64,000 bases of DNA from Brevundimonas subvibrioides (GTDB lineage Bacteria > Pseudomonadota > Alphaproteobacteria > Caulobacterales > Caulobacteraceae). The stretch is from contig NZ_CP114542.1 of assembly GCF_027271155.1 (NCBI RefSeq), positions 2,909,989 through 2,973,988 on the forward strand, written 5' to 3'. Shown here piece by piece: positions 1-64,000 of this stretch. Every line of letters starts with the position of its first letter. Position 1 is the first letter of the stretch. The notes beneath the pieces are model-generated. The model was not told where the DNA came from. It saw nothing but the letters and a program-made list of their open reading frames with translations, and made no database searches. Position numbers and translations under genes: made by a program.

Positions 1-234
1 CCTGGGCATTCCGCTGATCGCCTCCGACATTCCCGCGCATCGCGAGCTTGTGCCGGGGGCGTTGCTGATCGATCCGCTGGATGGAGTCGGCTGGCTGGCG
101 GCGATCGAGGCGGCGATGCGGCGGCCGCCGGAGACGCCGCCTTACAGTGCACCCTCCTGGTCGGACCATTTCGCGAAAGTTTCAGGCGCTCTGGGGCTGG
201 ATCCCGTGCCCGGTGCGGTCGGCACGCCTCCTGA

Positions 235-1236
<1,002 letters not shown>

Positions 1237-1270
1237 CCCCGCCATATGGGGATGACGGTCCCTGCGGCAA

Positions 1271-1840
1271 TCAGGCGGCGTTGGCGGCCTTGCCCTTGGC
1301 CCTGGCGGCCTGGGCGTCTTCATGGGCGCGCATGCCGATGGCGATCAGCTCGGCGGCCTCGCCAGCGTCTCCCCAGCCCCGGACCGTGACCGACTTGCCC
1401 TTTTCCAGGTCCTTGTAGCGGCTGAAGAAGTGCTCGATCTGCTCGACCAGGATGGTCGGCAGCTGCCGATAGCTGGCAATATCGGTGTAGTAGGGGTTCA
1501 GCTTGTCGACCGGCACGGCCAGGATTTTTTCGTCGCCACCGGCCTCGTCGACCATCTTCAGCACGCCGATCGGGCGCGAACGGATGATGCAGCCCGGCAC
1601 CACCGGCGTCGGGTTCAGCACGATGACATCGCAGGGGTCACCGTCGTCCGACAGGGTATGCGGAATGAAGCCGTAGTTGCCGGGATAGTACATCGACGTA
1701 TGCAGGAAGCGATCGACGAACAGGGCACCCGAGGCCTTGTCCATCTCATACTTGACCGGCAGGCCGCCCTGCGGGATTTCGATGACGACGTTGATGTCCC
1801 AGGGCGGGTTGGGTCCGACGGGAATAGCGTCGAGGTTCAT
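1271..1840 (-). CDS. ppa: Inorganic pyrophosphatase (family I, soluble)
   Basis: The gene encodes a 189-residue family I pyrophosphatase that hydrolyses PPi to two phosphates in the cytoplasm and so pulls biosynthetic reactions forward. The metal-binding aspartates are visible: D66 and D71 in [13 protein letters not shown], and D98 and D103 in [11 protein letters not shown]. The substrate-binding segment [15 protein letters not shown] lies near residues 21-35. The start [19 protein letters not shown] is typical of alphaproteobacterial Ppa, and the longer upstream reading is not needed. A short alanine- and lysine-rich tail (AKGKAANAA) ends the protein. The gene is divergent from the DUF599 gene across about 106 bases. 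Confidence 0.95.
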
Positions 1841-1946
1841 ACCGGGCTCGATTGTGCGACTGCGAAAGAGAGGCAGGCGTGATAGGGCCTGCAGCGCTGC
1901 ACGGCAAGCCGCGATGGCGGGCCGCGCGCATGGAGACAGCGGAGCA

Positions 1947-2648
1947 ATGACGGCAATCGACGGGCTGGGACTGGCGCTCTTCTTCCTGTGCTGGCTGGGG
2001 TACGACCCCTTGCTGCGCGTCCTGGCCCACCGCAGCGGATCGCTGAACTCGGACATGCTGACCATCCGCCATGCCTGGATGACGGCGATGACGCACCGGG
2101 AGATCCGGCTTCTGGACAGCCAGCTTCTGGGGCATTCGATCAATTCGGGTTCGTTCTTTGCCTCGTCCAACCTGCTGCTGATCGCAGGGGTCGGCGGCAT
2201 CCTGTTCGGCGGGGATCAGGCCCTGCAGGGGTTCACCGCCGTCGGCGCGGAGGATGTGCCGGTCAAGCTGCTTGAGGCCAAGCTGGGCCTGGTGCTGCTG
2301 TGCCTGGCCCGAGGCCTACTCGATTTCATCTGGTCGATCCGGCAGATGAACTATGCGCTGGCCCTGATCGGGGCCGCGCCGGAAGTGCATTCGGAGGGCG
2401 ACCGGATCGCCTTCGGTGAGGCCACGGCCGAGGTGCTGAACCCGGCGCTTGCCGCCTTCAGCCAGGGGGTCAGGGGATACTATTTCGCCCTGGCCGCCGC
2501 CGCATGGCTGTTCGGGCCGATCTGGCTGGCGGCCGGGGTGCTGTCGGTGTTCGCCCTGCTGGTCTGGCGTCAGTCCGCCTCGCCGGCCGCCCGGGCGATC
2601 CGTACGGCAAGACGGCTGATCGAGGTCAATCGCGCGTCCGGAACCTGA
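1947..2648 (+). CDS. DUF599 domain-containing integral membrane protein
   Basis: The product has 233 residues, with hydrophobic segments near 4-22, 72-88, 110-128 and 190-220. It matches the layout of DUF599 proteins, including the early D-P-L-L-R segment and the conserved stretch WMTAMTHREIRLLDSQLLG around residues 44-62. The start ATG 1947 is preceded by GGAG four bases upstream. No biochemical function is established for the family. The gene is divergent from ppa and is followed by the intergenic sRNA region. Confidence 0.85.
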   Translation: MTAIDGLGLALFFLCWLGYDPLLRVLAHRSGSLNSDMLTIRHAWMTAMTHREIRLLDSQLLGHSINSGSFFASSNLLLIAGVGGILFGGDQALQGFTAVGAEDVPVKLLEAKLGLVLLCLARGLLDFIWSIRQMNYALALIGAAPEVHSEGDRIAFGEATAEVLNPALAAFSQGVRGYYFALAAAAWLFGPIWLAAGVLSVFALLVWRQSASPAARAIRTARRLIEVNRASGT

Positions 2649-2652
2649 CATT

Positions 2653-2663
2653 TTGCACTGCAA
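2653..2663. promoter_or_regulatory. Palindromic operator TTGCA-C-TGCAA (PhaR-like candidate)
   Basis: This is a perfect 5-bp inverted repeat around one central base, five bases after the DUF599 stop. The same TGCAnTGCA core recurs at 2788-2796 inside the spacer of the sRNA promoter. TGC/GCA palindromes are typical of PhaR, the polyhydroxybutyrate regulator of alphaproteobacteria. The assignment to PhaR is an inference. Confidence 0.45.
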
Positions 2664-2776
2664 TATGATTGGCGGTCATAGGGAGCGTCCGTTTCCCGCC
2701 GTGAAATCGCTTGCATCGCGCCACACGGGCATTTCGGTCGGTAACACGGCGTGATCGCAGGCGCGTTAAACCTTGC

Positions 2777-2804
2777 TTGACGTATTGTGCATTGCAACCT
2801 AGCT
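2777..2804 (+). promoter_or_regulatory. Promoter of the alpha-r8-like sRNA with an embedded operator
   Basis: A -35 element TTGACG (2777-2782) and a -10-like CTAGCT (2799-2804) are separated by 16 bases, which predicts a transcript start near 2811. The palindrome TGCATTGCA (2788-2796) lies between the two hexamers, so a protein bound there would occlude RNA polymerase. The -10 box is weak; the -35 is close to consensus. Confidence 0.55.
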
Positions 2805-2810
2805 TGAACT

Positions 2811-2892
2811 TCGACGCCTCCGGGCGTCTTGCCCTTCCTGGGCGTTTCCTCCCTATAGACTTTATGCCGCGCCCTCGGGCGCGGCTTTTTTT
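2811..2892 (+). ncRNA. Probable alpha-r8 / MmgR-family small RNA
   Basis: The predicted transcript is about 82 nt. It starts with a hairpin GACGCC-tccg-GGCGTC (2813-2828), has a small stem GCCC-ttcct-GGGC (2831-2843), then the sequence TTTCCTCCCT (2845-2854), and ends in a strong intrinsic terminator. The decamer TTTCCTCCCT is, from memory, the ultraconserved core of the alphaproteobacterial alpha-r8 (MmgR) family, whose members are about 77-80 nt and in Sinorhizobium affect PHB storage. The C/U-rich core could pair with Shine-Dalgarno sequences of target mRNAs. Length, terminator and core agree; family membership rests on the motif and not on an alignment. Confidence 0.65.
2866..2892 (+). 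terminator. Intrinsic terminator of the sRNA
   Basis: A perfect 9-bp GC stem (GCCGCGCCC, 2866-2874, with GGGCGCGGC, 2877-2885) carries a two-base TC turn and is followed by seven T (2886-2892). It also sits directly before the end of the convergent amidohydrolase gene. Confidence 0.93.
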
Positions 2893-2900
2893 GGCCGCTG

Positions 2901-3773
2901 TCACAGTTTGTCGGCGGCCAGTTCCGCGATCACCCCGGCCAGGGCAGACCTGAAGCTCTCATACTCCGACGAAGGCTCCAGGGTGCGCTCGTCCAGATAG
3001 AGGGCGCGGTTGATCTCCACCTGTAGCGCTTCATATCCAGCCCCCGGTCGCCCCCAGTGCTGGGTGGCATAACCGCCGGCATAGGGCGCGTTCAGCCCGA
3101 CCCGCCACCCCCGGGCCTCGAAAAGGGCGCGCGCCCGACGTGAGGTCGCCGACCGGCAGGCCGCCCCGTGACGGTCTCCCAGGATGATGTCCACGCTCCT
3201 CTGCCCCCGGCCGGGCACACCGGCCGCCCGGGACGGCATCGAATGCCAGTCGACCAGCATGGCCATGCCGTGACGGTGCCTGGCCGCAGCCATCAAGGCC
3301 TGCAAGGCCGCATGGTAAGGTGTGTGAACCCGCGCGATCCGGCCCTCGGCCTCGGCCAGCGAAAGGCGGCGGTCATAGAGCGGGGTGCCGTCACCCGCAC
3401 GCCGCGGAACCACCCCGAACCCCGCGGCGACCTTGCCGGTCGGTTCGGCCATCGGCGCATCCTCGATCAGGACCGGATCGATCTCGGTCGGAGATCGATT
3501 CAGGTCCAGATAGGCGCGCGAGATCCGGGCGCTCAGGACCGGAACACCATGGTCGGCGCCGACCGCGATCAGGCGATCGACGGCCACGTCCTCGGCGCTT
3601 CTCAGAGTCAGCGGGGACAGGCCGGGGACCGAACGCATGTCATCGGGCCTGTGAGCCCCGGAGTGCGGCGAGGCGAAGACCAGACGCCCCGCCGGTCCGC
3701 CGGGCCAGACGATGTCGAACACGTCGCCCGACGGGATCGAAGGCGGCGGATGTGGGCTCGGCTCAGGGGTCAC
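2901..3773 (-). CDS. N-formylglutamate amidohydrolase family protein
   Basis: The product has 290 residues and belongs to the zinc-dependent N-formylglutamate amidohydrolase (HutG-type) family, which releases glutamate and formate from N-formylglutamate in one branch of histidine degradation. The zinc-site motif FASPHSG lies near residues 33-39, DLNR near 112, and VDWHSMPS near 190. The first fifteen residues are proline-rich and poorly conserved, so a later start cannot be excluded. No other hut genes are nearby, so the physiological substrate is uncertain. The gene is divergent from cpdR across 125 bases and its 3' end faces the sRNA terminator. Confidence 0.85.
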   Translation of the reverse strand: MTPEPSPHPPPSIPSGDVFDIVWPGGPAGRLVFASPHSGAHRPDDMRSVPGLSPLTLRSAEDVAVDRLIAVGADHGVPVLSARISRAYLDLNRSPTEIDPVLIEDAPMAEPTGKVAAGFGVVPRRAGDGTPLYDRRLSLAEAEGRIARVHTPYHAALQALMAAARHRHGMAMLVDWHSMPSRAAGVPGRGQRSVDIILGDRHGAACRSATSRRARALFEARGWRVGLNAPYAGGYATQHWGRPGAGYEALQVEINRALYLDERTLEPSSEYESFRSALAGVIAELAADKL

Positions 3774-3898
3774 CCGACCCGCATAGACTGTTTTTGCCCG
3801 TCATCCACAGCCCGGCCGGTCGCCGGATCGATGAATTTCATGGCCGGTTTACCGTTCTCGGCCTAGCCTGTTGGCCTGAACCGGGGGACGACGAAAGC

Positions 3899-4258
3899 AT
3901 GGCGCGCATTCTGCTGGCCGAAGACGACTCATCGCTGCGAGGTTTCCTGACCCGGGCGCTGGAACGGGCGGGACACGAGGTGGTGGACTGCGAGAATGGC
4001 GACGAGGCCATCGACGCTCTGGAAAGTGGTCCCTACGATCTTCTGCTGACCGATATCGTGATGCCCGGTGCCGACGGGATCGAGGTCGCCCGCGTGGCCG
4101 CCGCCCGTCAGCCCGGCCTGCGCATCATGTTCATCACCGGCTTCGCGGCCGTCGCCCTGAGCGCGGCCCAGGCCAGCCCCCAGGCCAAGGTCCTGTCCAA
4201 ACCCGTCCATCTGCGCGACCTGGTCGCCGAGGTCGACAAGATGTGCGCGGCGGCCTGA
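3899..4258 (+). CDS. cpdR: CpdR single-domain response regulator (ClpXP adaptor)
   Basis: This is a 119-residue receiver domain with no output domain. The acidic pocket D9-D10, the phosphoacceptor D52 (LLLTDIVMPG), Thr near 79-80 (FITGF) and K101-102 (LSKPVHL) are all present. The N-terminus MARILLAEDDSSLRGF and the Ala-Ala C-terminus match Caulobacter CpdR. In Caulobacter the unphosphorylated protein goes to the cell pole and primes ClpXP for degradation of PdeA, McpA and, indirectly, CtrA, while phosphorylation by CckA-ChpT blocks it. The start ATG 3899 excludes a long upstream extension that is only a shadow of the opposite-strand gene. A C-terminal Ala-Ala suggests that CpdR is itself turned over by ClpXP. 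Confidence 0.9.
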   Translation: MARILLAEDDSSLRGFLTRALERAGHEVVDCENGDEAIDALESGPYDLLLTDIVMPGADGIEVARVAAARQPGLRIMFITGFAAVALSAAQASPQAKVLSKPVHLRDLVAEVDKMCAAA

Positions 4259-4320
4259 ATATCGCCCCGGTTTCGCCCTTGCGGCCTTCGCATGGGCTGG
4301 GGTATAGACCCCTCCTTCCC

Positions 4321-4340
4321 GTTCCGGACCTGTCCGGAAC
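4321..4340. terminator. Hairpin between cpdR and tRNA-Val
   Basis: An 8- to 9-bp inverted repeat (GTTCCGGA with TCCGGAAC around CCTG) lies ten bases before the tRNA. It has no T tract, so it may be a weak terminator for cpdR or a processing element rather than a classic intrinsic terminator. Confidence 0.35.
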
Positions 4341-4349
4341 CGTCTTGGC

Positions 4350-4424
4350 GGATGCGTAGCTCAGCGGGAGAGCACCTCGTTGACATCGAGGGGGTCACAG
4401 GTTCAATCCCTGTCGCGTCCACCA
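4350..4424 (+). tRNA. tRNA-Val (anticodon GAC)
   Basis: The gene folds into a full cloverleaf. The acceptor strands are GGATGCG (4350-4356) and CGCGTCC (4414-4420), the anticodon stem is CCTCG/CGAGG with loop TTGACAT and anticodon GAC at 4382-4384, and the T arm carries GTTCAATCC. The CCA end is encoded (4422-4424). It reads GUC and GUU valine codons. Confidence 0.97.
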
Positions 4425-4469
4425 TTCCTTTCCCGTCCAGACCGCGCCGCCCGACCGGCCGCAGCGTTG

Positions 4470-5273
4470 TCAGAGCCGGGTGCGCAGCGACCACAGCTCC
4501 GGGAAGCACCGCCGCTCCAGCGTCGATGACAGATAGCCGACGCCGTCGGTCCCGCCTGTGCCTCGACGGCGTCCGATGATGCGCTCTACCGTCACCACAT
4601 GCTTGTGCCGCCAGGTGACCAGGGCGTCGTCCAGATCGACCAGCTTCTCGGCCAGCTGGTACAGCTCCCACCATCGGCCGGTGTCGCGATAGACCTCCAG
4701 CCAGGCGGCCTCGACGGCCTCGTCGGGCACATAGCGCTGACTGACGTCGCGGTTCAGGACGGCCTCGGGCACCGGCATGCCCGCCGCTGCCAGTTGCGAC
4801 AGGGCGTCGTCGTAGAGACTGGGCGCGGCCAGGGCGGCCGACAGGGCGGCGTGCGCCTCGGGCCGGTCTTCCTGGAACACCAGGAATTTGGGATCCTTCA
4901 GGCCCAGCATGGTCTCGAGACGCCGGAACTGGTCGCTCTGGAAGCCGGAACTGGACCCCAGCACGCCCCGGAACATCAGGTAGTCCGCCGGCGTCATGGT
5001 GGCCAGAATGTCCCAGCTCTGGGTCATCACGGCCTGGATGCGGCTGACCCGGGCCAGGCTCTTGTAGGCCGGAACCAGGTCGCCCGAGCGCACCAGGGTC
5101 TTGGCCAGGGCGACTTCATGCAGGATCTGCTTGAGCCACAGCTCCTTGGCCTGGTGAATGACGACGAACAGCATTTCGTCGTGCTGGTCGCTGAGAGGGT
5201 TCTGGGCCGACAGCAGCCGGTCCAGGTCCAGATAGCGCGCATAGGTCATGTCGGCGGGGGGCGTGTCGCTCAT
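4470..5273 (-). CDS. kynA: Tryptophan 2,3-dioxygenase
   Basis: This 267-residue haem enzyme oxidises L-tryptophan to N-formylkynurenine, the first step of the kynurenine pathway. TDO hallmarks are the MTYARYLDLDRLLSAQ start, H40 in FVVIHQAKELWLKQ (distal pocket), YLMFRGVLGSSSGFQS (substrate and haem contacts), and WRHKHVVTVERIIG with the probable proximal haem ligand H225, followed by GTGGTDGVGYL. The start is taken at MSDTPPADMTY (5273), not twelve codons earlier. No kynurenine formamidase or kynureninase gene lies in the window, so later steps must be encoded elsewhere. Confidence 0.95.
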   Translation of the reverse strand: MSDTPPADMTYARYLDLDRLLSAQNPLSDQHDEMLFVVIHQAKELWLKQILHEVALAKTLVRSGDLVPAYKSLARVSRIQAVMTQSWDILATMTPADYLMFRGVLGSSSGFQSDQFRRLETMLGLKDPKFLVFQEDRPEAHAALSAALAAPSLYDDALSQLAAAGMPVPEAVLNRDVSQRYVPDEAVEAAWLEVYRDTGRWWELYQLAEKLVDLDDALVTWRHKHVVTVERIIGRRRGTGGTDGVGYLSSTLERRCFPELWSLRTRL

Positions 5274-5369
5274 GCGCCGCTGTATCGGCTCCCGGGGCCT
5301 CGACCTCAACCCATGAGAAGGGCACGGGCGACGCCGGACGTGACGACGCGAGCCATCGCATCAGCACAT

Positions 5370-6824
5370 CTAGGCTGAACGCGAGCCCTGAATGCCCGGA
5401 CAGGCGCGGTCCAGCGCGCTCGACCACCGGCGCACGGCGGCGACGAACACGGGGTTTCCGGACAGGCTGCCGAAGATGTCCGTCATGGCGAGAACGGGTC
5501 CGGGGTCGGGTGCCCGGGACCGCGCGCGTGCCCTGAGATCGTCTGCCAGGGGATGGCGCAGGACCAGCGCCCCATCGCCGATCGTCGCCAGCCGACGGAT
5601 CCAGGCCGCCACGGCGATCGCCAGCCGGTTGAAGGGTCGCCCCTGTTCCAGTCTGTCCCGGATGGGATCGAGCAGCAGATTGAGCGACGCATCGGTGTTG
5701 ATCCGTTCGAGCGTGTCCTCCAGCGTCCGGTTGGAAAACCGCTTCACCAGCCTGTCCTGATAGGCCTGAAGATCGACCGGCAGGGCCGCCGGCAAGGTCG
5801 GTGCCGTTTCCCGGCGCATCAGGGCGCGGATGTAGCGCTCCAGTCGCGGATCGCGCATCGCCTCGGCGACCATTCGATGACCCGCCAGCCAGCCGACGGA
5901 CGCCAGGGCCAGATGGCTGGCGTTCAGCAGCCGCAGCTTCATCTGCTCGAACGGTTCGACGTCGGCCGTGAACTGGACCCCGACGGCCTCCCAGTCCGGA
6001 CGGCCGTCGGCGAAATCATCCTCGATCACCCACTGGGTGAAGGGCTCGCAGAAGATGGGCCAGCGATCCGCGATGCCGTACGCCGCCTCGAAGGCCGCGA
6101 CATCTGCGGGCCGCGTCACGGGCGTGATGCGATCGACCATGGTGCCGGGAAACCGGGCATGGGTGCCGATCCATTCGGCCAGCCCGGCGTCGATCCGCCC
6201 GGCCAGGGCCAGCACCGCATTCCGGAGCAATCGCCCGTTCCCGGGCAGGTTATCGCAACTCAATGCGGTGAAGGCAGGCCGGCCCGCGTCCCTGCGACGA
6301 CGGCAGGCTTCGACCAGGATCCCGATCGGGCTGGTCGGCGCGCGCGGCGTGGCCAGATCGGCGACGATGGCGGGATGGGAGAAGTCCAGCCGACGGGTTT
6401 CGGCGTCCAGGCAGTAGCCGGTCTCGCTGACCGTCAGGCTGACGATCCGGACGCCGGGAGCCTGGATTCGGTCCAGAACCCTGTCCACAGCTCCGGGCCC
6501 CAGGATGTCGGTGATGGAGCCGACGACCTGGGCCGATGCGCGATCGTCGTCGCGCTCGATCAGGGTGTAGAGGCCGTCCTGTGGCCCCAGCGCCTCGCAC
6601 ACGCGGGCGTCGCCGGGCATCAGGCCCACCCCCACGATACCCCAGTCCATCGCCTGTCCCCGGTTCATCAGGGCATGGACGTAGCGCGCCATATGGGCGC
6701 GATGGAACGCGCCGGGCCCGATGTGGACTATACCGGGCGTGATGGCCCGGGGGTCGTAGGTCAGGCCGGCGATGTCACGGGGCAGACGGTCCAGCGTCGC
6801 GCGTGACAGCCGGGGCGCGGTCAC
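5370..6824 (-). CDS. Mannitol dehydrogenase family polyol / sugar-acid oxidoreductase
   Basis: The 484-residue protein has the two-domain structure of long-chain mannitol dehydrogenases, a family that also contains fructuronate reductase (UxuB). The nucleotide-binding loop GIVHIGPGAFHRAHMARY lies near residues 29-46. The signature KLRLLNASHLALA near residue 300 supplies the catalytic Lys and the substrate Asn/His. The start is GTG 6824, which overlaps the stop of the MFS gene as GTGA. It is the last gene of the unit AraC - FadR - MFS - dehydrogenase. Substrate specificity (hexuronate, mannitol, arabinitol and so on) cannot be read from the sequence. Confidence 0.85.
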   Translation of the reverse strand: MTAPRLSRATLDRLPRDIAGLTYDPRAITPGIVHIGPGAFHRAHMARYVHALMNRGQAMDWGIVGVGLMPGDARVCEALGPQDGLYTLIERDDDRASAQVVGSITDILGPGAVDRVLDRIQAPGVRIVSLTVSETGYCLDAETRRLDFSHPAIVADLATPRAPTSPIGILVEACRRRRDAGRPAFTALSCDNLPGNGRLLRNAVLALAGRIDAGLAEWIGTHARFPGTMVDRITPVTRPADVAAFEAAYGIADRWPIFCEPFTQWVIEDDFADGRPDWEAVGVQFTADVEPFEQMKLRLLNASHLALASVGWLAGHRMVAEAMRDPRLERYIRALMRRETAPTLPAALPVDLQAYQDRLVKRFSNRTLEDTLERINTDASLNLLLDPIRDRLEQGRPFNRLAIAVAAWIRRLATIGDGALVLRHPLADDLRARARSRAPDPGPVLAMTDIFGSLSGNPVFVAAVRRWSSALDRACPGIQGSRSA

Positions 6825-8131
6825 GTCCGTCCGGGTGCGGCCCTCGCGGCAAGGGCGAAGGCGATGAGCGACAGGATGCTGGACGCCAGGCTGACCCCCG
6901 CGAGCGACGGCGCGAGCGCACCGGGCCCTCCGATCGCCTCGCTGATGACGGTCACCAGCGAGGGGGCCACGCCGAAGCCGATGAAGGACCCCACGACGAC
7001 GAATGAGCCCAGACACAGGGCACGGAACTGGTTGGGCACCAGAACGGCGATGGCGGTGCCGGTGATCAGGCCCGTCGCCGTGCCGGCCAGCAGCAGGATC
7101 GTCAGCATGATCGCAAAGCCGGGCACGGCCGGCATGATCGGAAACAGGGCGGCGGGCACACCGATGGCGGAGGCGACGACGGCGGTCATCAGCAGGCCCC
7201 CCCCGCCCGCGCGCTTCAGACCGGCATCGGCCGCAAAGCCACCCGCGAGGGTGCCGACCAGACCGGAGCCCAGCAGGACCAGACCCATCCAGGCACTGAA
7301 GTCAGCGGGCTGCAATCCATAGGTCCGCATCAGAACGGGCGTCGCCCAGATGCTGGCCGAGGCATCGGCCATGATGACCGTGATCTGGCCCACGAACAGC
7401 GGTACCAGCAGGCTGCGCCGCGCCCACAGGGCGCCCATCGATGCCCCGAACCCGGCACCGGCGCTGGCGACCTCCTGGCGGACCGGCTCGCGAAGCATCA
7501 GCAGCGGCAGGACCAGGACCAGGCTGAAGCCCGCGAAGATCAGCTGGGTCGCGCGCCAGGCGGCCATGCCGAAAAGCGGATCGGGCCGGCTCGACAGAAC
7601 CGTGAACAGCGCGCCGCCCAGGGCGAAGGCCAAAGCCAGGCCGACCACCTTGCCCATCGACAACAGCAGCAGCGACCGGCCGCGCGTTTCGGGCGGGGCG
7701 AGGTCGGCCGCAATCGAGATCGCCACGGGCAGGACGACGGTCAGGCCCAGAGCGGACAGCATCCGGGCGGCGAACAGGAGTTCAAAGGAGGTGGCGAAGG
7801 CGGTCGCCGCGGCCCCGAGGCTCCAGAGGACCGCGAGCACTCGCATCATGCGCACACGGTTGCTGTGATCCGCCATCCAGCCGATCGGGATCGACAGCAG
7901 GGCGGCGGGCACGGCCGTCGCCATACCCTGGGCCAGACCCAGCTGCAGGTCACTCATGCCCAGGTCGGTGCGGGCGAACTCCTGCACGGGACTGAACGCC
8001 GCCTGGATGGCGCAGCCGCTGGCGATGCTGAGCGCCAGGATCGTCAGGGTCAGGCCGACCGCGCGCGGCCGGGCGACCTCGCGCCCGGGTTGGGGGGCCG
8101 CCGGTATGACGGCGGCGGAAGGATCATGCAT
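6821..8131 (-). CDS. MFS transporter
   Basis: A 436-residue protein with about twelve hydrophobic segments in two halves of six. The loop between segments 2 and 3 carries GWMADHSNRVRMM, the MFS motif A (G-x-x-x-D-x-x-x-R), and the N-terminal segment ends in QAAFSPVQEF. It is an inner-membrane secondary transporter, probably importing the compound processed by the downstream dehydrogenase. It starts inside the end of the FadR-type regulator gene (8-base overlap) and its stop overlaps the dehydrogenase start, so the three genes are likely translationally coupled. Confidence 0.88.
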   Translation of the reverse strand: MHDPSAAVIPAAPQPGREVARPRAVGLTLTILALSIASGCAIQAAFSPVQEFARTDLGMSDLQLGLAQGMATAVPAALLSIPIGWMADHSNRVRMMRVLAVLWSLGAAATAFATSFELLFAARMLSALGLTVVLPVAISIAADLAPPETRGRSLLLLSMGKVVGLALAFALGGALFTVLSSRPDPLFGMAAWRATQLIFAGFSLVLVLPLLMLREPVRQEVASAGAGFGASMGALWARRSLLVPLFVGQITVIMADASASIWATPVLMRTYGLQPADFSAWMGLVLLGSGLVGTLAGGFAADAGLKRAGGGGLLMTAVVASAIGVPAALFPIMPAVPGFAIMLTILLLAGTATGLITGTAIAVLVPNQFRALCLGSFVVVGSFIGFGVAPSLVTVISEAIGGPGALAPSLAGVSLASSILSLIAFALAARAAPGRT

Positions 8132-8867
8132 GGACCGTCTCCGGGTGCGAGAGCCCTCGCAGGATGTCGCCGATCGAGGCGTCGAAATGGGCGTCCATGG
8201 CCTCGATGGCGGCCTCGACGTCGCGGTTCAGAATGGCGCGGGCCAGCGCCCGGTGACGCTCGAGAGTCGAGACCCGATCTTCCTCGGCGACCCGGGTCTT
8301 CCAGGCGGCGGGGACGGCCTCCTCCATCAGCGGCCCGAACGAGGCCACGATCTGGACGAACAGGGCGTTCCTGCCGGCGCGCGCGATGGCGGCGTGAAAG
8401 GCGATGTCGTGGGCGGCGACCCTGGTCATGTCGTCGTGGTCGCGATCCATGGCCTCGGCCAGATCGACGATGACCTGGGCTTCGGCATCGGTGCGGTTCT
8501 GGGCGGCGAGAGCGGCGGTGCGAAGCTCGATGGTCCGGCGAACGTCCCAAACCTCGGCGACCGAGATCTGGGCCGTGGAGACCGCGTGGTCGAGGGAGCT
8601 GGCGATCACGGCGCCGTCGATCGCACTGACACGCGGTTTTCGGCCATTGCCGACATCGATCAGACGCAGCGCCGCCAGCACGCCGAAGGCTTCGCGCATG
8701 ACGGCCCGGCTGACACCCAGCTTGACGGCGAAATGCCCCTCGCCCGGCAAGGAGTCGCCGACGCGGAGCCCCTCGGTCCGAATATGATTGCGAACGGTGT
8801 CGATGGCCCGCTGGACGAGAGAGCCGCCCTCGCCTCCGGTCGGGCCGCTCATGCTCACGGCACTCAT
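8124..8867 (-). CDS. FadR/GntR-family transcriptional regulator
   Basis: The 247-residue protein has an N-terminal winged helix (about 15-85; SLPGEGHFAVKLGVSRAVMREAFGVL is split across the recognition helix) and a C-terminal FCD ligand-binding domain, with the metal-site motif AAHDIAFHAAI near residue 155 and a later HRALARAI segment. It is the best candidate to bind the three ACCTATCTGAnAGGT palindromes upstream of this operon and of the TonB receptor gene. The start ATG 8867 overlaps the AraC gene stop as TGATG. FCD regulators usually respond to organic acids or sugar acids and act as repressors released by the pathway intermediate. Confidence 0.88.
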   Translation of the reverse strand: MSAVSMSGPTGGEGGSLVQRAIDTVRNHIRTEGLRVGDSLPGEGHFAVKLGVSRAVMREAFGVLAALRLIDVGNGRKPRVSAIDGAVIASSLDHAVSTAQISVAEVWDVRRTIELRTAALAAQNRTDAEAQVIVDLAEAMDRDHDDMTRVAAHDIAFHAAIARAGRNALFVQIVASFGPLMEEAVPAAWKTRVAEEDRVSTLERHRALARAILNRDVEAAIEAMDAHFDASIGDILRGLSHPETVHA

Positions 8868-9673
8868 CAGGCGGCGATCCGGGCGGCGCGATAGTCCGAC
8901 GGAGACTGGCCGAAACGACGCCCGAAGGCCCGCGCGAAGCTGGCGTTGTTCAGATAGCCGTTCTCATAACCGACCGAGGACACCGGCAGGTCGGTGGTGG
9001 CCAGCATCAGACTGGCCTGGGTCAGGCGGCGCTCGGCCAGCGCCTCGGCGACGCTGCAGGCGAACATCTGGCGAAACCCTCGGGTCAGCTTTTCGCGGTT
9101 GAGACCGCATTGGGCGGCGATGCCATGCAGGGAAAGCTTCTCCCGCCATTGTTCGTCGATCAGTCGGCGTGCGGTCAGCAGACGCAGGCTGTCGGCGCGC
9201 GACATGTCGCTGTCGCCCGCGACCGGCACCATGACGCCCTTGTCCAGGGCGCTCCAGGTCTCGCACAGCAGCTCGATCGACTTGGCGGTACGATAGATGT
9301 CACCGGCCTCGCTGACGCGTTCACAGTCGCGCAGGGCCAGGGCGATGGCCCGCAGGTCGCTGGGCAGATGATAGGTCAGGCGGTCGTCGGCACCGGGCAG
9401 GGTGAGGGCGCTGATGCGCGCCAGCCCCGAGGCTGCGATCAACAGCAGGATGCGGGTGACGCCCGTGTCCTCGCCGACGAGGTCCTGCGCATGGGCGATC
9501 CCCGCGAGGGTCAGGGTCGCCGGCGTGTCGATGGTGCCGAAGCCGAAGACGGCGGCGACCGCCGCGTCGGGCATGGGGAAATCGGCGAACGGCCCTCGAC
9601 CGATCAGGACGGTGAGTTCAGGCGAAACGACGAGGCAGCGACGGGCCACGGCCACGGGCGGCGACTGATCCAT
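8867..9673 (-). CDS. AraC-family transcriptional regulator
   Basis: A 268-residue protein with a C-terminal AraC/XylS double helix-turn-helix (about 165-265). The first helix set includes LSLHGIAAQCGLNREKLTR and the second VGYENGYLNNASFARAFGRRFG, ending in SPSDYRAARIAA. The N-terminal half is unassigned and probably senses a ligand. The start MDQSPPVAVAR (9673) has GGGAGG nine bases upstream; a longer in-frame reading into the oxidase gene is rejected. It is the promoter-proximal gene of the AraC - FadR - MFS - dehydrogenase operon and has two operators 43-80 bases upstream. Confidence 0.88.
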   Translation of the reverse strand: MDQSPPVAVARRCLVVSPELTVLIGRGPFADFPMPDAAVAAVFGFGTIDTPATLTLAGIAHAQDLVGEDTGVTRILLLIAASGLARISALTLPGADDRLTYHLPSDLRAIALALRDCERVSEAGDIYRTAKSIELLCETWSALDKGVMVPVAGDSDMSRADSLRLLTARRLIDEQWREKLSLHGIAAQCGLNREKLTRGFRQMFACSVAEALAERRLTQASLMLATTDLPVSSVGYENGYLNNASFARAFGRRFGQSPSDYRAARIAA

Positions 9674-9715
9674 GATGTTCCTCCCGCCTCTCTGCGGAGG
9701 CTGAAGCCACGGTGG

Positions 9716-9753
9716 ACCTATCTGACAGGTTTCGCAATAGCTATCTGATAGGT
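9716..9753. promoter_or_regulatory. Two tandem operators, ACCTATCTGACAGGT and AGCTATCTGATAGGT
   Basis: The first site (9716-9730) is a 15-bp imperfect palindrome centred on T9723. The second (9739-9753) contains the perfect core CTATC-T-GATAG centred on T9746. The centres are 23 bp apart, about two helical turns, which would allow cooperative binding on one face. They sit between the oxidase stop and the AraC start. A third copy lies upstream of the TonB receptor gene. Assignment to the neighbouring FadR-type regulator is inferred. Confidence 0.65.
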
Positions 9754-9756
9754 TGG

Positions 9757-11160
9757 CTACAGCGTGAAGATCTTGCCCGGGTTGAACAGGTTCTGGGGGT
9801 CCAGGGCCCGCTTCATCGTGCGCATGATGTCGACCGCATCGCCCAGCTCGGCGACCAGCCAGTCCTGCTTGCCCAGACCGATGCCGTGTTCCCCGGTGCA
9901 GGTGCCGTCCATGTCGAGGGCGCGCTGGACCAGGCGACGGTTCAGGGCCTCGGCCTCGGCCGCCTCTTCGGGCTTGTCCGGATCGATGACGAAGACGACG
10001 TGGAAATTGCCGTCGCCGACGTGGCCCAGGATCGGACCGGGGATGGAGGCGGCCTCCAGATCCTTCTTGGTCTCGGTGATGCATTCCGCCAGGCGGCTGA
10101 TCGGAACGCAGACGTCGGTGGGCCAGCCGACGCAGCCCTTGCGCAGGCCGATCGCAGCGTAATAGGCCTCGTGCCGCGCCTTCCACAGCCTTGCGCGCTC
10201 TTCGGGCAGGCTGGACCACTGGAACGCTCCGCCGCCATTGTCCGACGCGAGGGCCGAGACGGTCGCCACCTGCTCCTCGACATAGCGCTCCGAGCCATGG
10301 AACTCGAAAAAGAGCGTCGTCTTCTCCGGATAGTCGAGGTTGGACCAGGCGTTGACGGCCCGCATCTGGACGTCGTCCAGAATCTCGACCCTCGCCAGCG
10401 GCACGCCGAGCTGAATGGCCTGGACGGTCGTATCGACCGCCCCGGCCAGGGTCTCGAAGCTGCAGACCGCCGACAGGATGGATTCCGGAATGCCGTGCAG
10501 CCGCAGGGTGATCTCGGTGATGATGCCCAGCGTGCCTTCGGACCCCACGAACAGCCGCGTCAGGTCATAGCCGGCCGCCGACTTCCTGGCCCTGCGGGCC
10601 GTGCGTATGTCCCGTCCATCCGGCGTGACGACCCGCAGCGACAGCACCGCCTCCCGCATGGTGCCGTAGCGCACGGCATTGGTGCCCGACGCCCGCGTCG
10701 AGGCCATGCCGCCGATGGTGGCATTGGCCCCCGGATCGATGGGGAAGAACAGGCCGACGTCGCGCAGGTGTTCGTTCAACTGCTCGCGCCGACACCCCGC
10801 CTGGACCGTGACGTCGAAGTCCTCGGCATTGACCTGGACGATCTGGTCCATCAGCGACAGGTCGATGGTCAGGCCGCCGTTGACCGGGGTCGTATTGCCC
10901 TCGATCGAGGTGCCGGCGCCATAGGCGATGATCGGCACGCCCGCGGCCCCGCACAGCTTGACCGCCGCCACCACCTCCTCGGTCGAGAGGGCGAAGACGA
11001 CCGCGTCTGGCAGCACGGTGTGGAAATGCGCCTCGCTGGCCCCGTGCTGGGCCCGCATCGCCTCGCCGAGGTGAAGCCGGTCACCGAACACTCCCCGAAG
11101 GCTTGCGATGAAGCCGTCGGGGAGGCGGGTCGACTCCAGCGAGAGAGGCAAGGCGTTCAC
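9757..11160 (-). CDS. FAD-linked oxidase (D-lactate dehydrogenase / glycolate oxidase type)
   Basis: The protein has 467 residues with an FAD_binding_4 domain (GAGTSIEGNT near residue 88, DPGANATIGGMASTRASGT near 150) and a C-terminal FAD-oxidase C domain holding HVGDGNFHVV and GTCTGEHGIGLGKQ, the metal/substrate segment of the D-lactate dehydrogenase, D-2-hydroxyglutarate dehydrogenase and GlcD group. It oxidises a 2-hydroxy acid and passes electrons to the respiratory chain, probably as a soluble or peripheral enzyme. The start is set at GTG 11160 (VNALPLSLEST), 22 bases after the TonB receptor stop; an upstream start would overlap that gene. It is likely co-transcribed with the receptor. 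Confidence 0.85.
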   Translation of the reverse strand: MNALPLSLESTRLPDGFIASLRGVFGDRLHLGEAMRAQHGASEAHFHTVLPDAVVFALSTEEVVAAVKLCGAAGVPIIAYGAGTSIEGNTTPVNGGLTIDLSLMDQIVQVNAEDFDVTVQAGCRREQLNEHLRDVGLFFPIDPGANATIGGMASTRASGTNAVRYGTMREAVLSLRVVTPDGRDIRTARRARKSAAGYDLTRLFVGSEGTLGIITEITLRLHGIPESILSAVCSFETLAGAVDTTVQAIQLGVPLARVEILDDVQMRAVNAWSNLDYPEKTTLFFEFHGSERYVEEQVATVSALASDNGGGAFQWSSLPEERARLWKARHEAYYAAIGLRKGCVGWPTDVCVPISRLAECITETKKDLEAASIPGPILGHVGDGNFHVVFVIDPDKPEEAAEAEALNRRLVQRALDMDGTCTGEHGIGLGKQDWLVAELGDAVDIMRTMKRALDPQNLFNPGKIFTL

Positions 11161-11182
11161 TGTCGTTCCAACCCGGGCTGAC

Positions 11183-13285
11183 CTAGAAACTGTACCCCAC
11201 GCGGACCCCCACGCGCCGACCGTCACCGACCTGCCCCAGGCTGCCCAGCGCCGGCAGGCCGGCGGCGGTCAGTGTCGAGGAATCGATGTAGGACTCATAG
11301 TAGTCCTCGTCGAACAGGTTGTTGGAGAAGACGGCGAACTCCATGCCGTTGACGCGATAGGAGATCGTCGCATTGGCGAGGAAATAGCTGTCCAGTTCAG
11401 GGGCGAAGGTGCTCGACAGGCCTGCGCCGATCCGGTCGCCCTTGCCGACGATGCCGCCCGAGAAGGTCAGCTCTCCCTGACCCAGCGGGACGACGTAGTC
11501 GCTCTGCAGGCTCAGGGTCCAGTCCGGCTGGAACGGGATGCGGTCGGTGGGCAGCAGGCGGCCGGTCGTCTGACGGTACCGTGTGTCGTCGGTGATCCGG
11601 GCATTCTGCAGCAGGCCACTGGCCCGGATCGTCCAGGCGTCGGTCAGGTCGGCCGTGATCTCGGCCTCGACGCCATACGATCGCGCGTCGCCGGTGTTCA
11701 GATTGATCCCGACGATCCCGGCCCCGGTGGTCGAGGGCGCCAGGCTGTTGGCGGCGATGATGTCCTTGTAGTCGTTGTAGAAGACCGCACCCTGCAGGGA
11801 GATCCGCCGGTCCTCGGTGCTGAGCTTGGTGCCGACCTCGTAGGTCCAGACCGAGTCCCCGTCATAGGTCAGGTTCGGCGCGCCCGGACCGTTCGTGCCG
11901 CCGCCCCGGAAGCCACGCGCGATCGAGGCGTAGATCATGTGGTTGTCGTCGAGACGCTTGCGCAGCGCGATCCGGGGCTGGACCTCCTCGGCCTCGTAGC
12001 GGGAGTTGCGCGCACTCTGGAAATCGATCGTCTGGCGATCGTAGCGAAGACCGACGGTCAGCTCGAGGTCCGGCTGGATGTTCCAGAACGCCGTGCCGAA
12101 GACGGCCCAGATGTCCGCGTCGGAGTTGGCGAAGGCCGGGACCGTCAGACCCGCCGGTACCACCAGGGTCGCCGAGGTCTGGTCCTGGGTCTGGTTCGAC
12201 CTGAACACGCCGATCACCGAGGTGAGGTCGTCGCTCCAGCGGCTGTCGATGCGCGCCTCGACGCTCCTTGTTTCCAGCGTATTCTCGGCGGTCGAACGGA
12301 ACAGGTTGATCGACTGGAAGTCGCCGTCGCTGTCGCTGTCGGCGTCGCGCTTGTCGTAGGAAGCGATGACGGTCAGATCGTGCTGCGCGTTCAGCGGCAA
12401 CTGGAGACGGCCGTTGATGCCGTTGTATTCGTAGTTGGCGATGCTGCGGAAATTGGTCCTCGCATCGTCGATGTAGACGGTCGGTCCCGTGGTGACGGCA
12501 TAGAGCGGGTTGGTGCCGTTCACCTCGTCATGATAGGCGTTCAGGTTGATGACCGCGGGCCCGGCCTGCCAGCGCAGCGCGCCGCGGATGGTGTTCTGCT
12601 CGAGCCGGTTGGCGTCGTCGAAACCCAGCAGGCTGTTCTCGATAAAGCCGTCGCGCCGCTGCGTGCCGACCGACAGACGACCGGCCAGGACGCCCGGAAT
12701 GATCGGACCTGCGACGGTCCCGCCGACGATGTAGTAGCTGTCCGGTCCGGCATAGGTCGCTGTCAGCTTGCCCTCGGGCACGTCCGACGGCTGCCGGGTC
12801 GTGACGTTGATGGCCCCGCCCAGCGTATTCTGCCCGAACAGGGTCGACTGCGGCCCCCGCAGCACCTCGATCTGTTCGACCGCCAGGGTCGGGCTGTTCA
12901 GATAGGAGGTGTTCTGTTGATAGACGCCGTCCACGAAGATGCCGACGCCGGGCTGAACCGTGTCCAGCAGGGTCGTGCCGATGCCCCGGATCGAGATGAA
13001 GGCGCGTCCGGCGGCGTCGGAGTTGATGTTCAGGCCCGGCGTGACGGCCGCGATGTCGCGGATCGAGGTGAACTGCCGGCTCTCCAGCGTCTCGGCGGTG
13101 ACGGCGGTGACCGCCACCGGGACGTCGATCAGACGCTCGGACCGCTTGCGGGCCGTGACGATGATGTCGTCGACCGCGGCCGCCTGTTCGGTCGTTGCCG
13201 GCTGGCCCTGCGTCTGAGCCGAGGCGACGCCCGTGGATATGGCAGCCAGACCGACGCCGGCCGCAAGGATCGTCATGAAGCGCAT
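11183..13285 (-). CDS. TonB-dependent outer-membrane receptor
   Basis: A 700-residue protein with a cleavable signal peptide (MRFMTILAAGVGLAAISTG, cut near ASAQ), a TonB box/plug start at VDDIIVTARKRSERL (near 35-50), a plug domain with IRGIGTTLLDTVQPGVGIFVDGVY and EVLRGPQSTLFGQNTLGGAIN, and a C-terminal 22-strand barrel ending in the aromatic RVGYSF. It resembles the large Caulobacter/Sphingomonas receptors that import carbohydrates or aromatic compounds rather than siderophores, but the substrate is unknown. It is preceded by a near-perfect copy of the island operator. The start MRFMT is preferred to an upstream ATG 19 codons earlier because it yields a proper signal peptide. Confidence 0.93.
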   Translation of the reverse strand: MRFMTILAAGVGLAAISTGVASAQTQGQPATTEQAAAVDDIIVTARKRSERLIDVPVAVTAVTAETLESRQFTSIRDIAAVTPGLNINSDAAGRAFISIRGIGTTLLDTVQPGVGIFVDGVYQQNTSYLNSPTLAVEQIEVLRGPQSTLFGQNTLGGAINVTTRQPSDVPEGKLTATYAGPDSYYIVGGTVAGPIIPGVLAGRLSVGTQRRDGFIENSLLGFDDANRLEQNTIRGALRWQAGPAVINLNAYHDEVNGTNPLYAVTTGPTVYIDDARTNFRSIANYEYNGINGRLQLPLNAQHDLTVIASYDKRDADSDSDGDFQSINLFRSTAENTLETRSVEARIDSRWSDDLTSVIGVFRSNQTQDQTSATLVVPAGLTVPAFANSDADIWAVFGTAFWNIQPDLELTVGLRYDRQTIDFQSARNSRYEAEEVQPRIALRKRLDDNHMIYASIARGFRGGGTNGPGAPNLTYDGDSVWTYEVGTKLSTEDRRISLQGAVFYNDYKDIIAANSLAPSTTGAGIVGINLNTGDARSYGVEAEITADLTDAWTIRASGLLQNARITDDTRYRQTTGRLLPTDRIPFQPDWTLSLQSDYVVPLGQGELTFSGGIVGKGDRIGAGLSSTFAPELDSYFLANATISYRVNGMEFAVFSNNLFDEDYYESYIDSSTLTAAGLPALGSLGQVGDGRRVGVRVGYSF

Positions 13286-13347
13286 TGTGTGTTCCGCCCT
13301 GATAGCGCCGGATCTGCTCCGGTCGTTGGGACGACGGTGCACGGAAT

Positions 13348-13368
13348 GCGACCTATCTGAAAGGTCGC
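13348..13368. promoter_or_regulatory. Operator upstream of the TonB receptor gene
   Basis: A 21-bp palindrome has perfect 7-base arms GCGACCT and AGGTCGC around ATCTGAA. Its inner 15 bases (ACCTATCTGAAAGGT, 13351-13365) match the two sites at 9716-9753. It lies 66-80 bases upstream of the receptor start, close to the spacing seen for the AraC operon. Confidence 0.7.
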
Positions 13369-13425
13369 TGATTGTGCCGATCCGCAGTCAGACTTGGCAC
13401 GACGTCCGTCAGGCCCGTCGCCGGA

Positions 13426-14931
13426 TCACTCGCGCCACGTCGCCGCGATCGGAAAGTCCGTGTCCGGCCCGGCCCGGCCTTCGGCCAGACGGTAGACCTG
13501 TCGCGTGTCCGCGTCGTACGCGGGCCAAGGGGCCGAGCCGTCACGGGCGAAGTCGATCCAGATCCCGTGGATGCGATCGGCCAGGGCCTGCAGCGGCACT
13601 GTCGGGCCCAGGATCCCCTTCGGCCCGGCCGCCGTGGCCAGGGTGTTGAACACGAACGGAATGTCCACCGCGTGACAGGCCCCCAGTTCGCCGCCCATCG
13701 CCGGCGAGCGCCAGTCCATCTCGTAGAAATGCGTGCGCCCCTGATGGGCCTGGGCATAGGCCCGGGCCGGCCAACGGAATACCAGATCGGTCAGGGCCCG
13801 GGTCAGGGTCGCGCCGCCCGTTTCCCCTCGCTGGCCCAGGCCGTAGCGCCGCAGGATGCCGAGCGCGCCCCGCTCGGTCCGGCTCATCAGGAACCACGCC
13901 AGGAACCGGCCAAGTTTCGCCTTCACCCCGGTCGGGACGAAATACAGGTTCATCTCTTCGGCGTTCGTGCCGATCAGCAGATCGACCTCGGCCCCGGCCC
14001 CCTTCGCCAGGGCCTTCAGGGGCGGCACGGGGATCACGTCGTCCCCATGCACGGGCAGGAATTTGCTCAGTCCATAGGCGGGGTCCCGACCATTCTCGCC
14101 GCGCATGTCCAGACCCGATGTCGGGGCCTGGACCACATCCTGGGCGTCGAGCCCCGCCTGAAGGCTGGCCGAGCGAAAGCCTGCCGCATCGGCACGCACA
14201 TCCAGAACCTTCGCGATCCGGTCGACGACCCGGCGCATCGTCCTGACCGACCGGACCATCGATCCGTGACCGCTCTGCAGGATGGCGCGCCGGAACAGGC
14301 CTTTCGCCAGGGGCGAGACGACAAGGTCCGCGATCGACATGGCCCCGGCGGATTCGCCGAAAACCGTGACGTTGTCGGGGTTGCCGCCAAAGCCGGCGAT
14401 ATTGCCGCGCACCCACTCCAGCGCCGCGATCATGTCGCGCAGGCCCAGATTGGTGGGGACGCCCGGAATGGGCAGGAAGCCCTCGATCCCGAGCCGATAG
14501 TTGATGGTGACGCAGACCACGCCATTGCGGGCAAAGCTGGTTCCGTCCTGGGCCGGCGCGGACCCCGCTCCGCCGACCCAGGCTCCGCCGTGGATGAACA
14601 CCATGACCGGCAGGCCCGCCGCGTCACGGACGCCCGGCGTCCAGATGTTCAGATTCAGGCATTCGTCGCCCTGGACCCAGCCCGACCCGACCAGGGGCAC
14701 AAGGTCGAGCGTGGGGAAGTCTCGCAACTGATAGGGCGCGGTAGGACCGAAGGCCGTCGCGTCCCATTCCCCCGACCAGGGCGCATGGGGTTGGGGCAGC
14801 TCGAAACGGCGCGGTCCGACGGGCGCAGCGGCGTAGGGCACACCGAGAAACCGGTCCACCCCGTCGATGGTCACGCCGCGGACGCGTCCGCTGAGGGTGT
14901 TTGCGATGATGGGCGCGCTGGCGTTCGACAT
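13426..14931 (-). CDS. Carboxylesterase, type B (alpha/beta hydrolase)
   Basis: A 501-residue carboxylesterase/cholinesterase-family enzyme. The oxyanion segment VMVFIHGGAWVGG lies near residue 108, ECLNLNIWTP near 91, and the nucleophile elbow FGESAGAMSIA near 187-197 holds the catalytic Ser. A Glu in GTNAEEMNLY and a His in GELGACHAVDIPF complete the probable triad. No signal peptide is visible after the chosen start MSNASAPIIANTLSGRVRG (14931), so it is probably cytoplasmic. It lies upstream of the TonB receptor in the same direction and could cleave an ester imported by it. No copy of the island operator is visible in the bases before it. Confidence 0.88.
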   Translation of the reverse strand: MSNASAPIIANTLSGRVRGVTIDGVDRFLGVPYAAAPVGPRRFELPQPHAPWSGEWDATAFGPTAPYQLRDFPTLDLVPLVGSGWVQGDECLNLNIWTPGVRDAAGLPVMVFIHGGAWVGGAGSAPAQDGTSFARNGVVCVTINYRLGIEGFLPIPGVPTNLGLRDMIAALEWVRGNIAGFGGNPDNVTVFGESAGAMSIADLVVSPLAKGLFRRAILQSGHGSMVRSVRTMRRVVDRIAKVLDVRADAAGFRSASLQAGLDAQDVVQAPTSGLDMRGENGRDPAYGLSKFLPVHGDDVIPVPPLKALAKGAGAEVDLLIGTNAEEMNLYFVPTGVKAKLGRFLAWFLMSRTERGALGILRRYGLGQRGETGGATLTRALTDLVFRWPARAYAQAHQGRTHFYEMDWRSPAMGGELGACHAVDIPFVFNTLATAAGPKGILGPTVPLQALADRIHGIWIDFARDGSAPWPAYDADTRQVYRLAEGRAGPDTDFPIAATWRE

Positions 14932-15114
14932 CCGGACACTGTGGCCCGGACGCCCGCCATCCGGAACCACCGAGGCTTTGCAGAGGTGCAGATTTCCTTG
15001 ACCGTCGCGCCGAGGCGCCGGCCCCATTGCGATCCCACACCGGAAACGCTCCGACCGACTGGTCGTCCGGAGGCAGAACTGTGTGCCCGGATGAAACCTG
15101 TGAGGGGGAAGAAG

Positions 15115-15191
15115 TGGCGCGCCCGGAACGATTCGAACGTCCGACCCTCAGATTCGTAGTCTGATGCTCTATCCAGCTGAGCTACGGGCGC
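15115..15191 (-). tRNA. tRNA-Arg (anticodon ACG)
   Basis: On the minus strand the gene begins GCGCCCGTAGCTCAGCTGG and ends CGGGCGC-G-CCA, with the CCA encoded (15115-15117). The anticodon stem TCAGA/TCTGA carries the loop CTACGAA, giving anticodon ACG. After conversion of A34 to inosine it reads CGU, CGC and CGA. Confidence 0.96.
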
Positions 15192-15359
15192 GCACAGGCC
15201 TTTCGGCGAGGGCGGGTATCTAGCGGGTCGATCCCCGGGGCGCAACCCGGATTTCGGGCAAAGTGAGCGAGGTCGCTGCAAGCAGGGCTTGGCGGGCGGG
15301 GCGGCCGGGCCTAGGTCGATGGCGTGCGCCTCCCCGCGTGTCCGTGCCAGAGGGTTTCC

Positions 15360-17114
15360 ATGCTGACGTCGTCGATCCGCGCCCTGGTCGCTTTCGCCAT
15401 GATGGCGAGTCTGACGGCGTGTCAGACCCTGAACGCGGCGGTCAGCCGGCCGGCAGGCGGCGGGAGCCCGGTGACCGTCGCCGAAACGCGGTCCGAACCC
15501 GCGCGCGGTCCGTTCGTCGCGGCGGCCAATCCACTGGCGGTGGAGGCGGGCCTGGCGATCCTGCGGCGCGGCGGGTCGGCGGTCGATGCGGCGGTGGCGA
15601 TCCAGGCGGTACTGGGGCTGGTCGAGCCGCAGTCGTCCGGCCTGGGCGGCGGGTCGTTCATGATGGTCTTCGACGCCGGGACAGGTGAGGTCACGGCCTA
15701 TGACGGGCGCGAGACCGCACCGGCGGCGGCGACGCCCGAGCTGTTCTACGAGAACGGAACCCCCCTGCCCTTCATGGACGCGGTGCTGAGCGGCCGGTCG
15801 ACGGGCGTGCCGGGCGCGGTCGCCATGCTGGGGCTGGCGCAGAAGGATCACGGCGTTCTGGCCTGGTCGGACCTGTTCGGCGACGCGGAGCGGCTGGCGC
15901 GGGACGGGTTCGTGGTCAGTCCGCGACTGGCCGGCATGATCGCCCTGACCGGCGGACAGGCGCGGACCGAATGGGCCAACGCCTATTTCACCAAACCCGA
16001 CGGGACACGCTATGTCGCGGGCGACACGCTGACGAACCCGGCCTATGCCGAAACGGTCGCAGCCCTGGCGCGCGAGGGGGCCGGGGCGCTGTATTCCGGA
16101 CCGCGGGCGCAGGCGATCGTGGATACGGTGCACGCAGGCGCGCGGCCCGGGGCGCTGACCGCCGCCGATCTGGCCGCCTATCGACCCATTGCACGCGAAG
16201 CCCTGTGCCGACCGTTCCGGGTCTATGTCGTGTGCATCCCGCCGCCGCCGTCCAGCGGCGTCAGCCTGTTGCAGCTGCTGGCCATGGCCGAGACGCCGGG
16301 GGCTGCGCGTGAGCTGGCGCTGGGCGAGACGAGCCCGGAGGCCTGGACGATGTTCGCCCAGCTGCAGCGGCTGATGTACGCAGATCGCGACCGCTACGTC
16401 GGCGATCCGGCCTTCGTCGGGGTTCCGGTGGCGGGGCTGCTGGACCCGGACTATGTCGCCGACCGCGCGGCCCTGGCCCCTGGCCTGACCGGGGCGGCGA
16501 GCGCCGGGACGCCGCCAGGGGGCATCTTCCGGGCCCCCGATGCGACGCAGGAGCCGGCCGGCACCTCGCATTTCGTCGTGGTGGATGCGCGGGGCAATGC
16601 CGTATCGATGACCACGACCGTGGAGAGCGTGTTCGGCTCGGGCCGGATGGCCAACGGCTATTTCCTGAACAATCAGCTGACGGACTTCTCGTTCACGCCG
16701 ACGACGCCCGAAGGCCAGCCGGTGGCCAATGCGGTGGCCGCGGGCAAACGGCCGCGCTCCTCTATGTCTCCGGTCATCATTCTGGACCGGCAAGGCCGGC
16801 TGGTCGGGGCCATGGGATCGCCGGGCGGGTCGTCGATCCTGGCCTATGTGGCCAAGGGACTTATCGGAACCCTGGTGTGGGACCTGCCGGTCCAGGCCGC
16901 GTTCGACCTGCCCAATCTGGTGGCCAAGGGCCCGGGATTCGGGGCCGATACGTCGCGGTTCGGCCCGACGCTGGAGGCGGGGCTGGCGGCCACTGGCATC
17001 GTCCTGGCCCCGAACACGTCCGAGAACTCGGGCCTGCATGGCGGCATCTGGCGCGGCGATCACTGGGATGGCGGAGCGGACGACCGCCGCGAGGGCGTGG
17101 CACGGACGGATTAG
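15360..17114 (+). CDS. ggt: Gamma-glutamyltransferase
   Basis: This 584-residue Ntn-hydrolase precursor is normally autocleaved into large and small subunits. The nucleophile is T402 in PAGTSHFVVVD, with the downstream motif RPRSSMSPVI and the GSPGGSSI oxyanion loop. The upstream motif GLGGGSFMMVFDAGTGEV is also typical. It hydrolyses gamma-glutamyl bonds of glutathione and related peptides in the periplasm. The N-terminus has a hydrophobic stretch ending LTAC (C21), a lipobox, so the enzyme may be a lipoprotein and not freely soluble. AGAGGG precedes ATG 15360. Its 3' end overlaps the convergent histidine kinase gene by four bases. Confidence 0.93.
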   Translation: MLTSSIRALVAFAMMASLTACQTLNAAVSRPAGGGSPVTVAETRSEPARGPFVAAANPLAVEAGLAILRRGGSAVDAAVAIQAVLGLVEPQSSGLGGGSFMMVFDAGTGEVTAYDGRETAPAAATPELFYENGTPLPFMDAVLSGRSTGVPGAVAMLGLAQKDHGVLAWSDLFGDAERLARDGFVVSPRLAGMIALTGGQARTEWANAYFTKPDGTRYVAGDTLTNPAYAETVAALAREGAGALYSGPRAQAIVDTVHAGARPGALTAADLAAYRPIAREALCRPFRVYVVCIPPPPSSGVSLLQLLAMAETPGAARELALGETSPEAWTMFAQLQRLMYADRDRYVGDPAFVGVPVAGLLDPDYVADRAALAPGLTGAASAGTPPGGIFRAPDATQEPAGTSHFVVVDARGNAVSMTTTVESVFGSGRMANGYFLNNQLTDFSFTPTTPEGQPVANAVAAGKRPRSSMSPVIILDRQGRLVGAMGSPGGSSILAYVAKGLIGTLVWDLPVQAAFDLPNLVAKGPGFGADTSRFGPTLEAGLAATGIVLAPNTSENSGLHGGIWRGDHWDGGADDRREGVARTD

Positions 17115-18610
17115 GCCTGGCCCGGCAGCCTCAGCTCGAACGTCGTGCCGGCGGGACCGGTTTGGACCAGGCGAAGCTCGCCGCCATGGGCCGCGGCCAG
17201 TTCGCGCGAGATGGTCAGGCCCAGCCCGGTGCCGTCGCCGCCCGCGCCGCTGACGAAGGGCTCGAACAGGCGTTCGGACAGGCGCAGGGGAATGCCGGGA
17301 CCATCGTCGGTCACCCGGATGATACAGCCCTCGCCCCCGGCCCCGGCCTGCGCCTCGACCCGCACCGCGCCCCGGGCCGTGCCCCTGCGACGGCCGACGC
17401 GCGTGGCGTCCCCCTCGATGGACTGACGGGCGTTGCGCATCAGATTGACGAGGATGCGGTGCAACTGATCGCTGTCGGCGTGGACGGTGAAGCGGGGCGG
17501 GATGACCTTGACCAGTTTGACGCCGGTCGGTTCCAGTCCGGCATCCTCGGCGGCGGCCGTGACGGCAGGGGCCAGGGCGATGCGATCCAGGACAGGCGCG
17601 GGCTCCTCGGACTTGCCATAGTCCAGCACGTTGCGGGTCAGGGCGGCGGCGCGGCCGAGCGCCCGCTCCAGTCGCGGCAGGGCCTTGGCGACCTGGGGGT
17701 CGGCGGAATCCGCCAGCCTGTCAGACGCGATCTGGGCCGAGGTCAGCATGTTGCGCAGGTCGTGGTTGATCTTGGCCACGGCCTCTCCCAGGGCCACGAG
17801 GCGCGACCGGGAGCGCAGCGACAGGCGGACTTCTTCCTGCATCCGGGCCAGTTCGCGTTCGACCTTGCCGATCTCGTCCTGGCGATCCGAGGGGGGGCCG
17901 GCCATGGCGTTGGGGTCGGCGGCAAAGCTCTCGATCGAGCGTGTCACGCGCCGAAGGGGACGCAGGACCAGATAGGCCAGACCGGCATACAGAAGCCCGC
18001 CGGCCACGACCGAGATCAGCAGCGAGACCAGAAGGCTGTTCAGCAGGAAGGCCTGCAGCTCCTGCTTCAGGGGCTCGGCCGGGGCGACCACGTCGATGAA
18101 GTCGCCGGAACGATAGCGGGGCGCGGCCCGGACCCGGATGGAGCGGTCGGCGGGGCCGAACAGGGTGCGGATGGGATCCAGCAGACGCGCGCCGCTGTTT
18201 TTGCGCCTCAGGTCGATGAAGTCAGGGGTTCGCGGTAGATTGGGCGCACGCAGCAGCTGGCGCATCACCCCCTGGTCGCTGATGGCCACGGCCGACACAC
18301 CGCCGATGCGGAGCAGCTGATCGGCCGTCTGTTCGTCCACGGCGCTGTAAGGCAGGGCCTCGACCCCGACGGAGGCCAGTTCCGCAGCCTGCAGCCGGTC
18401 CAGAAGCCACCGCTCGTGGAAGGAGGCGGCGTTGGGCCCGAGGATGAGCGCCTCTACCACCAGGGTGAACAGGACGGTCAGCAGGAACAGGCGCGACGAC
18501 AGGCCGTCGGGAGCCTGGGGGCGCAGGCGTTCGCGCCAGTCCGCAGGCAGGTGGAGCCGGTCGCGCAGGCGATCGCCGAGGCCGGGCGTCTGGACCTCCG
18601 GCGACCTCAT
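17111..18610 (-). CDS. Membrane-bound sensor histidine kinase
   Basis: A 499-residue kinase with transmembrane segments near 41-58 and 187-210 flanking a periplasmic sensor region, then a HAMP domain (210-262). The dimerisation segment has the phosphoacceptor H283 in VAKINHDLRNMLT, and the HATPase domain carries an N box (LVNLMRNARQSI), G1 (DDGPGIP) and G2 (GTGLGL). There is no response regulator next to it, so the partner must be elsewhere. The start overlaps the stop of the TVP38 gene as ATGA, suggesting a two-gene operon. The signal sensed is unknown. Confidence 0.92.
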   Translation of the reverse strand: MRSPEVQTPGLGDRLRDRLHLPADWRERLRPQAPDGLSSRLFLLTVLFTLVVEALILGPNAASFHERWLLDRLQAAELASVGVEALPYSAVDEQTADQLLRIGGVSAVAISDQGVMRQLLRAPNLPRTPDFIDLRRKNSGARLLDPIRTLFGPADRSIRVRAAPRYRSGDFIDVVAPAEPLKQELQAFLLNSLLVSLLISVVAGGLLYAGLAYLVLRPLRRVTRSIESFAADPNAMAGPPSDRQDEIGKVERELARMQEEVRLSLRSRSRLVALGEAVAKINHDLRNMLTSAQIASDRLADSADPQVAKALPRLERALGRAAALTRNVLDYGKSEEPAPVLDRIALAPAVTAAAEDAGLEPTGVKLVKVIPPRFTVHADSDQLHRILVNLMRNARQSIEGDATRVGRRRGTARGAVRVEAQAGAGGEGCIIRVTDDGPGIPLRLSERLFEPFVSGAGGDGTGLGLTISRELAAAHGGELRLVQTGPAGTTFELRLPGQA

Positions 18611-19332
18611 GGCGTGGCGGCCCCCGGCAGATGGCGCTGGATTGCCTTCAGGACCAGCGGCAGAACGACGGCCAGAACGAACACGCCCGCCATCGGGGCC
18701 CAGAACTGGCCGAACAGGGCCTGGAAGTCGGGATCGGGGTTGGTGGCCAGAAGCGTGCTCAATCGCGAGCCGATCCAGCAGTAGATGATGTGGGCGGGCA
18801 GCAGACCGATCACCGTCGCGATCGTATAGGGCACCAGCCGCACGGACATGATCCCGGCGGCGACATTGATCATGTGGAAGGGCACGACGACGGCCAGACG
18901 CGACGCGAGCACATACCAGAAGGTGTCCCGGTCGATGGCGGCGCAGACCGTCTTCAGCATCCCCTGGTCGCGCTCGGCCTTCCTGCGCAGGTCGGTGCCC
19001 AGGGCCGAACGGGCGACCGCATAGACGATCAGGGCGCCGACGGTGGCCGCGATGGAGGTCGAGACCCCGCCGACCCAGGGGCCGAACAGATAGCCCGCCG
19101 TGATGGTGACGAAGAAGACGCCGGGAACCACGCTGGCGGTCAGGATCGCGAACACGGCCATCAGGGCCAGCAGGGCGAGGATGTAGTGCTCTGCGGCGTA
19201 GCCCCTCAGCTCCAGCCCATGATCCCGCAGGGTGTCCAGCGACAGGTAGCGGTTCCAGCCCATGGCGAAGATCAGGGCGATGACGCCACCCAGGACCACG
19301 AGGGGCAGATATTTCTTGATGCGATCCATCAT
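18607..19332 (-). CDS. TVP38/TMEM64 family (DedA-like) membrane protein
   Basis: The product has 241 residues with about six hydrophobic segments and the family core PGVFFVTITAGYLFGPWVGG (near 73-92), followed by FWYVLASRLAVVVPFHMINVA split over a re-entrant helix pair. VTT/DedA-superfamily proteins act in lipid scrambling or export; the exact role here is unknown. Two ATGs are adjacent (19332 and 19329), and a GAGG just upstream is better spaced for the second. It is coupled to the downstream histidine kinase, so the kinase might monitor the process this protein supports. Confidence 0.85.
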   Translation of the reverse strand: MMDRIKKYLPLVVLGGVIALIFAMGWNRYLSLDTLRDHGLELRGYAAEHYILALLALMAVFAILTASVVPGVFFVTITAGYLFGPWVGGVSTSIAATVGALIVYAVARSALGTDLRRKAERDQGMLKTVCAAIDRDTFWYVLASRLAVVVPFHMINVAAGIMSVRLVPYTIATVIGLLPAHIIYCWIGSRLSTLLATNPDPDFQALFGQFWAPMAGVFVLAVVLPLVLKAIQRHLPGAATP

Positions 19333-19464
19333 GCCTCAACGCTCCAGCGGCGTCCGGGACCCCTTCCCGGCGTTGACAGCCGAAGCCTGCCCCCTTATAC
19401 GCCCGCCCTTCCTGCGAAGGACGCCCTTGTCCTTGCGCGCCACTCATAACCCCTGGAGCCGACC

Positions 19465-19599
19465 GTGAAGCGGACCTATCAGCCGTCGCGACTCGTGCGC
19501 AAGCGCCGTCACGGCTTCCGTTCGCGGATGGCCACCAAGAACGGACAGAAGATCGTTGCGCGCCGCCGCGCAAAGGGTCGCAAGAAGCTGACCGCCTAG
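19465..19599 (+). CDS. rpmH: 50S ribosomal protein L34
   Basis: This 44-residue basic protein, starting at GTG 19465, reads (V/M)[17 protein letters not shown] followed by [17 protein letters not shown] and ends RKKLTA, the canonical bacterial L34. CTGGAG lies about nine bases before the GTG. It heads the conserved block rpmH - rnpA - yidC - engB. A large nested palindromic repeat separates it from rnpA. Confidence 0.97.
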
Positions 19600-19610
19600 G
19601 CCGGAAGCTT

Positions 19611-19772
19611 GCCCTCTCCCTGCGGGAGAGGGCTTGAGGCTCGCAGAGCGCAGCGATGCGCCAGCCGAAAGGGTGAGGGGTGTTGCCCTCGCCGGTTGGC
19701 ACTGTAACCCCTCACCCTTTCGCGCAGGAACGACGGCGTCGCCGTCGTGCGCTCAAGCCCTCTTCCTCAGGG
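19611..19772. repeat. Nested palindromic repeat element between rpmH and rnpA
   Basis: The element starts with the hairpin GCCCTCTCCC-tgc-GGGAGAGGGC (19611-19633). It contains a perfect 14-bp stem (AAAGGGTGAGGGGT, 19668-19681, with ACCCCTCACCCTTT, 19707-19720) and closes with CTCAAGCCCTCTTCC..AGGGC, complementary to the opening GAGAGGGCTTGAG. This resembles a REP/BIME-type intergenic repeat. It may also terminate rpmH or shield its mRNA from 3' exonucleases. Confidence 0.8.
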
Positions 19773-19785
19773 CCAGGGTGGCAGG

Positions 19786-20202
19786 ATGGAAAATCGACCC
19801 AAAATCCAGCGTCTGACCCGACGGCCCCAGTTTCTGGCGGCCGCGAAAGGCGTTTCGCTGGCGCGCGGCGCGGTGGTCGTGCAGCGGCTGGAGCGGAACG
19901 ACGCCAATCCGGCGATCGGCCTGGGCTTCACCGCCACGCGAAAGGTCGGCGGCGCGGTCGACAGAAACCGCTGCAAGCGGCGGCTGAGAGAGGCCGCGCG
20001 GACCATGGTTCCCCTCCATGGCCTGCCCGGCAGCGACTATGTGCTGATCGCGCGCCAGGGCACGGCCGACCGCCCCTGGGACCGTTTACTTGACGACGTG
20101 AAATCGGCGCTTACAAGGCTGGCGACCACCCCCGGCCCCGGCCGGTCCGGCAAGGCCGACGACGGCCCGACGACCCCCGATACGCCCCCTCAGGACCCCT
20201 GA
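19786..20202 (+). CDS. rnpA: Ribonuclease P protein component
   Basis: The 138-residue basic protein supports the RNase P RNA in 5' maturation of tRNA precursors. The RNR signature [15 protein letters not shown] (near 64-78), FLAAAKG (17-23) and [13 protein letters not shown] (47-59) identify it. Its C-terminal 25 residues are Pro/Gly/Asp-rich and atypical. The start ATG 19786 is directly after GCAGG. It is followed five bases later by yidC; no yidD reading frame is present between them, although yidD often lies there. Confidence 0.95.
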
Positions 20203-20207
20203 TCCGC

Positions 20208-22052
20208 ATGAAGAACGAAAACACGCGCAACATGGTGATCTTCGCCGTGTGCACGGCGGTCATCCTGATCCTGTACCAGGTGTTCTACATGGGCCCCGTG
20301 GCCGCCCAGCGGAAAGCCATGCAGGAAGCCGCCGCTGCCGAGGCGCAGGAGCAGACGGCGGCCGCCGCGGGCACGCCGACGGCGGGCATCCCGACGTCCA
20401 CGGGCGCGACCGGACCGGTCACCTTCGTCACCGACCGCACCAAGGCCCTCGGCAATGTCGCGCGCATCCCGGTGTCGACCCCGACGCTGCAGGGCTCGCT
20501 GTCGCTGCAGGGCGGGCGGATCGACGACCTGTTCCTGAAGAACTATCGGCAGACCATCGATCCGACGTCTCCGTACGAGGAGCTGTTCCGCCCGCAGGGC
20601 ATGGAGCACGCCTATTTCGCCCAGTTCGGCTGGACCGGACCCAATGTCCCGGGCGGGGTTCCCGGGGCCAATACGGTCTGGCGGCTGACCGCCGGATCGA
20701 CCCTGACCCCGACGACCCCCGTCACCCTGACATGGGACAACGGCCAGGGCCTGCGCTTCACGCGCGTGCTGTCGGTCGACGCCCGCTACATGTTCACGGT
20801 GACCGACACGGTCGCCAACCTGGGCACCGCCCCGATCACCATCGCCCCCTATGGCCGCGTCGAGCGCCAGGGCGTGCCGCCGGCGCTGGGCAAGACCCAG
20901 ATCCTGCACGAGGGCGGCATCGGCACCTTCTCCAAGGGCGACGGCTTTGCGACCACCCAGCTGAAGTACGGCGACTGGGCCAAGAAACCGCGCCAGGAAT
21001 TCGACTCCACCGGCGGCTGGCTGGGCATCACCGACAAATACTGGATGGCAGCGCTGATCCCGCCGCAGGACGAGGCGATCCAGGCCGAGTTCCGCGTCAC
21101 CGACGCCGCCACCTACGATATCCACGAGGCCAGGATGCTGGGGGCCGCGCGCACGATCCAGCCGGGCCGTCAGGTGACCGAGGTCCAGCACCTGTTCGCG
21201 GGTGCCAAGCGCAACGAAATCCTGTCGGGATACGAGAAGCAGTACGATCTGCCGCGCTTCATCTATGCGATCGACTGGGGCTTCCTGTTCTTCCTGACGC
21301 GACCGATCTTCCTGCTGGTCGAGTTCTTCTATGGCGTCGTCGGCAACTTCGGCGTGGCCATCCTGCTGCTGACCCTGACCATCAAGCTGATCATGTTCCC
21401 GCTGGCCAACAAGAGCTACGAGAGCCTGTCCAAGATGCGGAAACTCCAGCCGCTGATGGAGAAGATCAAGGAGCAGCACAAGGACGACCCCCAGGCCCAG
21501 CAGAAGGCCACGATGGAGCTGTACCAGAAGGAGAAGATCAATCCGCTGGCGGGCTGCCTGCCCATCCTGGTCCAGATCCCGGTCTTCTATGCCCTGTACA
21601 AGGTGCTCTACGTCACGATCGAGATGCGGCACGCGCCCTTCTTCGGCTGGATCCGCGACCTGTCGGCACCCGATCCGACCAACATCTGGAACCTGTTCGG
21701 CCTGATCCCCTGGGATCCGTCGACCGCCCCCCTGATCAACGGCCTGATCTCGCATCACGCCGGCGGTGGCTTCACCCTGGCCCTGAGCGTGCTGGCCATC
21801 CTGTACGGCCTCACCATGTGGCTGCAGCAGGCCATGAACCCCCCTGCAACCGATCCGGTCCAGCGCCAGATCTTCATGTTCATGCCGCTGATCTTCACCT
21901 TCATCATGGCGAATTTCCCGGCCGGGCTGCTGGTCTACTGGGCGTGGAACAATATCCTGTCGATCGGCCAGCAGTATTTCATCATGCACCGCTTCGGGGC
22001 CGAGAACCCGATCGACGACTTCATCGGCAAGCTGAAGAAGGCTCCGGCTTGA
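20208..22052 (+). CDS. yidC: Membrane protein insertase YidC
   Basis: A 614-residue YidC/Oxa1/Alb3 insertase. Segment TM1 is at 8-27, followed by a linker and the large periplasmic beta domain (about 60-350) of Gram-negative YidC. The conserved five-helix core starts at [19 protein letters not shown], with the cytosolic C1 hairpin [20 protein letters not shown] and [18 protein letters not shown]. It inserts inner-membrane proteins alone or with SecYEG. The stop overlaps the TTG start of engB (TTGA), implying coupled translation. Confidence 0.97.
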
Positions 22053-22690
22053 CCGACTACACCGACGAGGACATTGAGGCCGCGCGCGTGCTGTTCGCGC
22101 GGCCCGCGACCTTCGTCATGGGGGCGGCAAAGATCGAGCAACTGCCCGAGCCGGACCTGCCCGAGATCGCCTTCGCGGGTCGTTCCAACGTCGGCAAGTC
22201 CAGCCTGATCAACGGGCTGGTGGGCATGCACAAACTGGCGCGGGCCTCGAACGAACCGGGCCGCACACGCGAGGTCAACTTCTTCGACCTCGACGGCAGG
22301 CTGCGGCTGGTCGATCTGCCCGGCTATGGCTGGGCCAAGGCGTCGAAGTCGACGGTGCGCCAATTCCAGAACCTGGGACGGGACTATCTGCGCGGGCGCG
22401 TCACGCTGAAGCGGGTCTATCTGCTGATCGACGCGCGCCACGGGCTGAAGTCGGTCGACACCGAGGCCCTGGACGCCCTCGACCTGGCCGCCGTCAGCTA
22501 TCAGATCGTCCTGACCAAGGCCGACAAGATCAAGGCCCATGAGCGCGATACGGTGCAGGCGGCGACGCTGAAGGCCATCTCCAAACGCCCCGCCGCCTTC
22601 CCCGCCGTCGCCGTGACCTCGGCCGAAAAGGGGCTGGGTCTGCCCGAGCTGCGCGCCGAGATCATGCGCACGACGGGCGCGGAGATTTAG
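22049..22690 (+). CDS. engB: Ribosome biogenesis GTPase EngB/YihA/YsxC
   Basis: This 213-residue TrmE-Era-EngA-EngB-type GTPase assists 50S subunit assembly. The G motifs are clear: [12 protein letters not shown] (G1), T in [10 protein letters not shown] (G2), [11 protein letters not shown] (G3), LTKADK (G4) and TSAEKG (G5). Translation probably starts at TTG 22049 ([16 protein letters not shown]), which overlaps the yidC stop codon. Homologues begin with the same segment, so the unusual start is favoured over an internal ATG. Confidence 0.95.
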
Positions 22691-22699
22691 CACGGTCCG

Positions 22700-22841
22700 C
22701 CTCCCTCCCCCTCGGAGGGAGGGTCGTCGATGCGGAGCATTGGCGGGTTGGGAAGGACAAGGCAAAACATCGTGCGGCCTTGCCCTGCCGCCCCCACCCG
22801 GTCTCCGCTGCGCTCCGACCGCCCTCCCCGGCCGGGGAGGG
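22700..22841. repeat. Paired palindromic repeats between engB and cobT
   Basis: The left hairpin is CCTCCCTCC-ccctc-GGAGGGAGG (22700-22722). The right is a perfect 20-bp palindrome CCCTCCCCGG/CCGGGGAGGG (22822-22841). Between them is GC-rich sequence with CTCCGCTGCGCTCCG, a recurring companion motif of such elements. The roughly 200 bases between engB and cobT hold nothing else recognisable. Confidence 0.7.
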
Positions 22842-22888
22842 AGAATGTCGCGCTGGCCTCGCCGCCGCCGAGCTACTAGTTACGTGCC

Positions 22889-24775
22889 ATGCCCCCCGCC
22901 GATACCCCTGCCGAGGTCTTCAAGCGCGTGCTGGCCCATGCGGCGCGGGCCCTGGCCGAGCAGTCGGAGCTGGAGGTGGTGTTCGGATCGGACGGACCGC
23001 GCCTGATCGGCGGCGTCCTGACCCTGCCCCATCCGCCGCGCAATCCGACGGACGGCGATACCGCCAATGTCCGGGGTCAGGCCGACCGGCTTGCGCTTCG
23101 ACTGGCCAACCACGATCCGGCGGTCCACGCCACCCTGCGCCCGCTCGACAGCCGCGCCGCCGAGGTGTTCGAGGCGGTCGAGCAGGCACGGATCGAGGCC
23201 CATGGCTCGGCGTCGCTGGCGGGCGTCCGCTCCAATATGAACGCAGCCCTGCTGACCCGGCTGGAGAAGATGGGCGCCTTGCGGGTCATCGAGCCCGCCC
23301 GCGTGCCGGTCGCCGAAGCCGTCGCCCTGTTGCTGCGGGAGCGGGTGACCGGCCAACGCAGCCCGGACGGAGCGGGCGCCATGCTGGACCTGGTCCGGAC
23401 CGATATCGAGGCCAGGGCGGGCGCCGCGCTGGACCGGCTGGCGCTGGCGGCGGGCGATCAGGCCGCGTTCGGGGCCGCGCTGAAGGACGTGCTGCGCGAC
23501 CTCGATCTGGATCCTGGCGACGGGCGGGGCGACGAGGCCAACGACGAGCCGGGCGAGGACGAACCCCCGCCGCAGCAGCCCGACCCGTCCGAGGATCAGG
23601 ACGACGAGGAGGACGAGAGCGGCGGCGAAGGCGGCCAGTCGATGGACGGATCGTCCGAAGACCCCACCTCCGAACAGGATCGCGATGCCCGCCCCGACGG
23701 TTCGCCTGCGGAGCGCGACGGCGACGCCGCCGACGACGGCCCCGACGTGGCCGAAGGGGCCCTGCCGAACCGGCAGGACAATGCCGACGACGGCCGGGCG
23801 ATCGACGCCTACCGCGTCTTCACCACTGCCTATGACGAGGTCATCGACGCCGCCGACCTGTGCGATCCGATGGAGCTGGAGCGCCTGCGGAGCTTGCTCG
23901 ACCAGCAGCTGACCATTCTGTCCAGCGTCGTCGCCCGCCTGGCCAACAAGCTGCAGCGGCGGCTGATGGCGCAGCAGAACCGGTCGTGGGCGTTCGACCT
24001 GGAGGAGGGCGTGCTGGACACCGCCCGCCTGACCCGGATCATCACCGACCCGACCAGCCCGCTCACGTTCAAGATGGAAAGTGAAAGCCCTTTCCGGGAC
24101 ACCGTCGTGACGCTTTTGCTCGACAACTCGGGCTCGATGCGCGGGCGGCCGATCATGGTGGCGGCGGTGTGCGCCGACATCCTGGCGCGGACGCTGGAAC
24201 GGTGCGGGGTCAAGGTCGAGATCCTGGGCTTCACCACCCGGGCCTGGAAAGGCGGACAGGCGCGCGAGGCCTGGATCACCGCCGGCAAGCCGCCGATGCC
24301 CGGCCGCCTGAACGACCTGCGCCACATCATCTACAAGGCGGCCGATGCGCCCTGGCGGCGGGCCAAGAAGAACCTTGGCCTGATGATGCGCGAAGGGTTG
24401 CTGAAAGAAAACATCGATGGCGAGGCCCTGACCTGGGCGCACGACCGGCTGAAGGCCCGGCCCGAGGCGCGCCAGATCCTGATGGTCATCTCCGACGGCT
24501 CGCCGGTCGACGATTCCACCCAGTCGGCCAATGCCGCCCTGTATCTGGACAAGCATCTGCGGGCCGTGATCGAGCGGATCGAGACCCAGAGCCCGGTCGA
24601 GCTGATCGCCATCGGCATCGGCCACGACGTCACCCGCTGGTACCGCCGCGCCGTGACCATCGTCGACGTCGAGCAGCTGGGCGGGGTCATGATCGAGAAG
24701 CTGGCCGAACTGTTCGAGGTCGCACCCAGGGACACCGGCAAGGGCGGCAGTCGGCGGATGAGGCGGGCAGCATGA
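22889..24775 (+). CDS. cobT: Cobaltochelatase subunit CobT
   Basis: This 628-residue subunit of the aerobic CobNST cobalt chelatase inserts cobalt into hydrogenobyrinic acid a,c-diamide during adenosylcobalamin synthesis. The N-terminal CobT region (1-200) is followed by a long acidic Asp/Glu/Gly-rich hinge (about 208-300). The C-terminal von Willebrand A domain has the MIDAS motif DNSGSMRG near 412-419 and [10 protein letters not shown] near 537. The partner AAA+ subunit CobS usually lies directly upstream but is absent from this window. The last codons overlap the next gene (ATGA). Confidence 0.93.
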
Positions 24776-25713
24776 TGCGGGCGGCCACTCGCCTGCTGTT
24801 GGCGGCGTCCCTGACGGGGGCAGCGGCCTGCGCAGCGATCGCGACCTCCACGCCGGGCGTGCATGAGGGCCTGGACAGGCCCGTCCGCATGGAGGCCCGT
24901 CGGGTTCCGCTGGGTATCGGAGGTGCCACCCTGGCCCCCGGGGTCCGCTATGCCGGCGGGTTGATCCTGCGCGGATCCATGCTGCACGGGCTGTCGGACC
25001 TGAAGGTGGAGGGCGAGCGTGCCTGGGGGGTCAGCGACTTCGGCCAACTGGTGCGGTTCACCCTGCGTCTGGACGATCGGGGTCATCTGGCCTCCGCAGG
25101 CAGCGCGACCGTGCGTCCGCTGACCGGACCGGACGGAGCCGTCATTGCCCTCAAGTCGCTGGTGGATTCCGAGGGGCTGGCGATCCTGTCCGACGGTCGG
25201 GTCCTGATCAGTTTCGAGGGCGATCACCGCATCTGGTCCTATGGCGCGGGGGCCACCGCCGCGCCGTCGTCGGTGGCGCGCCCCGACGCGGACTTCCCCG
25301 ACAACGAGGGCATGGAGGGGCTGGCGGCGGCCCCGGACGGCGGCTGGCTGGTGCTCGGCGAAGGCGGCGGGGCCTGGGTCTGTCACGCCACCTGCGCACC
25401 GCGGGGGGCCGCCCCGGTCATGCCGGCCGACGGCTTCAGGTTCACGGGAGCGGACGTCGACCCGGCCGGGGGCTGGTTCGTGGTCGAGCGCTACTACAGC
25501 CCGCCGGTCGACATGCGGGTTCGCGTCCGCCGATTGTCAGCGGACGGCGTGCTGTCCGATCCGGTCATCCAGCTGCGCCCGCCGGCCTCGATCGACAATT
25601 TCGAAGGGATTGCGGCGGTCGCGACGACGACCGGGACGCGGCTGTATCTGCTCAGCGACGACAACGCCAATGCGCTGCAAAAGACGCTGCTGCTGGCCTT
25701 CGACGTGGATTAG
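24772..25713 (+). CDS. Esterase-like-activity-of-phytase family protein, exported
   Basis: The 313-residue protein has an N-terminal signal peptide ([20 protein letters not shown]) and beta-propeller-type repeats. The first is [19 protein letters not shown] near 78-96; the segments [23 protein letters not shown] and [21 protein letters not shown] are separated in the chain. This pattern fits the phytase-like esterase domain family found next to cobT in many Caulobacterales. The function is not established; it is probably periplasmic. The start ATG 24772 overlaps the cobT stop. Confidence 0.82.
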
Positions 25714-25731
25714 ATCGCCGACTTTCGAGTC

Positions 25732-26019
25732 TCAGTTGCCCAGCTCACGTTCGCGATTCATCGGCGCGCCCTGAAGCGACTCGTCGCCTATGCGTGCCCC
25801 GTTCTGAATCTGACTGTGCGTGCGGCAGACGCGGGTCGGAAGGCGACGCCGCCTGGTGGTCTCATCCCGGCAAACGACTATGTCGTCCGCCACTAGTCTC
25901 GTGAATGGTCTCGACTGCTCCAGAGTGGGCGCGGGGCCTACGACAGTCTGGGGAGGAGCGGCAAGCGCCAGAGAGGCAAGAAACGACGCGATAATCATGG
26001 TGACACCCGAAGTTTTCAT
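25732..26019 (-). CDS. Small secreted protein with a Cys-Cys arginine-rich motif
   Basis: A 95-residue product with a signal peptide (MKTSGVTMIIASFLASLALA, cut near APP) and a mature region containing VVCRDETTRRRRLPTRVCR, where C50 and C65 probably form a disulfide around a basic loop. Similar short exported proteins with this pair are common in alphaproteobacteria and have no known function. The start ATG 26019 is chosen because it gives the signal peptide; the longer upstream reading overlaps coq7. The roughly 50 bases before it hold no gene. Confidence 0.7.
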   Translation of the reverse strand: MKTSGVTMIIASFLASLALAAPPQTVVGPAPTLEQSRPFTRLVADDIVVCRDETTRRRRLPTRVCRTHSQIQNGARIGDESLQGAPMNRERELGN

Positions 26020-26072
26020 TGACGACGGTTCGATGAAGACACGTTCTCCACGTTGTCTCAAGCCCGTACGCG

Positions 26073-26669
26073 TCAGATTCGCTCGCTGACCTTGATCGCC
26101 ACCCGGCAGCCCGCCTTGATCACGGCGCTCAGCAACCAGTAGCCGGGAGCCTCGCGGCTGCCGTGTTCGATGGCGTGATCGTGGTGATCCAGTTCCTCTT
26201 CGCGGAACTGGGTCAGTTCGGCGGCAAGCTCCGGCTCGCGTTCGGACAGTTCGGCGATCTGGTCGGCATAGTGCTGTTCGATCACGCTCTCGACCGCCTC
26301 GGTGCAGGCGTGGGCGGCCTTCTCGCCCATCAGGGCGGTAACGGTGCCGAGGCCCGTGGCGGCCATGGACCACAGGGGCAGCAGGGCCGTGGGGGCGACC
26401 CGGTGTTCGGTCAGCAGGTCATCGAAGCGCGCCTTGTGCACCGCCTCGCCGGCCTGCATGGCCTCCATGTCGGCGGTCAGGGCCCCCTTGCCGGGGGCGT
26501 TGCGGAACACCGCCGCCTGGGCTTCGTAGATCCTGACGGCACCGTATTCGCCGGCGTGATCGACGCGCAGGATCTCGGCCAGACGACGGCGGGTCTCTCC
26601 CCGACCCGGACGGGCCAGCGGGATGCCCGGGGCGTAACCCTGGGGATCAGTGTTTCGGGGCTCTGGCAT
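26073..26669 (-). CDS. coq7: Demethoxyubiquinone hydroxylase (COQ7 family)
   Basis: This 198-residue di-iron carboxylate monooxygenase hydroxylates C6 of the ubiquinone ring (demethoxyubiquinone to demethylubiquinone). The four-helix bundle ligands are visible in VDHAGEYGAVRIYEAQ, EAVHKARFDDLL, VIEQHYADQI and FREEELDHHDHAIEHG, giving the two E-x-x-H motifs and extra Glu ligands. Many alphaproteobacteria use Coq7 in place of UbiF. The gene starts inside the end of dsbB, which lies upstream on the same strand, with a 23-base overlap. Confidence 0.95.
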   Translation of the reverse strand: MPEPRNTDPQGYAPGIPLARPGRGETRRRLAEILRVDHAGEYGAVRIYEAQAAVFRNAPGKGALTADMEAMQAGEAVHKARFDDLLTEHRVAPTALLPLWSMAATGLGTVTALMGEKAAHACTEAVESVIEQHYADQIAELSEREPELAAELTQFREEELDHHDHAIEHGSREAPGYWLLSAVIKAGCRVAIKVSERI

Positions 26670-27177
26670 CCTTGGGCCTTTTCGCGGAAAGCAGGCTGAA
26701 CACCGCCAATGCGGCGGAGATCAGCGCATTCCATCCTGCCATGGACACGCCCAGGAAGCTCCACGCCACCGCGTCGCACATGGCGATGCGGGTCGGCTCG
26801 CCAACGCCGAGCGCCAGCGAGGTCAGGCTCTCCAGATCGGCCACGCCACCGCCGACGCAGGTCGCGGGCAGGCTCCACCACTTCAGCTCGCCCCCGGCAT
26901 GGAAGCCGGCCGTGATCGCCCCGGTCGTGAAGACGGCGAACAGAAGGAAGGCGGCGATGCGCGGGGTGCCGCGGCGCGCCTGGCTGATGACCGCCCAGGC
27001 CGTGGCGATCAGGGCGACGGCAACCGCACCCCAGTAGACCTCGCGCTGCTTGAGGCAGAGGTTGCAGGGGCTGAGGCCCGCAAACCGCTCGAACGCGTGG
27101 GCGGCCCCCAGCATGGCGAGGGAGATGGCCAGGGCGAAGGCGGTCCACCAGCGGGTCAGGAGACGATAGGCGCTCAT
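26647..27177 (-). CDS. dsbB: Disulfide bond formation protein B
   Basis: A 176-residue, four-helix inner-membrane protein. The first catalytic pair is CNLC in GLSPCNLCLKQREVYWG (near 39-42), with the quinone-proximal Arg next to it. The second periplasmic pair is C in PATCVGGG and C in IAMCDAVAW. It would reoxidise a DsbA-type thiol oxidase and pass electrons to ubiquinone; no dsbA is in the window. The start is ATG 27177 (MSAYRLLTRWW), rejecting a longer reading. It is co-directional and overlapping with coq7, a quinone-biosynthesis enzyme. Confidence 0.88.
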   Translation of the reverse strand: MSAYRLLTRWWTAFALAISLAMLGAAHAFERFAGLSPCNLCLKQREVYWGAVAVALIATAWAVISQARRGTPRIAAFLLFAVFTTGAITAGFHAGGELKWWSLPATCVGGGVADLESLTSLALGVGEPTRIAMCDAVAWSFLGVSMAGWNALISAALAVFSLLSAKRPKDARAPKH

Positions 27178-27282
27178 GGCGGGAACTCTAGACGCGCCAA
27201 GCGTCGCCGTCGATGCATGAGGCGGTCGCGCGATGCACGACCGACGGATGACAGCGCGGAGGGCATCGGGCACAACCCGCCC

Positions 27283-29160
27283 ATGCTGTCCGACTCACCG
27301 CCTTCGATGCCCGGCCTCGACGCCGCGCGGCAGACGCTGGAGCGGGTCTGGGGCCATACGGACTTCCGGGGACTTCAGGCCCGGGTCGTCACCGAGATCA
27401 TGGCCGGGCGCGACGTGCTGGCCGTACTGCCGACCGGCGGGGGCAAGAGCGTCTGTTACCAGATCCCCGCGATCCTGCGTCCGGGTCTGGGCCTGGTCAT
27501 CTCGCCTCTGATCGCCCTGATGACCGATCAGGTCGAGGCGCTGAAGCAGCAGGGTGTGGCCGCCGCACGGCTGGATTCGGGGCTGTCGCTGGACGAACGA
27601 TCCGCCGTGCTGCGCGGGGCAAGGTCCGGCGAGCTGGACCTGCTCTATGTCTCGCCCGAGGGCCTGGCGTCGGGCGCGCTGCTGGGTCAGCTGCGCGACC
27701 TGCCGCTGTCGCTGATCGCCATCGATGAAGCCCACTGCGTGTCCCAGTGGGGCCATGACTTCCGCCCCGACTACCGGACCCTGGGGCGACTGTCGGAGTT
27801 CTTCCCCGGTGTGCCGCGCATCGCCGTGACCGCCACGGCCGATGCCAGGACGCGCGACGACATCCTGGCCTCGCTGCACCTGGAAGGGGCCGCCGTCTTC
27901 GTCGACAGCTTCGCCCGCCCGAACCTGCAGCTGTCCGCGGTGCGCAAGGAGAGCGCCTCGCGCGCCCGGACCGATGCCCATGTGATCGAACTGGTGCGCG
28001 CCCGCAGGAACCAGTCCGGCGTGGTCTATTGCGGCAGCCGCGACGGCTGCGAGCGCGTGGCCGACGCCCTGACATCGGCCGGGACCAACGCCATCGCCTA
28101 CCATGCCGGGATGCCGGGCGCAGAGCGGGACCGGCGGCTGGAGCGGTTCCTGGCCGAGGACGGGGCCGTGATGGTGGCGACCATCGCCTTCGGCATGGGG
28201 GTGGACAAGGCCGACGTCCGCTTCGTCATCCACGCCGATCCGCCGGGGTCGCTGGAGGCCTACTGGCAGGAGATCGGGCGGGCCGGACGCGATGGCGAAC
28301 CGGCCGAGGGGATCACCCTGTATGGCCCCTCCGACATCGCCTGGACCCTCCGCCGGCTGGAGACCCGCCCGATGGCCGAGGAGGTCAAGGCGGTCCAGAC
28401 CCGAAAGGCCCGCCAGCTGTTCGCCATGCTGGACGGCGCGACCTGCCGCCCGCAGGCTGTGCGCCGCTATTTCGGGGAGACGGACGCCGGGCCGTGCGGA
28501 ATCTGTGATGTCTGCGCCGATCCCCCCGCCCTCTATGACGCGACCGTCCCCGCCCAGAAGGCACTGGCGGCGGTGCAGCGGCTGGGCGGCCGCTTCGGAC
28601 GCGGCCGGATCGTCGATCACCTTATGGGCAAGACCCGGGACGTCCAGCCGTGGGAGAGCGACCTGTCGACCTGGGGCATCGGCAAGGACATCGCCCCGTC
28701 CGGCTGGCGCGACATCGTCGATCACCTGCTGTTCGAGGGCCTGCTGCTGGAGGACCCCAACGACGGCAAGCCGCTGGTCGGTCTGGGCGATGCGGAGGCC
28801 GTGCGCGCCGTCTATCGCGGAGAGCGGGCCATCGAGGTCCGGCGCACGCCACCGGGCTTCGATGCGTCGACGCGCTCGGGTAATCCGAGGACCCGCACGC
28901 GCAACGACCGCAACGCCGCCGTCGAGGCCCTGGATGCCGACGTCCGCGCCCGGTTCGAGACGCTGCGGGCATGGCGCCGGGACCGCGCGGCCGAACAGCA
29001 TGTGCCGCCCTATGTGATCTTCCAGGACCGGACGCTGCTGGAGATCGCCCAGCGCGAACCCGGGTCGCTGGAGGCCCTGGCCGCGATCTCGGGCGTGGGA
29101 CAGACCAAGATCGATCGCTATGGCAAGGGCGTTCTGGAAGCCCTGACCGGCGTCATCTAG
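27283..29160 (+). CDS. recQ: ATP-dependent DNA helicase RecQ
   Basis: The 625-residue superfamily 2 helicase contains motif I (LPTGGGKSVCYQIPA), DEAH in AIDEAHCVSQWGHDFRPDY with the RecQ-specific aromatic loop, SAT-like TATA, and motif VI (QEIGRAGRDG). The RQC zinc site CRPQAVRRYFGE...CGICDVC is present, followed by a winged-helix region and a C-terminal HRDC domain (near 545-620). It unwinds DNA in recombination and fork restart. Its last four bases overlap the convergent phosphoribosyltransferase gene. Confidence 0.96.
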   Translation: MLSDSPPSMPGLDAARQTLERVWGHTDFRGLQARVVTEIMAGRDVLAVLPTGGGKSVCYQIPAILRPGLGLVISPLIALMTDQVEALKQQGVAAARLDSGLSLDERSAVLRGARSGELDLLYVSPEGLASGALLGQLRDLPLSLIAIDEAHCVSQWGHDFRPDYRTLGRLSEFFPGVPRIAVTATADARTRDDILASLHLEGAAVFVDSFARPNLQLSAVRKESASRARTDAHVIELVRARRNQSGVVYCGSRDGCERVADALTSAGTNAIAYHAGMPGAERDRRLERFLAEDGAVMVATIAFGMGVDKADVRFVIHADPPGSLEAYWQEIGRAGRDGEPAEGITLYGPSDIAWTLRRLETRPMAEEVKAVQTRKARQLFAMLDGATCRPQAVRRYFGETDAGPCGICDVCADPPALYDATVPAQKALAAVQRLGGRFGRGRIVDHLMGKTRDVQPWESDLSTWGIGKDIAPSGWRDIVDHLLFEGLLLEDPNDGKPLVGLGDAEAVRAVYRGERAIEVRRTPPGFDASTRSGNPRTRTRNDRNAAVEALDADVRARFETLRAWRRDRAAEQHVPPYVIFQDRTLLEIAQREPGSLEALAAISGVGQTKIDRYGKGVLEALTGVI

Positions 29161-29705
29161 TCCATCGCGCAGATGTCGGGCAGACCGCGCAGGGCTCCGG
29201 CCTTGTCCAGACCGTATCCGACCAGGAACCGGTTCGGGGCCTCCCAGCCGACGAAGTCGGGCTCGGGCGCACGCGGCAGGGGCCAGGGCTTGCGGGCGAA
29301 GACGCAGGTCAGGACCTCGGACGCGCCGGCGTCGCGGGCGATGCGGACAGCCTCGGCCAGGGACAGGCCGGTGTCGAACACGTCATCCAGGATCAGGACC
29401 CTGCGCCCCTGAAGCGATCGCTGGAACGGAGCATGGACGTCGATCCGGCCACGGCTGGTCTTTTCGTCGCCATAGGACGCCAGCCACAGGGCGTCGAAGC
29501 GGACGTTGCGACCGACGCGCGACAGGGCCCGCGTCAGATCGGCGGCGAACCAAAGGCCGCCGGTCAGAAGGACGGCCGCGACGGTCTCGTCATCCACGAC
29601 GGGGGCGATCCGGTCCGCCAGGTCGGCGACGACCCGCGCGATATCGGCTTCGGACAGGAGGACCTGGGGCACCAAATCCTCGGACGTCTTCAGAAGGTCA
29701 GCCAT
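29157..29705 (-). CDS. Hypoxanthine phosphoribosyltransferase-type purine salvage enzyme
   Basis: This 182-residue type I phosphoribosyltransferase has the PRPP-binding motif RVLILDDVFDTGLSL (near 103-117), the flexible-loop segment ASYGDEKTSRGRID (near 78-91) and the purine-binding tail DFVGWEAPNRFLVGYGLD. It transfers ribose-5-phosphate from PRPP to hypoxanthine or guanine. The exact base preference is not certain from sequence. The start overlaps the DUF3426 gene by eight bases, so the two genes are probably one operon. Confidence 0.88.
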   Translation of the reverse strand: MADLLKTSEDLVPQVLLSEADIARVVADLADRIAPVVDDETVAAVLLTGGLWFAADLTRALSRVGRNVRFDALWLASYGDEKTSRGRIDVHAPFQRSLQGRRVLILDDVFDTGLSLAEAVRIARDAGASEVLTCVFARKPWPLPRAPEPDFVGWEAPNRFLVGYGLDKAGALRGLPDICAMD

Positions 29706-30612
29706 GCGAGGCGGATACCGCCTCGGCCCCATGCGTGTCCACGGCGTCGTGGTGTTGTTCGACTGCCGGTGCCGCATCGACCGGATCGGCGTGAGACGTC
29801 GGGGCCGCGTCGATCCTTGCGGGACGAAGGCCGTGTTCGTCCGGCGTCGGCAGCGGTCGCGCATGGGGGGCGGGTCCGTGGCTTGCCTTGGTCGGCGTGT
29901 CCTCGCCATGGGGGACCGGTTCGGAGCCCACGAAGGCCACGCTGACATCGACGCCATGCGCGCCCGGATCGCGAATCAGGGCGGCGAAGCCCTGGACCCC
30001 GCCGGGCAGAACGGGGGCTTCGTCCAGCTCGACAACCGCATGGCCGATCTCGGCCCCATGGTCGTCCAGCAGGGCGACGCGGACGGCGGGGGCCACGATT
30101 TCCTTGTCGCGAACGTTGCGCAGCGCGCCGGACACCACGACCGTGTCCGGGCGGTTCGGCAGGGCCCTGGCCGTCACAGCCTCGAACTCCAGCCCCACCG
30201 CGTTCACCGGCGCGCCGACCATGGCATAGGCGGCGGCAGCGCGCGGATACATCTGGACCACATCGACGCGGAACAGCCAGCCGGCCCCGATCAGGCCGAC
30301 AAACAGACTGGCCAGGCCCGCCCAGACGACCCCGTGGGTGGCGGCCCGGCGCAGACGGCGTTGCTGTTCGGCGCGGGCCCGAAAGGCCTTGGGCAATTCG
30401 GGGGCGGGCGTCTCGGGCGCGACAGCGGGGGCTTCATCGACGCCAGGGGCCTCGGCCTGGGCCGGGGTCTCGGCGGTCAGGTCCAGGGGCTCTTCGCTGG
30501 TCGCCAGCCAGACGTGCGCGCAGGACTGGCAGCGGACCTTGCGTCCGGCGGGCGGGATGGCGCCATCGGGCGCGAAATAGCTGGTGGCGCAGGACGGGCA
30601 GGTCAGTATCAT
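29698..30612 (-). CDS. Zinc-ribbon and DUF3426 membrane protein
   Basis: The 304-residue protein begins with an MJ0042-type zinc ribbon (CPSC at 5-8 and CQSC at 28-31), then a Pro/Ala/Glu-rich linker, a transmembrane segment near 96-116 and a periplasmic DUF3426 domain (about 130-230) with VSGALRNVRDKEIVAPAVRV. The C-terminal 70 residues are His/Ala/Pro-rich and of low complexity. Its position divergent from ftsE is common in alphaproteobacteria. Its function is not known; the cytoplasmic zinc ribbon and periplasmic fold suggest a link between inner-membrane compartments. Confidence 0.85.
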   Translation of the reverse strand: MILTCPSCATSYFAPDGAIPPAGRKVRCQSCAHVWLATSEEPLDLTAETPAQAEAPGVDEAPAVAPETPAPELPKAFRARAEQQRRLRRAATHGVVWAGLASLFVGLIGAGWLFRVDVVQMYPRAAAAYAMVGAPVNAVGLEFEAVTARALPNRPDTVVVSGALRNVRDKEIVAPAVRVALLDDHGAEIGHAVVELDEAPVLPGGVQGFAALIRDPGAHGVDVSVAFVGSEPVPHGEDTPTKASHGPAPHARPLPTPDEHGLRPARIDAAPTSHADPVDAAPAVEQHHDAVDTHGAEAVSASHG

Positions 30613-30689
30613 GGCCGTGCCTTACGAGGCTGTTCGCGCAGCCCCCTCCCTGTCGGAGCGCGACGCGCCCCTGTTCCTGAATAGAATCG

Positions 30690-31400
30690 ATGCCTCGTTC
30701 GCCCCGTCGCGCCGCCGATCCTGCGCCTTCACCCGAGACGGTCCGCCTGTCGGCGGTCGGCTTCGGCTATGCGGACAGGCCCGACGTGCTTCGGGACGTT
30801 AACCTCATTTTGCCCCGCGGCTCTTTCCACTTCCTTACCGGCGCATCGGGGGCGGGTAAGTCGTCGCTGCTGAAGCTGCTGACCCTCGCCGAACCGCCGA
30901 CATCCGGCCGAATCGCTCTGTTCGGCGACGAGTTGAGCCAGATCGCGCGCCGCGACCGTCCGGCCTATCGTCGGCGAATGGGGGTGGTGTTTCAGGACTT
31001 CCGCCTTCTGGATCACCTGAGTGTCTTCGACAACGTCGCCCTGCCGCTGCGGCTGCGGGGTCGAAAGGCCGCGGACTATGCCGGGGACGTGGCCGAAATG
31101 CTGGAATGGGTCGGGCTGTCCGACCGTGCTGAAGGCCTGCCCGGTGCCCTGTCGGGCGGCGAGAAACAGCGGCTGGCCATCGCGCGGGCCGTCATGGCGG
31201 GACCGGAGCTGATCCTGGCCGACGAACCGACCGGAAGCGTCGATGGCGCGATGGCCGAGCGGCTGCTGAAGCTGTTCCAGGCGATGAACCGGATGGGCAC
31301 GACCATATTGATCGCCAGCCACGACGAGGCCCTGGCGCGCCTGTCGGGGGCGCGGCGGCTGAGGTTGGCCGATGGGCGGGTGACGGCGGTGAAGCCATGA
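30690..31400 (+). CDS. ftsE: Cell division ATP-binding protein FtsE
   Basis: A 236-residue ABC ATPase with Walker A GASGAGKSS (near 50-58), Q-loop VVFQDFRLLDHL, signature LSGGEKQR and Walker B LILADEPT, then the H-loop SHDEA. FtsE pairs with FtsX at the divisome and controls periplasmic peptidoglycan hydrolases; in Caulobacter it also affects FtsZ organisation. The N-terminal 16 residues are variable. The stop overlaps ftsX (ATGA), and ftsX, ydcF and plsC follow in the same direction. Confidence 0.94.
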   Translation: MPRSPRRAADPAPSPETVRLSAVGFGYADRPDVLRDVNLILPRGSFHFLTGASGAGKSSLLKLLTLAEPPTSGRIALFGDELSQIARRDRPAYRRRMGVVFQDFRLLDHLSVFDNVALPLRLRGRKAADYAGDVAEMLEWVGLSDRAEGLPGALSGGEKQRLAIARAVMAGPELILADEPTGSVDGAMAERLLKLFQAMNRMGTTILIASHDEALARLSGARRLRLADGRVTAVKP

Positions 31401-32320
31401 TCCGCTGGTCCACCCTGTTCGGGCCGAAGGCAGCGCCGAAACCGGTGCGGCCCGAAAGCGGCCTCCTGCCCCGCGACCCCGGAGGTGAGCGGTCGCTCGG
31501 CGCGCTGATCGCGGTGCTGTGTTTCCTGGCCTGCCTCGCCGCCGTAGGAACCCTGGCGGCGGACCGCGCGTCCCACGGGTGGGCGCGGGCCCTTCGTGCC
31601 GAGGCGACCGTGCAGGTCCGTCCCCGCGTGGGCGAGACGGGCCCGGCCGCGGCGGCCCGTGCGGCCGAGACCCTGGCCGGCATCGACGGGGTCGATGAAG
31701 CCGAGGCCATGGACCGCGAGACGGCCGAGATTCTGCTGCGACCGTGGATGGGGGAGGCGGTGCTGGACGACCTGCCCATCCCCTTCCTGGTCACCGTGAG
31801 GCTGGAGGCGTCCGCCCCCGCCAGCGCCCTGAGCCTCAGCCGGGCCCTGGCCGAGGCCGGCATCGACGCCACGGTGGACGACCACAGCCTGTGGCGGGGC
31901 GAGGTCGAGCGGTCGGCGGGCGTGATCTCGCTGCTGGCCCTCGCGGCGTTTCTGGCCACGGCTTTCGCGGCGGGAGCGGCCATCGCCTATGCGACCCGGG
32001 CAGGTCTGGACGCACGGCGGGAGGTGATCGAGACGCTCAGCCTGTCGGGCGCGACCGACGCCGACATCGTCTGGCTGTTCCAGCGCAGGTTCGCCCTGCT
32101 GGCCGGGGCCGCAGGGGCGGTCGGCGCGACCGTCGCCATCCTGCTGATCGGGAGTTTGCGCGCGCTGGGCGGAGACGCCGGCCTGACCCCCGCCCTGCCG
32201 CTGGCCTGGAGCGACGTGATCCTGCTGACCTGTTGCCCAATTGTCGCCGCTACGGTGGCGCTTGTTTCGGCATGGCTCGCGGCCGTTGCGGCTCTTGGCG
32301 GGCGGGCACGCCCTGACTAG
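31397..32320 (+). CDS. ftsX: Cell division protein FtsX
   Basis: The 307-residue protein has the FtsX topology: TM1 near 35-55, a periplasmic loop (about 56-165) with paired helices, then three more segments near 170-200, 225-250 and 275-300. The cytoplasmic loop IETLSLSGATDADIVWLFQRRF is where FtsE couples. The N-terminal 30 residues are Pro/Arg-rich. It is co-translated with ftsE through a four-base overlap. Confidence 0.92.
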   Translation: MIRWSTLFGPKAAPKPVRPESGLLPRDPGGERSLGALIAVLCFLACLAAVGTLAADRASHGWARALRAEATVQVRPRVGETGPAAAARAAETLAGIDGVDEAEAMDRETAEILLRPWMGEAVLDDLPIPFLVTVRLEASAPASALSLSRALAEAGIDATVDDHSLWRGEVERSAGVISLLALAAFLATAFAAGAAIAYATRAGLDARREVIETLSLSGATDADIVWLFQRRFALLAGAAGAVGATVAILLIGSLRALGGDAGLTPALPLAWSDVILLTCCPIVAATVALVSAWLAAVAALGGRARPD

Positions 32321-32329
32321 ACATGAACC

Positions 32330-32956
32330 ATGAAGTTTCTGGCGCTTCTCGGGATCGTCGGTCTGATCTGGCTGGTGGGGCTGTTCGCCTTCGCTGACCG
32401 GGTGCGCAATCTGACGCCTGCGCCCGAGCCTGATCGCGCCGACGGCATCGTGGCCCTGACCGGTCCCTCGGCCGAGCGGGTCAATGCCGCGGTTCGGTTG
32501 CTGGAGCAGGACAAGGGCGAGCGGGTGCTGATTTCCGGCGTCAACCGCGAGGTCCGCAGGCAGGAGCTGAACGCCCTGACGCCCGGCTCCACCCGCCTGT
32601 TCAACTGCTGCGTCGACCTGGGCTTCGAGGCCGAGGACACCGGCGGCAACGCCCAGGAGATCGCCGCCTGGGCCGCGTCCAAGAACTACACGTCGCTGAT
32701 CGTGGTGACCTCGGACTATCACATGCCGCGCTCGCTGCTGGAGATTCGAAGCGCCGCGCCGGATCTGAAGCTGACGCCCTATGCCGTGTCGACCCCTTCG
32801 CTGGACAACTCGCGCTGGTGGCGGGCGGCGGTGACGGCGCGGCGCATGACGCTGGAATACATGAAATATCTGGCCGTCCTGGCGCGTGAGGCCTTGCACA
32901 AGGTGATCGGCCATAACGAACGGCCCGCGACACCGAAAGAGGCACCCGCATCTTGA
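32330..32956 (+). CDS. YdcF family (DUF218) membrane-anchored protein
   Basis: The 208-residue protein has an N-terminal membrane anchor (4-22) and a DUF218 Rossmann-like domain (about 40-190). Core motifs are DGIVALTG, RVLISGVNRE, DTGGNAQEIAAW and VVTSDYHMPRSLLE, the last holding the conserved Asp/His. DUF218 proteins such as SanA and ElyC act in envelope or peptidoglycan maintenance, but the reaction is unsettled. It lies ten bases after ftsX and its stop overlaps the plsC start. Confidence 0.87.
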   Translation: MKFLALLGIVGLIWLVGLFAFADRVRNLTPAPEPDRADGIVALTGPSAERVNAAVRLLEQDKGERVLISGVNREVRRQELNALTPGSTRLFNCCVDLGFEAEDTGGNAQEIAAWAASKNYTSLIVVTSDYHMPRSLLEIRSAAPDLKLTPYAVSTPSLDNSRWWRAAVTARRMTLEYMKYLAVLAREALHKVIGHNERPATPKEAPAS

Positions 32957-33657
32957 TCGCCCTGCGTTCCCTCGTCTTCGTGGCCTGGCTGTATCTGTCC
33001 CTGGCGCTGTTCGCGGTCGGCATGTCGCCGGCGCTGATCCTGCCCCATCGATTCGCCCTGGGCGTGGTCAAGGCCTGGGCCCGGTTCGTGCTGTTCGGCC
33101 TGCGCTGGATCGCAGGCGTCCGCGTCGAGTTCCGGGGGCTGGAGCATCGCCCGATCGGACGGGCGCTGGTGGCCTGCAAGCACCAGGGCATGCTGGACAT
33201 CATCATCCCCTTCGTCGTGCTGGACGATCCCTGCATCATCACCAAGAAGGAGCTGATGATCCTGCCCTTCTTCGGCTGGTTCGCGTGGAAGACGAAGATG
33301 ATCTCCGTCGATCGCTCGGCCGCGTCCAGGGCGCTGCGCGACATGGTCAAACAGGCCCGCGACCGTGTCGCCGAGGGCCGCCAGATCTGGATCTTCCCCG
33401 AAGGCACCCGGGCGCCGGTCGGCTCGGTTCCCGACTACAAGCCGGGCGTCGCGGCCCTGTATCGCGACATCGGCAGCCCCTGCTGGCCCGTGGCGACCAA
33501 TGCCGGGGTCCACTGGCCCGCCCACGGCTTTCGCCGCTATCCCGGCACCGTGGTCTATGAGTTCCTGCCCCCCATCGAGGCGGACCTGAAGCGCGCCGTC
33601 TTCATGGCCGAGCTCGAGCGGCGCATCGAGACGGCGTCGAACGCATTGCTGGACTGA
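32953..33657 (+). CDS. plsC: 1-acyl-sn-glycerol-3-phosphate acyltransferase
   Basis: This 234-residue membrane acyltransferase makes phosphatidic acid from lysophosphatidic acid. The catalytic H-x4-D motif is seen in CKHQGMLDIII (near 76-86), and motif III as IFPEGTRAPVG (near 150). The block PVATNAGVHWPAHGF is also typical. It probably starts at TTG 32953, which overlaps the ydcF stop (TTGA); no better start is seen. The operon ftsE - ftsX - ydcF - plsC joins division with envelope lipid synthesis. Confidence 0.93.
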   Translation: MIALRSLVFVAWLYLSLALFAVGMSPALILPHRFALGVVKAWARFVLFGLRWIAGVRVEFRGLEHRPIGRALVACKHQGMLDIIIPFVVLDDPCIITKKELMILPFFGWFAWKTKMISVDRSAASRALRDMVKQARDRVAEGRQIWIFPEGTRAPVGSVPDYKPGVAALYRDIGSPCWPVATNAGVHWPAHGFRRYPGTVVYEFLPPIEADLKRAVFMAELERRIETASNALLD

Positions 33658-33682
33658 CACCTCCCACAACAACGCTCAGGCA

Positions 33683-33703
33683 GCGGGGAATCGCGTTCCC
33701 CGC
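33683..33703. terminator. Hairpin between convergent plsC and hisC
   Basis: A perfect 8-bp stem GCGGGGAA/TTCCCCGC with loop TCGCG lies midway between the two convergent stop codons. It lacks a T run on either side, so it may act as a weak or factor-assisted bidirectional terminator. Confidence 0.5.
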
Positions 33704-33712
33704 ATCAGCGCC

Positions 33713-34816
33713 CTACGACCCTGCCGCAAACTCGCTGAGGGCGTCGATGACCGCCCGGTTCTGGTCCTCGGTGCCGACGGTGATGCGCAGGCCGTTGTCG
33801 ATGCCATAGCCGCCGACGGCGCGGACAATGATGCCCTTTGAGTTGAGCAGGTCGTTGGCGGCCGCCGCCGTGCGCTTCGGGTCGGGGAACAGCACCAGAA
33901 TGAAGTTGCCCGCGCTGGGCAGGACCTCGAAGCCGAAGCCGCGGATGGCCTGGGTCAGGCGGGGCCGCCAGGTCTGGACCAGCTCGCGCGACGCCTTCTG
34001 GTGCGCCTCGTCGGCGATAGCGGCGGTGGCGGCGTCGAGCCCGGGCACCGAGACGTTGAACGGCAGGCGGATGCGGTCGATGGCCTCGGCCACCGCCAGG
34101 GGCGCATAGCCGAAGCCGATGCGCAGGCCGCCGAGACCATGGATCTTCGAGAAGGTCCGGGTCACCACGATGTTGGACGCATCGCGGGCGAGGCCGAAGC
34201 TGGTCTCCCAGTCCGGCTCGACCACGAACTCGGCATAGGCCTCGTCCACCACCAGCAGGATGTGGGACGGCAGGGCCTCGTGCAGGCGGCGGATTTCCTC
34301 GGCCGCATTGTAGCTGCCGGTCGGGTTCGAGGGGTTGGAGACGTAGACGATCTTCGTCCGGTCATCGACCTGTTCCAGCAGGGCGTCGACCTCGGCCTTG
34401 TAGCCGGGTTCGGGGGCCAGCTTGACCTGGGCTTCGCAGCCCAGGGCGCTGATCCGGTAGGCGAGGAAGCCGTACTGGCCGGTGACGATGTTGTCGCCGG
34501 GCGACAGATAGGTCTGGTTCAGGAGGGCGAAGACCTCGTCCGAGCCATTGCCGAAAATCAGCCGGTCGGGCTCCAGACCGTGGTGATCGGCCACCGCCGT
34601 CCGCAGCTTTCCGGCGCGACCGTCCGGGTACAGATGGATGGACTTCAGCGCCGCCTCATAGGCCGCGCGGGCCCTGGGGCCTGCGCCCAGCGCATTCTCG
34701 TTGGACGACAGCTTCATCGGTTCGGCGATGCCAGCCAGGGTCGACTTGCCGCCGACATAGGGGGCGATGTCGAGGATGCCGGGCTTGGGAGCGGGAGCCG
34801 TCGTTGCGTCGGTCAT
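33713..34816 (-). CDS. hisC: Histidinol-phosphate aminotransferase
   Basis: A 367-residue fold-type I PLP enzyme that converts imidazole-acetol phosphate to histidinol phosphate. It often also transaminates prephenate or phenylpyruvate in alphaproteobacteria. Typical segments are KLSSNENALG near 35-44, the YVSNPSNPTG loop, VVDEAYAEF and the PLP-lysine motif TRTFSKIHGLGGLRIGFGY. The start ATG 34816 is used because the upstream extension overlaps the next gene. It lies nine bases after the chorismate-mutase-like gene, supporting a role in aromatic amino acid synthesis. Confidence 0.94.
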   Translation of the reverse strand: MTDATTAPAPKPGILDIAPYVGGKSTLAGIAEPMKLSSNENALGAGPRARAAYEAALKSIHLYPDGRAGKLRTAVADHHGLEPDRLIFGNGSDEVFALLNQTYLSPGDNIVTGQYGFLAYRISALGCEAQVKLAPEPGYKAEVDALLEQVDDRTKIVYVSNPSNPTGSYNAAEEIRRLHEALPSHILLVVDEAYAEFVVEPDWETSFGLARDASNIVVTRTFSKIHGLGGLRIGFGYAPLAVAEAIDRIRLPFNVSVPGLDAATAAIADEAHQKASRELVQTWRPRLTQAIRGFGFEVLPSAGNFILVLFPDPKRTAAAANDLLNSKGIIVRAVGGYGIDNGLRITVGTEDQNRAVIDALSEFAAGS

Positions 34817-34824
34817 GCGGAGTC

Positions 34825-35532
34825 TCAGAACAGGGGGGCGGCGCCGATCACGCCCTTCAGGGCGCCGGGGGCTGCCGAAAGCCGCCCGTCTTCGGCCTGC
34901 ACATAGCCCGCCAGCATGAACAGCTTCAACCCGCCTGCGGAGGCCAGCGGCCGGGCGACGAAGCCGCAAGACGCCAGGGCCTCCACGATCCGGGCCTCGG
35001 GAAGGCGGGCATCGGTGACCCAGAAGGTGCGATCGTCCCCCGTCGGGCCGGTCGGGGCGGCGGCAACCCTGAGCGCGGCGGGCAGGCCGTGGCGGTCATC
35101 GGGCAGTGCGGCGATGACGCGGAGTTCCGGACGGGCCAGCAACCGGCCCCACCAGGGGCGGGCCGAGGCGACATCGATCAGGGCATGGGCCCCGGTTACG
35201 ACCTGGACGAGGGCGGCGTCGGGGTCGGTGACGGCCCGGCCCGACAGGCCGAACCGGTCGGCGGCCAGCAGCTGGGCGGCGGGTCCGGCGACGACGAGGG
35301 ATAGACCGGCATGGGCCTCGATCCGGCCCCACAGGGCGCGCAGCATGGCGGCCTGATGGACGTCGTCGGCCTCGGCCAGCAGGGCGCGCAGGGCCAGGGT
35401 CGATTCGTCGGGGGAGGCCGCCTCGCCCGCCGCCAGCCGCGCGGTCAGGGCCTCGATCAGGGCATGATCCAGCTTCAGCCGGTCGGTGTCGACGCGGGGT
35501 TCGTCCAGCAGGGCGCCGTGCTTTCGGGCCAT
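34825..35532 (-). CDS. Chorismate mutase family protein, divergent
   Basis: The 235-residue protein starts with an all-helical segment (about 10-85; DRLKLDHALIEALTARLAAG, then ALWGRIEAHAGLSL) that resembles the AroQ-type chorismate mutase fold. It continues into a C-terminal region with TGDDRTFWVTDARLPEARIVEALASCGF, seen in alphaproteobacterial chorismate mutase family proteins encoded beside hisC. The usual AroQ active-site Arg residues are not obvious, so catalytic activity is uncertain. The start MARKHGALLDEPRVD is at ATG 35532. Confidence 0.65.
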   Translation of the reverse strand: MARKHGALLDEPRVDTDRLKLDHALIEALTARLAAGEAASPDESTLALRALLAEADDVHQAAMLRALWGRIEAHAGLSLVVAGPAAQLLAADRFGLSGRAVTDPDAALVQVVTGAHALIDVASARPWWGRLLARPELRVIAALPDDRHGLPAALRVAAAPTGPTGDDRTFWVTDARLPEARIVEALASCGFVARPLASAGGLKLFMLAGYVQAEDGRLSAAPGALKGVIGAAPLF

Positions 35533-35551
35533 GGCTTCCCCCTCCCCCCGA

Positions 35552-36598
35552 TCAAAACAGCTTGGGCGCCGGGGCCAGGGCGAAGGGGCCCAGGAAGGTG
35601 CGGCCATCGCGGAAGACCAGCGACAGGTTGACGTCCTCATGGCCCTGAACGGCGGCAGCGGCCGTCGCCCCGGCGGCCCCCGCCCGGTTGACGGCCCCCG
35701 AGCCCGATCCGGCCAGGCCGGCAATGGCGGCCATGGGTTGTCTGGCCTGGAGCGCGACGGTGCCCTGAAGCCGCCCGTCCGGCGTGGCCGACAGGACGTC
35801 GCTGGACAGGGTGGCGCGGCTGTCGCCGGCCGACAGCTCGCCCCGCACGGCGGTGAAGCGGCCGCCTGCCCGGGTCCAGGCCGAGAAGATGCCGGCGGCA
35901 TCCGCGCCCTGCAGCCGGTTGGCGTCCTCGACCACCGTCTCGATCTGGGCGGTCAGCTTGCCGTTGCGCGCCATGCCCTGAACCGGCCCACCCGGGCGAC
36001 CTTCGGCATCGATCAGGCGGAACAGGACGTCGACGCTGTTCTCGACCCCCGGTGTGGTCGAGGGGGCCAGATGGGGCCGCAGATAGAATTCGATCCTTTC
36101 CGCGCGCGAGATGGGGAAGGCCTCGGCCCCCGGATGCACGGTGAAGACCGGCTGCTGCAGTTCGACCGCCAGATTGGGCCATCGCTGGGTCAGGCCGTGG
36201 ACGCTGGCGCGGATATAGCGCCCCCCGATCGCCACCTTGCCCTTGCCCGCGCGGTCGATCACCAGACCGTCGTCGGCGGCGATCACCCATTTGTCCGGGT
36301 TCCAGGCATTGGCCTCGGCCGCCAGTTGCGGTGCCGCCAGGGCATGGCCGGAGGGCGCGGTGACCGAGACATTCCCGGCCTCCAGCCGGACCCGGAACGG
36401 CCAGCCCGACGTGCCCAGCCCGGTATAGGCCACGGTCCAGCCCGCGCCCCGCATGGCCTCGACCTGCTGATCCAGCTGGCTGCGGACCTGGCCGGCCAGG
36501 ACGAACCACCAGACCGACCAGACGCCGAGCGCGATCAGGAACAGGCCGATCGGCGCGAACAGGCCGGAGCGTTTGTGTCGGGAAGCGGCGTCGGTCAT
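35552..36598 (-). CDS. DUF2125 domain-containing protein
   Basis: The 348-residue protein has an N-terminal membrane anchor near 17-36 followed by a predicted periplasmic beta-rich DUF2125 domain with LAGQVRSQLDQQVEAMRGAG (just after the anchor) and YTGLGTSGWPFRVRLE. The family is of unknown function and typically sits next to hisC and prephenate-pathway genes in alphaproteobacteria. The start ATG 36598 excludes an Arg/Pro-rich shadow extension. It is the first gene of DUF2125 - chorismate-mutase-like - hisC. Confidence 0.83.
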   Translation of the reverse strand: MTDAASRHKRSGLFAPIGLFLIALGVWSVWWFVLAGQVRSQLDQQVEAMRGAGWTVAYTGLGTSGWPFRVRLEAGNVSVTAPSGHALAAPQLAAEANAWNPDKWVIAADDGLVIDRAGKGKVAIGGRYIRASVHGLTQRWPNLAVELQQPVFTVHPGAEAFPISRAERIEFYLRPHLAPSTTPGVENSVDVLFRLIDAEGRPGGPVQGMARNGKLTAQIETVVEDANRLQGADAAGIFSAWTRAGGRFTAVRGELSAGDSRATLSSDVLSATPDGRLQGTVALQARQPMAAIAGLAGSGSGAVNRAGAAGATAAAAVQGHEDVNLSLVFRDGRTFLGPFALAPAPKLF

Positions 36599-36787
36599 TC
36601 GGGCCTTTTTCGGGGGCGGAGAAGGGGGAACCGGGTCACGCGAACTGAAAAACACCGTCCGGATCGTCCGCCCCGGATGGACGCGAAGGCGGGCGGATAT
36701 GGGGCGGCTCGGGCGCGGGTGCAAGCGCGGTCGGCAACTGCCGCGAAAACGCACGCCGCCATCAGCTATCGGCCACTAGCAGCGGAT

Positions 36788-36811
36788 ATGTCCGCTCTGG
36801 GTCGGGAGCGG
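36788..36811. repeat. Short inverted-repeat element (ATGTCCGCT..TGGGTCG..AGCGG type)
   Basis: The core CCGCTC-tgggtcgg-GAGCGG is a 6-bp hairpin. A related, more degenerate copy lies at 37119-37146, on the other side of the small zinc-binding protein gene. The 280 bases between the DUF2125 start (36598) and 36879 contain nothing else I recognise. Confidence 0.45.
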
Positions 36812-36878
36812 CCAATCTCACCGGGCCTGATAGCGAACGCCTTCAGGGGCCGATTGAGGGTGGGAAGCGGTCGCTCGA

Positions 36879-37094
36879 TCAGTTGAAGGGCCGCCCGGCG
36901 TCTTGCTCATAGTCGTAGACGCTCCATGGCTCGGGCAGACCGGGCAGACCGGTCTCGAAACAAGCGATGTGACACCACCATGTCTTCGTGACTTCGCTTC
37001 GCGTGCCTACAGTCAAGTAGGTTGGGTCTGCACCCGCGTAGTCGAGTTTTCCGCAGAAGCAGCAAGGCGTGATCGGGTGAGGTTCATCGCTCAT
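36879..37094 (-). CDS. Small putative zinc-binding protein
   Basis: A 71-residue protein with two cysteine clusters, CCFCGK near 11-16 and WWCHIACFE near 40-48. These supply C-x2-C and C-H-x2-C ligands suited to a single zinc ion. The rest (DPTYLTVGTRSE, LPEPWSVYDYEQ) is soluble. It looks like a small conserved orphan found in alphaproteobacteria; no function is known. Codon usage fits the host, but base composition around it is lower in GC than neighbouring genes. Confidence 0.65.
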   Translation of the reverse strand: MSDEPHPITPCCFCGKLDYAGADPTYLTVGTRSEVTKTWWCHIACFETGLPGLPEPWSVYDYEQDAGRPFN

Positions 37095-37118
37095 TCAGGC
37101 AATCTGCCGGGTCGGGCA

Positions 37119-37146
37119 AATGTCCGCAATGGGTCGAACAGCGACA
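37119..37146. repeat. Degenerate copy of the ATGTCCGC..TGGGTCG repeat
   Basis: The stretch ATGTCCGCAATGGGTCG followed by AACAGCG matches the element at 36788-36811 in its ATGTCCGC and TGGGTCG blocks. It sits just upstream of the small zinc-binding protein gene. Confidence 0.4.
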
Positions 37147-37226
37147 AAAGCATTCGGTCGGAAAGCAGGCATCGCTGACCGGCGCTGAGCCTAACCCCTC
37201 ATCCGCGCGTCACGGAACCTGGCGTG

Positions 37227-37260
37227 AAAAAAAACGCTTCCCTCTCCCTATGGGAGAGGG
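37227..37260 (-). terminator. Intrinsic terminator of the DinG-like helicase gene
   Basis: On the minus strand a perfect 9-bp stem CCCTCTCCC/GGGAGAGGG with a three-base loop is followed after five bases by eight T (A run 37227-37234 on the plus strand). The helicase stop codon lies within the hairpin. The same CCCTCTCCC..GGGAGAGGG hairpin occurs between rpmH and rnpA, so a repeat element seems to serve as the terminator here. Confidence 0.8.
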
Positions 37261-40127
37261 TTCAGAAATCCCCGCGTCACCTCGATCGCCTCGACCAGGC
37301 TCATGCGCTGGACCTCCGTGCCGGGCGGAAGCGCCGCGAACAGGCGGGTGGGGGTGGCGGCGTCGAGCATGACGAAGACGCCCCGGTCGTCGGCGCGGCG
37401 GATCAGGCGGCCGAAGGCCTGGGCGATGCGGGCGCGGGCGAGGGCGTCGTCGTAGCCCCGCCCCTTGTCTGAAAGGCCGCCGAATTTCTCGCGGCGGGCC
37501 TTGTGCAGCAGGTCGGGGCGCGGCCACGGGACGCGGTCGAAGGCGAGCAGGCGGAGCGACCGGCCGGGCACGTCGACGCCATCCCGGACGGCGTCGGTGC
37601 CCAGCAGGCAGCTGTCCTGTTCGGCGCGGAAGATGTCGACGAGCGCCCCCACCTCCAGCGGATCGACGTGCTGGGCATAGAGTGGGATCTGGGCCCTGGC
37701 CAGATCGGGCCCGAGCCGTTCGTAGACCGCCTTTAGCCGGCGGATGGCGGTGAAGAGGCCCAGCCCCCCGCCCCCGGCGGCGAGGAACAGCTCGCGCATC
37801 GCGGCCGCCGTCTGGCGCGGATCGTCCCTGGCCACATCGCCGACGACGATGACCCGGCTGTTGGAGGCATAGTCGAACGGGCTCTCGGCCTTCAGCGTCC
37901 GGGCCGGTTCGATCAGGCGGGCGGCCCCGGTGCGCATCCGGGCCATGCCGAACAGGTCGCCGCCCGAGGCCTCCGCGATCGGATCGGACAGGGTGGCGGA
38001 GGTCACCAGCACGCCGTGGGCGGGGAGGATCACGGCGGCCTCCAGCGGCACGGTCGGGTCGATCCAGTGACGGCGCAGGGCCACGTCGTGGATGCGGCCG
38101 AAGGCGGTCTCGACCGACAGCCAGTCGACGAAGTCCGGGTCCGGTTCGTCGCCACCGTCCTGCAGCGCCGCCAGCATCGAACGCCAGCCGGGCAGGGTCA
38201 TGCGGGCGCGACGGTCCAGACCGCGCAGCGCCCCTTCGATCCGGGCGCGGGCGGAGCCGTCCAGCTCGGCCGCCTCGTCGTCGAGGATGTCTTCCAGATG
38301 GCGGGCGAGGGCCAGCAGGGGCGCCTCGACCGCGGCGATGGCCTGGGCAGCCTTTCGCGCCGTCTCCAGCAGGGGCTCGGTGGCCGGACGGACGGCGCAT
38401 TCGGTGCCGAACTCGGAGGATGCGGACGCGGCGGCCTCCGAGGTACGGGCGCGGATCTGTTCCAGGGCAGCCATCAGGAACTGTTCGATCGGCCCGACCG
38501 GATTGACCTCGCCCGAGGGGGGCGCGATCCGGCCGGAGATGCCTTCGCCCGGCAGGGCGGCGGCGGCGCGGATGGCGTCCTGAAGCGCCTTGGCGGCGGC
38601 CTCGTTGTCGGCACACAGGTCGCCCAGCCGCTGTTCCAGACCACGACCGCGACGACCCCGCCCTTCCGGTCCCCGGATCCAGCGGCGCAGTTCGGCCGCC
38701 TCCTGACCCGACAGACAGGCGGAAAAGGCCGAGTCGGCTGCGTCGAACAGGTGGTGACCCTCGTCGAAGACGATCCGCTTCAGGGCGGCGGTCTCTCCGT
38801 CCTGTTTCAGGCCGCGCGCGGAGCGGGCCCCGTCGAAGGCGGCCTGGGTCATGACCAGGGCGTGGTTGGCGACGACCAGATCGGCCCGGCGGCTGGCGCG
38901 GATGGTCTTTTCGACGAAACAGGTGCGGTAGTGGGGGCAGGCCGCATGGACGCATTCGCCGCGCCGGTCGACGAGGTTGCCGGCAGAGGCCTGCTGGCCG
39001 GCAGCCGTCGCGAACAGGCCGGGCAGCCAGCCGGGGAAGTCGCCGCCGGTCATGTCGCCATCGCGGGTCTGCATCGCCCAGCGGCTGGTCAAGGCCAGGC
39101 CGATCAGGTCGCCATTGCCCAGCTGGGCCGCCTGGACCATGTCCTGCAGGTTCAGCAGACAGAGGTAGTTCTCGCGGCCCTTCCTGACCACGGTCTTCCT
39201 CTTGCGCTCCGCCGGATCGGGCCACAGGGCCGCGCTCTCGCGGTCGATCTGGCGCTGCAGCGCGCGGGTGTAGGTCGAGACCCAGGCCGCGCCCTGGTTG
39301 CGCTCGGCCCACAGCGAGGCGGCGGCCAGATAGCCGAGCGTCTTGCCCGTCCCGGTGCCCGCCTCGGCCAGCAGCATCCGGGGCCGACCCTCCTCGTTGC
39401 GGGGCGAGAAGGCATAGGCGGCCTCGGCGGCATAGTCCGACTGGGTCGGCCGGGTTTCGTCGAGGCCGGAGGCCTGCAGCAGCTTCTCCAGCCGGATGCG
39501 GGCGGATTCGGAATCGACCGGGGCGGACCCCGCCTCCCCGCGCGGAGCCTCGTCCTCCCATTCCGGAAGCCGGGACCAGGCGTCGAGGCCGGAGCCGCGA
39601 TACTGGCGCGGACGCAGCGGCCCGGCCTGGAGGGCACCGGTGACGCGTTCGGCCCAGGCCCAGCCTGCACGCCCCAGCGTCTCGGCCAGGGTGAAGGCGT
39701 CCTCGCGATGCGGGTATGCCGGATCGGCGAGCTCCCGCAGCAGCGCCCCGGCGGCGTCGCGCAGGGCGGCGGCCTGGGCCTCGGCTCCTCGGGGCTCCGC
39801 CATGCCAAGCGCCAGGGCCAGACCGCTCGGCGACGGCGCACAGAAGGTGGCAGGGCGGACGAAGGCCCACAGCTCCAGCACATCCAGCAGGTCGGGGGAT
39901 CGCGCCGGGGGGGACAGGCCCAGCCTGCGCGCCGTGAGGCTGGCATGGGCGACCAGCACCGGCCCGCCCATGAACACCCCCTCGGCCGCACCGCGCCCGA
40001 TCTTCCTCGCCCCCTCGTCGTCGCAGATCGCCCCCGCGCCGGGTGGGACGGCGAGCGCGGCCGGTAGAACCAGCCATGGCTCGGCACCGGTGAGGCTACG
40101 GCTCGAAATGACGGATTCGTCGGACAC
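37248..40127 (-). CDS. DinG/XPD-like ATP-dependent DNA helicase
   Basis: A 959-residue superfamily 2 helicase. Motif I is LAEAGTGTGKTLGYLAAA (near 252-269) and the DEAH box is FDEGHHLFDAADS. Between them, CLLNLQD followed by GECVHAACPHYRTCFVEK provides the four cysteines of an XPD-type iron-sulfur cluster. The C-terminal half has LVTSATLSD, GTDAVRDGVDVPG and QAFGRLIRRADD (motif VI). Such enzymes unwind DNA 5' to 3' and resolve R-loops or damaged forks. The first 200 residues are an extra region typical of alphaproteobacterial members. The C-terminus is NPLP, encoded inside the repeat hairpin. Confidence 0.92.
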   Translation of the reverse strand: MSDESVISSRSLTGAEPWLVLPAALAVPPGAGAICDDEGARKIGRGAAEGVFMGGPVLVAHASLTARRLGLSPPARSPDLLDVLELWAFVRPATFCAPSPSGLALALGMAEPRGAEAQAAALRDAAGALLRELADPAYPHREDAFTLAETLGRAGWAWAERVTGALQAGPLRPRQYRGSGLDAWSRLPEWEDEAPRGEAGSAPVDSESARIRLEKLLQASGLDETRPTQSDYAAEAAYAFSPRNEEGRPRMLLAEAGTGTGKTLGYLAAASLWAERNQGAAWVSTYTRALQRQIDRESAALWPDPAERKRKTVVRKGRENYLCLLNLQDMVQAAQLGNGDLIGLALTSRWAMQTRDGDMTGGDFPGWLPGLFATAAGQQASAGNLVDRRGECVHAACPHYRTCFVEKTIRASRRADLVVANHALVMTQAAFDGARSARGLKQDGETAALKRIVFDEGHHLFDAADSAFSACLSGQEAAELRRWIRGPEGRGRRGRGLEQRLGDLCADNEAAAKALQDAIRAAAALPGEGISGRIAPPSGEVNPVGPIEQFLMAALEQIRARTSEAAASASSEFGTECAVRPATEPLLETARKAAQAIAAVEAPLLALARHLEDILDDEAAELDGSARARIEGALRGLDRRARMTLPGWRSMLAALQDGGDEPDPDFVDWLSVETAFGRIHDVALRRHWIDPTVPLEAAVILPAHGVLVTSATLSDPIAEASGGDLFGMARMRTGAARLIEPARTLKAESPFDYASNSRVIVVGDVARDDPRQTAAAMRELFLAAGGGGLGLFTAIRRLKAVYERLGPDLARAQIPLYAQHVDPLEVGALVDIFRAEQDSCLLGTDAVRDGVDVPGRSLRLLAFDRVPWPRPDLLHKARREKFGGLSDKGRGYDDALARARIAQAFGRLIRRADDRGVFVMLDAATPTRLFAALPPGTEVQRMSLVEAIEVTRGFLNPLP

Positions 40128-40226
40128 GGTCGATAGATAGCGACTCGCGCCGCGAAACGGAACGGGAACATCTGGTCTGTTGAAGCTGTACGCTCTATAA
40201 GATCGATGCGATCACAGGAGGTCTTC

Positions 40227-40466
40227 GTGAACGAGCACATCTCCAAACAAGCCTGGTTGATCGATTTGGCGACCCAGGTCGAGGCCGACGGCCCGCAGGT
40301 GCTGGAGGTCGAGGGCCATGAGTCCCTGACTATTCTACCGACGACGACCTTCGAGAAGATGGCCGCGCGTCAGCCCAGCCTTCTGGAGGTGCTGATGGAC
40401 GGTCCGGATTGGTCGGAGCTCGACTTGACCCGTGACGATCGGCCGGCGCGAGATATCGAACTTTGA
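40227..40466 (+). CDS. Phd/YefM-type antitoxin
   Basis: A 79-residue protein reading MNEHISKQAWLIDLATQVEA, then DGPQVLEVEGHESLTILP and TTTFEKMA, the layout of Phd-type antitoxins. The C-terminal tail SLLEVLMDGPDWSELDL followed by RPARDIEL is the toxin-binding region usual for PIN partners. The start is GTG 40227 because AGGAGG (40215-40220) is six bases upstream; the earlier ATG 40206 lacks such a site. It overlaps the toxin gene (TTGA). It probably represses its own promoter through the region before 40227. Confidence 0.82.
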   Translation: MNEHISKQAWLIDLATQVEADGPQVLEVEGHESLTILPTTTFEKMAARQPSLLEVLMDGPDWSELDLTRDDRPARDIEL

Positions 40467-40900
40467 GCTTCCTGCTCGATACGAATGCGATCAGTGAATC
40501 CTCACGTCTTTCGCCAAATCCGGGCTTCGCCGCCTGGCTTGAGGCTTTCGGGAAGCCGGAAAGCCGGGAGGGTCGGGTCAGCATCAGTGTTCTGACCATT
40601 GCCGAACTTAGGCGCGGCATCCTGCGTCGGAAAGCGAGGCGCGACCCGATCGAGCGCTGGTCGGCGTTCCTGGAGGCCGTGCTGCAGACCTACGGCTCCA
40701 ACATCCTGCCGGTGACGCTGAATGTCGCCAGCCGATGGGCGATCTTGGCCGAAACCAATCGCGCCAATGGCGTCTCGGTCGGAGTGATCGACGAGATGCT
40801 GGCGGCCACAGCGCTTGTCCACGACCTGACCGTCGTCACCCGCAATGTCCGCCATTTCGAACACAGCGGCTGTAAACTGCTGTCGCCGTGGAGCGAATGA
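40463..40900 (+). CDS. VapC-like PIN-domain ribonuclease toxin
   Basis: This 145-residue PIN domain has the acidic active site: D6 in LLDTNAISE, E near 49 in LTIAELRRG, D near 108 in GVIDEMLAATA and a further acidic region before TVVTRNVRHFE. Toxins of this family cleave specific tRNAs or rRNA. The N-terminal LDTNAISESSRLSPNPGF and the linked Phd antitoxin mark the FitB-like subgroup. It starts at TTG 40463 and is preceded by the antitoxin on the same mRNA. Confidence 0.88.
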   Translation: MSFLLDTNAISESSRLSPNPGFAAWLEAFGKPESREGRVSISVLTIAELRRGILRRKARRDPIERWSAFLEAVLQTYGSNILPVTLNVASRWAILAETNRANGVSVGVIDEMLAATALVHDLTVVTRNVRHFEHSGCKLLSPWSE

Positions 40901-41069
40901 TGCGCAAGGCCAAGCGCATTGACCCGCCCACGGCACCTGGACTTCCGATCACGGTCGCTGTGCCCGCCTGGTGGATGCGCACCGGCCAGTTCGGTGCGCA
41001 GCATGCTTGCCTCGATTCGGGCGGTCACCGGGGCAGCGGCGAACCGTGCCGGTTCGAGTATCCGAAGGC

Positions 41070-43577
41070 GTGACGTCGCTCCCTCCCCTCTTCGCCGACT
41101 GGTTCGCCTCTCGTGGCTGGAGTCCCCGCAGGCATCAGCTGGAGATGATCGCGGCGGCGCAAGGCCAGTCGCACGCCCTGCTGGTCGCCCCGACCGGGGG
41201 CGGCAAGACGCTGGCGGGGTTCCTGCCATCGTTGATCGACCTCGCCGAACGGGGACCCAGGCCTCCCCACGGACCGGGCAGCGGGATCCATACGATCTAT
41301 GTCTCGCCGCTGAAGGCGCTGACGACCGACGTCGAACGCAACCTGATGACGCCGATCCGCGAGATCGGGCTGAACATCCATGTCGAGAGCCGGACCGGCG
41401 ATACCAAACAATCCAAGAAGCAGCGGCAGAGGGACAATCCACCCGACATCCTGCTGACCACGCCCGAGCAACTGGCGCTGTTCTGCGCCTGGGGCGGGGC
41501 GAGGGCGTATTTCGCCGACCTGAAATGCATCGTGCTGGACGAGGTCCACGCCATCTGGTCAGGCAAGCGCGGCGACCTGCTGAACCTCGGCCTGGCGCGG
41601 CTGCAGAGCTTTTCGCCGGGCCTGCGGCGGGTGGCGCTTTCGGCGACGATCGACGACCCGAACCTGATCGCGGAGTGGCTGGTGCCGCACTTCCCTTCTC
41701 CCCTTGCGGGAGAAGGCATCGTGATTGTGAAAGGCGATCCCGGGGCCGTGCCGATCATCGACGTTCTGGTGTCCGAGGGCCGCGTGCCCTGGGCCGGGCA
41801 CACCGGCCAGCATGCGATCCCCGAGGTCTATGAAGCGATCAGGCGGTCCGGCCTGTCGCTGATCTTCGTCAACACCCGCTGGCAGTGCGAGTTCGTCTTC
41901 CAGCAGCTGTGGGCCATCAATGACGACAACCTGCCCATCGGCCTGCATCACGGGTCGCTGGCGGCCGAGCAGCGGCGCAAGGTCGAGGCGGCGATGGCGC
42001 GGGGCGAGCTGCGCGCCGTGGTCTGCACCTCGACGCTGGATCTGGGCATCGACTGGGGCGATGTGGACCTGGTGATCCAGATGGCCGCCCCCAAGGGGTC
42101 GTCGCGGCTGGTGCAGCGGATCGGCCGGGCCAACCACCGGCTCGACGAGCCCTCCAGAGCCCTGATGGTGCCCGCCAGCCGGTTCGAGCTGCTGGAATGC
42201 CAGGCGGCCAGGGAGGCCGTCGCCGACAACGCCTTCGACTGGGAGCCGCATCATATCGGCACCCTCGACACCCTGGCCCAGCACATCATGGGCGTTGCCT
42301 GTTCGGAGCCGTTCGACCTCGACGCCCTGCACGCCGAAGTGACCGGGTGCGCCCCCTATCGCGGCCTGACCTGGGAGGCGTTCGAGGAGGTGGTCGATTT
42401 CGTCGCCACCGGGGGCTATGCGCTGCGCACCTACGACCGGTTCGCGCGGATCGTGCGCACGCCCGAGGGACGATGGACGGTGCGCAATCAGCTGGTCGCC
42501 CAGCGCCACCGGATGAACGTCGGGGCCATCGTGGCGGCGGGGACGCTGAACGTGAAGGTCGCCTCCAGACGGGGCGGTGCCTCGAAACAGCTGATCGGCG
42601 GGCGCAAGGTCGGCGAGGCCGAGGAGTGGTATTTCGAACAGCTGACGCCCGGCGACACCTTCGTCTTCGCCGGTCAGGTCTGGGCGTTTCAGGGCATCAA
42701 CGGGATGGACGCCCTGGTCACCCACGCGACCGACAGGGACCCCAAGATTCCGTCCTGGGGCGGGTCGCAGTTTCCGCTCGGCACGTCGCTGGCGGCACGC
42801 GTGCGCGCCATGATCCAGGACCGCGACCACTGGCGCGTCCTGCCCGTCGACGTTCAGGAGTGGCTGGAGCTGCAGGCCGGGCGCAGCCTGATTCCCGACG
42901 CCGACAGTCTGCTGATCGAGACCTTTCCGCGCGGCAGCCGCCATTTCATGGTCGCCTATCCGTTCGAGGGGCGGCTGGCCCATTCGACCCTGTGCATGCT
43001 GCTGACGCGGCGGCTGGACCGGCTGGGGGTCGGGCCGCTGGGGTTCGTGGTCACGGACTATGCCTTCGCGATCTGGGCGATCCGGCCGATGGACGGGCTG
43101 GACTGGGACGCCCTGTTCCAGCCAGACATGCTGGGCGACGATCTGGAGGCCTGGCTGGAGGAGAGTTTCATGATGAAACGCACCTTCCGTAATTGCGCCC
43201 TCGTTTCCGGCTTGATCGAGCGAAGACAGCCGGGGGCCGAGAAGACGGGGCGTCAGGTGACCTTTTCCACGGACCTGATCTACGACGTGCTCCGCCGCCA
43301 CCAGCCCGATCACCTGCTGCTGCGGACCGCGCGATCGGACGCCGCGTCCGGCCTGCTGGACGTTGCGCGGCTGGGCCAGCTGCTCAGCCGGATCGGGGGC
43401 CACATCCGCCATGCGCCGCTGGAGCGGGCCTCGCCCTTCTGTGTGCCGGTGCTGGTCATGATCGGGCGCGAGCGGGTCGGCGGCGATGCGGCGGACATGA
43501 TCCTGGAGGCTTCGGCCCAGGATCTGATCGACGAGGTCATGGAGGACGCCCCGCCCGAGCTGAGGGGGGCCGCATGA
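41070..43577 (+). CDS. Ligase-associated DEXH-box DNA helicase (Lhr family)
   Basis: An 835-residue superfamily 2 helicase: motif I APTGGGKTLAGF (near 37-48), YVSPLKALT, TTPEQLA, DEVH in VLDEVHAIW, SAT in LSATIDDP, and motif VI QRIGRANHR, then an Lhr-type winged-helix and core domain. It pairs with PdeM and an ATP-dependent DNA ligase in a DNA damage response cluster. The start GTG 41070 (VTSLPPLFADWF) is a choice; an alternative GTG lies at 41046. Residues PSPLAGEG around 207-214 are encoded by a short palindromic repeat inserted in frame. Confidence 0.9.
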   Translation: MTSLPPLFADWFASRGWSPRRHQLEMIAAAQGQSHALLVAPTGGGKTLAGFLPSLIDLAERGPRPPHGPGSGIHTIYVSPLKALTTDVERNLMTPIREIGLNIHVESRTGDTKQSKKQRQRDNPPDILLTTPEQLALFCAWGGARAYFADLKCIVLDEVHAIWSGKRGDLLNLGLARLQSFSPGLRRVALSATIDDPNLIAEWLVPHFPSPLAGEGIVIVKGDPGAVPIIDVLVSEGRVPWAGHTGQHAIPEVYEAIRRSGLSLIFVNTRWQCEFVFQQLWAINDDNLPIGLHHGSLAAEQRRKVEAAMARGELRAVVCTSTLDLGIDWGDVDLVIQMAAPKGSSRLVQRIGRANHRLDEPSRALMVPASRFELLECQAAREAVADNAFDWEPHHIGTLDTLAQHIMGVACSEPFDLDALHAEVTGCAPYRGLTWEAFEEVVDFVATGGYALRTYDRFARIVRTPEGRWTVRNQLVAQRHRMNVGAIVAAGTLNVKVASRRGGASKQLIGGRKVGEAEEWYFEQLTPGDTFVFAGQVWAFQGINGMDALVTHATDRDPKIPSWGGSQFPLGTSLAARVRAMIQDRDHWRVLPVDVQEWLELQAGRSLIPDADSLLIETFPRGSRHFMVAYPFEGRLAHSTLCMLLTRRLDRLGVGPLGFVVTDYAFAIWAIRPMDGLDWDALFQPDMLGDDLEAWLEESFMMKRTFRNCALVSGLIERRQPGAEKTGRQVTFSTDLIYDVLRRHQPDHLLLRTARSDAASGLLDVARLGQLLSRIGGHIRHAPLERASPFCVPVLVMIGRERVGGDAADMILEASAQDLIDEVMEDAPPELRGAA
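41694..41716. repeat. Palindromic repeat inside the helicase coding sequence
   Basis: A 9-bp stem CCTTCTCCC/GGGAGAAGG with loop CTTGC encodes SPLAGEG in frame. The same hairpin style appears between genes elsewhere in the window. It lies between helicase domain motifs, where a surface loop could tolerate an insert. Confidence 0.75.
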
Positions 43578-44317
43578 ACGCGGCGCTGAAACAGACCCTG
43601 ATGCCGGCGCGACGGCCGTGCGGATCGCTGTCGGTCCGGGTCATGGGCGAGCTGTGCGTGCTGCGGTGTTCGGGGGCCCTGTGGCTGCCGGCGCACGGGA
43701 CTCTGGTGGCCGGCGACCTGCACCTGGAGAAGGGTTCGGCCTTCGCCGCGCGGGGCCAGATGCTGCCGCCCTATGACAGCCGGGCGACCCTGGCCAGGCT
43801 GGAGGCAGAGATCACGGACCTGGCCCCGGCGCGGGTCGTGCTGCTGGGCGACAGCTTCCATGACAGCCGCTCGATCGGACGGATGGCGGCCGACGACCGG
43901 GCCTCGCTGGACCGGCTGGCGCAAGATCGCGACTGGGTCTGGCTGGAGGGCAATCACGACCGCGAGGCGCTGACCCAGGCGGACGGGGAAGCGGTGTCTC
44001 GACTGCCCGGCCGGGTCGTCGGCGACATGGACCTGGGGGCCCTGTTCCTGACCCACGAGCCGATGCGTGCGGCGAGGCCAGGCGAGGTGGCCGGGCACCT
44101 GCATCCCTGCGCCCGGGTGGTGGCCCATGGGCGGAGGGTGCGCAGGCCCTGCTTCGTCACCGATGGCCGGCGGTTGATCCTGCCGGCCTTCGGGGCCTTC
44201 ACCGGTGGGCTGAACGTGCTGGACGCGGCGATCGCGGGGCTGTTCGTCGAGCGTCCGATGGCGGCGGCGCTGGGCAAGGACAGGGTCCATGCCCTGGCCT
44301 GGGCGGGACTCGTCTAG
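43574..44317 (+). CDS. pdeM: Ligase-associated DNA damage response endonuclease PdeM
   Basis: A 247-residue calcineurin-like metallophosphoesterase with VAGDLHLEKGS (D-x-H), VVLLGDSFHDS (GD), GNHD in WLEGNHDREA and HEP followed by GHLHP, the complete two-metal site. It is the usual partner of the Lhr-type ligase-associated helicase. The ATG overlaps the helicase stop (ATGA). The ligase and the ligase-associated exonuclease, which normally complete the cluster, are not in this window. Confidence 0.9.
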   Translation: MNAALKQTLMPARRPCGSLSVRVMGELCVLRCSGALWLPAHGTLVAGDLHLEKGSAFAARGQMLPPYDSRATLARLEAEITDLAPARVVLLGDSFHDSRSIGRMAADDRASLDRLAQDRDWVWLEGNHDREALTQADGEAVSRLPGRVVGDMDLGALFLTHEPMRAARPGEVAGHLHPCARVVAHGRRVRRPCFVTDGRRLILPAFGAFTGGLNVLDAAIAGLFVERPMAAALGKDRVHALAWAGLV

Positions 44318-44730
44318 AGCATCTGCATGACGACGCCGAGGCTCAGCGCCGCGCCCATCGTCGCTATGATCCGCAGGTTGCGGTACCACACGGGCGATGG
44401 CTGGAAATCCCAGTACAGCATGGCGATCAGGCCGAATATCAGGACAAGCAGCCGGAACTCGGCCGGTACGCCCGGAATGAACGTCAGCCAGGCCGCGACG
44501 GGCGGCAGATTGCTCAGGATCAGGGTGGCGGGACGGGGATTGCGCTCGGAAAGGGCCTTGCCCCATCGGGTGCCCGCGAGGAAGGACAAGATGATCGCGC
44601 CGTAGACGGTCAGAGGGACCACCCATCGGCCGCCCTCGCTGGGGTTCAATAGGATCAGGGCCGCGAGGCCGACGAACGGGATCAGCCCCGCCAGCGTCAG
44701 GGTCCATGCGGTCAGCCGCGTCCGATCCAT
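44314..44730 (-). CDS. DUF3429 domain-containing membrane protein
   Basis: The 138-residue protein has five hydrophobic segments (near 8-26, 40-58, 69-86, 95-110 and 120-137) and the DUF3429 blocks FLAGTRWGKAL and AWLTFIPG. Two adjacent ATGs (44733 and 44730) are possible; GGAG is better spaced for the second. The function is unknown. It shares a one-base TGATG junction with the upstream TIGR02186 gene and overlaps the convergent pdeM end by four bases. Confidence 0.8.
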   Translation of the reverse strand: MDRTRLTAWTLTLAGLIPFVGLAALILLNPSEGGRWVVPLTVYGAIILSFLAGTRWGKALSERNPRPATLILSNLPPVAAWLTFIPGVPAEFRLLVLIFGLIAMLYWDFQPSPVWYRNLRIIATMGAALSLGVVMQML

Positions 44731-45539
44731 CATTCTCTCCTGAACACCCGGCTGGTGCCGTACCCCATGGCGAGCGCCAGCAGCACGCACAGCACCCCAT
44801 AGGTCCAGGGGCGGCGGTGGGCGAACTCATAGATGTCGCGCTCGAAGCCGACCTTTTCCACCGTCAGGGTCAGGTTCGACACCCCGGCCGGCTCCCCGTC
44901 GCGGAACAGCCAGACCTGGGCATAGTACTGGCCGGTCGGCGCGGTGGCGGGCAGTTTGACCTCGGCCCGGAACAGGCCCCGGTCGACGAAGGTGACGCCC
45001 TCCGGATCGGTGTCGTAGAGGGCGGCGTCCTCCTTCAGCCGGATCACGGCGCGACGCCAGTCGAGGTAGTCCTCGCCCAGCCGGCTGATGACCACGTCGC
45101 GCACGCCATAGCGGGTGACGGTGCGGCTTTCCTCGGGCGCATCGATGCGCAGGTGATCGACGCCGACGCCCAGCCGGCGCAGCTGGCCGAAATCGGCGAC
45201 ATCACTGAGTGGCCGGGTCGAGGCCGTCATGTAGAAGCCGGGCGCGCCCTCGAACAGGACCGGGCGGCTGTTCAGCCAGACGCCGTTGTTGCGGGTCTTC
45301 CTGACCAGACGGACGGGGGCGTCGGGGCCGCGCACGACCACCACCACATCGGTGGGATCGTCGGTCGGATTGAAGACCGCGCCATACAGCACCAGCGTCG
45401 CGCCGCGAAAGCGGGAGTCGACCTTTACCCGGGCATCGGTCAGGGCGGCAGCGACCCTCAGCTCGGTCGCCGTGGCCTCGGATCGTTCCGGAGGCGGCGC
45501 TTCGAGCGCGGGCGGCGGGGGTGGGAGGGCCTGGATCAC
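44730..45539 (-). CDS. TIGR02186 family protein linked to a TSUP permease
   Basis: A 269-residue protein with a beta-rich domain (about 35-230; LVLYGAVFNPTDDPTDVVVVV and VKLPATAPTGQYYAQVWLFRDG are the conserved blocks, separated in the chain) and a C-terminal transmembrane segment near 245-263. This matches the TIGR02186 family, which is almost always encoded next to a TauE/SafE permease. The start is GTG 45539, overlapping the permease stop (GTGA). Unlike many family members it has no N-terminal signal peptide but a Pro-rich start, MIQALPPPPPALEAPPPE. It probably works with the permease in sulfur-compound transport. Confidence 0.75.
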   Translation of the reverse strand: MIQALPPPPPALEAPPPERSEATATELRVAAALTDARVKVDSRFRGATLVLYGAVFNPTDDPTDVVVVVRGPDAPVRLVRKTRNNGVWLNSRPVLFEGAPGFYMTASTRPLSDVADFGQLRRLGVGVDHLRIDAPEESRTVTRYGVRDVVISRLGEDYLDWRRAVIRLKEDAALYDTDPEGVTFVDRGLFRAEVKLPATAPTGQYYAQVWLFRDGEPAGVSNLTLTVEKVGFERDIYEFAHRRPWTYGVLCVLLALAMGYGTSRVFRRE

Positions 45540-46462
45540 CGGTCGGAAATCCCCGGGGCCAGCAGGAAGATGTCGTGGGGCCGCACGAACAGGCTCAGAC
45601 CCATCTGGATGCCGACGAACAGGATCAGCAGGGCCAGGGCGGCCCGCAGGACATCAGCGCGGAACCGCCCCGCATAGCGGGCGCCGAGCTGGGCACCGAC
45701 GACACCGCCGGTCAGCAACAGGGTCGACAGGACGATGTCGACGGTCTGGTTGCGACCCGCCTGCAGGATGGTGGTGATGGCGGTGGTGATGATGATCTGG
45801 AACAGGCTGGTTCCGACCACCACGCCGGCGCGCATCCGCAGGGCATAGAGCATGGCCGGGACCAGGATGAAGCCGCCACCGACGCCCATGATGGCGGACA
45901 GGATGCCGGCGAACACACCGAGACCAAACGGCGGGATGGCACTGATGTAGAGGCCGGATTTCGGAAACCGCACCTTCCAGGGGAGGCCGTAGAGCCAGAG
46001 CGGACGTCGGCGTTCCTTGTGCGGCGCGACCTCGCCCCGGTACCGGCGCAGGATCTCACTGAGGCTCTCGTACAGCATCAGCAGGCCGATGGAGCCGAGC
46101 AGCAGCAGATAGGACACGGCCACGACGAGGTCGGCCTGGCCAAGCAGGCGCAGATAGCGGAAGAGCTCGACACCACCGATGGCCCCGACGGCACCACCGA
46201 CCGCCATGATCGCGCCCATGCGGTAGTCGACCGCCCCCTGGCCGGAGTAGCGGATCACCCCGGAGGTCGAGGAGGCGACGACGTGGCTGGCCTGGCTGGC
46301 CACGGCGACGACGGGAGGGATGCCCAGGAAGACGAGCACCGGGGCCATCAGGAAGCCACCGCCGATGCCGAACAGTCCGGACACGAAGCCAACCAGCGCC
46401 CCCAGCAGGACCAGGAGCGGCCAGTTCACCGAAACCTCGGCGATCGGCAGATAGATCTCCAA
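45536..46462 (-). CDS. Sulfite exporter TauE/SafE family (TSUP) permease
   Basis: A 308-residue permease with two related halves. The repeated glycine motif is SGLFGIGGGFLMAPVLVFLG (near 28-47) in the first half and SAIMGVGGGFILVPAM in the second. About eight hydrophobic segments are present. TSUP proteins carry sulfite, sulfoacetate, taurine-derived or other organosulfur anions. It leads the operon permease - TIGR02186 - DUF3429. The direction of transport and the substrate are unknown. Confidence 0.9.
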   Translation of the reverse strand: MEIYLPIAEVSVNWPLLVLLGALVGFVSGLFGIGGGFLMAPVLVFLGIPPVVAVASQASHVVASSTSGVIRYSGQGAVDYRMGAIMAVGGAVGAIGGVELFRYLRLLGQADLVVAVSYLLLLGSIGLLMLYESLSEILRRYRGEVAPHKERRRPLWLYGLPWKVRFPKSGLYISAIPPFGLGVFAGILSAIMGVGGGFILVPAMLYALRMRAGVVVGTSLFQIIITTAITTILQAGRNQTVDIVLSTLLLTGGVVGAQLGARYAGRFRADVLRAALALLILFVGIQMGLSLFVRPHDIFLLAPGISDR

Positions 46463-46558
46463 AGGGCGGGCCTTCGGCTGGGAAAAAACGCTGGGCGCCG
46501 GAAGGCGAGCGCGGGTGTCTTAACCGGGCGACCGGTGAAGGGCCACCCGCATCATGCG

Positions 46559-49528
46559 TCAGGCGAGCGGTTCGGTGGCGAAGGCCTCGGCCTGGGCGCG
46601 GGCTGTCTGGCGCTGGGCGGCGGGGATGGTCGGGGCCAGACGATCGACGGCGGCCTGGGCCTGGGGGTCGCCGGCACGGGCGGCGATCAGGTACCAGCGA
46701 TAGGCCTGGGTCGGGTTGGGCGCGATACCCTCGTCGCCATTCTCGTAGATGCGGGCGACATTGTACTGGCTGTCGACCAGGCCGCGATCGGCAGCCTTCT
46801 TGAGCCAGTCCAGAGCCTCGACGCGATCGCGCGATCCACCGACACCCTCGAACAGGTACATCGCATAGTTATGCATGCCCTGCGGGTCGCCGCCTTCGGC
46901 CGCACGGCGGGCCCACTGACGGCTTTCGGCGGAATCGACGGTCAGGCCGGTCGATCCGGTCTGATACAGGCTCGCCAGCTTCAGCTGGGCCTCGGGGTTA
47001 CCCAGATTGGCGGCGCGGGTCAGGGTCTCGACCCCGGCAGGATCGTTGCGGGTCAACTGCTCCAGCGCCTGGGCATACAGGGTCTGGGCTTCGGTCTTGT
47101 CGACGGGGGCCGCATCGACCGTGCCGTCGGTCGGCGTGAGGGCCAGGGCGGCGATCGGCGGTGCCTCGGCGCTCAATCCGGACAGGCCGGTCAGACGCCC
47201 GATGTCGTCGAAGTCGTAACCGGCGGCGCGGCCGGTCGCCCACAAACCGCCGACCACGGCCATGCCGGTGACGGAGGCGATGAAGGCCTTCTTGACCGTG
47301 CCGTCGCCGCGCTGGGCCTGCTTGTCCAGCCGCTCCTGCAGTTTGGACTTGCCGCCGCGCTTGAGGCTCATGCCGAAGCCGGCCCGGGGTGCGGGTTCCG
47401 GCGGGGCAGCGTTCATGGCGGCCCGGGCGGCCTCGATGGTATCGCGGGTCGAGGCGGAGCGACCGGCGGCAGCACCGGCGGCCATACTGGCCCGCATCCG
47501 GCGCGGATCGACGAACTCGGTCTCTGCCGAATACGTCTCGATGCCGTCGTCATAGAGGCGGGCCGGAGCCGCGGTCTCCGCGGCGATCGAGCCACCGAAG
47601 GACTGGGGCTGGCTCTCGAACCCGGCGATCGCGCCCAGCGCGTCGGACACATCGGCCCCGCCATAGCTGCCAAACGGCCCCGCCGCGAAGGCGGCGGTCT
47701 GGCCCTGCATCGGGTCATCCTGCACGGGGTCGGCGTAGGCGACCTGCGTTTCCACCGGCTCGAACCGGCGCGGCAGGCTGTCGAAGATTTCTTCCGGCGC
47801 CGCGGCCTGCGGACCCTGGGGGAACGGTTTCAGATCGGCGGCCAGGGGATCGATCGACCAGCCATCGGCCGGGACATCAGACCCGGAGTCGAACCCGTCG
47901 TCCGGGAAGGCGGCGGCGCGCCAGTCCGGCTGGGCGAACTCGGAGGCGACCGGCTCTGGCTCCGGCAAGGGCGCGGGCGCGACCGGCTGGGCCAGACGGT
48001 GTTCCAGGGTCTCGCGGGCCTCGGCCAGCAGCCTGGCCGTCCGCTCCTCGGACAGCCGCATCCGCTCGGCCAGTTCGCCCGAGGCGCGGTCGTAGCGTTG
48101 CTCGATCCGGTCCGAGCCCTCGACCATGCGCCGACTGATGTCTTCGAGGGCCTGGGCGGACTTGCGTTCCGACTGGGCGATGCGATCGGCCAGCCGGTCG
48201 GAAATGCGGGTGATCTCGACGCCCAGCTTTTCCAGGGCGATCGAATGCTGGTCTTCGGCACGGGTCAGCCGCTGTTCGACGGCCTGACCATAGCGGCCCA
48301 TGTCCTGTTCGATCTTCGCCGACAGGGTGCGGGTCAGGGCGGCTTCGAACTTCTCCAGACGGGCGTCGCCGACCGTCTCGATGCGGTCGACGCGGCTGTC
48401 CAGGTTCTGGGCGATGCGCAGGACCTCGCGGCCCATGGCCTCGATTCCCTGGGCGGAGCGTCGCTCGGCGGCGCTGGCCTGTTCGCCCAGCGACTGGACG
48501 GTGGCCTCGATCCGGGTCATCCGGCCTTCGCTCTCGGCCGTCTCCAGCCGCCGCATCATGTCCGTGCGGTTGGTCTCGACCTGGCGCGACAGGGTCTCGG
48601 CCAGTTTCTCGAAGCGCGCGGCCTCGCGCAGGCCTTCCGGCTCGACGCGGGTCTCGGCGGCGCGCAGACGCTGGTCCAGCCCGGCAAAGGACCGCTCCAG
48701 ACTGCGCAGCGCCTGGGACGTCTGGTTCTGGGCCGCGTCCAGGCGCTGGCCGACCTGGTTCAGCAGTTCGGTTCCGGCTCCGGCACCGGCGGCCTTCTCG
48801 ACGGCCTCGATCCGCTGGATCAGGGCCTGGCCATTCGCGCGCTGACGCTCCTCGATGTCGTAAAGGCGGCTGGTCAGGGCAGCGACGGCAGTGTCGGTCT
48901 TGCCGAACCCGTCCAGGCGCTGGTGGGCCTCGATCAGCCCGGTGCGCTGGCGTTCCTCGACGTCATAAAGACGCCCGGCCAGGGTCCCCAGGGCCTGTTC
49001 GACCTTGCTCAGGGTCTCGGCCGACTTTGGCCCGACCTCGCGCTCGAAGGCGCGCAGGCGGCGGTGGCCTTCCTTCAGCTCCTCGGAGATGTCGTCGATC
49101 CGGCGGCCGTACTGACCGGCCTGCTGGTCCTGCGCCTCCATGCGCCGCACCAGGCCGGACACGGCCTGATCGACCCCCTGGATGGCGATCGTCGAGCGGC
49201 GCTCTGCGGCTTCCAGACGCGCGGCGATCGCATCGACGGACGCCGCGACGCGCTGCAGGGTATCGTCGGACCCGGCACGCCAGGACCGGTCCTCGGCCTC
49301 ATAGGCGTCGTCGAGCCGACGCGAACGGCCCCGGCGCTCGAAGATTTCCGAGGCGTGCGGGCGGCGCGGCAGCGGCTGGACGCCGGCATCGTCCTCGCCG
49401 TCCTCCATGATCATGGTATTCAGCCATTCGCCCAGCGTCATGCCGGACCGGCGCGCCAGGTCCTTGGCGACCTCACGCGCCTTCGGGTCGATGCCCTTTA
49501 CGCTCCACGGCGCGGCGGCTGCGCTCAC
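46559..49528 (-). CDS. podJ: PodJ-like polar organelle development protein
   Basis: A 989-residue protein opening with SVKGIDPKAREVAKDLARRS, the N-terminus of PodJ. A long cytoplasmic coiled coil (about 85-530) of AERRS- and YDVEERQR-type repeats follows, then a disordered acidic/proline region, one transmembrane segment near 750-768 (AFIASVTGMAVVGGLW), and periplasmic SEL1/TPR repeats (about 805-950). PodJ localises PleC and organises the new pole in Caulobacter. The protein ends soon after the SEL1 repeats with no obvious peptidoglycan-binding domain, which Caulobacter PodJ has. A GANTC site spans the start region and a CtrA-like box lies upstream. Confidence 0.85.
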   Translation of the reverse strand: MSAAAAPWSVKGIDPKAREVAKDLARRSGMTLGEWLNTMIMEDGEDDAGVQPLPRRPHASEIFERRGRSRRLDDAYEAEDRSWRAGSDDTLQRVAASVDAIAARLEAAERRSTIAIQGVDQAVSGLVRRMEAQDQQAGQYGRRIDDISEELKEGHRRLRAFEREVGPKSAETLSKVEQALGTLAGRLYDVEERQRTGLIEAHQRLDGFGKTDTAVAALTSRLYDIEERQRANGQALIQRIEAVEKAAGAGAGTELLNQVGQRLDAAQNQTSQALRSLERSFAGLDQRLRAAETRVEPEGLREAARFEKLAETLSRQVETNRTDMMRRLETAESEGRMTRIEATVQSLGEQASAAERRSAQGIEAMGREVLRIAQNLDSRVDRIETVGDARLEKFEAALTRTLSAKIEQDMGRYGQAVEQRLTRAEDQHSIALEKLGVEITRISDRLADRIAQSERKSAQALEDISRRMVEGSDRIEQRYDRASGELAERMRLSEERTARLLAEARETLEHRLAQPVAPAPLPEPEPVASEFAQPDWRAAAFPDDGFDSGSDVPADGWSIDPLAADLKPFPQGPQAAAPEEIFDSLPRRFEPVETQVAYADPVQDDPMQGQTAAFAAGPFGSYGGADVSDALGAIAGFESQPQSFGGSIAAETAAPARLYDDGIETYSAETEFVDPRRMRASMAAGAAAGRSASTRDTIEAARAAMNAAPPEPAPRAGFGMSLKRGGKSKLQERLDKQAQRGDGTVKKAFIASVTGMAVVGGLWATGRAAGYDFDDIGRLTGLSGLSAEAPPIAALALTPTDGTVDAAPVDKTEAQTLYAQALEQLTRNDPAGVETLTRAANLGNPEAQLKLASLYQTGSTGLTVDSAESRQWARRAAEGGDPQGMHNYAMYLFEGVGGSRDRVEALDWLKKAADRGLVDSQYNVARIYENGDEGIAPNPTQAYRWYLIAARAGDPQAQAAVDRLAPTIPAAQRQTARAQAEAFATEPLA

Positions 49529-49579
49529 TGATTCGGCTCCCGACCCATTGGGTCACGCTAATCGCCCACATCCGGGGTG

Positions 49580-49595
49580 TAAACGCATCGTTAAC
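49580..49595. promoter_or_regulatory. CtrA-like box upstream of podJ (TAAA-N7-TTAAC)
   Basis: TAAA (49580-49583), seven bases and TTAAC (49591-49595) form a one-mismatch match to the CtrA consensus TTAA-N7-TTAAC, 52-67 bases upstream of podJ. A GATTC (GANTC) CcrM site lies at 49530-49534 next to the start codon. Both fit cell-cycle control of podJ but are short motifs and may be chance. Confidence 0.35.
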
Positions 49596-49745
49596 CCCAA
49601 CATCTAGCGGAAGGTTCATTCTCCTGTGGACAGGGGTCGCCAGAGCGAAATCGGAGGCCTGATCGGGGGCAACCGGTCGTGACGTTCAACCCTCCGGCAA
49701 GGGATTGGCTTGCCGACGGGGGGTGCCTCGCCCACATGACGGCGC

Positions 49746-49946
49746 GTGTCCCTGACCCTTACCCTCTGGCTGCTGGCGGCGGCCCTGATCGTCTGTATGT
49801 TCGCGGGCTGGCGCGGGGCCCGGCCCAGCGATTTTCTGCGGCCGCGCATGGTGCCCTGGCGGTTCATCATGCTGCTGGCGGGTGCGATGGCCTTCCTGCT
49901 GCTGGTGCATCTGGGCGCGCTGGCGGGCTTCACCCGGCCGTCGTGA
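49746..49946 (+). CDS. Small hydrophobic membrane protein
   Basis: A 66-residue protein with two transmembrane segments (near 4-21 and 40-60) joined by a short basic loop, GWRGARPSDFLRPRMVPWRF. The start is GTG 49746; no strong ribosome site precedes it. It resembles short conserved hypotheticals of Caulobacterales. The function is unknown. The 217 bases between podJ and this gene hold only the podJ promoter region. Confidence 0.6.
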   Translation: MSLTLTLWLLAAALIVCMFAGWRGARPSDFLRPRMVPWRFIMLLAGAMAFLLLVHLGALAGFTRPS

Positions 49947-50020
49947 CGCACGGGGCCAGAGGGAACGGTGTCGCAGCCGGGCGGTTATTGCGGCCGACCC
50001 ATTCGCCAAGGAGCGCTGCG

Positions 50021-50530
50021 ATGTCCGACAAGACCCTGACTGCCGACGAAGCCAAGGACCATTTCTGGAAGGCCCTGAAGGACTCCAACACCGGTCTGCT
50101 GGGCCTCGACCAGGCCGGCTATCACGCCCAGCCCATGACCGCCTTCCGCGAGGAAGAGACCGGCACGATCTGGTTCTTCACCCGCGACGACACCGACCTG
50201 GCCCGGGATGCCGGGATCGGCGGCGGCCAGAACGCCATGTTCCACTATGGATCGAAGGACCAGAAGGTCTGGGCCTGCATCCACGGGGAACTGTCCGTCC
50301 ACGGCCCGGACCGCACCCTCATCGACCGCCACTGGAACCCGGTCCTCGCCGCCTGGTATCCCGAGGGCAAGGACGATCCTCACCTGACCATCCTGCGCTT
50401 CGACGGCGACGACGGCCGGGTGTGGGTGTCAGACGGCGGTCTGCTCACCTTCGCCTTCGAGATCGCCAAAGCCAACCTGACGAAGACCCTGCCCGACGCC
50501 GGCGGCGTGGCGAACGTGAATCTTCAATAG
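50021..50530 (+). CDS. Pyridoxamine 5'-phosphate oxidase-like (general stress FMN-binding) protein
   Basis: The 169-residue split-barrel protein is of the general stress protein 26 type. TGLLGLDQAGYHAQPMTAF, with the core TIWFFTRDDTDLARD and AWYPEGKDDPHLTILRF, matches the flavin-binding barrel. AAGGAG (50008-50013) precedes ATG 50021 by seven bases. Such proteins bind FMN or haem, often without a known substrate. The gene stands alone between the small membrane protein and the MmcQ-like gene. Confidence 0.87.
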   Translation: MSDKTLTADEAKDHFWKALKDSNTGLLGLDQAGYHAQPMTAFREEETGTIWFFTRDDTDLARDAGIGGGQNAMFHYGSKDQKVWACIHGELSVHGPDRTLIDRHWNPVLAAWYPEGKDDPHLTILRFDGDDGRVWVSDGGLLTFAFEIAKANLTKTLPDAGGVANVNLQ

Positions 50531-50625
50531 TTGATCGGCCGCTCACCGACGGCTGCAGGGGCGTTGCGTGAGCGCGACGCCCCTTGTCTGTTGACGCGAC
50601 CCAGGTTCGGAGCATCCTCGCTGAC

Positions 50626-50985
50626 ATGGCCTCGCCCGACGACCTTGCCCGGATCGCGCTGTCCCTGCCCGGGGTCGTCGGGGAAGGCGTCGACTTCGCG
50701 ATCGGCAGGAAGGCGATTTGCTGGACCTATCTGGCGCGCGCAACGCCCAGGGGCCGCCGGGAACCGGTGGACGGCGTCGTGGCCATCCGCTGCGATCTGA
50801 CCGCCAAGGAGATGCTGATCGCCACGGTCCCGGACCGATTTTTCGACGACGATCACTACCGGGGCTATCCCGCCGTGCTCGCCCGGCTGGATGCGCTGGA
50901 CCCCTCCGAACTGGCCGGATTGCTCCAGACGGCGTGGAGTCTTCAGGCCCCGGCCCGACTGAAGAAAACGCCTCGCGAACCCTAA
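50626..50985 (+). CDS. MmcQ/YjbR family DNA-binding-fold protein
   Basis: The 119-residue protein has the YjbR (CyaY-like) fold: [17 protein letters not shown] at the start, the beta-hairpin [13 protein letters not shown] and [21 protein letters not shown], the signature region. The role is unknown and DNA binding has been suggested for the fold. The ATG at 50626 is used; a TTG at 50584 would add 14 residues. The stop overlaps the argF stop region of the opposite strand. Confidence 0.82.
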
Positions 50986-51896
50986 CCCGCGAAGCACCAG
51001 GCCAGCACGGCCTTCTGGGCGTGGATGCGGTTCTCGGCCTCGTCCCAGACCAGGGAGCGCGGCCCGTCGATCACGGCGTCGGTCACCTCCTCGCCCCGGT
51101 GGGCAGGCAGGCAGTGCAGGAAGACCGCGTCCGGGTCGGCCAGGTCCATCAGGGCCTCATCGACGGTGTAGCTCTCGAAGGCGTGCAGGCGCGCCTCGTA
51201 GTCGCCGTCCCCCATCGATACCCAGGTATCGGTGACCACGACGTCGGCTCCGCGCACGGCGTCCTTCGGATCGCTGGTCAGGGTCACGGCATTGCCGCCC
51301 CTGGCCAGGTCGTGCAGGTCCGGGTGATACTCGGCCGGGCAGGCGACGTTCAGGTGGAAGCCCAGCTTCGGGGCCGCGTGCATGAAGCTGTGGCAGACGT
51401 TGTTGCCGTCGCCGATCCAGGCGATCGTCCGGCCCTCGATCGGGCCGCGCTGTTCCTCGATCGTCATGATGTCGGCCAGGATCTGGCAGGGATGCGAGCG
51501 GTCGGTCAGGCCGTTGACGACAGGCACGGTGGCGACGCGGGCGAACCGCTCGACGTCCTCATGGCTGTTGGCGCGGATCATCACCGCATCGACCATCCGC
51601 GACAACACCCGGGCGGTGTCCTCGACCGGCTCGCCACGCCCCAGCTGCATGTCGCCGGCGTTGGCGATGATCGAGGCCCCGCCCAGCTGGCGGATGGCGG
51701 CGTCGAAGCTGAACCGCGTGCGGGTCGAGTTCTTCTCGAAGATCATCGCCAGAACGCGATCCTTCGCGGGCGCATCGGCGTCGACCCAGCCCTGGGGCTT
51801 GCCCCTGCGGGCCGCCTTGCGCGCATGGGCGTCGTCGAGGATGGCGCGGAGATCGGCGGCTTCAAGCCGATGGATGTCGAGGAAGTGGCGGGTCAT
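50982..51896 (-). CDS. argF: Ornithine carbamoyltransferase
   Basis: The 304-residue enzyme makes citrulline from ornithine and carbamoyl phosphate. The carbamoyl-phosphate loop is [12 protein letters not shown] (near 51-62), with [17 protein letters not shown] and the ornithine-site [10 protein letters not shown]. The start ATG 51896 ([15 protein letters not shown]) is standard for alphaproteobacterial ArgF. In related genomes argD is directly upstream on the same strand; here a GxxExxY gene and inverted repeats sit between them. Confidence 0.96.
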
Positions 51897-51926
51897 GAAT
51901 GCCAATCTGGGTGCGGGGGAAGGAGG

Positions 51927-51948
51927 TTCATCACAACGGGCACAACGA
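51927..51948. repeat. Left copy of a 22-bp inverted repeat
   Basis: TTCATCACAACGGGCACAAC plus GA matches the reverse complement of 52409-52430 at 21 of 22 positions (a single G/A difference). The pair brackets the GxxExxY gene. Confidence 0.75.
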
Positions 51949-52001
51949 AGAACACAATGGACACGACGCGACCGAACGCGGATCAAGATCATCGAAAGGG
52001 G

Positions 52002-52409
52002 TCAACGGACAAGCCGGCGAAAGCCGTCCTTCAGTCTGAGCGTATTGAAGTTGATCAAGAAGCCCAGCCGCACCTTGGAAAAGCGAAGGTAGGTCAGGAG
52101 CTGGGCCGTATGGATCGACGCCAGGGTGTCGATCGCCTTGACCTCGACGATCACCTTCCGATCCACGAGGAGGTCAAGCCGGAAACCGACATCAAGCCGC
52201 TCTCCCTGGTAGGCCACGGGGACGCCGACCTGCCGCTCCACGGACAGGCCAGCGCGGGTCAGGTCCTGCGCCAGGCAATGCTCGTAGACCGACTCGAGCA
52301 GGCCCGGACCGAGTTCACGATGAACCGCGAAAGCGGCATCCATCACGGCACGCCCGACGCTATTCACATCTGCCGAAACCGCCTCGGTCTCGTTGTGTTC
52401 GTCGTGCAT
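52002..52409 (-). CDS. GxxExxY protein
   Basis: The 135-residue protein contains the defining motif [17 protein letters not shown] (near 34-50) and the PD-(D/E)XK-like core [22 protein letters not shown] (split by the strand turn), ending [11 protein letters not shown]. The family is related to restriction-endonuclease-like nucleases; its function is unknown. It is often found in loci rich in CACAACGAAG-type repeats. The gene lies between argF and argD inside an inverted repeat, and the right repeat overlaps its start codon. Confidence 0.88.
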
Positions 52410-52430
52410 CGTTGTGCTCGTTGTGATGAA
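52409..52430. repeat. Right copy of the 22-bp inverted repeat
   Basis: TCGTTGTGCTCGTTGTGATG plus AA is the inverted partner of 51927-51948. Its first base is the end of the GxxExxY start codon, so the repeat may hold the promoter or translation signals of that gene. Confidence 0.75.
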
Positions 52431-52445
52431 ACCTGACCCCCCGAT

Positions 52446-53636
52446 CTAGGCCGCCATCTTGCCCCGCGCCGCCTCGCAGGTGCGTTCCAGCCGTTCGACG
52501 GCGTCGCGCGCCTCGTCGAGCGTCAGGTTCAGCGGCGGCAGCATGCGCACGCAGTTGTCGCCGCCACCTGCGATCAGCAGATGCTGTCCGTCGCGCGCCC
52601 AGCCCATGAACTCGCGATTGTTGGGCTTGAGCTTCAACCCGATCAGCAGCCCCTTGCCGCGCACATCCTCGATCACGTCGGGGAAGCGCTCTTTCAGGCC
52701 GTGCAGCTGCTGCTTCAGATAGCCGGCGATCTCGTTGACGTTGCCCAGGATCTCGGGCGTGTTGATCGCGTTGAACGCCGCCAGTCCGACCGCCATGGCC
52801 AGGGGATTGCCGCCGAAGGTCGAGCCGTGCGCGCCCACCGTCATGCCCCTGGCCGCCTCGGTGGTCGCCAGGCAGGCCCCGATCGGGAAGCCGCCACCCA
52901 GGGCCTTGGCCACGGCCATGATATCCGGGGCCATGCCGGCCCATTCGTGGGCCCACAGCTTGCCCGACCGGCCCATGCCGCACTGGACCTCGTCGAAGAT
53001 GATCAGCACGCCGTGCTGGTCGCACAGCTCGCGAAGCCCGCGCAGGCAGACGTCGGGCATGGCGCGGCAACCGCCCTCGCCCTGCACCGGCTCGACGATG
53101 ATGGCGGCGGTGTTGGGCTCGGCGATGGCGGCCTTCAGCGCCTCGTGGTCGCCCCACTTCAGCTGGTGGAAGCCCTGCATCTTGGGCCCGAAGCCCTCGG
53201 TATAGCTGGGGTTGGCGGCGGCGTTGATGGCGCCGTAGGTCCGGCCGTGGAAGGCCCCGTCGAAGCCGTAGATGTCGATCCGCTCGGGGCTCCCGTTGGC
53301 GGCGTGGTATTTCCGCGCCGTCTTCAGCGCGCATTCGACAGCTTCCGTGCCCGAATTGGTAAAGAAGACCACGTCGGCGAAGCTGGCCTCGGTCAGGGCG
53401 TCAGCCAGCTCTTCCTGACCCGGAATCCGGAAGATGTTGGACACGTGCCACAGCTTCTCGGCCTGGGCCTTGACCGCCTCGACCAGCACCGGATGGGCAT
53501 GGCCCAGGCCGTTGGTCGAGATGCCCTGGACGCAGTCCAGATACTCGGTCCCGTCCGTCGCCCACAGACGCGCGCCTCGCCCGCGATCCACTTCCAGCGG
53601 CGCGCGATTGTAGACACCCATCAAATGACCGGACAC
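52446..53636 (-). CDS. argD: Acetylornithine / succinyldiaminopimelate aminotransferase
   Basis: A 396-residue class III PLP aminotransferase. GISTNGLGHAHPVLVEAV near 38-55, FFTNSGTEAVECALK, FHGRTYGAINAA, VEPVQGEGGCRA, IIFDEVQCGMGRSG and the TFGGNPLA segment are all present; the PLP lysine is in AVAKALGGGFP. It makes N-acetylornithine for arginine synthesis and may also serve lysine synthesis. Transcription continues toward the GxxExxY gene and argF. Confidence 0.95.
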   Translation of the reverse strand: MSGHLMGVYNRAPLEVDRGRGARLWATDGTEYLDCVQGISTNGLGHAHPVLVEAVKAQAEKLWHVSNIFRIPGQEELADALTEASFADVVFFTNSGTEAVECALKTARKYHAANGSPERIDIYGFDGAFHGRTYGAINAAANPSYTEGFGPKMQGFHQLKWGDHEALKAAIAEPNTAAIIVEPVQGEGGCRAMPDVCLRGLRELCDQHGVLIIFDEVQCGMGRSGKLWAHEWAGMAPDIMAVAKALGGGFPIGACLATTEAARGMTVGAHGSTFGGNPLAMAVGLAAFNAINTPEILGNVNEIAGYLKQQLHGLKERFPDVIEDVRGKGLLIGLKLKPNNREFMGWARDGQHLLIAGGGDNCVRMLPPLNLTLDEARDAVERLERTCEAARGKMAA

Positions 53637-53738
53637 GGAAGACCTCCAAAAGAAACGAAGCCCCGGCGCGGGTGCGACGGGACTTTTTCAGGAGCGGCGG
53701 TTGTCGGATGAGGGCGCAGGGGAGTCAACACCGGGTGA

Positions 53739-53868
53739 GGCAGTAGGCAGTAGGCAGTAGGCAGCAGGGCTTCTCAGCCTATCATCGTGCGCCACGCGGC
53801 GGGAGGCTGCTGACGCAGCGCCCCTACTGCCGACTGCCTATTGCCGACTGCCTATTGCCGACTGCCTC
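53739..53868. repeat. Heptamer repeat array with opposing arms
   Basis: Three GGCAGTA heptamers (53739-53759) and a partial fourth face a right arm at 53824-53868 made of alternating TGCCGAC and TGCCTAT heptamers, the reverse complement style of the left arm. The arms could form a large imperfect hairpin between the permease 3' end and argD. Similar arrays occur at 54743-54763 and 63032-63155. Confidence 0.8.
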
Positions 53869-53870
53869 GC

Positions 53871-54692
53871 TCAGCTCTTCAGCCGCCAGCCGGACCTGAA
53901 CACCAGCCAGCAGGCCACTGCCATCATCACAGTCAGCACGGCGCTCATGATCACCCCGACCCACAGACTGCCCTCGGCATGGCCGATGAAGCCGTAGCGG
54001 AAGCCGTCGATCAGATAGAAGAAGGGGTTCCAGTGGCTGATGCTGGCGAAGGGCTCGGGCAGGTTCTCGACCAGATAGAAGGTGCCCGACAGGAAGGTCA
54101 TGGGCATGACGACGAAGTTCTGGACCGCAGACAGGTGATCGAACTTCTCGGACCACAGGCCCGCCAGCACCCCGACCATCCCCATCAGCAGGGAGGCGAT
54201 CAGGCCGAACCAGACGATGGCTGCGATGTTGTAGACACCCAGCCGGGCGAACGGCAGGACGCAGACCGCCGTGACCAGACCGACCGCCAGGCCCCGCGTG
54301 GCGGCACCCAGCGAGAAGCCGATGGTCAGCTCCAGCGGGCTGAGTGGCGGGGTCAGAAAGTCGGTCGAGGTGCCCATGATCTTGGCCTGGATCAGGCTGG
54401 AGCTGGCATTGGCGAAGGCGTTGTTCAGCATCGCCATCATGATCAGGCCGGGGGCCACGAACTCGGCGAAGGGCGTGCCGTGCAGCGGCGGCCGCGCGCC
54501 CTTCAGCGCCACGACGAACACCAGCATATAGAGCAGCGTCGTCACCACCGGCGCGGCGACCGTCTGGGCCCCCACCTTCCAGAAGCGGCGGACCTCCCTC
54601 AGATACAGCGTCTGCACCCCGATCCAGTTGATGCCCGCATAGTGGCGCGGCGTCGGCAGGCCGCTGGGGCGGGTAGAGGCGAGATCGGTCAT
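53871..54692 (-). CDS. ABC-2 type transporter permease
   Basis: The 273-residue protein has six hydrophobic segments and the ABC-2 family signature near its C-terminal half, MTFLSGTFYLVENLPEPFA and ISHWNPFFYLIDGFRYGF. It resembles permeases of the NodJ/KpsM/YadH group that export polysaccharides, lipids or drugs. No ATPase gene is adjacent, so its partner is encoded elsewhere. It is bracketed by the heptamer arrays at 53739-53868 and 54743-54763. Confidence 0.88.
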   Translation of the reverse strand: MTDLASTRPSGLPTPRHYAGINWIGVQTLYLREVRRFWKVGAQTVAAPVVTTLLYMLVFVVALKGARPPLHGTPFAEFVAPGLIMMAMLNNAFANASSSLIQAKIMGTSTDFLTPPLSPLELTIGFSLGAATRGLAVGLVTAVCVLPFARLGVYNIAAIVWFGLIASLLMGMVGVLAGLWSEKFDHLSAVQNFVVMPMTFLSGTFYLVENLPEPFASISHWNPFFYLIDGFRYGFIGHAEGSLWVGVIMSAVLTVMMAVACWLVFRSGWRLKS

Positions 54693-54742
54693 GGGCGGTC
54701 AGATGCGCGGACGGGGTGCGGGATGCAAGGGGGGAGGGACGA

Positions 54743-54763
54743 GGCAGTAGGCAGTAGGCAGTG
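54743..54763. repeat. Second heptamer array (GGCAGTA x2 plus GGCAGTG)
   Basis: Two perfect GGCAGTA units and one variant lie between the permease start and the lpd stop. The right arm of the unit is badly decayed; CCCCTAAATGTGTATTG at 54809 overlaps the lpd stop. Confidence 0.6.
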
Positions 54764-54811
54764 AGCTGCGGCTCAAGCCGCGAGCGCCCGCGGCGCGCGC
54801 GGTAGCCGCCC

Positions 54812-56209
54812 CTAAATGTGTATTGCGTGGCCCAGCGCCCGCAGGCTCGCCTCATGGAAGGCCTCGCCGAGCGTCGGGTGGACGTGGATGACCCCGGCGA
54901 CGTCTTCCAGCACCGCGCCCATCTCCAGCATCTGGGCGAAGCTGTTGGACAGTTCGGCGACGTGCTGGCCGACGGCCTGGACGCCCAGCAGCCGGTGGTC
55001 CGACTTCGACGCCAGCACGCGCACGAAGCCGCCGTCCTCGCCCGCCTCGATGGCGAGCGCCCGGCCGATGGCGGCCAGAGGGAAGACGGCCGTGATCACA
55101 TCGTCCCGACCCGCGACATCGAGCGGCCCCAGACCCGCCGAGACGATCTCCGGCTCTGTAAAGCACACGGCGGCGATGGTGACGGGGTCGAAGCGCTTGT
55201 CGTGACCCGCGATGATCTCGGCCACGACTTCCCCTTGCGCCGAACCCTTGTGGGCCAGCATGGGCTCGCCGGTCAGGTCGCCGACGGCCCAGACGTTCTT
55301 CATGCTGGTGGCGCAGCGGTCGTCGATCTTCACGAACGGCCCGGCCATGGCCACGCCCATGTTGTCCAGACCCCAGCCCTGTGTGCGTGGACGACGGCCC
55401 ACGGTGACCAGCACCTTGTCGGCGTCCAGCTGGACCGGCTCGCCATCCTTCGTGGTGATCGACAGCTTCCCGTCGCCGAAGCCGCCGGCGCGTGCCCCGA
55501 GGTGCAGCTCCACCCCGTGGTCGGTCAGCCATTTCATCACCGGGTCGGTCAGGGCCTTGTCGTAGAGCGGCAGGATGCGCTCGGCCATCTCGACGATGGC
55601 GACCTCAGCCCCCAGCTTGCGATAGGCGATGCCCAGCTCCAGCCCGATATAGCCACCCCCGACGACGACCAGCCTGCCGGGCACCGCATCCAGCGACAGG
55701 GCCTCGGTCGAGGAGATGACGTCGCCGCCGAACGGCAGGAAAGGCAGTTCGACCGGCTCGGAGCCGGTGGCCAGGATGACGTGCTCGGCCGTGATGGTGA
55801 TCGGCCCATCGTCGGTCTCGACACGGCAGGTCTTGGCGTCGGCAAAGGTCGCCCAGCCCTTGATGACCCTGACCTTCGCCTTCTTCAGCAGGGCCGCCAC
55901 CCCGGCGTTCAGCTTGCGGACGATCCCGTCCTTCCACGCCACGGTCTGGCTCAGGTCGATGGCCGGCGAGGCCGCCGTGATCCCCAGGGTCCCGTCCCCG
56001 GCCGCCTTGGCCACCGTCTCGAACTTGCCCGCCGCATGGATGATGGCCTTGGACGGAATACAGCCGACGTTCAGGCAGGTCCCGCCCAGCCCGTCCCCGC
56101 CATCGACCAGCACGGTATCAAGGCCAAGCTGGCCGCAGCGGATCCCCGCGACATAGCCGCCGGTGCCGGCACCGATGATCAGGACTTTGGTTTTGAGGGT
56201 CTGGGTCAA
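54812..56209 (-). CDS. lpd: Dihydrolipoyl dehydrogenase (E3) of the branched-chain complex
   Basis: A 465-residue FAD enzyme that reoxidises dihydrolipoamide. The FAD loop is [17 protein letters not shown] (near 13-29), the redox-active disulfide is [13 protein letters not shown] (near 42-54), the NAD site is [12 protein letters not shown], and the catalytic His-Glu pair is [12 protein letters not shown]. It lies downstream of bkdA1-bkdA2-bkdB, separated by a VapBC module, so it is likely the E3 subunit of that complex (LpdV-like). Confidence 0.95.
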
Positions 56210-56221
56210 CGTCGTTTCAAT

Positions 56222-56587
56222 CTAGAGAACATAGGGTGCCCGGACCCCCGGATCGTCAGCCGGAAAATCCTTGGTGTTGCGGGTGACCAGCAGACGACCC
56301 GTCGTCTGTGCGGTCGCCCAGATGATGGCGTCAGGCAGCTTCATGCGGCGAGACTGGCGTATCGACGCCGCGCGCTCCGCGATCGGGTCATCAAGAGCAA
56401 CGATCGAATATCCATCGAGATAGGTCCGGGTTGGGTCGGCCAGCTCGGCATCGGCACCCGCCATGACCTCGATCCAGGTAATGATGCTGATCGCGCGGTC
56501 ATCGTACCGATCGATCTCGGCATCGGCCTCCGGCGCGGCGTTCAGATGATCGATCAGGATATTGGTGTCGAACAGCGCCTTCACCAT
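56222..56587 (-). CDS. vapC: VapC-type PIN-domain ribonuclease toxin
   Basis: A 121-residue PIN domain. Acidic active-site residues: D8 in ALFDTNILIDHL, E near 40 in SIITWIEVMAG, D near 85 in KLPDAIIWATA, and D near 107 in TRNTKDFPADD. It overlaps the antitoxin gene by seven bases. It sits between bkdB and lpd on the same strand, so read-through from the bkd promoter would also transcribe it. Confidence 0.9.
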   Translation of the reverse strand: MVKALFDTNILIDHLNAAPEADAEIDRYDDRAISIITWIEVMAGADAELADPTRTYLDGYSIVALDDPIAERAASIRQSRRMKLPDAIIWATAQTTGRLLVTRNTKDFPADDPGVRAPYVL

Positions 56588-56796
56588 TCGCTACGCAGTC
56601 GTTCCTGATAAGCAAGCCCGTCTTCGCCGCCCTGGCCCCAAAGACCGAAACCGTCCTTGACCGCCTGACGCTTGTTGCGCGCGACGTAATCGTCGATCGC
56701 GGCGCGGATCACGGCCGCGCGGGGGCGCTTCTCGCGTTTGGCCAGGGCGTCCAGCGCAGCGACCTGCTCCTCATTGGCATCCACCAGGATACGCAT
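56581..56796 (-). CDS. vapB: VapB-type ribbon-helix-helix antitoxin
   Basis: The 71-residue protein begins with the beta strand MRILVDANEEQVAALDALAK, followed by RPRAAVIRAAIDDYVA, the RHH helices of CopG-family regulators. The tail WGQGGEDGLAYQERLRSEW is the toxin-binding end. AAGGAGG lies six bases before ATG 56796. A perfect GATATAC/GTATATC operator is directly upstream, so the module is probably autoregulated. Confidence 0.88.
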   Translation of the reverse strand: MRILVDANEEQVAALDALAKREKRPRAAVIRAAIDDYVARNKRQAVKDGFGLWGQGGEDGLAYQERLRSEW

Positions 56797-56808
56797 CTCA
56801 GCCTCCTT

Positions 56809-56827
56809 GATATACAAGCAGTATATC
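56809..56827. promoter_or_regulatory. VapB operator and overlapping promoter
   Basis: A perfect inverted repeat GATATAC-aagca-GTATATC lies 13 bases upstream of the vapB start. On the minus strand it contains TATACT, a good -10 hexamer, so VapB binding would block RNA polymerase. The 5-bp spacing fits RHH dimers. Confidence 0.7.
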
Positions 56828-56856
56828 ATATGCTCACTCGGGCTGGCGAGCACGAA

Positions 56857-58635
56857 CTACCCCATCCACAACGTCGCGGGATGCTCCAGCAGGCCCTTGA
56901 TCCGTTGCACGAACACAGCCGCGTCATGCCCATCCACGATGCGATGATCGAAGCTGGAGGACAGGTTCATCATCTTGCGCACGACCATCTGGCCGTTCCG
57001 GACCACCACCCGGTCCTCGATCTTGTTCGGGCCGACGATGGCCACCTCGGGGTGGTTGATGATGGGCGTGTGGACCACGCCGCCCAAGGTCCCCAGCGAG
57101 GTGATGGTGATGGTCGAGCCGGATAGTTCCTCGCGTTTCGCCGAACCGTCCTTCGCCGCGCCGGAGACGCGGGCGATCTCGGCGGCGGTGGCGTAGGGAT
57201 CCAGCGATTCCGCATGGCGGACGACCGGCACCATCAGGCCATTCGGCGTCTGGGCGGCGATGCCCAGATGCACGGCGGCGTGCTGGGTCAGGACCCCCGC
57301 CTCGTCGTCATAGGTGGCGTTGATCTGCGGCTGGTCGCGCAGGGCCACGACGAGGGCGCGGGCGAGGAAGGGCAGGACGTTCAGCCTGGCCTTGCCCGTC
57401 GTCTTCGCCTGGGCGTTCAGGTGGGCGCGAAGCTCCTCCAGCGCCGTGACGTCGATCTCCTCCACATAGGTGATGTGGGGAATGCGCCGGACGCTCTCGG
57501 CCATCTTCTCCGCGATCTTGCGGCGCAGGCCGATGATGCGGACCTCGGTCGTGCCCTCGGCCTTGGCATAGGTCGAGGACAGTGATGTTCCGTGTTCGGA
57601 CGGTCCGCGCGCTCCGTGGGCGACGAAGGCGTCCAGGTCGGCATGTTCGATACGGCCGGCGGGCCCCGAGCCCGGCACGAACTGGAGCTCCAGGCCCAGT
57701 TCGCGGGCGCGCTGGCGCACGGCGGGCGACGCCAAGGGGCGGACACCGGGGGTCTGGGGGGTACGGACCGGGGCCGCAGCAACAACCCCTCCACCCCCCG
57801 CCAAGGGGCGGGCGGTCCCCCTCCCCATTCCTTCGGAACGGGGAGGAGACGATGCGGCGGCGGTCTCCTCCCCGCGCGAAGCGGGGGGCTGCGGGCGGCT
57901 CGTATACGAGCCGTCCTCAGGCTCGGAGCGAAGCGGAGAGACGGAGGGGTTCTCAAGCACATTGCCCGCCCCCTCGACGTCGAAACTGACCAGAGGTCCG
58001 CCGACGGGCACGGACTGACCGGCCGTGCCATGCAGGGCCGCGACCGTGCCGGCGACCGGCGAGGTCAGTTCGACGGTCGCCTTGTCGGTCATGACCTCGG
58101 CCAGCAGCTGGTCCTCCTCGACCGCATCGCCGACCGCGACGTGCCAGGCAACCAGCTCGGCCTCGGCCGTGCCCTCGCCGACGTCAGGAAGCTTGAAGAC
58201 GTAGTTGCCGACGGCATGAGAGCCCTCCCCCTCGAAGGGGGAGGGTTGGGAGGGGGTGGAGGCAGGCTGCTCGGCATCGGCCACGGAGACTCCGTCGGAG
58301 TCTTGCGGGGTCACCTCGGAGGCCGTGCCTCCACCCCCATCCCCGGCCCTTCCCCCCTCGAGGGGGAAGGGAGAAGAGTCGGCATTCCCCGCCCCCTCGA
58401 CCTCGAACTCCACCAGGGCCGAGCCGACCGGCGACATCACGCCGGGCTCGCCGTGCAGGGCGGTGACCACGCCCGATACCGGCGAGGTCAGCTCCACCGT
58501 CGCCTTGTCGGTCATGATGTCGGCGAGGATCTGGTCCTCCTCGACGCGGTCCCCGACCTTGACGTGCCAGCCGACCAGTTCGGCCTCGGCGGTGCCCTCG
58601 CCCACATCGGGCAGTTTGAAGACATAGCGTCCCAT
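56857..58635 (-). CDS. bkdB: Branched-chain 2-oxoacid dehydrogenase E2 (dihydrolipoyl acyltransferase), two lipoyl domains
   Basis: A 592-residue E2. Two lipoyl domains carry the lysine in IMTDKATVELTSP and VMTDKATVELTSP (near 44 and 146), followed by a peripheral subunit-binding domain (ASPAVRQRARELGLEL near 300) and a C-terminal catalytic acyltransferase domain with SSSFDHRIVDGHDA (catalytic His/Asp). Most E2 proteins of this type have one lipoyl domain, so the two near-identical domains suggest a duplication. The linkers contain peptides such as SQPSPFEGEG encoded by repeat-like DNA. It begins with TGATG coupling to bkdA2. Confidence 0.9.
   Translation of the reverse strand: MGRYVFKLPDVGEGTAEAELVGWHVKVGDRVEEDQILADIMTDKATVELTSPVSGVVTALHGEPGVMSPVGSALVEFEVEGAGNADSSPFPLEGGRAGDGGGGTASEVTPQDSDGVSVADAEQPASTPSQPSPFEGEGSHAVGNYVFKLPDVGEGTAEAELVAWHVAVGDAVEEDQLLAEVMTDKATVELTSPVAGTVAALHGTAGQSVPVGGPLVSFDVEGAGNVLENPSVSPLRSEPEDGSYTSRPQPPASRGEETAAASSPPRSEGMGRGTARPLAGGGGVVAAAPVRTPQTPGVRPLASPAVRQRARELGLELQFVPGSGPAGRIEHADLDAFVAHGARGPSEHGTSLSSTYAKAEGTTEVRIIGLRRKIAEKMAESVRRIPHITYVEEIDVTALEELRAHLNAQAKTTGKARLNVLPFLARALVVALRDQPQINATYDDEAGVLTQHAAVHLGIAAQTPNGLMVPVVRHAESLDPYATAAEIARVSGAAKDGSAKREELSGSTITITSLGTLGGVVHTPIINHPEVAIVGPNKIEDRVVVRNGQMVVRKMMNLSSSFDHRIVDGHDAAVFVQRIKGLLEHPATLWMG
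57840..57910. repeat. Inverted repeats in the second E2 linker
   Basis: GGGGAGGAGAC (57840-57850) and GTCTCCTCCCC (57863-57873) form a perfect 11-bp stem with a 12-base loop, and CTCGTATACGAG (57899-57910) is a 12-bp palindrome. All are inside bkdB and encode the Pro/Ser/Gly-rich linker between the second lipoyl domain and the subunit-binding domain. Confidence 0.7.
58223..58371. repeat. Paired palindromes in the first E2 linker
   Basis: CCCTCCCC-ctcgaa-GGGGGAGGG (58223-58245) and a related C/G-rich stem at 58347-58371 form an inverted pair of the REP type. They encode about 50 residues between the two lipoyl domains and keep the reading frame open. Confidence 0.75.
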
Positions 58636-59756
58636 CAGCGGGCTCCCCCGCTCATCACGGCTTTCAGCGCCGTGGCGACCCGTTCCGGCCCCGGGAAATA
58701 CTCCCACTCGAAGGCGTGCGGATAGGGGGTGTCCCAGCCGGCGACGCGGCCGATCGGGGCTTCCAGGTGATAGAAGCAGCGTTCCTGGACCAGGGCCGAC
58801 AGCTCTGCTCCGTACCCGGACGTTTTTGGTGCCTCGTGCACGATCACGCAGCGGCCGGTCTTCTTCACGCTGGCCTCGATGGTTTCGATGTCGAGCGGGA
58901 CGAGGGTGCGCAGGTCGATGACCTCGGCGTCCACGCCCGCGTGCTCGGCCCCGGCCAAGCTGACCCAGACCATGGTGCCGTAGCACAGGATGGTGACGTC
59001 GGACCCCTCCCGGACCACCGCCGCCTTGCCCAGCGGCACGGTGTATTTGCCGGTCGGCACCTGGGCGGAGGCCTGCGCCTTCCACGGGCTGACCGGGTTT
59101 TTGTGCCAGCCGTCGAAGGGGCCGTTGTAGAGCCGCTTGGGCTCCAGGAAGATGACCGGATCGTCGTCCTCGATCGCGGCGGTCAGCAGGCCCTTGGCGT
59201 CATGGGGGTTGGACGGAATGACGACCTTCAGCCCGGCGATATGGGTGAACAGGCTCTCGGGGCTCTGACTGTGGGTCTGGCCGCCGAAGATACCGCCGCC
59301 ATAGGGGCTGCGCACCACGATCGGCGCGGTGAACTGCCCGCCCGAGCGATAGCGCATCTTGGCCGCTTCGGAGACGATCTGGTCATAGGCCGGATAGATG
59401 TAGTCGGCGAACTGGATCTCGACCACCGGGCGCAGGCCATAGGCCCCCATGCCGATGGCGGCGGCGACCAGGCCGCATTCGCTGATCGGCGTATCGAAGC
59501 TGCGCGTCAGGCCGTGCTTCTGCTGCAGCTGGTCGGTCACGCGGAAGACCCCGCCGAAATAGCCCGTGTCCTCCCCGAAGCTGAGCACATTCGGGTCTTC
59601 GGCCATCTTGACGTGCAGGGCCGAGTTCAGCGCCTGGATCATGTTCATGGGCACGATGCCACCGTCGGGTGCGACCGGGGCCGGGGCCTCCGCCTGATCG
59701 ACCATGTCGGGAGCGATGCCGTCATGCTGATCGGCGTCGGTACAGGTCTCGCTCAT
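58635..59756 (-). CDS. bkdA2: Branched-chain 2-oxoacid dehydrogenase E1 beta subunit
   Basis: The 373-residue subunit has VLSFGEDTGYFGGVFRVT near 61-78, the TPP-site strand, SECGLVAAAIGMGAYG, QFADYIYPAYDQIVSEA and the transketolase C-terminal segment CYGTMVWVSLAGAE. The first 35 residues are a variable, acidic extension. Its start overlaps the bkdA1 stop (ATGA). E1 alpha/beta forms the thiamine diphosphate decarboxylase of the complex. Confidence 0.94.
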   Translation of the reverse strand: MSETCTDADQHDGIAPDMVDQAEAPAPVAPDGGIVPMNMIQALNSALHVKMAEDPNVLSFGEDTGYFGGVFRVTDQLQQKHGLTRSFDTPISECGLVAAAIGMGAYGLRPVVEIQFADYIYPAYDQIVSEAAKMRYRSGGQFTAPIVVRSPYGGGIFGGQTHSQSPESLFTHIAGLKVVIPSNPHDAKGLLTAAIEDDDPVIFLEPKRLYNGPFDGWHKNPVSPWKAQASAQVPTGKYTVPLGKAAVVREGSDVTILCYGTMVWVSLAGAEHAGVDAEVIDLRTLVPLDIETIEASVKKTGRCVIVHEAPKTSGYGAELSALVQERCFYHLEAPIGRVAGWDTPYPHAFEWEYFPGPERVATALKAVMSGGAR

Positions 59757-60985
59757 ACCCCCACCTCCCGGCGTTGTTCGGTCAGACGCCAGTCTTCGGT
59801 GGCGAAGACCTCCTCGAACATCATCTTCACGCTGGGGCGCGACTGGCCGAGCGTGCCGATGGCCTCGGCCTCCCTGCCCGCCGCGCGGACCTGGGCCACG
59901 GCCTCGGCCTCCGCCTCGGCCTGGGCCTCGTCGGACCATTCGCCCAGGGCGATCAGATGCTGTTTCAGCCGCGCGACCGGATCACCCAGCGGCCATTTGT
60001 CGTGCTCGTCGCCCGGGCGATAGCGGCTGGGGTCGTCGGAGGTCGAGTGGGGCGCACCGCGATAGGTGAACAGCTCGATCACCGTGGCACCCTGGTTCGA
60101 CCGGGCGCGTTCCTCGGCCCACTGGGTCGCCGCCCAGACGGCCAGGAAGTCGTTGCCGTCGACCCGCAGCGCCGGCAGGCCATAGCCGATGGCCTTGGAC
60201 GCGAAGGTGGTCTCCAGCCCTCCGGCGATGCCCATGAAGGAGCTGATGGCCCACTGGTTGTTGACGACGTTCAGGATCACCGGCGCCCGATAGACCGAGG
60301 CGAACGTCAGGGCGTTGTGGAAGTCGCCCTCCGCCGTCGCCCCGTCGCCGATCCAGGTGATGGCGATCTTGTCGTCGCCCTTGTAGGCGCTGGCCATGGC
60401 CCAGCCGACGGCCTGGGGCACCTGCGTGCCCAGATTGCCGCTGATGGTGAAGAAGCCATAGTCCTTCGCCGAATACATGATCGGCAGCTGGCGGCCCTTG
60501 ATGGGGTCGGCGGCGTTCGAATAGATCTGGTTCATCATGTCGACCAGCGGATAGCCGCGCGCGATCAGAAGCCCCTGCTGGCGATAGGTGGGAAAGCCCA
60601 TATCCTCGCGGCTCAGGATCATGCCCTGGGCGACCGCGATGGCCTCCTCGCCCGTGCACTTCATATAGAAGCTGGTCTTGCCCTGGCGGTGGGCCCGGTG
60701 CATCCGGTCGTCGAAGGCGCGGGTCAGGATCATCGCCTTCAGACCCTTCTTCAACGTCCCGGCATCCAGACGCGGGTTCCAGGGCCCGACGGCCTGGCCC
60801 TCGTCGTCCAGCACCCGGATCAGGCGGAAGGCCAGGTCCAGCATCTGTACCGGTCGCGCCTCGACCGGCGGCCGATCGACCGCGCCGGCGACATCCAGCT
60901 TCAGGTGGCTGAAATCCGGCGCATCGCCGGGACGACCCGTGGGCTCGGGCACGCGCAATGACAGCGGTTGAGTGTTCCTGGTCAT
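59753..60985 (-). CDS. bkdA1: 3-methyl-2-oxobutanoate dehydrogenase E1 alpha subunit
   Basis: The 410-residue subunit contains the TPP-binding motif GDGATAEGDFHNALTFA (near 217-233) and the N-terminal MILTRAFDDRMHRAHRQGK. The phosphorylation-loop analogue YRGAPHSTSDDPSRYR is also seen. It decarboxylates the 2-oxo acids of valine, leucine and isoleucine and transfers the acyl group to lipoyl-E2. The start ATG 60985 has AGGA upstream. It is the first gene of the bkd operon and is divergent from bkdR. Confidence 0.94.
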   Translation of the reverse strand: MTRNTQPLSLRVPEPTGRPGDAPDFSHLKLDVAGAVDRPPVEARPVQMLDLAFRLIRVLDDEGQAVGPWNPRLDAGTLKKGLKAMILTRAFDDRMHRAHRQGKTSFYMKCTGEEAIAVAQGMILSREDMGFPTYRQQGLLIARGYPLVDMMNQIYSNAADPIKGRQLPIMYSAKDYGFFTISGNLGTQVPQAVGWAMASAYKGDDKIAITWIGDGATAEGDFHNALTFASVYRAPVILNVVNNQWAISSFMGIAGGLETTFASKAIGYGLPALRVDGNDFLAVWAATQWAEERARSNQGATVIELFTYRGAPHSTSDDPSRYRPGDEHDKWPLGDPVARLKQHLIALGEWSDEAQAEAEAEAVAQVRAAGREAEAIGTLGQSRPSVKMMFEEVFATEDWRLTEQRREVGV

Positions 60986-61096
60986 TCCATCCTGCCGTCC
61001 GGTTGATCCGACCGCGTCCTGTTGGCGGCTGGATAGCATGGGTGTGAAATCAAGGCTCGCCTATTTTCGCCTTGCGTCAAGCGGTTTTGGGGTTAT

Positions 61097-61110
61097 TTAT
61101 TGCTCAATAA
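61097..61110. promoter_or_regulatory. Candidate BkdR operator TTATTG-CT-CAATAA
   Basis: A perfect 6-bp inverted repeat lies in the A/T-rich region between bkdR and bkdA1, just upstream of the bkdR ribosome-binding site. Lrp-family proteins favour A/T-rich dyads of this kind. It could serve both divergent genes. Confidence 0.5.
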
Positions 61111-61129
61111 CTATAAATGGAGAAACGCA

Positions 61130-61621
61130 TTGGCCGACGAACTGGATCCCATCGACGCTCGAATTCTCGACATCCTGCAACAGGACGCCGGACTGTCCGT
61201 CGCGGATGTGGCCGAGCGCGTGGGCCTGTCGGCCTCGCCATGCTGGCGTCGGATCAAGAGACTGGAGGATAGCGGCCTCATCCGCAAGCGGGTCACGCTT
61301 CTGGATGCCGCCCTGCTGGGCCTGGATTTCGAGGTCTATGCCATCGTCAAGCTGATGCTGCCCTCCCGCGAGAACCTCGACATCTTCGAGGCCGCCGTCG
61401 CCACCTGGCCGGAGGTGGTCCAGTGCGCGACCATCACCGGGCGCGAGGACTATGTGTTGCGCATCATCACCTCCGACATGCACGCCTTCGACAAATTCCT
61501 GCGCGACAAGCTCTTGACGCTCGGCATCGTCTCGGACTGCGAGAGCCATATCGTCACGCGCGGCGTCAAGAACGTGACCACCCTGCCCCTGGGCATCATC
61601 ACGCCGCACGTGGCGCATTGA
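61130..61621 (+). CDS. bkdR: Lrp/AsnC-family regulator (BkdR-like)
   Basis: The 163-residue regulator has an N-terminal HTH ([20 protein letters not shown], then [23 protein letters not shown]) and an RAM/ACT-like ligand domain ending GVVKN-type TTLPLGI. It starts at TTG 61130 because GGAG (61119-61122) is seven bases upstream; the earlier TTG 61100 has no site. In Pseudomonas, BkdR activates bkd in response to branched-chain amino acids; the divergent position supports the same role. A GTCGGA-tagc-TCCGAC hairpin (61623-61638) follows the stop. Confidence 0.9.
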
Positions 61622-61666
61622 GGTCGGATAGCTCCGACACAGTGTGAGGTGTATTGAGGACTGTAG

Positions 61667-61747
61667 TCGCCCAGTCTGGAGGCCGCCTTTCGCATCGCCG
61701 ACGCCTTCGGGGTGGAGATCACCGAGGTGTTCCAGTGGGAGGGGTGA
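61667..61747 (+). pseudogene. Remnant of an XRE-type HTH regulator (C-terminal fragment)
   Basis: The reading frame SPSLEAAFRIADAFGVEIT followed by EVFQWEG and a stop matches the end of an XRE-family helix-turn-helix protein (pattern S-P-S-L-E-x-A-x-R-I-A-x-x-F-G). A TAG codon at 61664-61666 stands right before it and there is no start or upstream HTH, so it is a truncated relic next to the HicAB-like pair. Confidence 0.65.
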
Positions 61748-61790
61748 GCCTCGCGTTGACAGTCGATCCCGTGCGGCACAGAAAAGACCC

Positions 61791-62033
61791 ATGAACCGGG
61801 TGATCGTCGTGAAGGCTGCATTCGACGTCGAGGCGGGCGTATGGATCATCGAATCCAGCGACGTTCACGGCCTTCGCATAGAGGCGCCGACGCTGGAGGC
61901 ACTGGTCGAGCGCATCCCGGTCGCCATTCAGGATCTGTTGGGCACGGACCCGTCAGACGCGGCACTCATGGATACGCCTGTCGAGGTCATCGCCCATGCG
62001 GGAACACGGGTCAGGCTGAGCCTGGCCGCGTGA
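61791..62033 (+). CDS. DUF1902 / HicB-like antitoxin
   Basis: An 80-residue protein with the partial RNase-H-like fold of HicB: VIVVKAAFDVEAGVWIIES and SDVHGLRIEAPTLEALVERI, near 4-43. The DUF1902 group functions as HicB-type antitoxin. It overlaps the downstream HicA-like gene (GTGA). Confidence 0.8.
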   Translation: MNRVIVVKAAFDVEAGVWIIESSDVHGLRIEAPTLEALVERIPVAIQDLLGTDPSDAALMDTPVEVIAHAGTRVRLSLAA

Positions 62034-62224
62034 GCGGCTACACCCGCGAGGTGAAGGCCATCCTGCTCCAGAACGGCTGTCGATTGGTCCGTCAGGGTCG
62101 TGGTGACCACGAGGTCTGGGAAAGTCCGCTCAACGGCGAGCGTTTCACGGTCGACGGCGATATCCGCTCGCGCCATACCGCCAACGGAACCCTCAAGGAC
62201 GCCGGTCTGCCCAAGGCGTTCTGA
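62030..62224 (+). CDS. hicA: HicA-like mRNA interferase toxin
   Basis: A 64-residue protein, starting at GTG 62030, with the dsRBD-like fold of HicA: REVKAILLQNGCRLVRQG near 6-23 and the catalytic His in RGDHEVWESPLNGERF near 24-39. The final GTLKDAGLPKAF completes the family pattern. In this pair the antitoxin precedes the toxin, the reverse of the classic hicAB order. Confidence 0.85.
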   Translation: MSGYTREVKAILLQNGCRLVRQGRGDHEVWESPLNGERFTVDGDIRSRHTANGTLKDAGLPKAF

Positions 62225-62240
62225 TAGACGAAAGGCCCCC

Positions 62241-63029
62241 ATGACCGACACCTATGCGAACCTGCTGATCGAGCGGCACGCCGACGGCTATGCAGTGGTC
62301 ACCCTGAACCGGCCCGAGGCGCTGAACGCGCTGAACGCGGCCCTGTTCGCCGATCTGGCGGCCTTTCTCGACGCGGTCGAGCATGACGACACGGTCCGCT
62401 GCCTGATCCTGACCGGATCGGGGGAAAAGGCCTTCGCCGCCGGGGCCGACATCAAGGAGATGGCGGACCAGTCCTATGCCCGGATGTATACGGGCAATTA
62501 TTTCGCCCTGGGCCACGACCGGATCACCCGGTTCAGGAAGCCGATCATCGCCGCCGTCAACGGCTTTGCCCTGGGCGGCGGGTGCGAGCTGGCCATGCTG
62601 TGCGACTTCATCGTGGCCTCGGACCGGGCGAAGTTCGGCCAGCCGGAGATCAATCTGGGCGTCGCCCCCGGCATCGGCGGGTCCCAGCGGCTGACCCGTC
62701 TGGTCGGCAAGGCCAAGGCCATGGACATGGTCCTGACCGCGCGGATGATGGATGCGGCCGAGGCGGAGCGTGCCGGCCTGGCCTCGCGGGTGGTCCCGCA
62801 CGAGACCCTGATGGACGAAGTGCGCAAGATCGCCGCGAAGATCGCCTCCCAGAGTCCCCTCGCCGTCATGGCCAACAAGGAGATGGTCAATGCGGCGCTG
62901 GAGACGACCCTGACGCAGGGGGTCCAGTTCGAACGCCGCCTGTTCCACAGCCTGTTCGCCTTCGAGGACCAGAAGGAAGGCATGGCCGCCTTCGTCGAGA
63001 AGCGAAAGCCGGTGTTCAGGGGGAATTGA
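62241..63029 (+). CDS. Enoyl-CoA hydratase
   Basis: A 262-residue crotonase-family enzyme. The CoA oxyanion-hole segments are AFAAGADIKEM (near 66-76) and NGFALGGGCELAMLCDFI (near 108-125), with the catalytic glutamates in ELAML and GQPEINLG. It hydrates short-chain enoyl-CoA in beta-oxidation and could process products of the branched-chain dehydrogenase. It directly precedes rpsT, as in Caulobacter. The start ATG 62241 is 16 bases after the HicA stop. Confidence 0.93.
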   Translation: MTDTYANLLIERHADGYAVVTLNRPEALNALNAALFADLAAFLDAVEHDDTVRCLILTGSGEKAFAAGADIKEMADQSYARMYTGNYFALGHDRITRFRKPIIAAVNGFALGGGCELAMLCDFIVASDRAKFGQPEINLGVAPGIGGSQRLTRLVGKAKAMDMVLTARMMDAAEAERAGLASRVVPHETLMDEVRKIAAKIASQSPLAVMANKEMVNAALETTLTQGVQFERRLFHSLFAFEDQKEGMAAFVEKRKPVFRGN

Positions 63030-63031
63030 GG

Positions 63032-63155
63032 GATTAGGCAGTAGGCAGTAGAAGGCAAAAGCCAAGCCTGGGAGGCCGCCGTCGGCGCGCTTCCCTACTC
63101 CCTAATCCCTAATCCCTAATCCCTAATCCCTAATCCCTAATGCCTATTGCCTCCC
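63032..63155. repeat. Third heptamer repeat array with CCTAATC tract
   Basis: Left arm GATTAGG-CAGTAGG-CAGTAG (63032-63051). Right arm: CCTACTC (63094-63100), five CCTAATC units (63101-63135), CCTAATG, CCTATTG and a partial unit. The right arm is the reverse complement style of the left, so the array could fold back. It separates enoyl-CoA hydratase from the rpsT promoter. Confidence 0.85.
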
Positions 63156-63171
63156 TGCCCCAGACTCTTCG

Positions 63172-63200
63172 TTGACCCCACAGGCCCCTTCCGCTATAGT
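63172..63200 (+). promoter_or_regulatory. rpsT promoter
   Basis: TTGACC (63172-63177) and TATAGT (63195-63200) are separated by 17 bases, close to the sigma-70 consensus, giving a transcript start near 63207. The leader to rpsT is about 60 nt. Confidence 0.8.
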
Positions 63201-63222
63201 CGCCCGCTCTTGAAGATTTCCG

Positions 63223-63247
63223 CGCCGTGGACGGGGTGTCCGCGGCG
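63223..63247 (+). other. Hairpin in the rpsT leader
   Basis: A 10-bp stem CGCCGTGGAC/GTCCGCGGCG (one G-U pair) with loop GGGGT lies 23 bases before the rpsT start. It may take part in S20 autoregulation, as ribosomal protein leaders often do, but no specific model matches. Confidence 0.4.
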
Positions 63248-63269
63248 TTTCCGTTGATAGGTTCTGACG

Positions 63270-63539
63270 ATGGCCAACAATCCCGGCGCCAAGAAAGCGA
63301 TCCGCAAGATCGCCGCGCGTACCGAAGTGAACAAGTCGCGCCGCACCCGCGTCCGCACCTTCCTGCGCAAGTTTCAGGAAGCCGTGACGGGTGGCGACGC
63401 CGAGGCCGCCAGGGGCGCTTTCGTCGAGGCCCAGTCCGAGCTGATGCGCGCCGTCACCAAGGGCGTGGTTCACAAGAATACGGGCTCGCGCAAGGTGTCT
63501 CGCCTGCATGCCCAGCTGAAGAAAATGTCGGCCGCCTGA
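63270..63539 (+). CDS. rpsT: 30S ribosomal protein S20
   Basis: An 89-residue basic protein beginning [20 protein letters not shown], then [19 protein letters not shown], and ending [19 protein letters not shown] with AA. This is the canonical S20 layout. In Caulobacter rpsT lies directly upstream of dnaA, which supports the reading of the right edge. Confidence 0.97.
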
Positions 63540-63594
63540 TCCAGGCGATCGCGGGCTCCGTCACGGGTCTGACACACGAAAAACAAACGATTTC

Positions 63595-63627
63595 AACGGC
63601 GAGTGAGCACCAGCTGACTCGCCGTTT
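63595..63627 (+). terminator. rpsT terminator-like hairpin
   Basis: A perfect 10-bp stem AACGGCGAGT/ACTCGCCGTT with a 12-base loop is followed by a short T run (TTT). It lies 56 bases after the rpsT stop. Confidence 0.6.
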
Positions 63628-63753
63628 CGCCGTGTCCGGATAAGTTATTTCAAGGGAATCCACACTCGCCGAACGGGCGAAACCGGGATTTTCTCAAGCG
63701 GGATTTACCTTTAGCGGAGTCAAACAATTTAGTTCGCGAATCGGCTGCGAATC
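63616..63753. promoter_or_regulatory. Cluster of five GANTC (CcrM) sites upstream of dnaA
   Basis: GACTC 63616-63620, GAATC 63656-63660, GAGTC 63717-63721, GAATC 63738-63742 and GAATC 63749-63753 give five methylation sites in 138 bases, against about one expected by chance per 256. In Caulobacter, CcrM methylation of GANTC in the dnaA promoter controls its transcription through the cell cycle. The last two sites lie immediately before the predicted -35. Confidence 0.75.
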
Positions 63754-63757
63754 AGCG

Positions 63758-64000
63758 TTGACCCCCGCCCCGCCCGGCGTAAGTTTTGGGCTGTAACGCA
63801 CTTCCATCCCCACACGGATGAAGACGGAGCGGGGGCGAACCCCCGCGCCGGCGGGAGACGTCTGTCCGCGAGGTCGCCCCCGTCCGAAAGCGCATGCTTT
63901 TCGGGACAGGAGAACGCGTCCCCGGGTCCAGGCCCTCCCGGCGTGGCCCGCGATCGATCGATCGCGGGTTCTGGCTGGATTTCTGGGGTGGTGACGGACG
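63758..64000 (+). other. Predicted dnaA promoter and structured 5' leader
   Basis: A possible promoter is TTGACC (63758-63763) with TAAGTT (63780-63785) at 16-base spacing. The rest of the 461-base gene-free stretch after rpsT holds hairpins GCGGGGG-cgaa-CCCCCGC (63829-63846) and CCGAAAGC-gcat-GCTTTTCGG (63884-63904) and a perfect 22-bp palindrome at 63947-63968 built on repeated CGAT. No protein gene is complete here. dnaA is expected to start just beyond the window; a GTG at 63991 is a candidate but only four codons are visible. Confidence 0.45.

Follow-up and report, generated by a model that had tools for sequence, protein, structure and literature searches.

The closest known relatives of the RNA presented here belong to the alpha-r8 (suhB/mmgR) family. 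In Caulobacter crescentus the family is represented by the four copies sisA-D, and the available parts of the corresponding paper (PMC12559287) describe SisA as nearly constitutive and as a repressor of TonB receptors and of hppA. Seed pairing was demonstrated with the mRNA of a single receptor, the other targets being predicted to pair likewise, sisA was reported to be linked to an FGase gene, and the regions upstream of sisA-D were described as having no shared motif, with independently controlled siblings (PMC12559287, same parts).

In Sinorhizobium meliloti a member of the same family, MmgR (RF00519), carries a PhaR/AniA-type dyad between -35 and -10. According to the accessible part of a review, mmgR control depends on this conserved dyad (PMC8401924). 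In EMSA, PhaR bound with good efficiency to the mmgR promoter, whose site reads CAATTGTGCACCGCAGCATTA; a PhaR motif bound at the mmgR and phasin promoters was described for S. meliloti, and the site CTGCNNNGCAG was given for PhaR of R. sphaeroides (available sections of PMC12542648). MmgR of S. meliloti also has an NtrC input. The SisA paper (PMC12559287) does not use the word "PhaR" in its main text, and in the available portions of the papers joining alpha-r8 and Caulobacter no PhaR operator is mentioned for the region upstream of sisA. The 2017 MmgR paper, Lagares 2016 or Ceizel Borella 2018 may already cover promoter conservation beyond S. meliloti.

Identification of a sisA-type alpha-r8 RNA

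In the window, the whole stretch of 64,000 nucleotides from Brevundimonas subvibrioides which was analyzed, a match to the Rfam family RF00519 was identified on the plus strand at 2824-2900, with 60.7 bits at a cut-off of 41 and spanning positions 1-77 of the 77 model positions. A full-length score above the cut-off settles the membership in the alpha-r8/MmgR family, which the original prediction had claimed and for which it had proposed a covariance-model search as a check. The gene encoding an N-formylglutamate amidohydrolase (FGase) adjoins the RNA tail to tail, its stop codon at 2901-2903 facing the RNA end at 2892, and the upstream neighbor is a DUF599 gene ending at 2648. Since the FGase gene is convergent and a linkage of this kind was reported for Caulobacter sisA (PMC12559287, available parts), the locus is the sisA-type copy, and by sequence comparison the window RNA is a sisA-type alpha-r8 small RNA of Caulobacteraceae. 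It has the decamer, the weak hairpin, the terminator, the FGase linkage and the bacterial family in common with SisA (and SisB-D), whereas the first arm of its 5′ hairpin lies upstream of the Rfam match, a difference from MmgR of S. meliloti. It is thus a clear homologue of both MmgR and SisA, and the addition made here is its predicted input.

The match is the only one above the cut-off in the whole 2.97 Mb genome, in contrast to the four sis copies described for C. crescentus (PMC12559287, available parts), and a genome with a single strong copy would be simpler for testing the input. Ten weaker RF00519 matches reach at most 20.1 bits, and none of the seven inspected (L002-L008) contains the decamer; they were rejected as additional copies, several of the seven being plainly terminators. 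Matches to RF02837 (23.3 bits, cut-off 49.5) and to mir-6579 (32.1 bits, cut-off 47) were put down to chance. Many of the sampled family genomes hold several RF00519 matches (among the matches listed), and so the RNA, which had been called "the Caulobacterales member", is a member of the family but not its sole one; it is the FGase-linked one.

The elements which the original prediction had listed for 2777-2892 were recovered apart from one stem length, and the observation as a whole was confirmed (Table 1). The -35 element and the weak -10 element were found at a distance of 17 bp, the fold of the proposed 82-nt RNA contains both hairpins, with an estimated 5′ end, and the decamer TTTCCTCCCT is present. 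The terminator ends in the seven T that had been noted, but its stem has 8 bp instead of 9.

Table 1. Features of the sisA-type locus, in window coordinates.
Feature	Position	Strand	Basis
-35 element TTGACG	2777..2782	+	sequence; TTG at the same palindrome offset in 56/59 FGase-linked family promoters among the matches listed
Predicted PhaR/AniA-type operator TTGTGCATTGCA in the -35/-10 spacer, with palindrome TGCATTGCA at 2788-2796	2785..2796	+	motif match
-10 element TAGCTT (weak), 17 bp after -35	2800..2805	+	sequence; TA in 59/59 palindrome-anchored promoters among the matches listed
alpha-r8 (suhB/mmgR, SisA-type) small RNA, ~82 nt	2811..2892	+	RF00519 match, fold; 5′ end estimated from -10
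5′ hairpin GACGCC/GGCGUC	2813..2828	+	fold; 5′ arm upstream of Rfam match
Weak hairpin GCCC-N5-GGGC ahead of core	2831..2843	+	fold, alignment
15-nt invariant block GGGCGTTTCCTCCCT including decamer TTTCCTCCCT (2845-2854), putative anti-Shine-Dalgarno seed	2840..2854	+	alignment
Rho-independent terminator with an 8-bp stem closed by a 4-nt loop and followed by seven T	2866..2892	+	fold (stem-loop 2866-2885), covariation
FGase gene, convergent	2901..3773	-	PF05013, 229.7 bits; sisA-type locus marker

Structure and conservation of the RNA

For the comparison within the family, 147 alpha-r8 loci were used, namely the window's own and 146 relatives among the matches listed, some of the lowest-scoring of which are probably not real. 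An FGase gene was found within the fetched stretch in 59 of them (tblastn, and again by profile). The alignment comprises the 56 distinct sequences out of these 59, duplicates being left out. A second set of named loci was built from 80 fetched loci, of which 67 were kept and 13 without the core were left out; it includes C. vibrioides OR37, C. segnis and C. radicis, and the C. crescentus laboratory strain stands outside it. The two sets overlap, as 12 of the 67 named loci have an upstream sequence identical to one of the family set.

The RNA folds with -40.6 kcal/mol (z -5.5), and none of 200 shuffled sequences was equally stable. The decamer occurs once in the window and by chance in 7 of 100 shuffles. 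Its position provides the single-stranded UUUCCUCCCU on the 3′ side of the weak hairpin, as the alpha-r8 family requires, with a mean unpaired probability of 0.93 in the window RNA and of 0.88 over the 59 FGase-linked loci among the matches listed, one of which lies below 0.5. The block GGGCGTTTCCTCCCT is identical in all 56 distinct FGase-linked sequences among the matches listed.

A 5′ stem of 5–8 bp is present in all 59 FGase-linked loci among the matches listed, in 23 different stem sequences. Its register shifts between genera (by eye), and therefore the stem was counted per sequence. Stems of at least 6 bp were found in 53 of the 59 loci, compared to 17% of resampled sequences, whereas stems of at least 5 bp are common by chance (39% of resampled sequences). 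In the terminator, both-sided (compensatory) changes support five of seven predicted pairs (alignment, RNAalifold); a terminator-like site alone is not rare, as one was found in the scanned sequence at a shuffle average of 0.5. RNAalifold, applied to the 56-sequence alignment, returned neither the 5′ hairpin nor the GCCC/GGGC hairpin and proposed pairing inside the invariant block instead, which counts against a simple reading of the alignment.

The close tail-to-tail arrangement, with 2892 and 2901-2903 as the facing ends, and the recurrence of the sRNA/FGase pairing in 59 of the 147 loci among the matches listed would also fit a locus which acts mainly in cis, through overlapping transcripts that interfere with each other. 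We consider this very unlikely, given that the seed block is invariant, that a homologue acts in trans (PMC12559287, available parts) and that the FGase match starts 200–675 nt from the core in several loci.

A conserved palindrome within the promoter

A strict E. coli-type promoter scan of 2600-3000 reported no promoter. Despite this empty scan, CTTG...TA elements and their spacing are conserved across the family. The palindrome YGCRNYGCR was found upstream of all 59 FGase-linked loci among the matches listed, whereas 200 resamplings averaged 6.8 out of 59 and never exceeded 14. When sequences were anchored on the palindrome, columns which had not been used to choose it turned out to be conserved as well: CTTG lies 9–12 nt and TT 2–3 nt before it, and TA follows 12–13 nt past its start in 59/59 FGase-linked loci among the matches listed. 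These fixed distances of CTTG and TA place the dyad inside the 17-bp spacer.

Among the matches listed, 56 of the 59 loci with and 29 of the 88 without a detected FGase linkage contain the strict pattern TTG-N8-YGCRNYGCR-N3-TA, as do 62 of the 67 named loci. It occurs a single time in the window when both strands are counted, and in the other scanned loci of the same genome (509 kb on both strands, partly overlapping) this same site alone was found. The palindrome itself is present in all 67 named loci holding the core, including C. vibrioides OR37, C. segnis and C. radicis, and thus the promoter palindrome of the window is shared by named Caulobacter loci. Among the 88 listed loci without a detected FGase linkage, 44 have it anywhere in the 95 nt upstream, and in 36 it falls within the interval that had been set.

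The same grammar and the conservation of the stems while their sequence varies speak to whether the locus could be an untranscribed, decayed alpha-r8 copy kept by chance. The empty E. coli-type scan would suit such a relic. With all elements intact, a full-length Rfam match and a promoter built like those of its relatives, this reading is hardly credible.

Two further palindromes were observed upstream of other family members among the matches listed. ACAACGTTGT is located upstream in 5 of the 88 loci without a detected FGase linkage (L134, L142, L149, L165 and L174) and also upstream of the FGase-linked L115 and L126, and TAGCGCTA upstream in 6 of the 88 (L012, L037, L081, L082, L089 and L092). 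Both may be LacI-type operators, TAGCGCTA possibly belonging to a second sugar-type regulator. A second PhaR-like site, TTTTGCACTGCA, lies at window 2651-2662, 134 bp ahead of the operator in the promoter; a site matching it was absent at that place in the eight other genus loci inspected.

A probable link to PhaR and PHB

The window site TATTGTGCATTGCAACC agrees with the PhaR/AniA operator of the S. meliloti mmgR promoter. PhaF and PHB accumulation had been mentioned in the original prediction, which had missed the PhaR-type operator lying between -35 and -10. The host genome encodes PhaR (PF07879, 107.1 bits) as well as a PHB synthase, phaC (PF07167, 243.2 bits), and 79 of 80 genomes from the family have a PF07879 match. 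Perfect TTGYGCRNTGCA sites occur four times in the 2.97 Mb genome. One is the window operator, and another, at C1:1341716-1341727, precedes a phasin gene (PF09361) by ~115 nt. Compared with the PhaR/AniA regulon, which comprises phasins, PHB depolymerases and mmgR, the operator sequence and an operator-bearing phasin gene are alike in the host, binding being predicted. Taken with its one-mismatch variants, the operator pattern is hardly enriched in the host genome (96 matches compared to 80 for the reversed control). The conservation strongly suggests control of the promoter by PhaR.

The remaining two perfect PhaR-like sites were located at C1:2857881 (L189) and C1:872244 (L188); by eye, one of them lies upstream of an ammonium-transporter-like gene and one 25 nt before an ORF of 368 aa.

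In the FGase-linked copies sampled, a PhaR-type operator recurs at a fixed promoter position, in contrast to the absence of a shared motif upstream of sisA-D described in the available parts of the Caulobacter paper (PMC12559287). If PhaR binds there, stored carbon would be tied directly to an sRNA governing nutrient uptake.

The palindrome across Alphaproteobacteria

The comparison was extended to 68 loci (64 + 4) from a sample of 142 alphaproteobacterial genomes, without a core-match filter. In phaR-bearing genomes of this sample 27 of 37 FGase-linked loci contain the palindrome, where resampling gave 3.7 on average and at most 10, and 15 of 27 other loci contain it as well; beyond the family, 10 of the 37 FGase-linked loci of such genomes are without it. 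Its position varies in the class sample and often overlaps or follows the -10 element (by eye). In genomes without a detected PhaR, the palindrome was present in none of four loci, compared to 42 of 64 (P = 0.018), a test on four loci which ignores phylogeny. Of 17 weaker loci added later, the four having at least 13 of 15 core bases were counted, and the proportions became 1/5 without detected PhaR and 43/67 (P = 0.07). A loss of the operator along with phaR is therefore suggestive only, as judged from these genomes. The exception is an alpha-r8 locus with the palindrome, L270, in genome G145, in which no PhaR domain was found.

This retention in G145 bears on another reading, according to which an ordinary alpha-r8 sRNA is transcribed from a strong constitutive promoter and the palindrome serves a non-PhaR regulator, DNA shape or promoter strength. 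Caulobacter SisA, described as nearly constitutive in the available parts of PMC12559287, would match it as well. We regard it as unlikely, because S. meliloti PhaR binds this motif at the mmgR and phasin promoters (PMC12542648, available parts), the host phasin gene carries the same site and PhaR was detected in all but one of the 80 family genomes.

The reading that we prefer, with a probability of roughly 0.74, is that a PHB-sensing PhaR gates a sisA-type anti-Shine-Dalgarno sRNA, presumably of the Hfq type. Transcription, the binding of PhaR, the direction of control, the use of Hfq and the targets are what we infer in it. At low PHB, free PhaR would occupy the spacer palindrome, blocking RNA polymerase. 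Once PHB granules form, PhaR would be titrated away and the RNA would be made. The exposed GGCGUUUCCUCCCU, presumably on Hfq, could then pair with ribosome-binding sites, hppA being the best candidate, and repress translation.

Candidate targets

The original prediction had proposed repression by a C/U core which pairs with Shine-Dalgarno sites. Repression by such pairing with a ribosome-binding region has been demonstrated for Caulobacter SisA (PMC12559287, available parts) and may by analogy apply to the window RNA. Among the possible targets, hppA is the best candidate and is put forward as a predicted lead. Of the 29 genus loci, 19 have GGAAACGCC, a perfect 9-nt complement of GGCGUUUCC, directly ahead of the hppA start, and a complement of at least 7 nt to the sRNA seed is present in 26 of the 29; in this count the partial L339 and L340 were left out, L299 was added and genome G240 was counted twice. 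In the wider family sample, where 23 of 30 loci were examined and the remainder were partial, 20 of the 23 hppA starts are without GGAAACGCC, which limits the lead to the genus.

As background, a start-site match of at least 8 nt was found in none of the 126 window ORFs of at least 150 aa (spurious ones included) and in 2 of 308 ORFs from other loci of the same genome, a count which excludes the hppA locus itself and in which both matching loci had been fetched for GGAAACG. Duplex energies computed for the hppA region had no control and were set aside. Near ATG codons of the host genome GGGAGGAA has 8 matches compared to 2 for the reversed control, but a strong Shine-Dalgarno sequence resembles GGGAGGAA anyway, and hence the excess is no target evidence. 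The corresponding excess of GGAAACG (64 compared to 13) was left uninterpreted, as the reversed control differs in its dinucleotides. Phasin was rejected as an unsupported direct target, its start region giving a seed match of 4–5 nt (by eye).

A wider proposal, whose chances appear evenly balanced, concerns all Caulobacteraceae including C. crescentus SisA: the main alpha-r8 RNA would act as a PhaR/PHB-gated "feast" signal which represses genes for nutrient uptake and energy, namely TonB receptors and hppA, the CrfA sponge would cancel it in famine, and the siblings would have been re-wired to other sensors, as the ACAACGTTGT and TAGCGCTA palindromes might reflect.

Finally, several further sequences were observed. 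At C1:38095 (L343) a gene that by eye is aldehyde-dehydrogenase-like shows the identical 9-nt match. By eye, the start region of hppA in a locus of another genus (L293, genome G010) contains another 7-nt complement of the sRNA core, GGGAGGA. The minus-strand ORF at window 1271-1840 resembles a soluble inorganic pyrophosphatase by eye, hppA being a membrane pyrophosphatase. On the minus strand at window 9671-9685, GGGAGGAACATCATG precedes a 268-aa ORF, by eye like an AraC-type regulator, with an 8-nt complement to the sRNA core.
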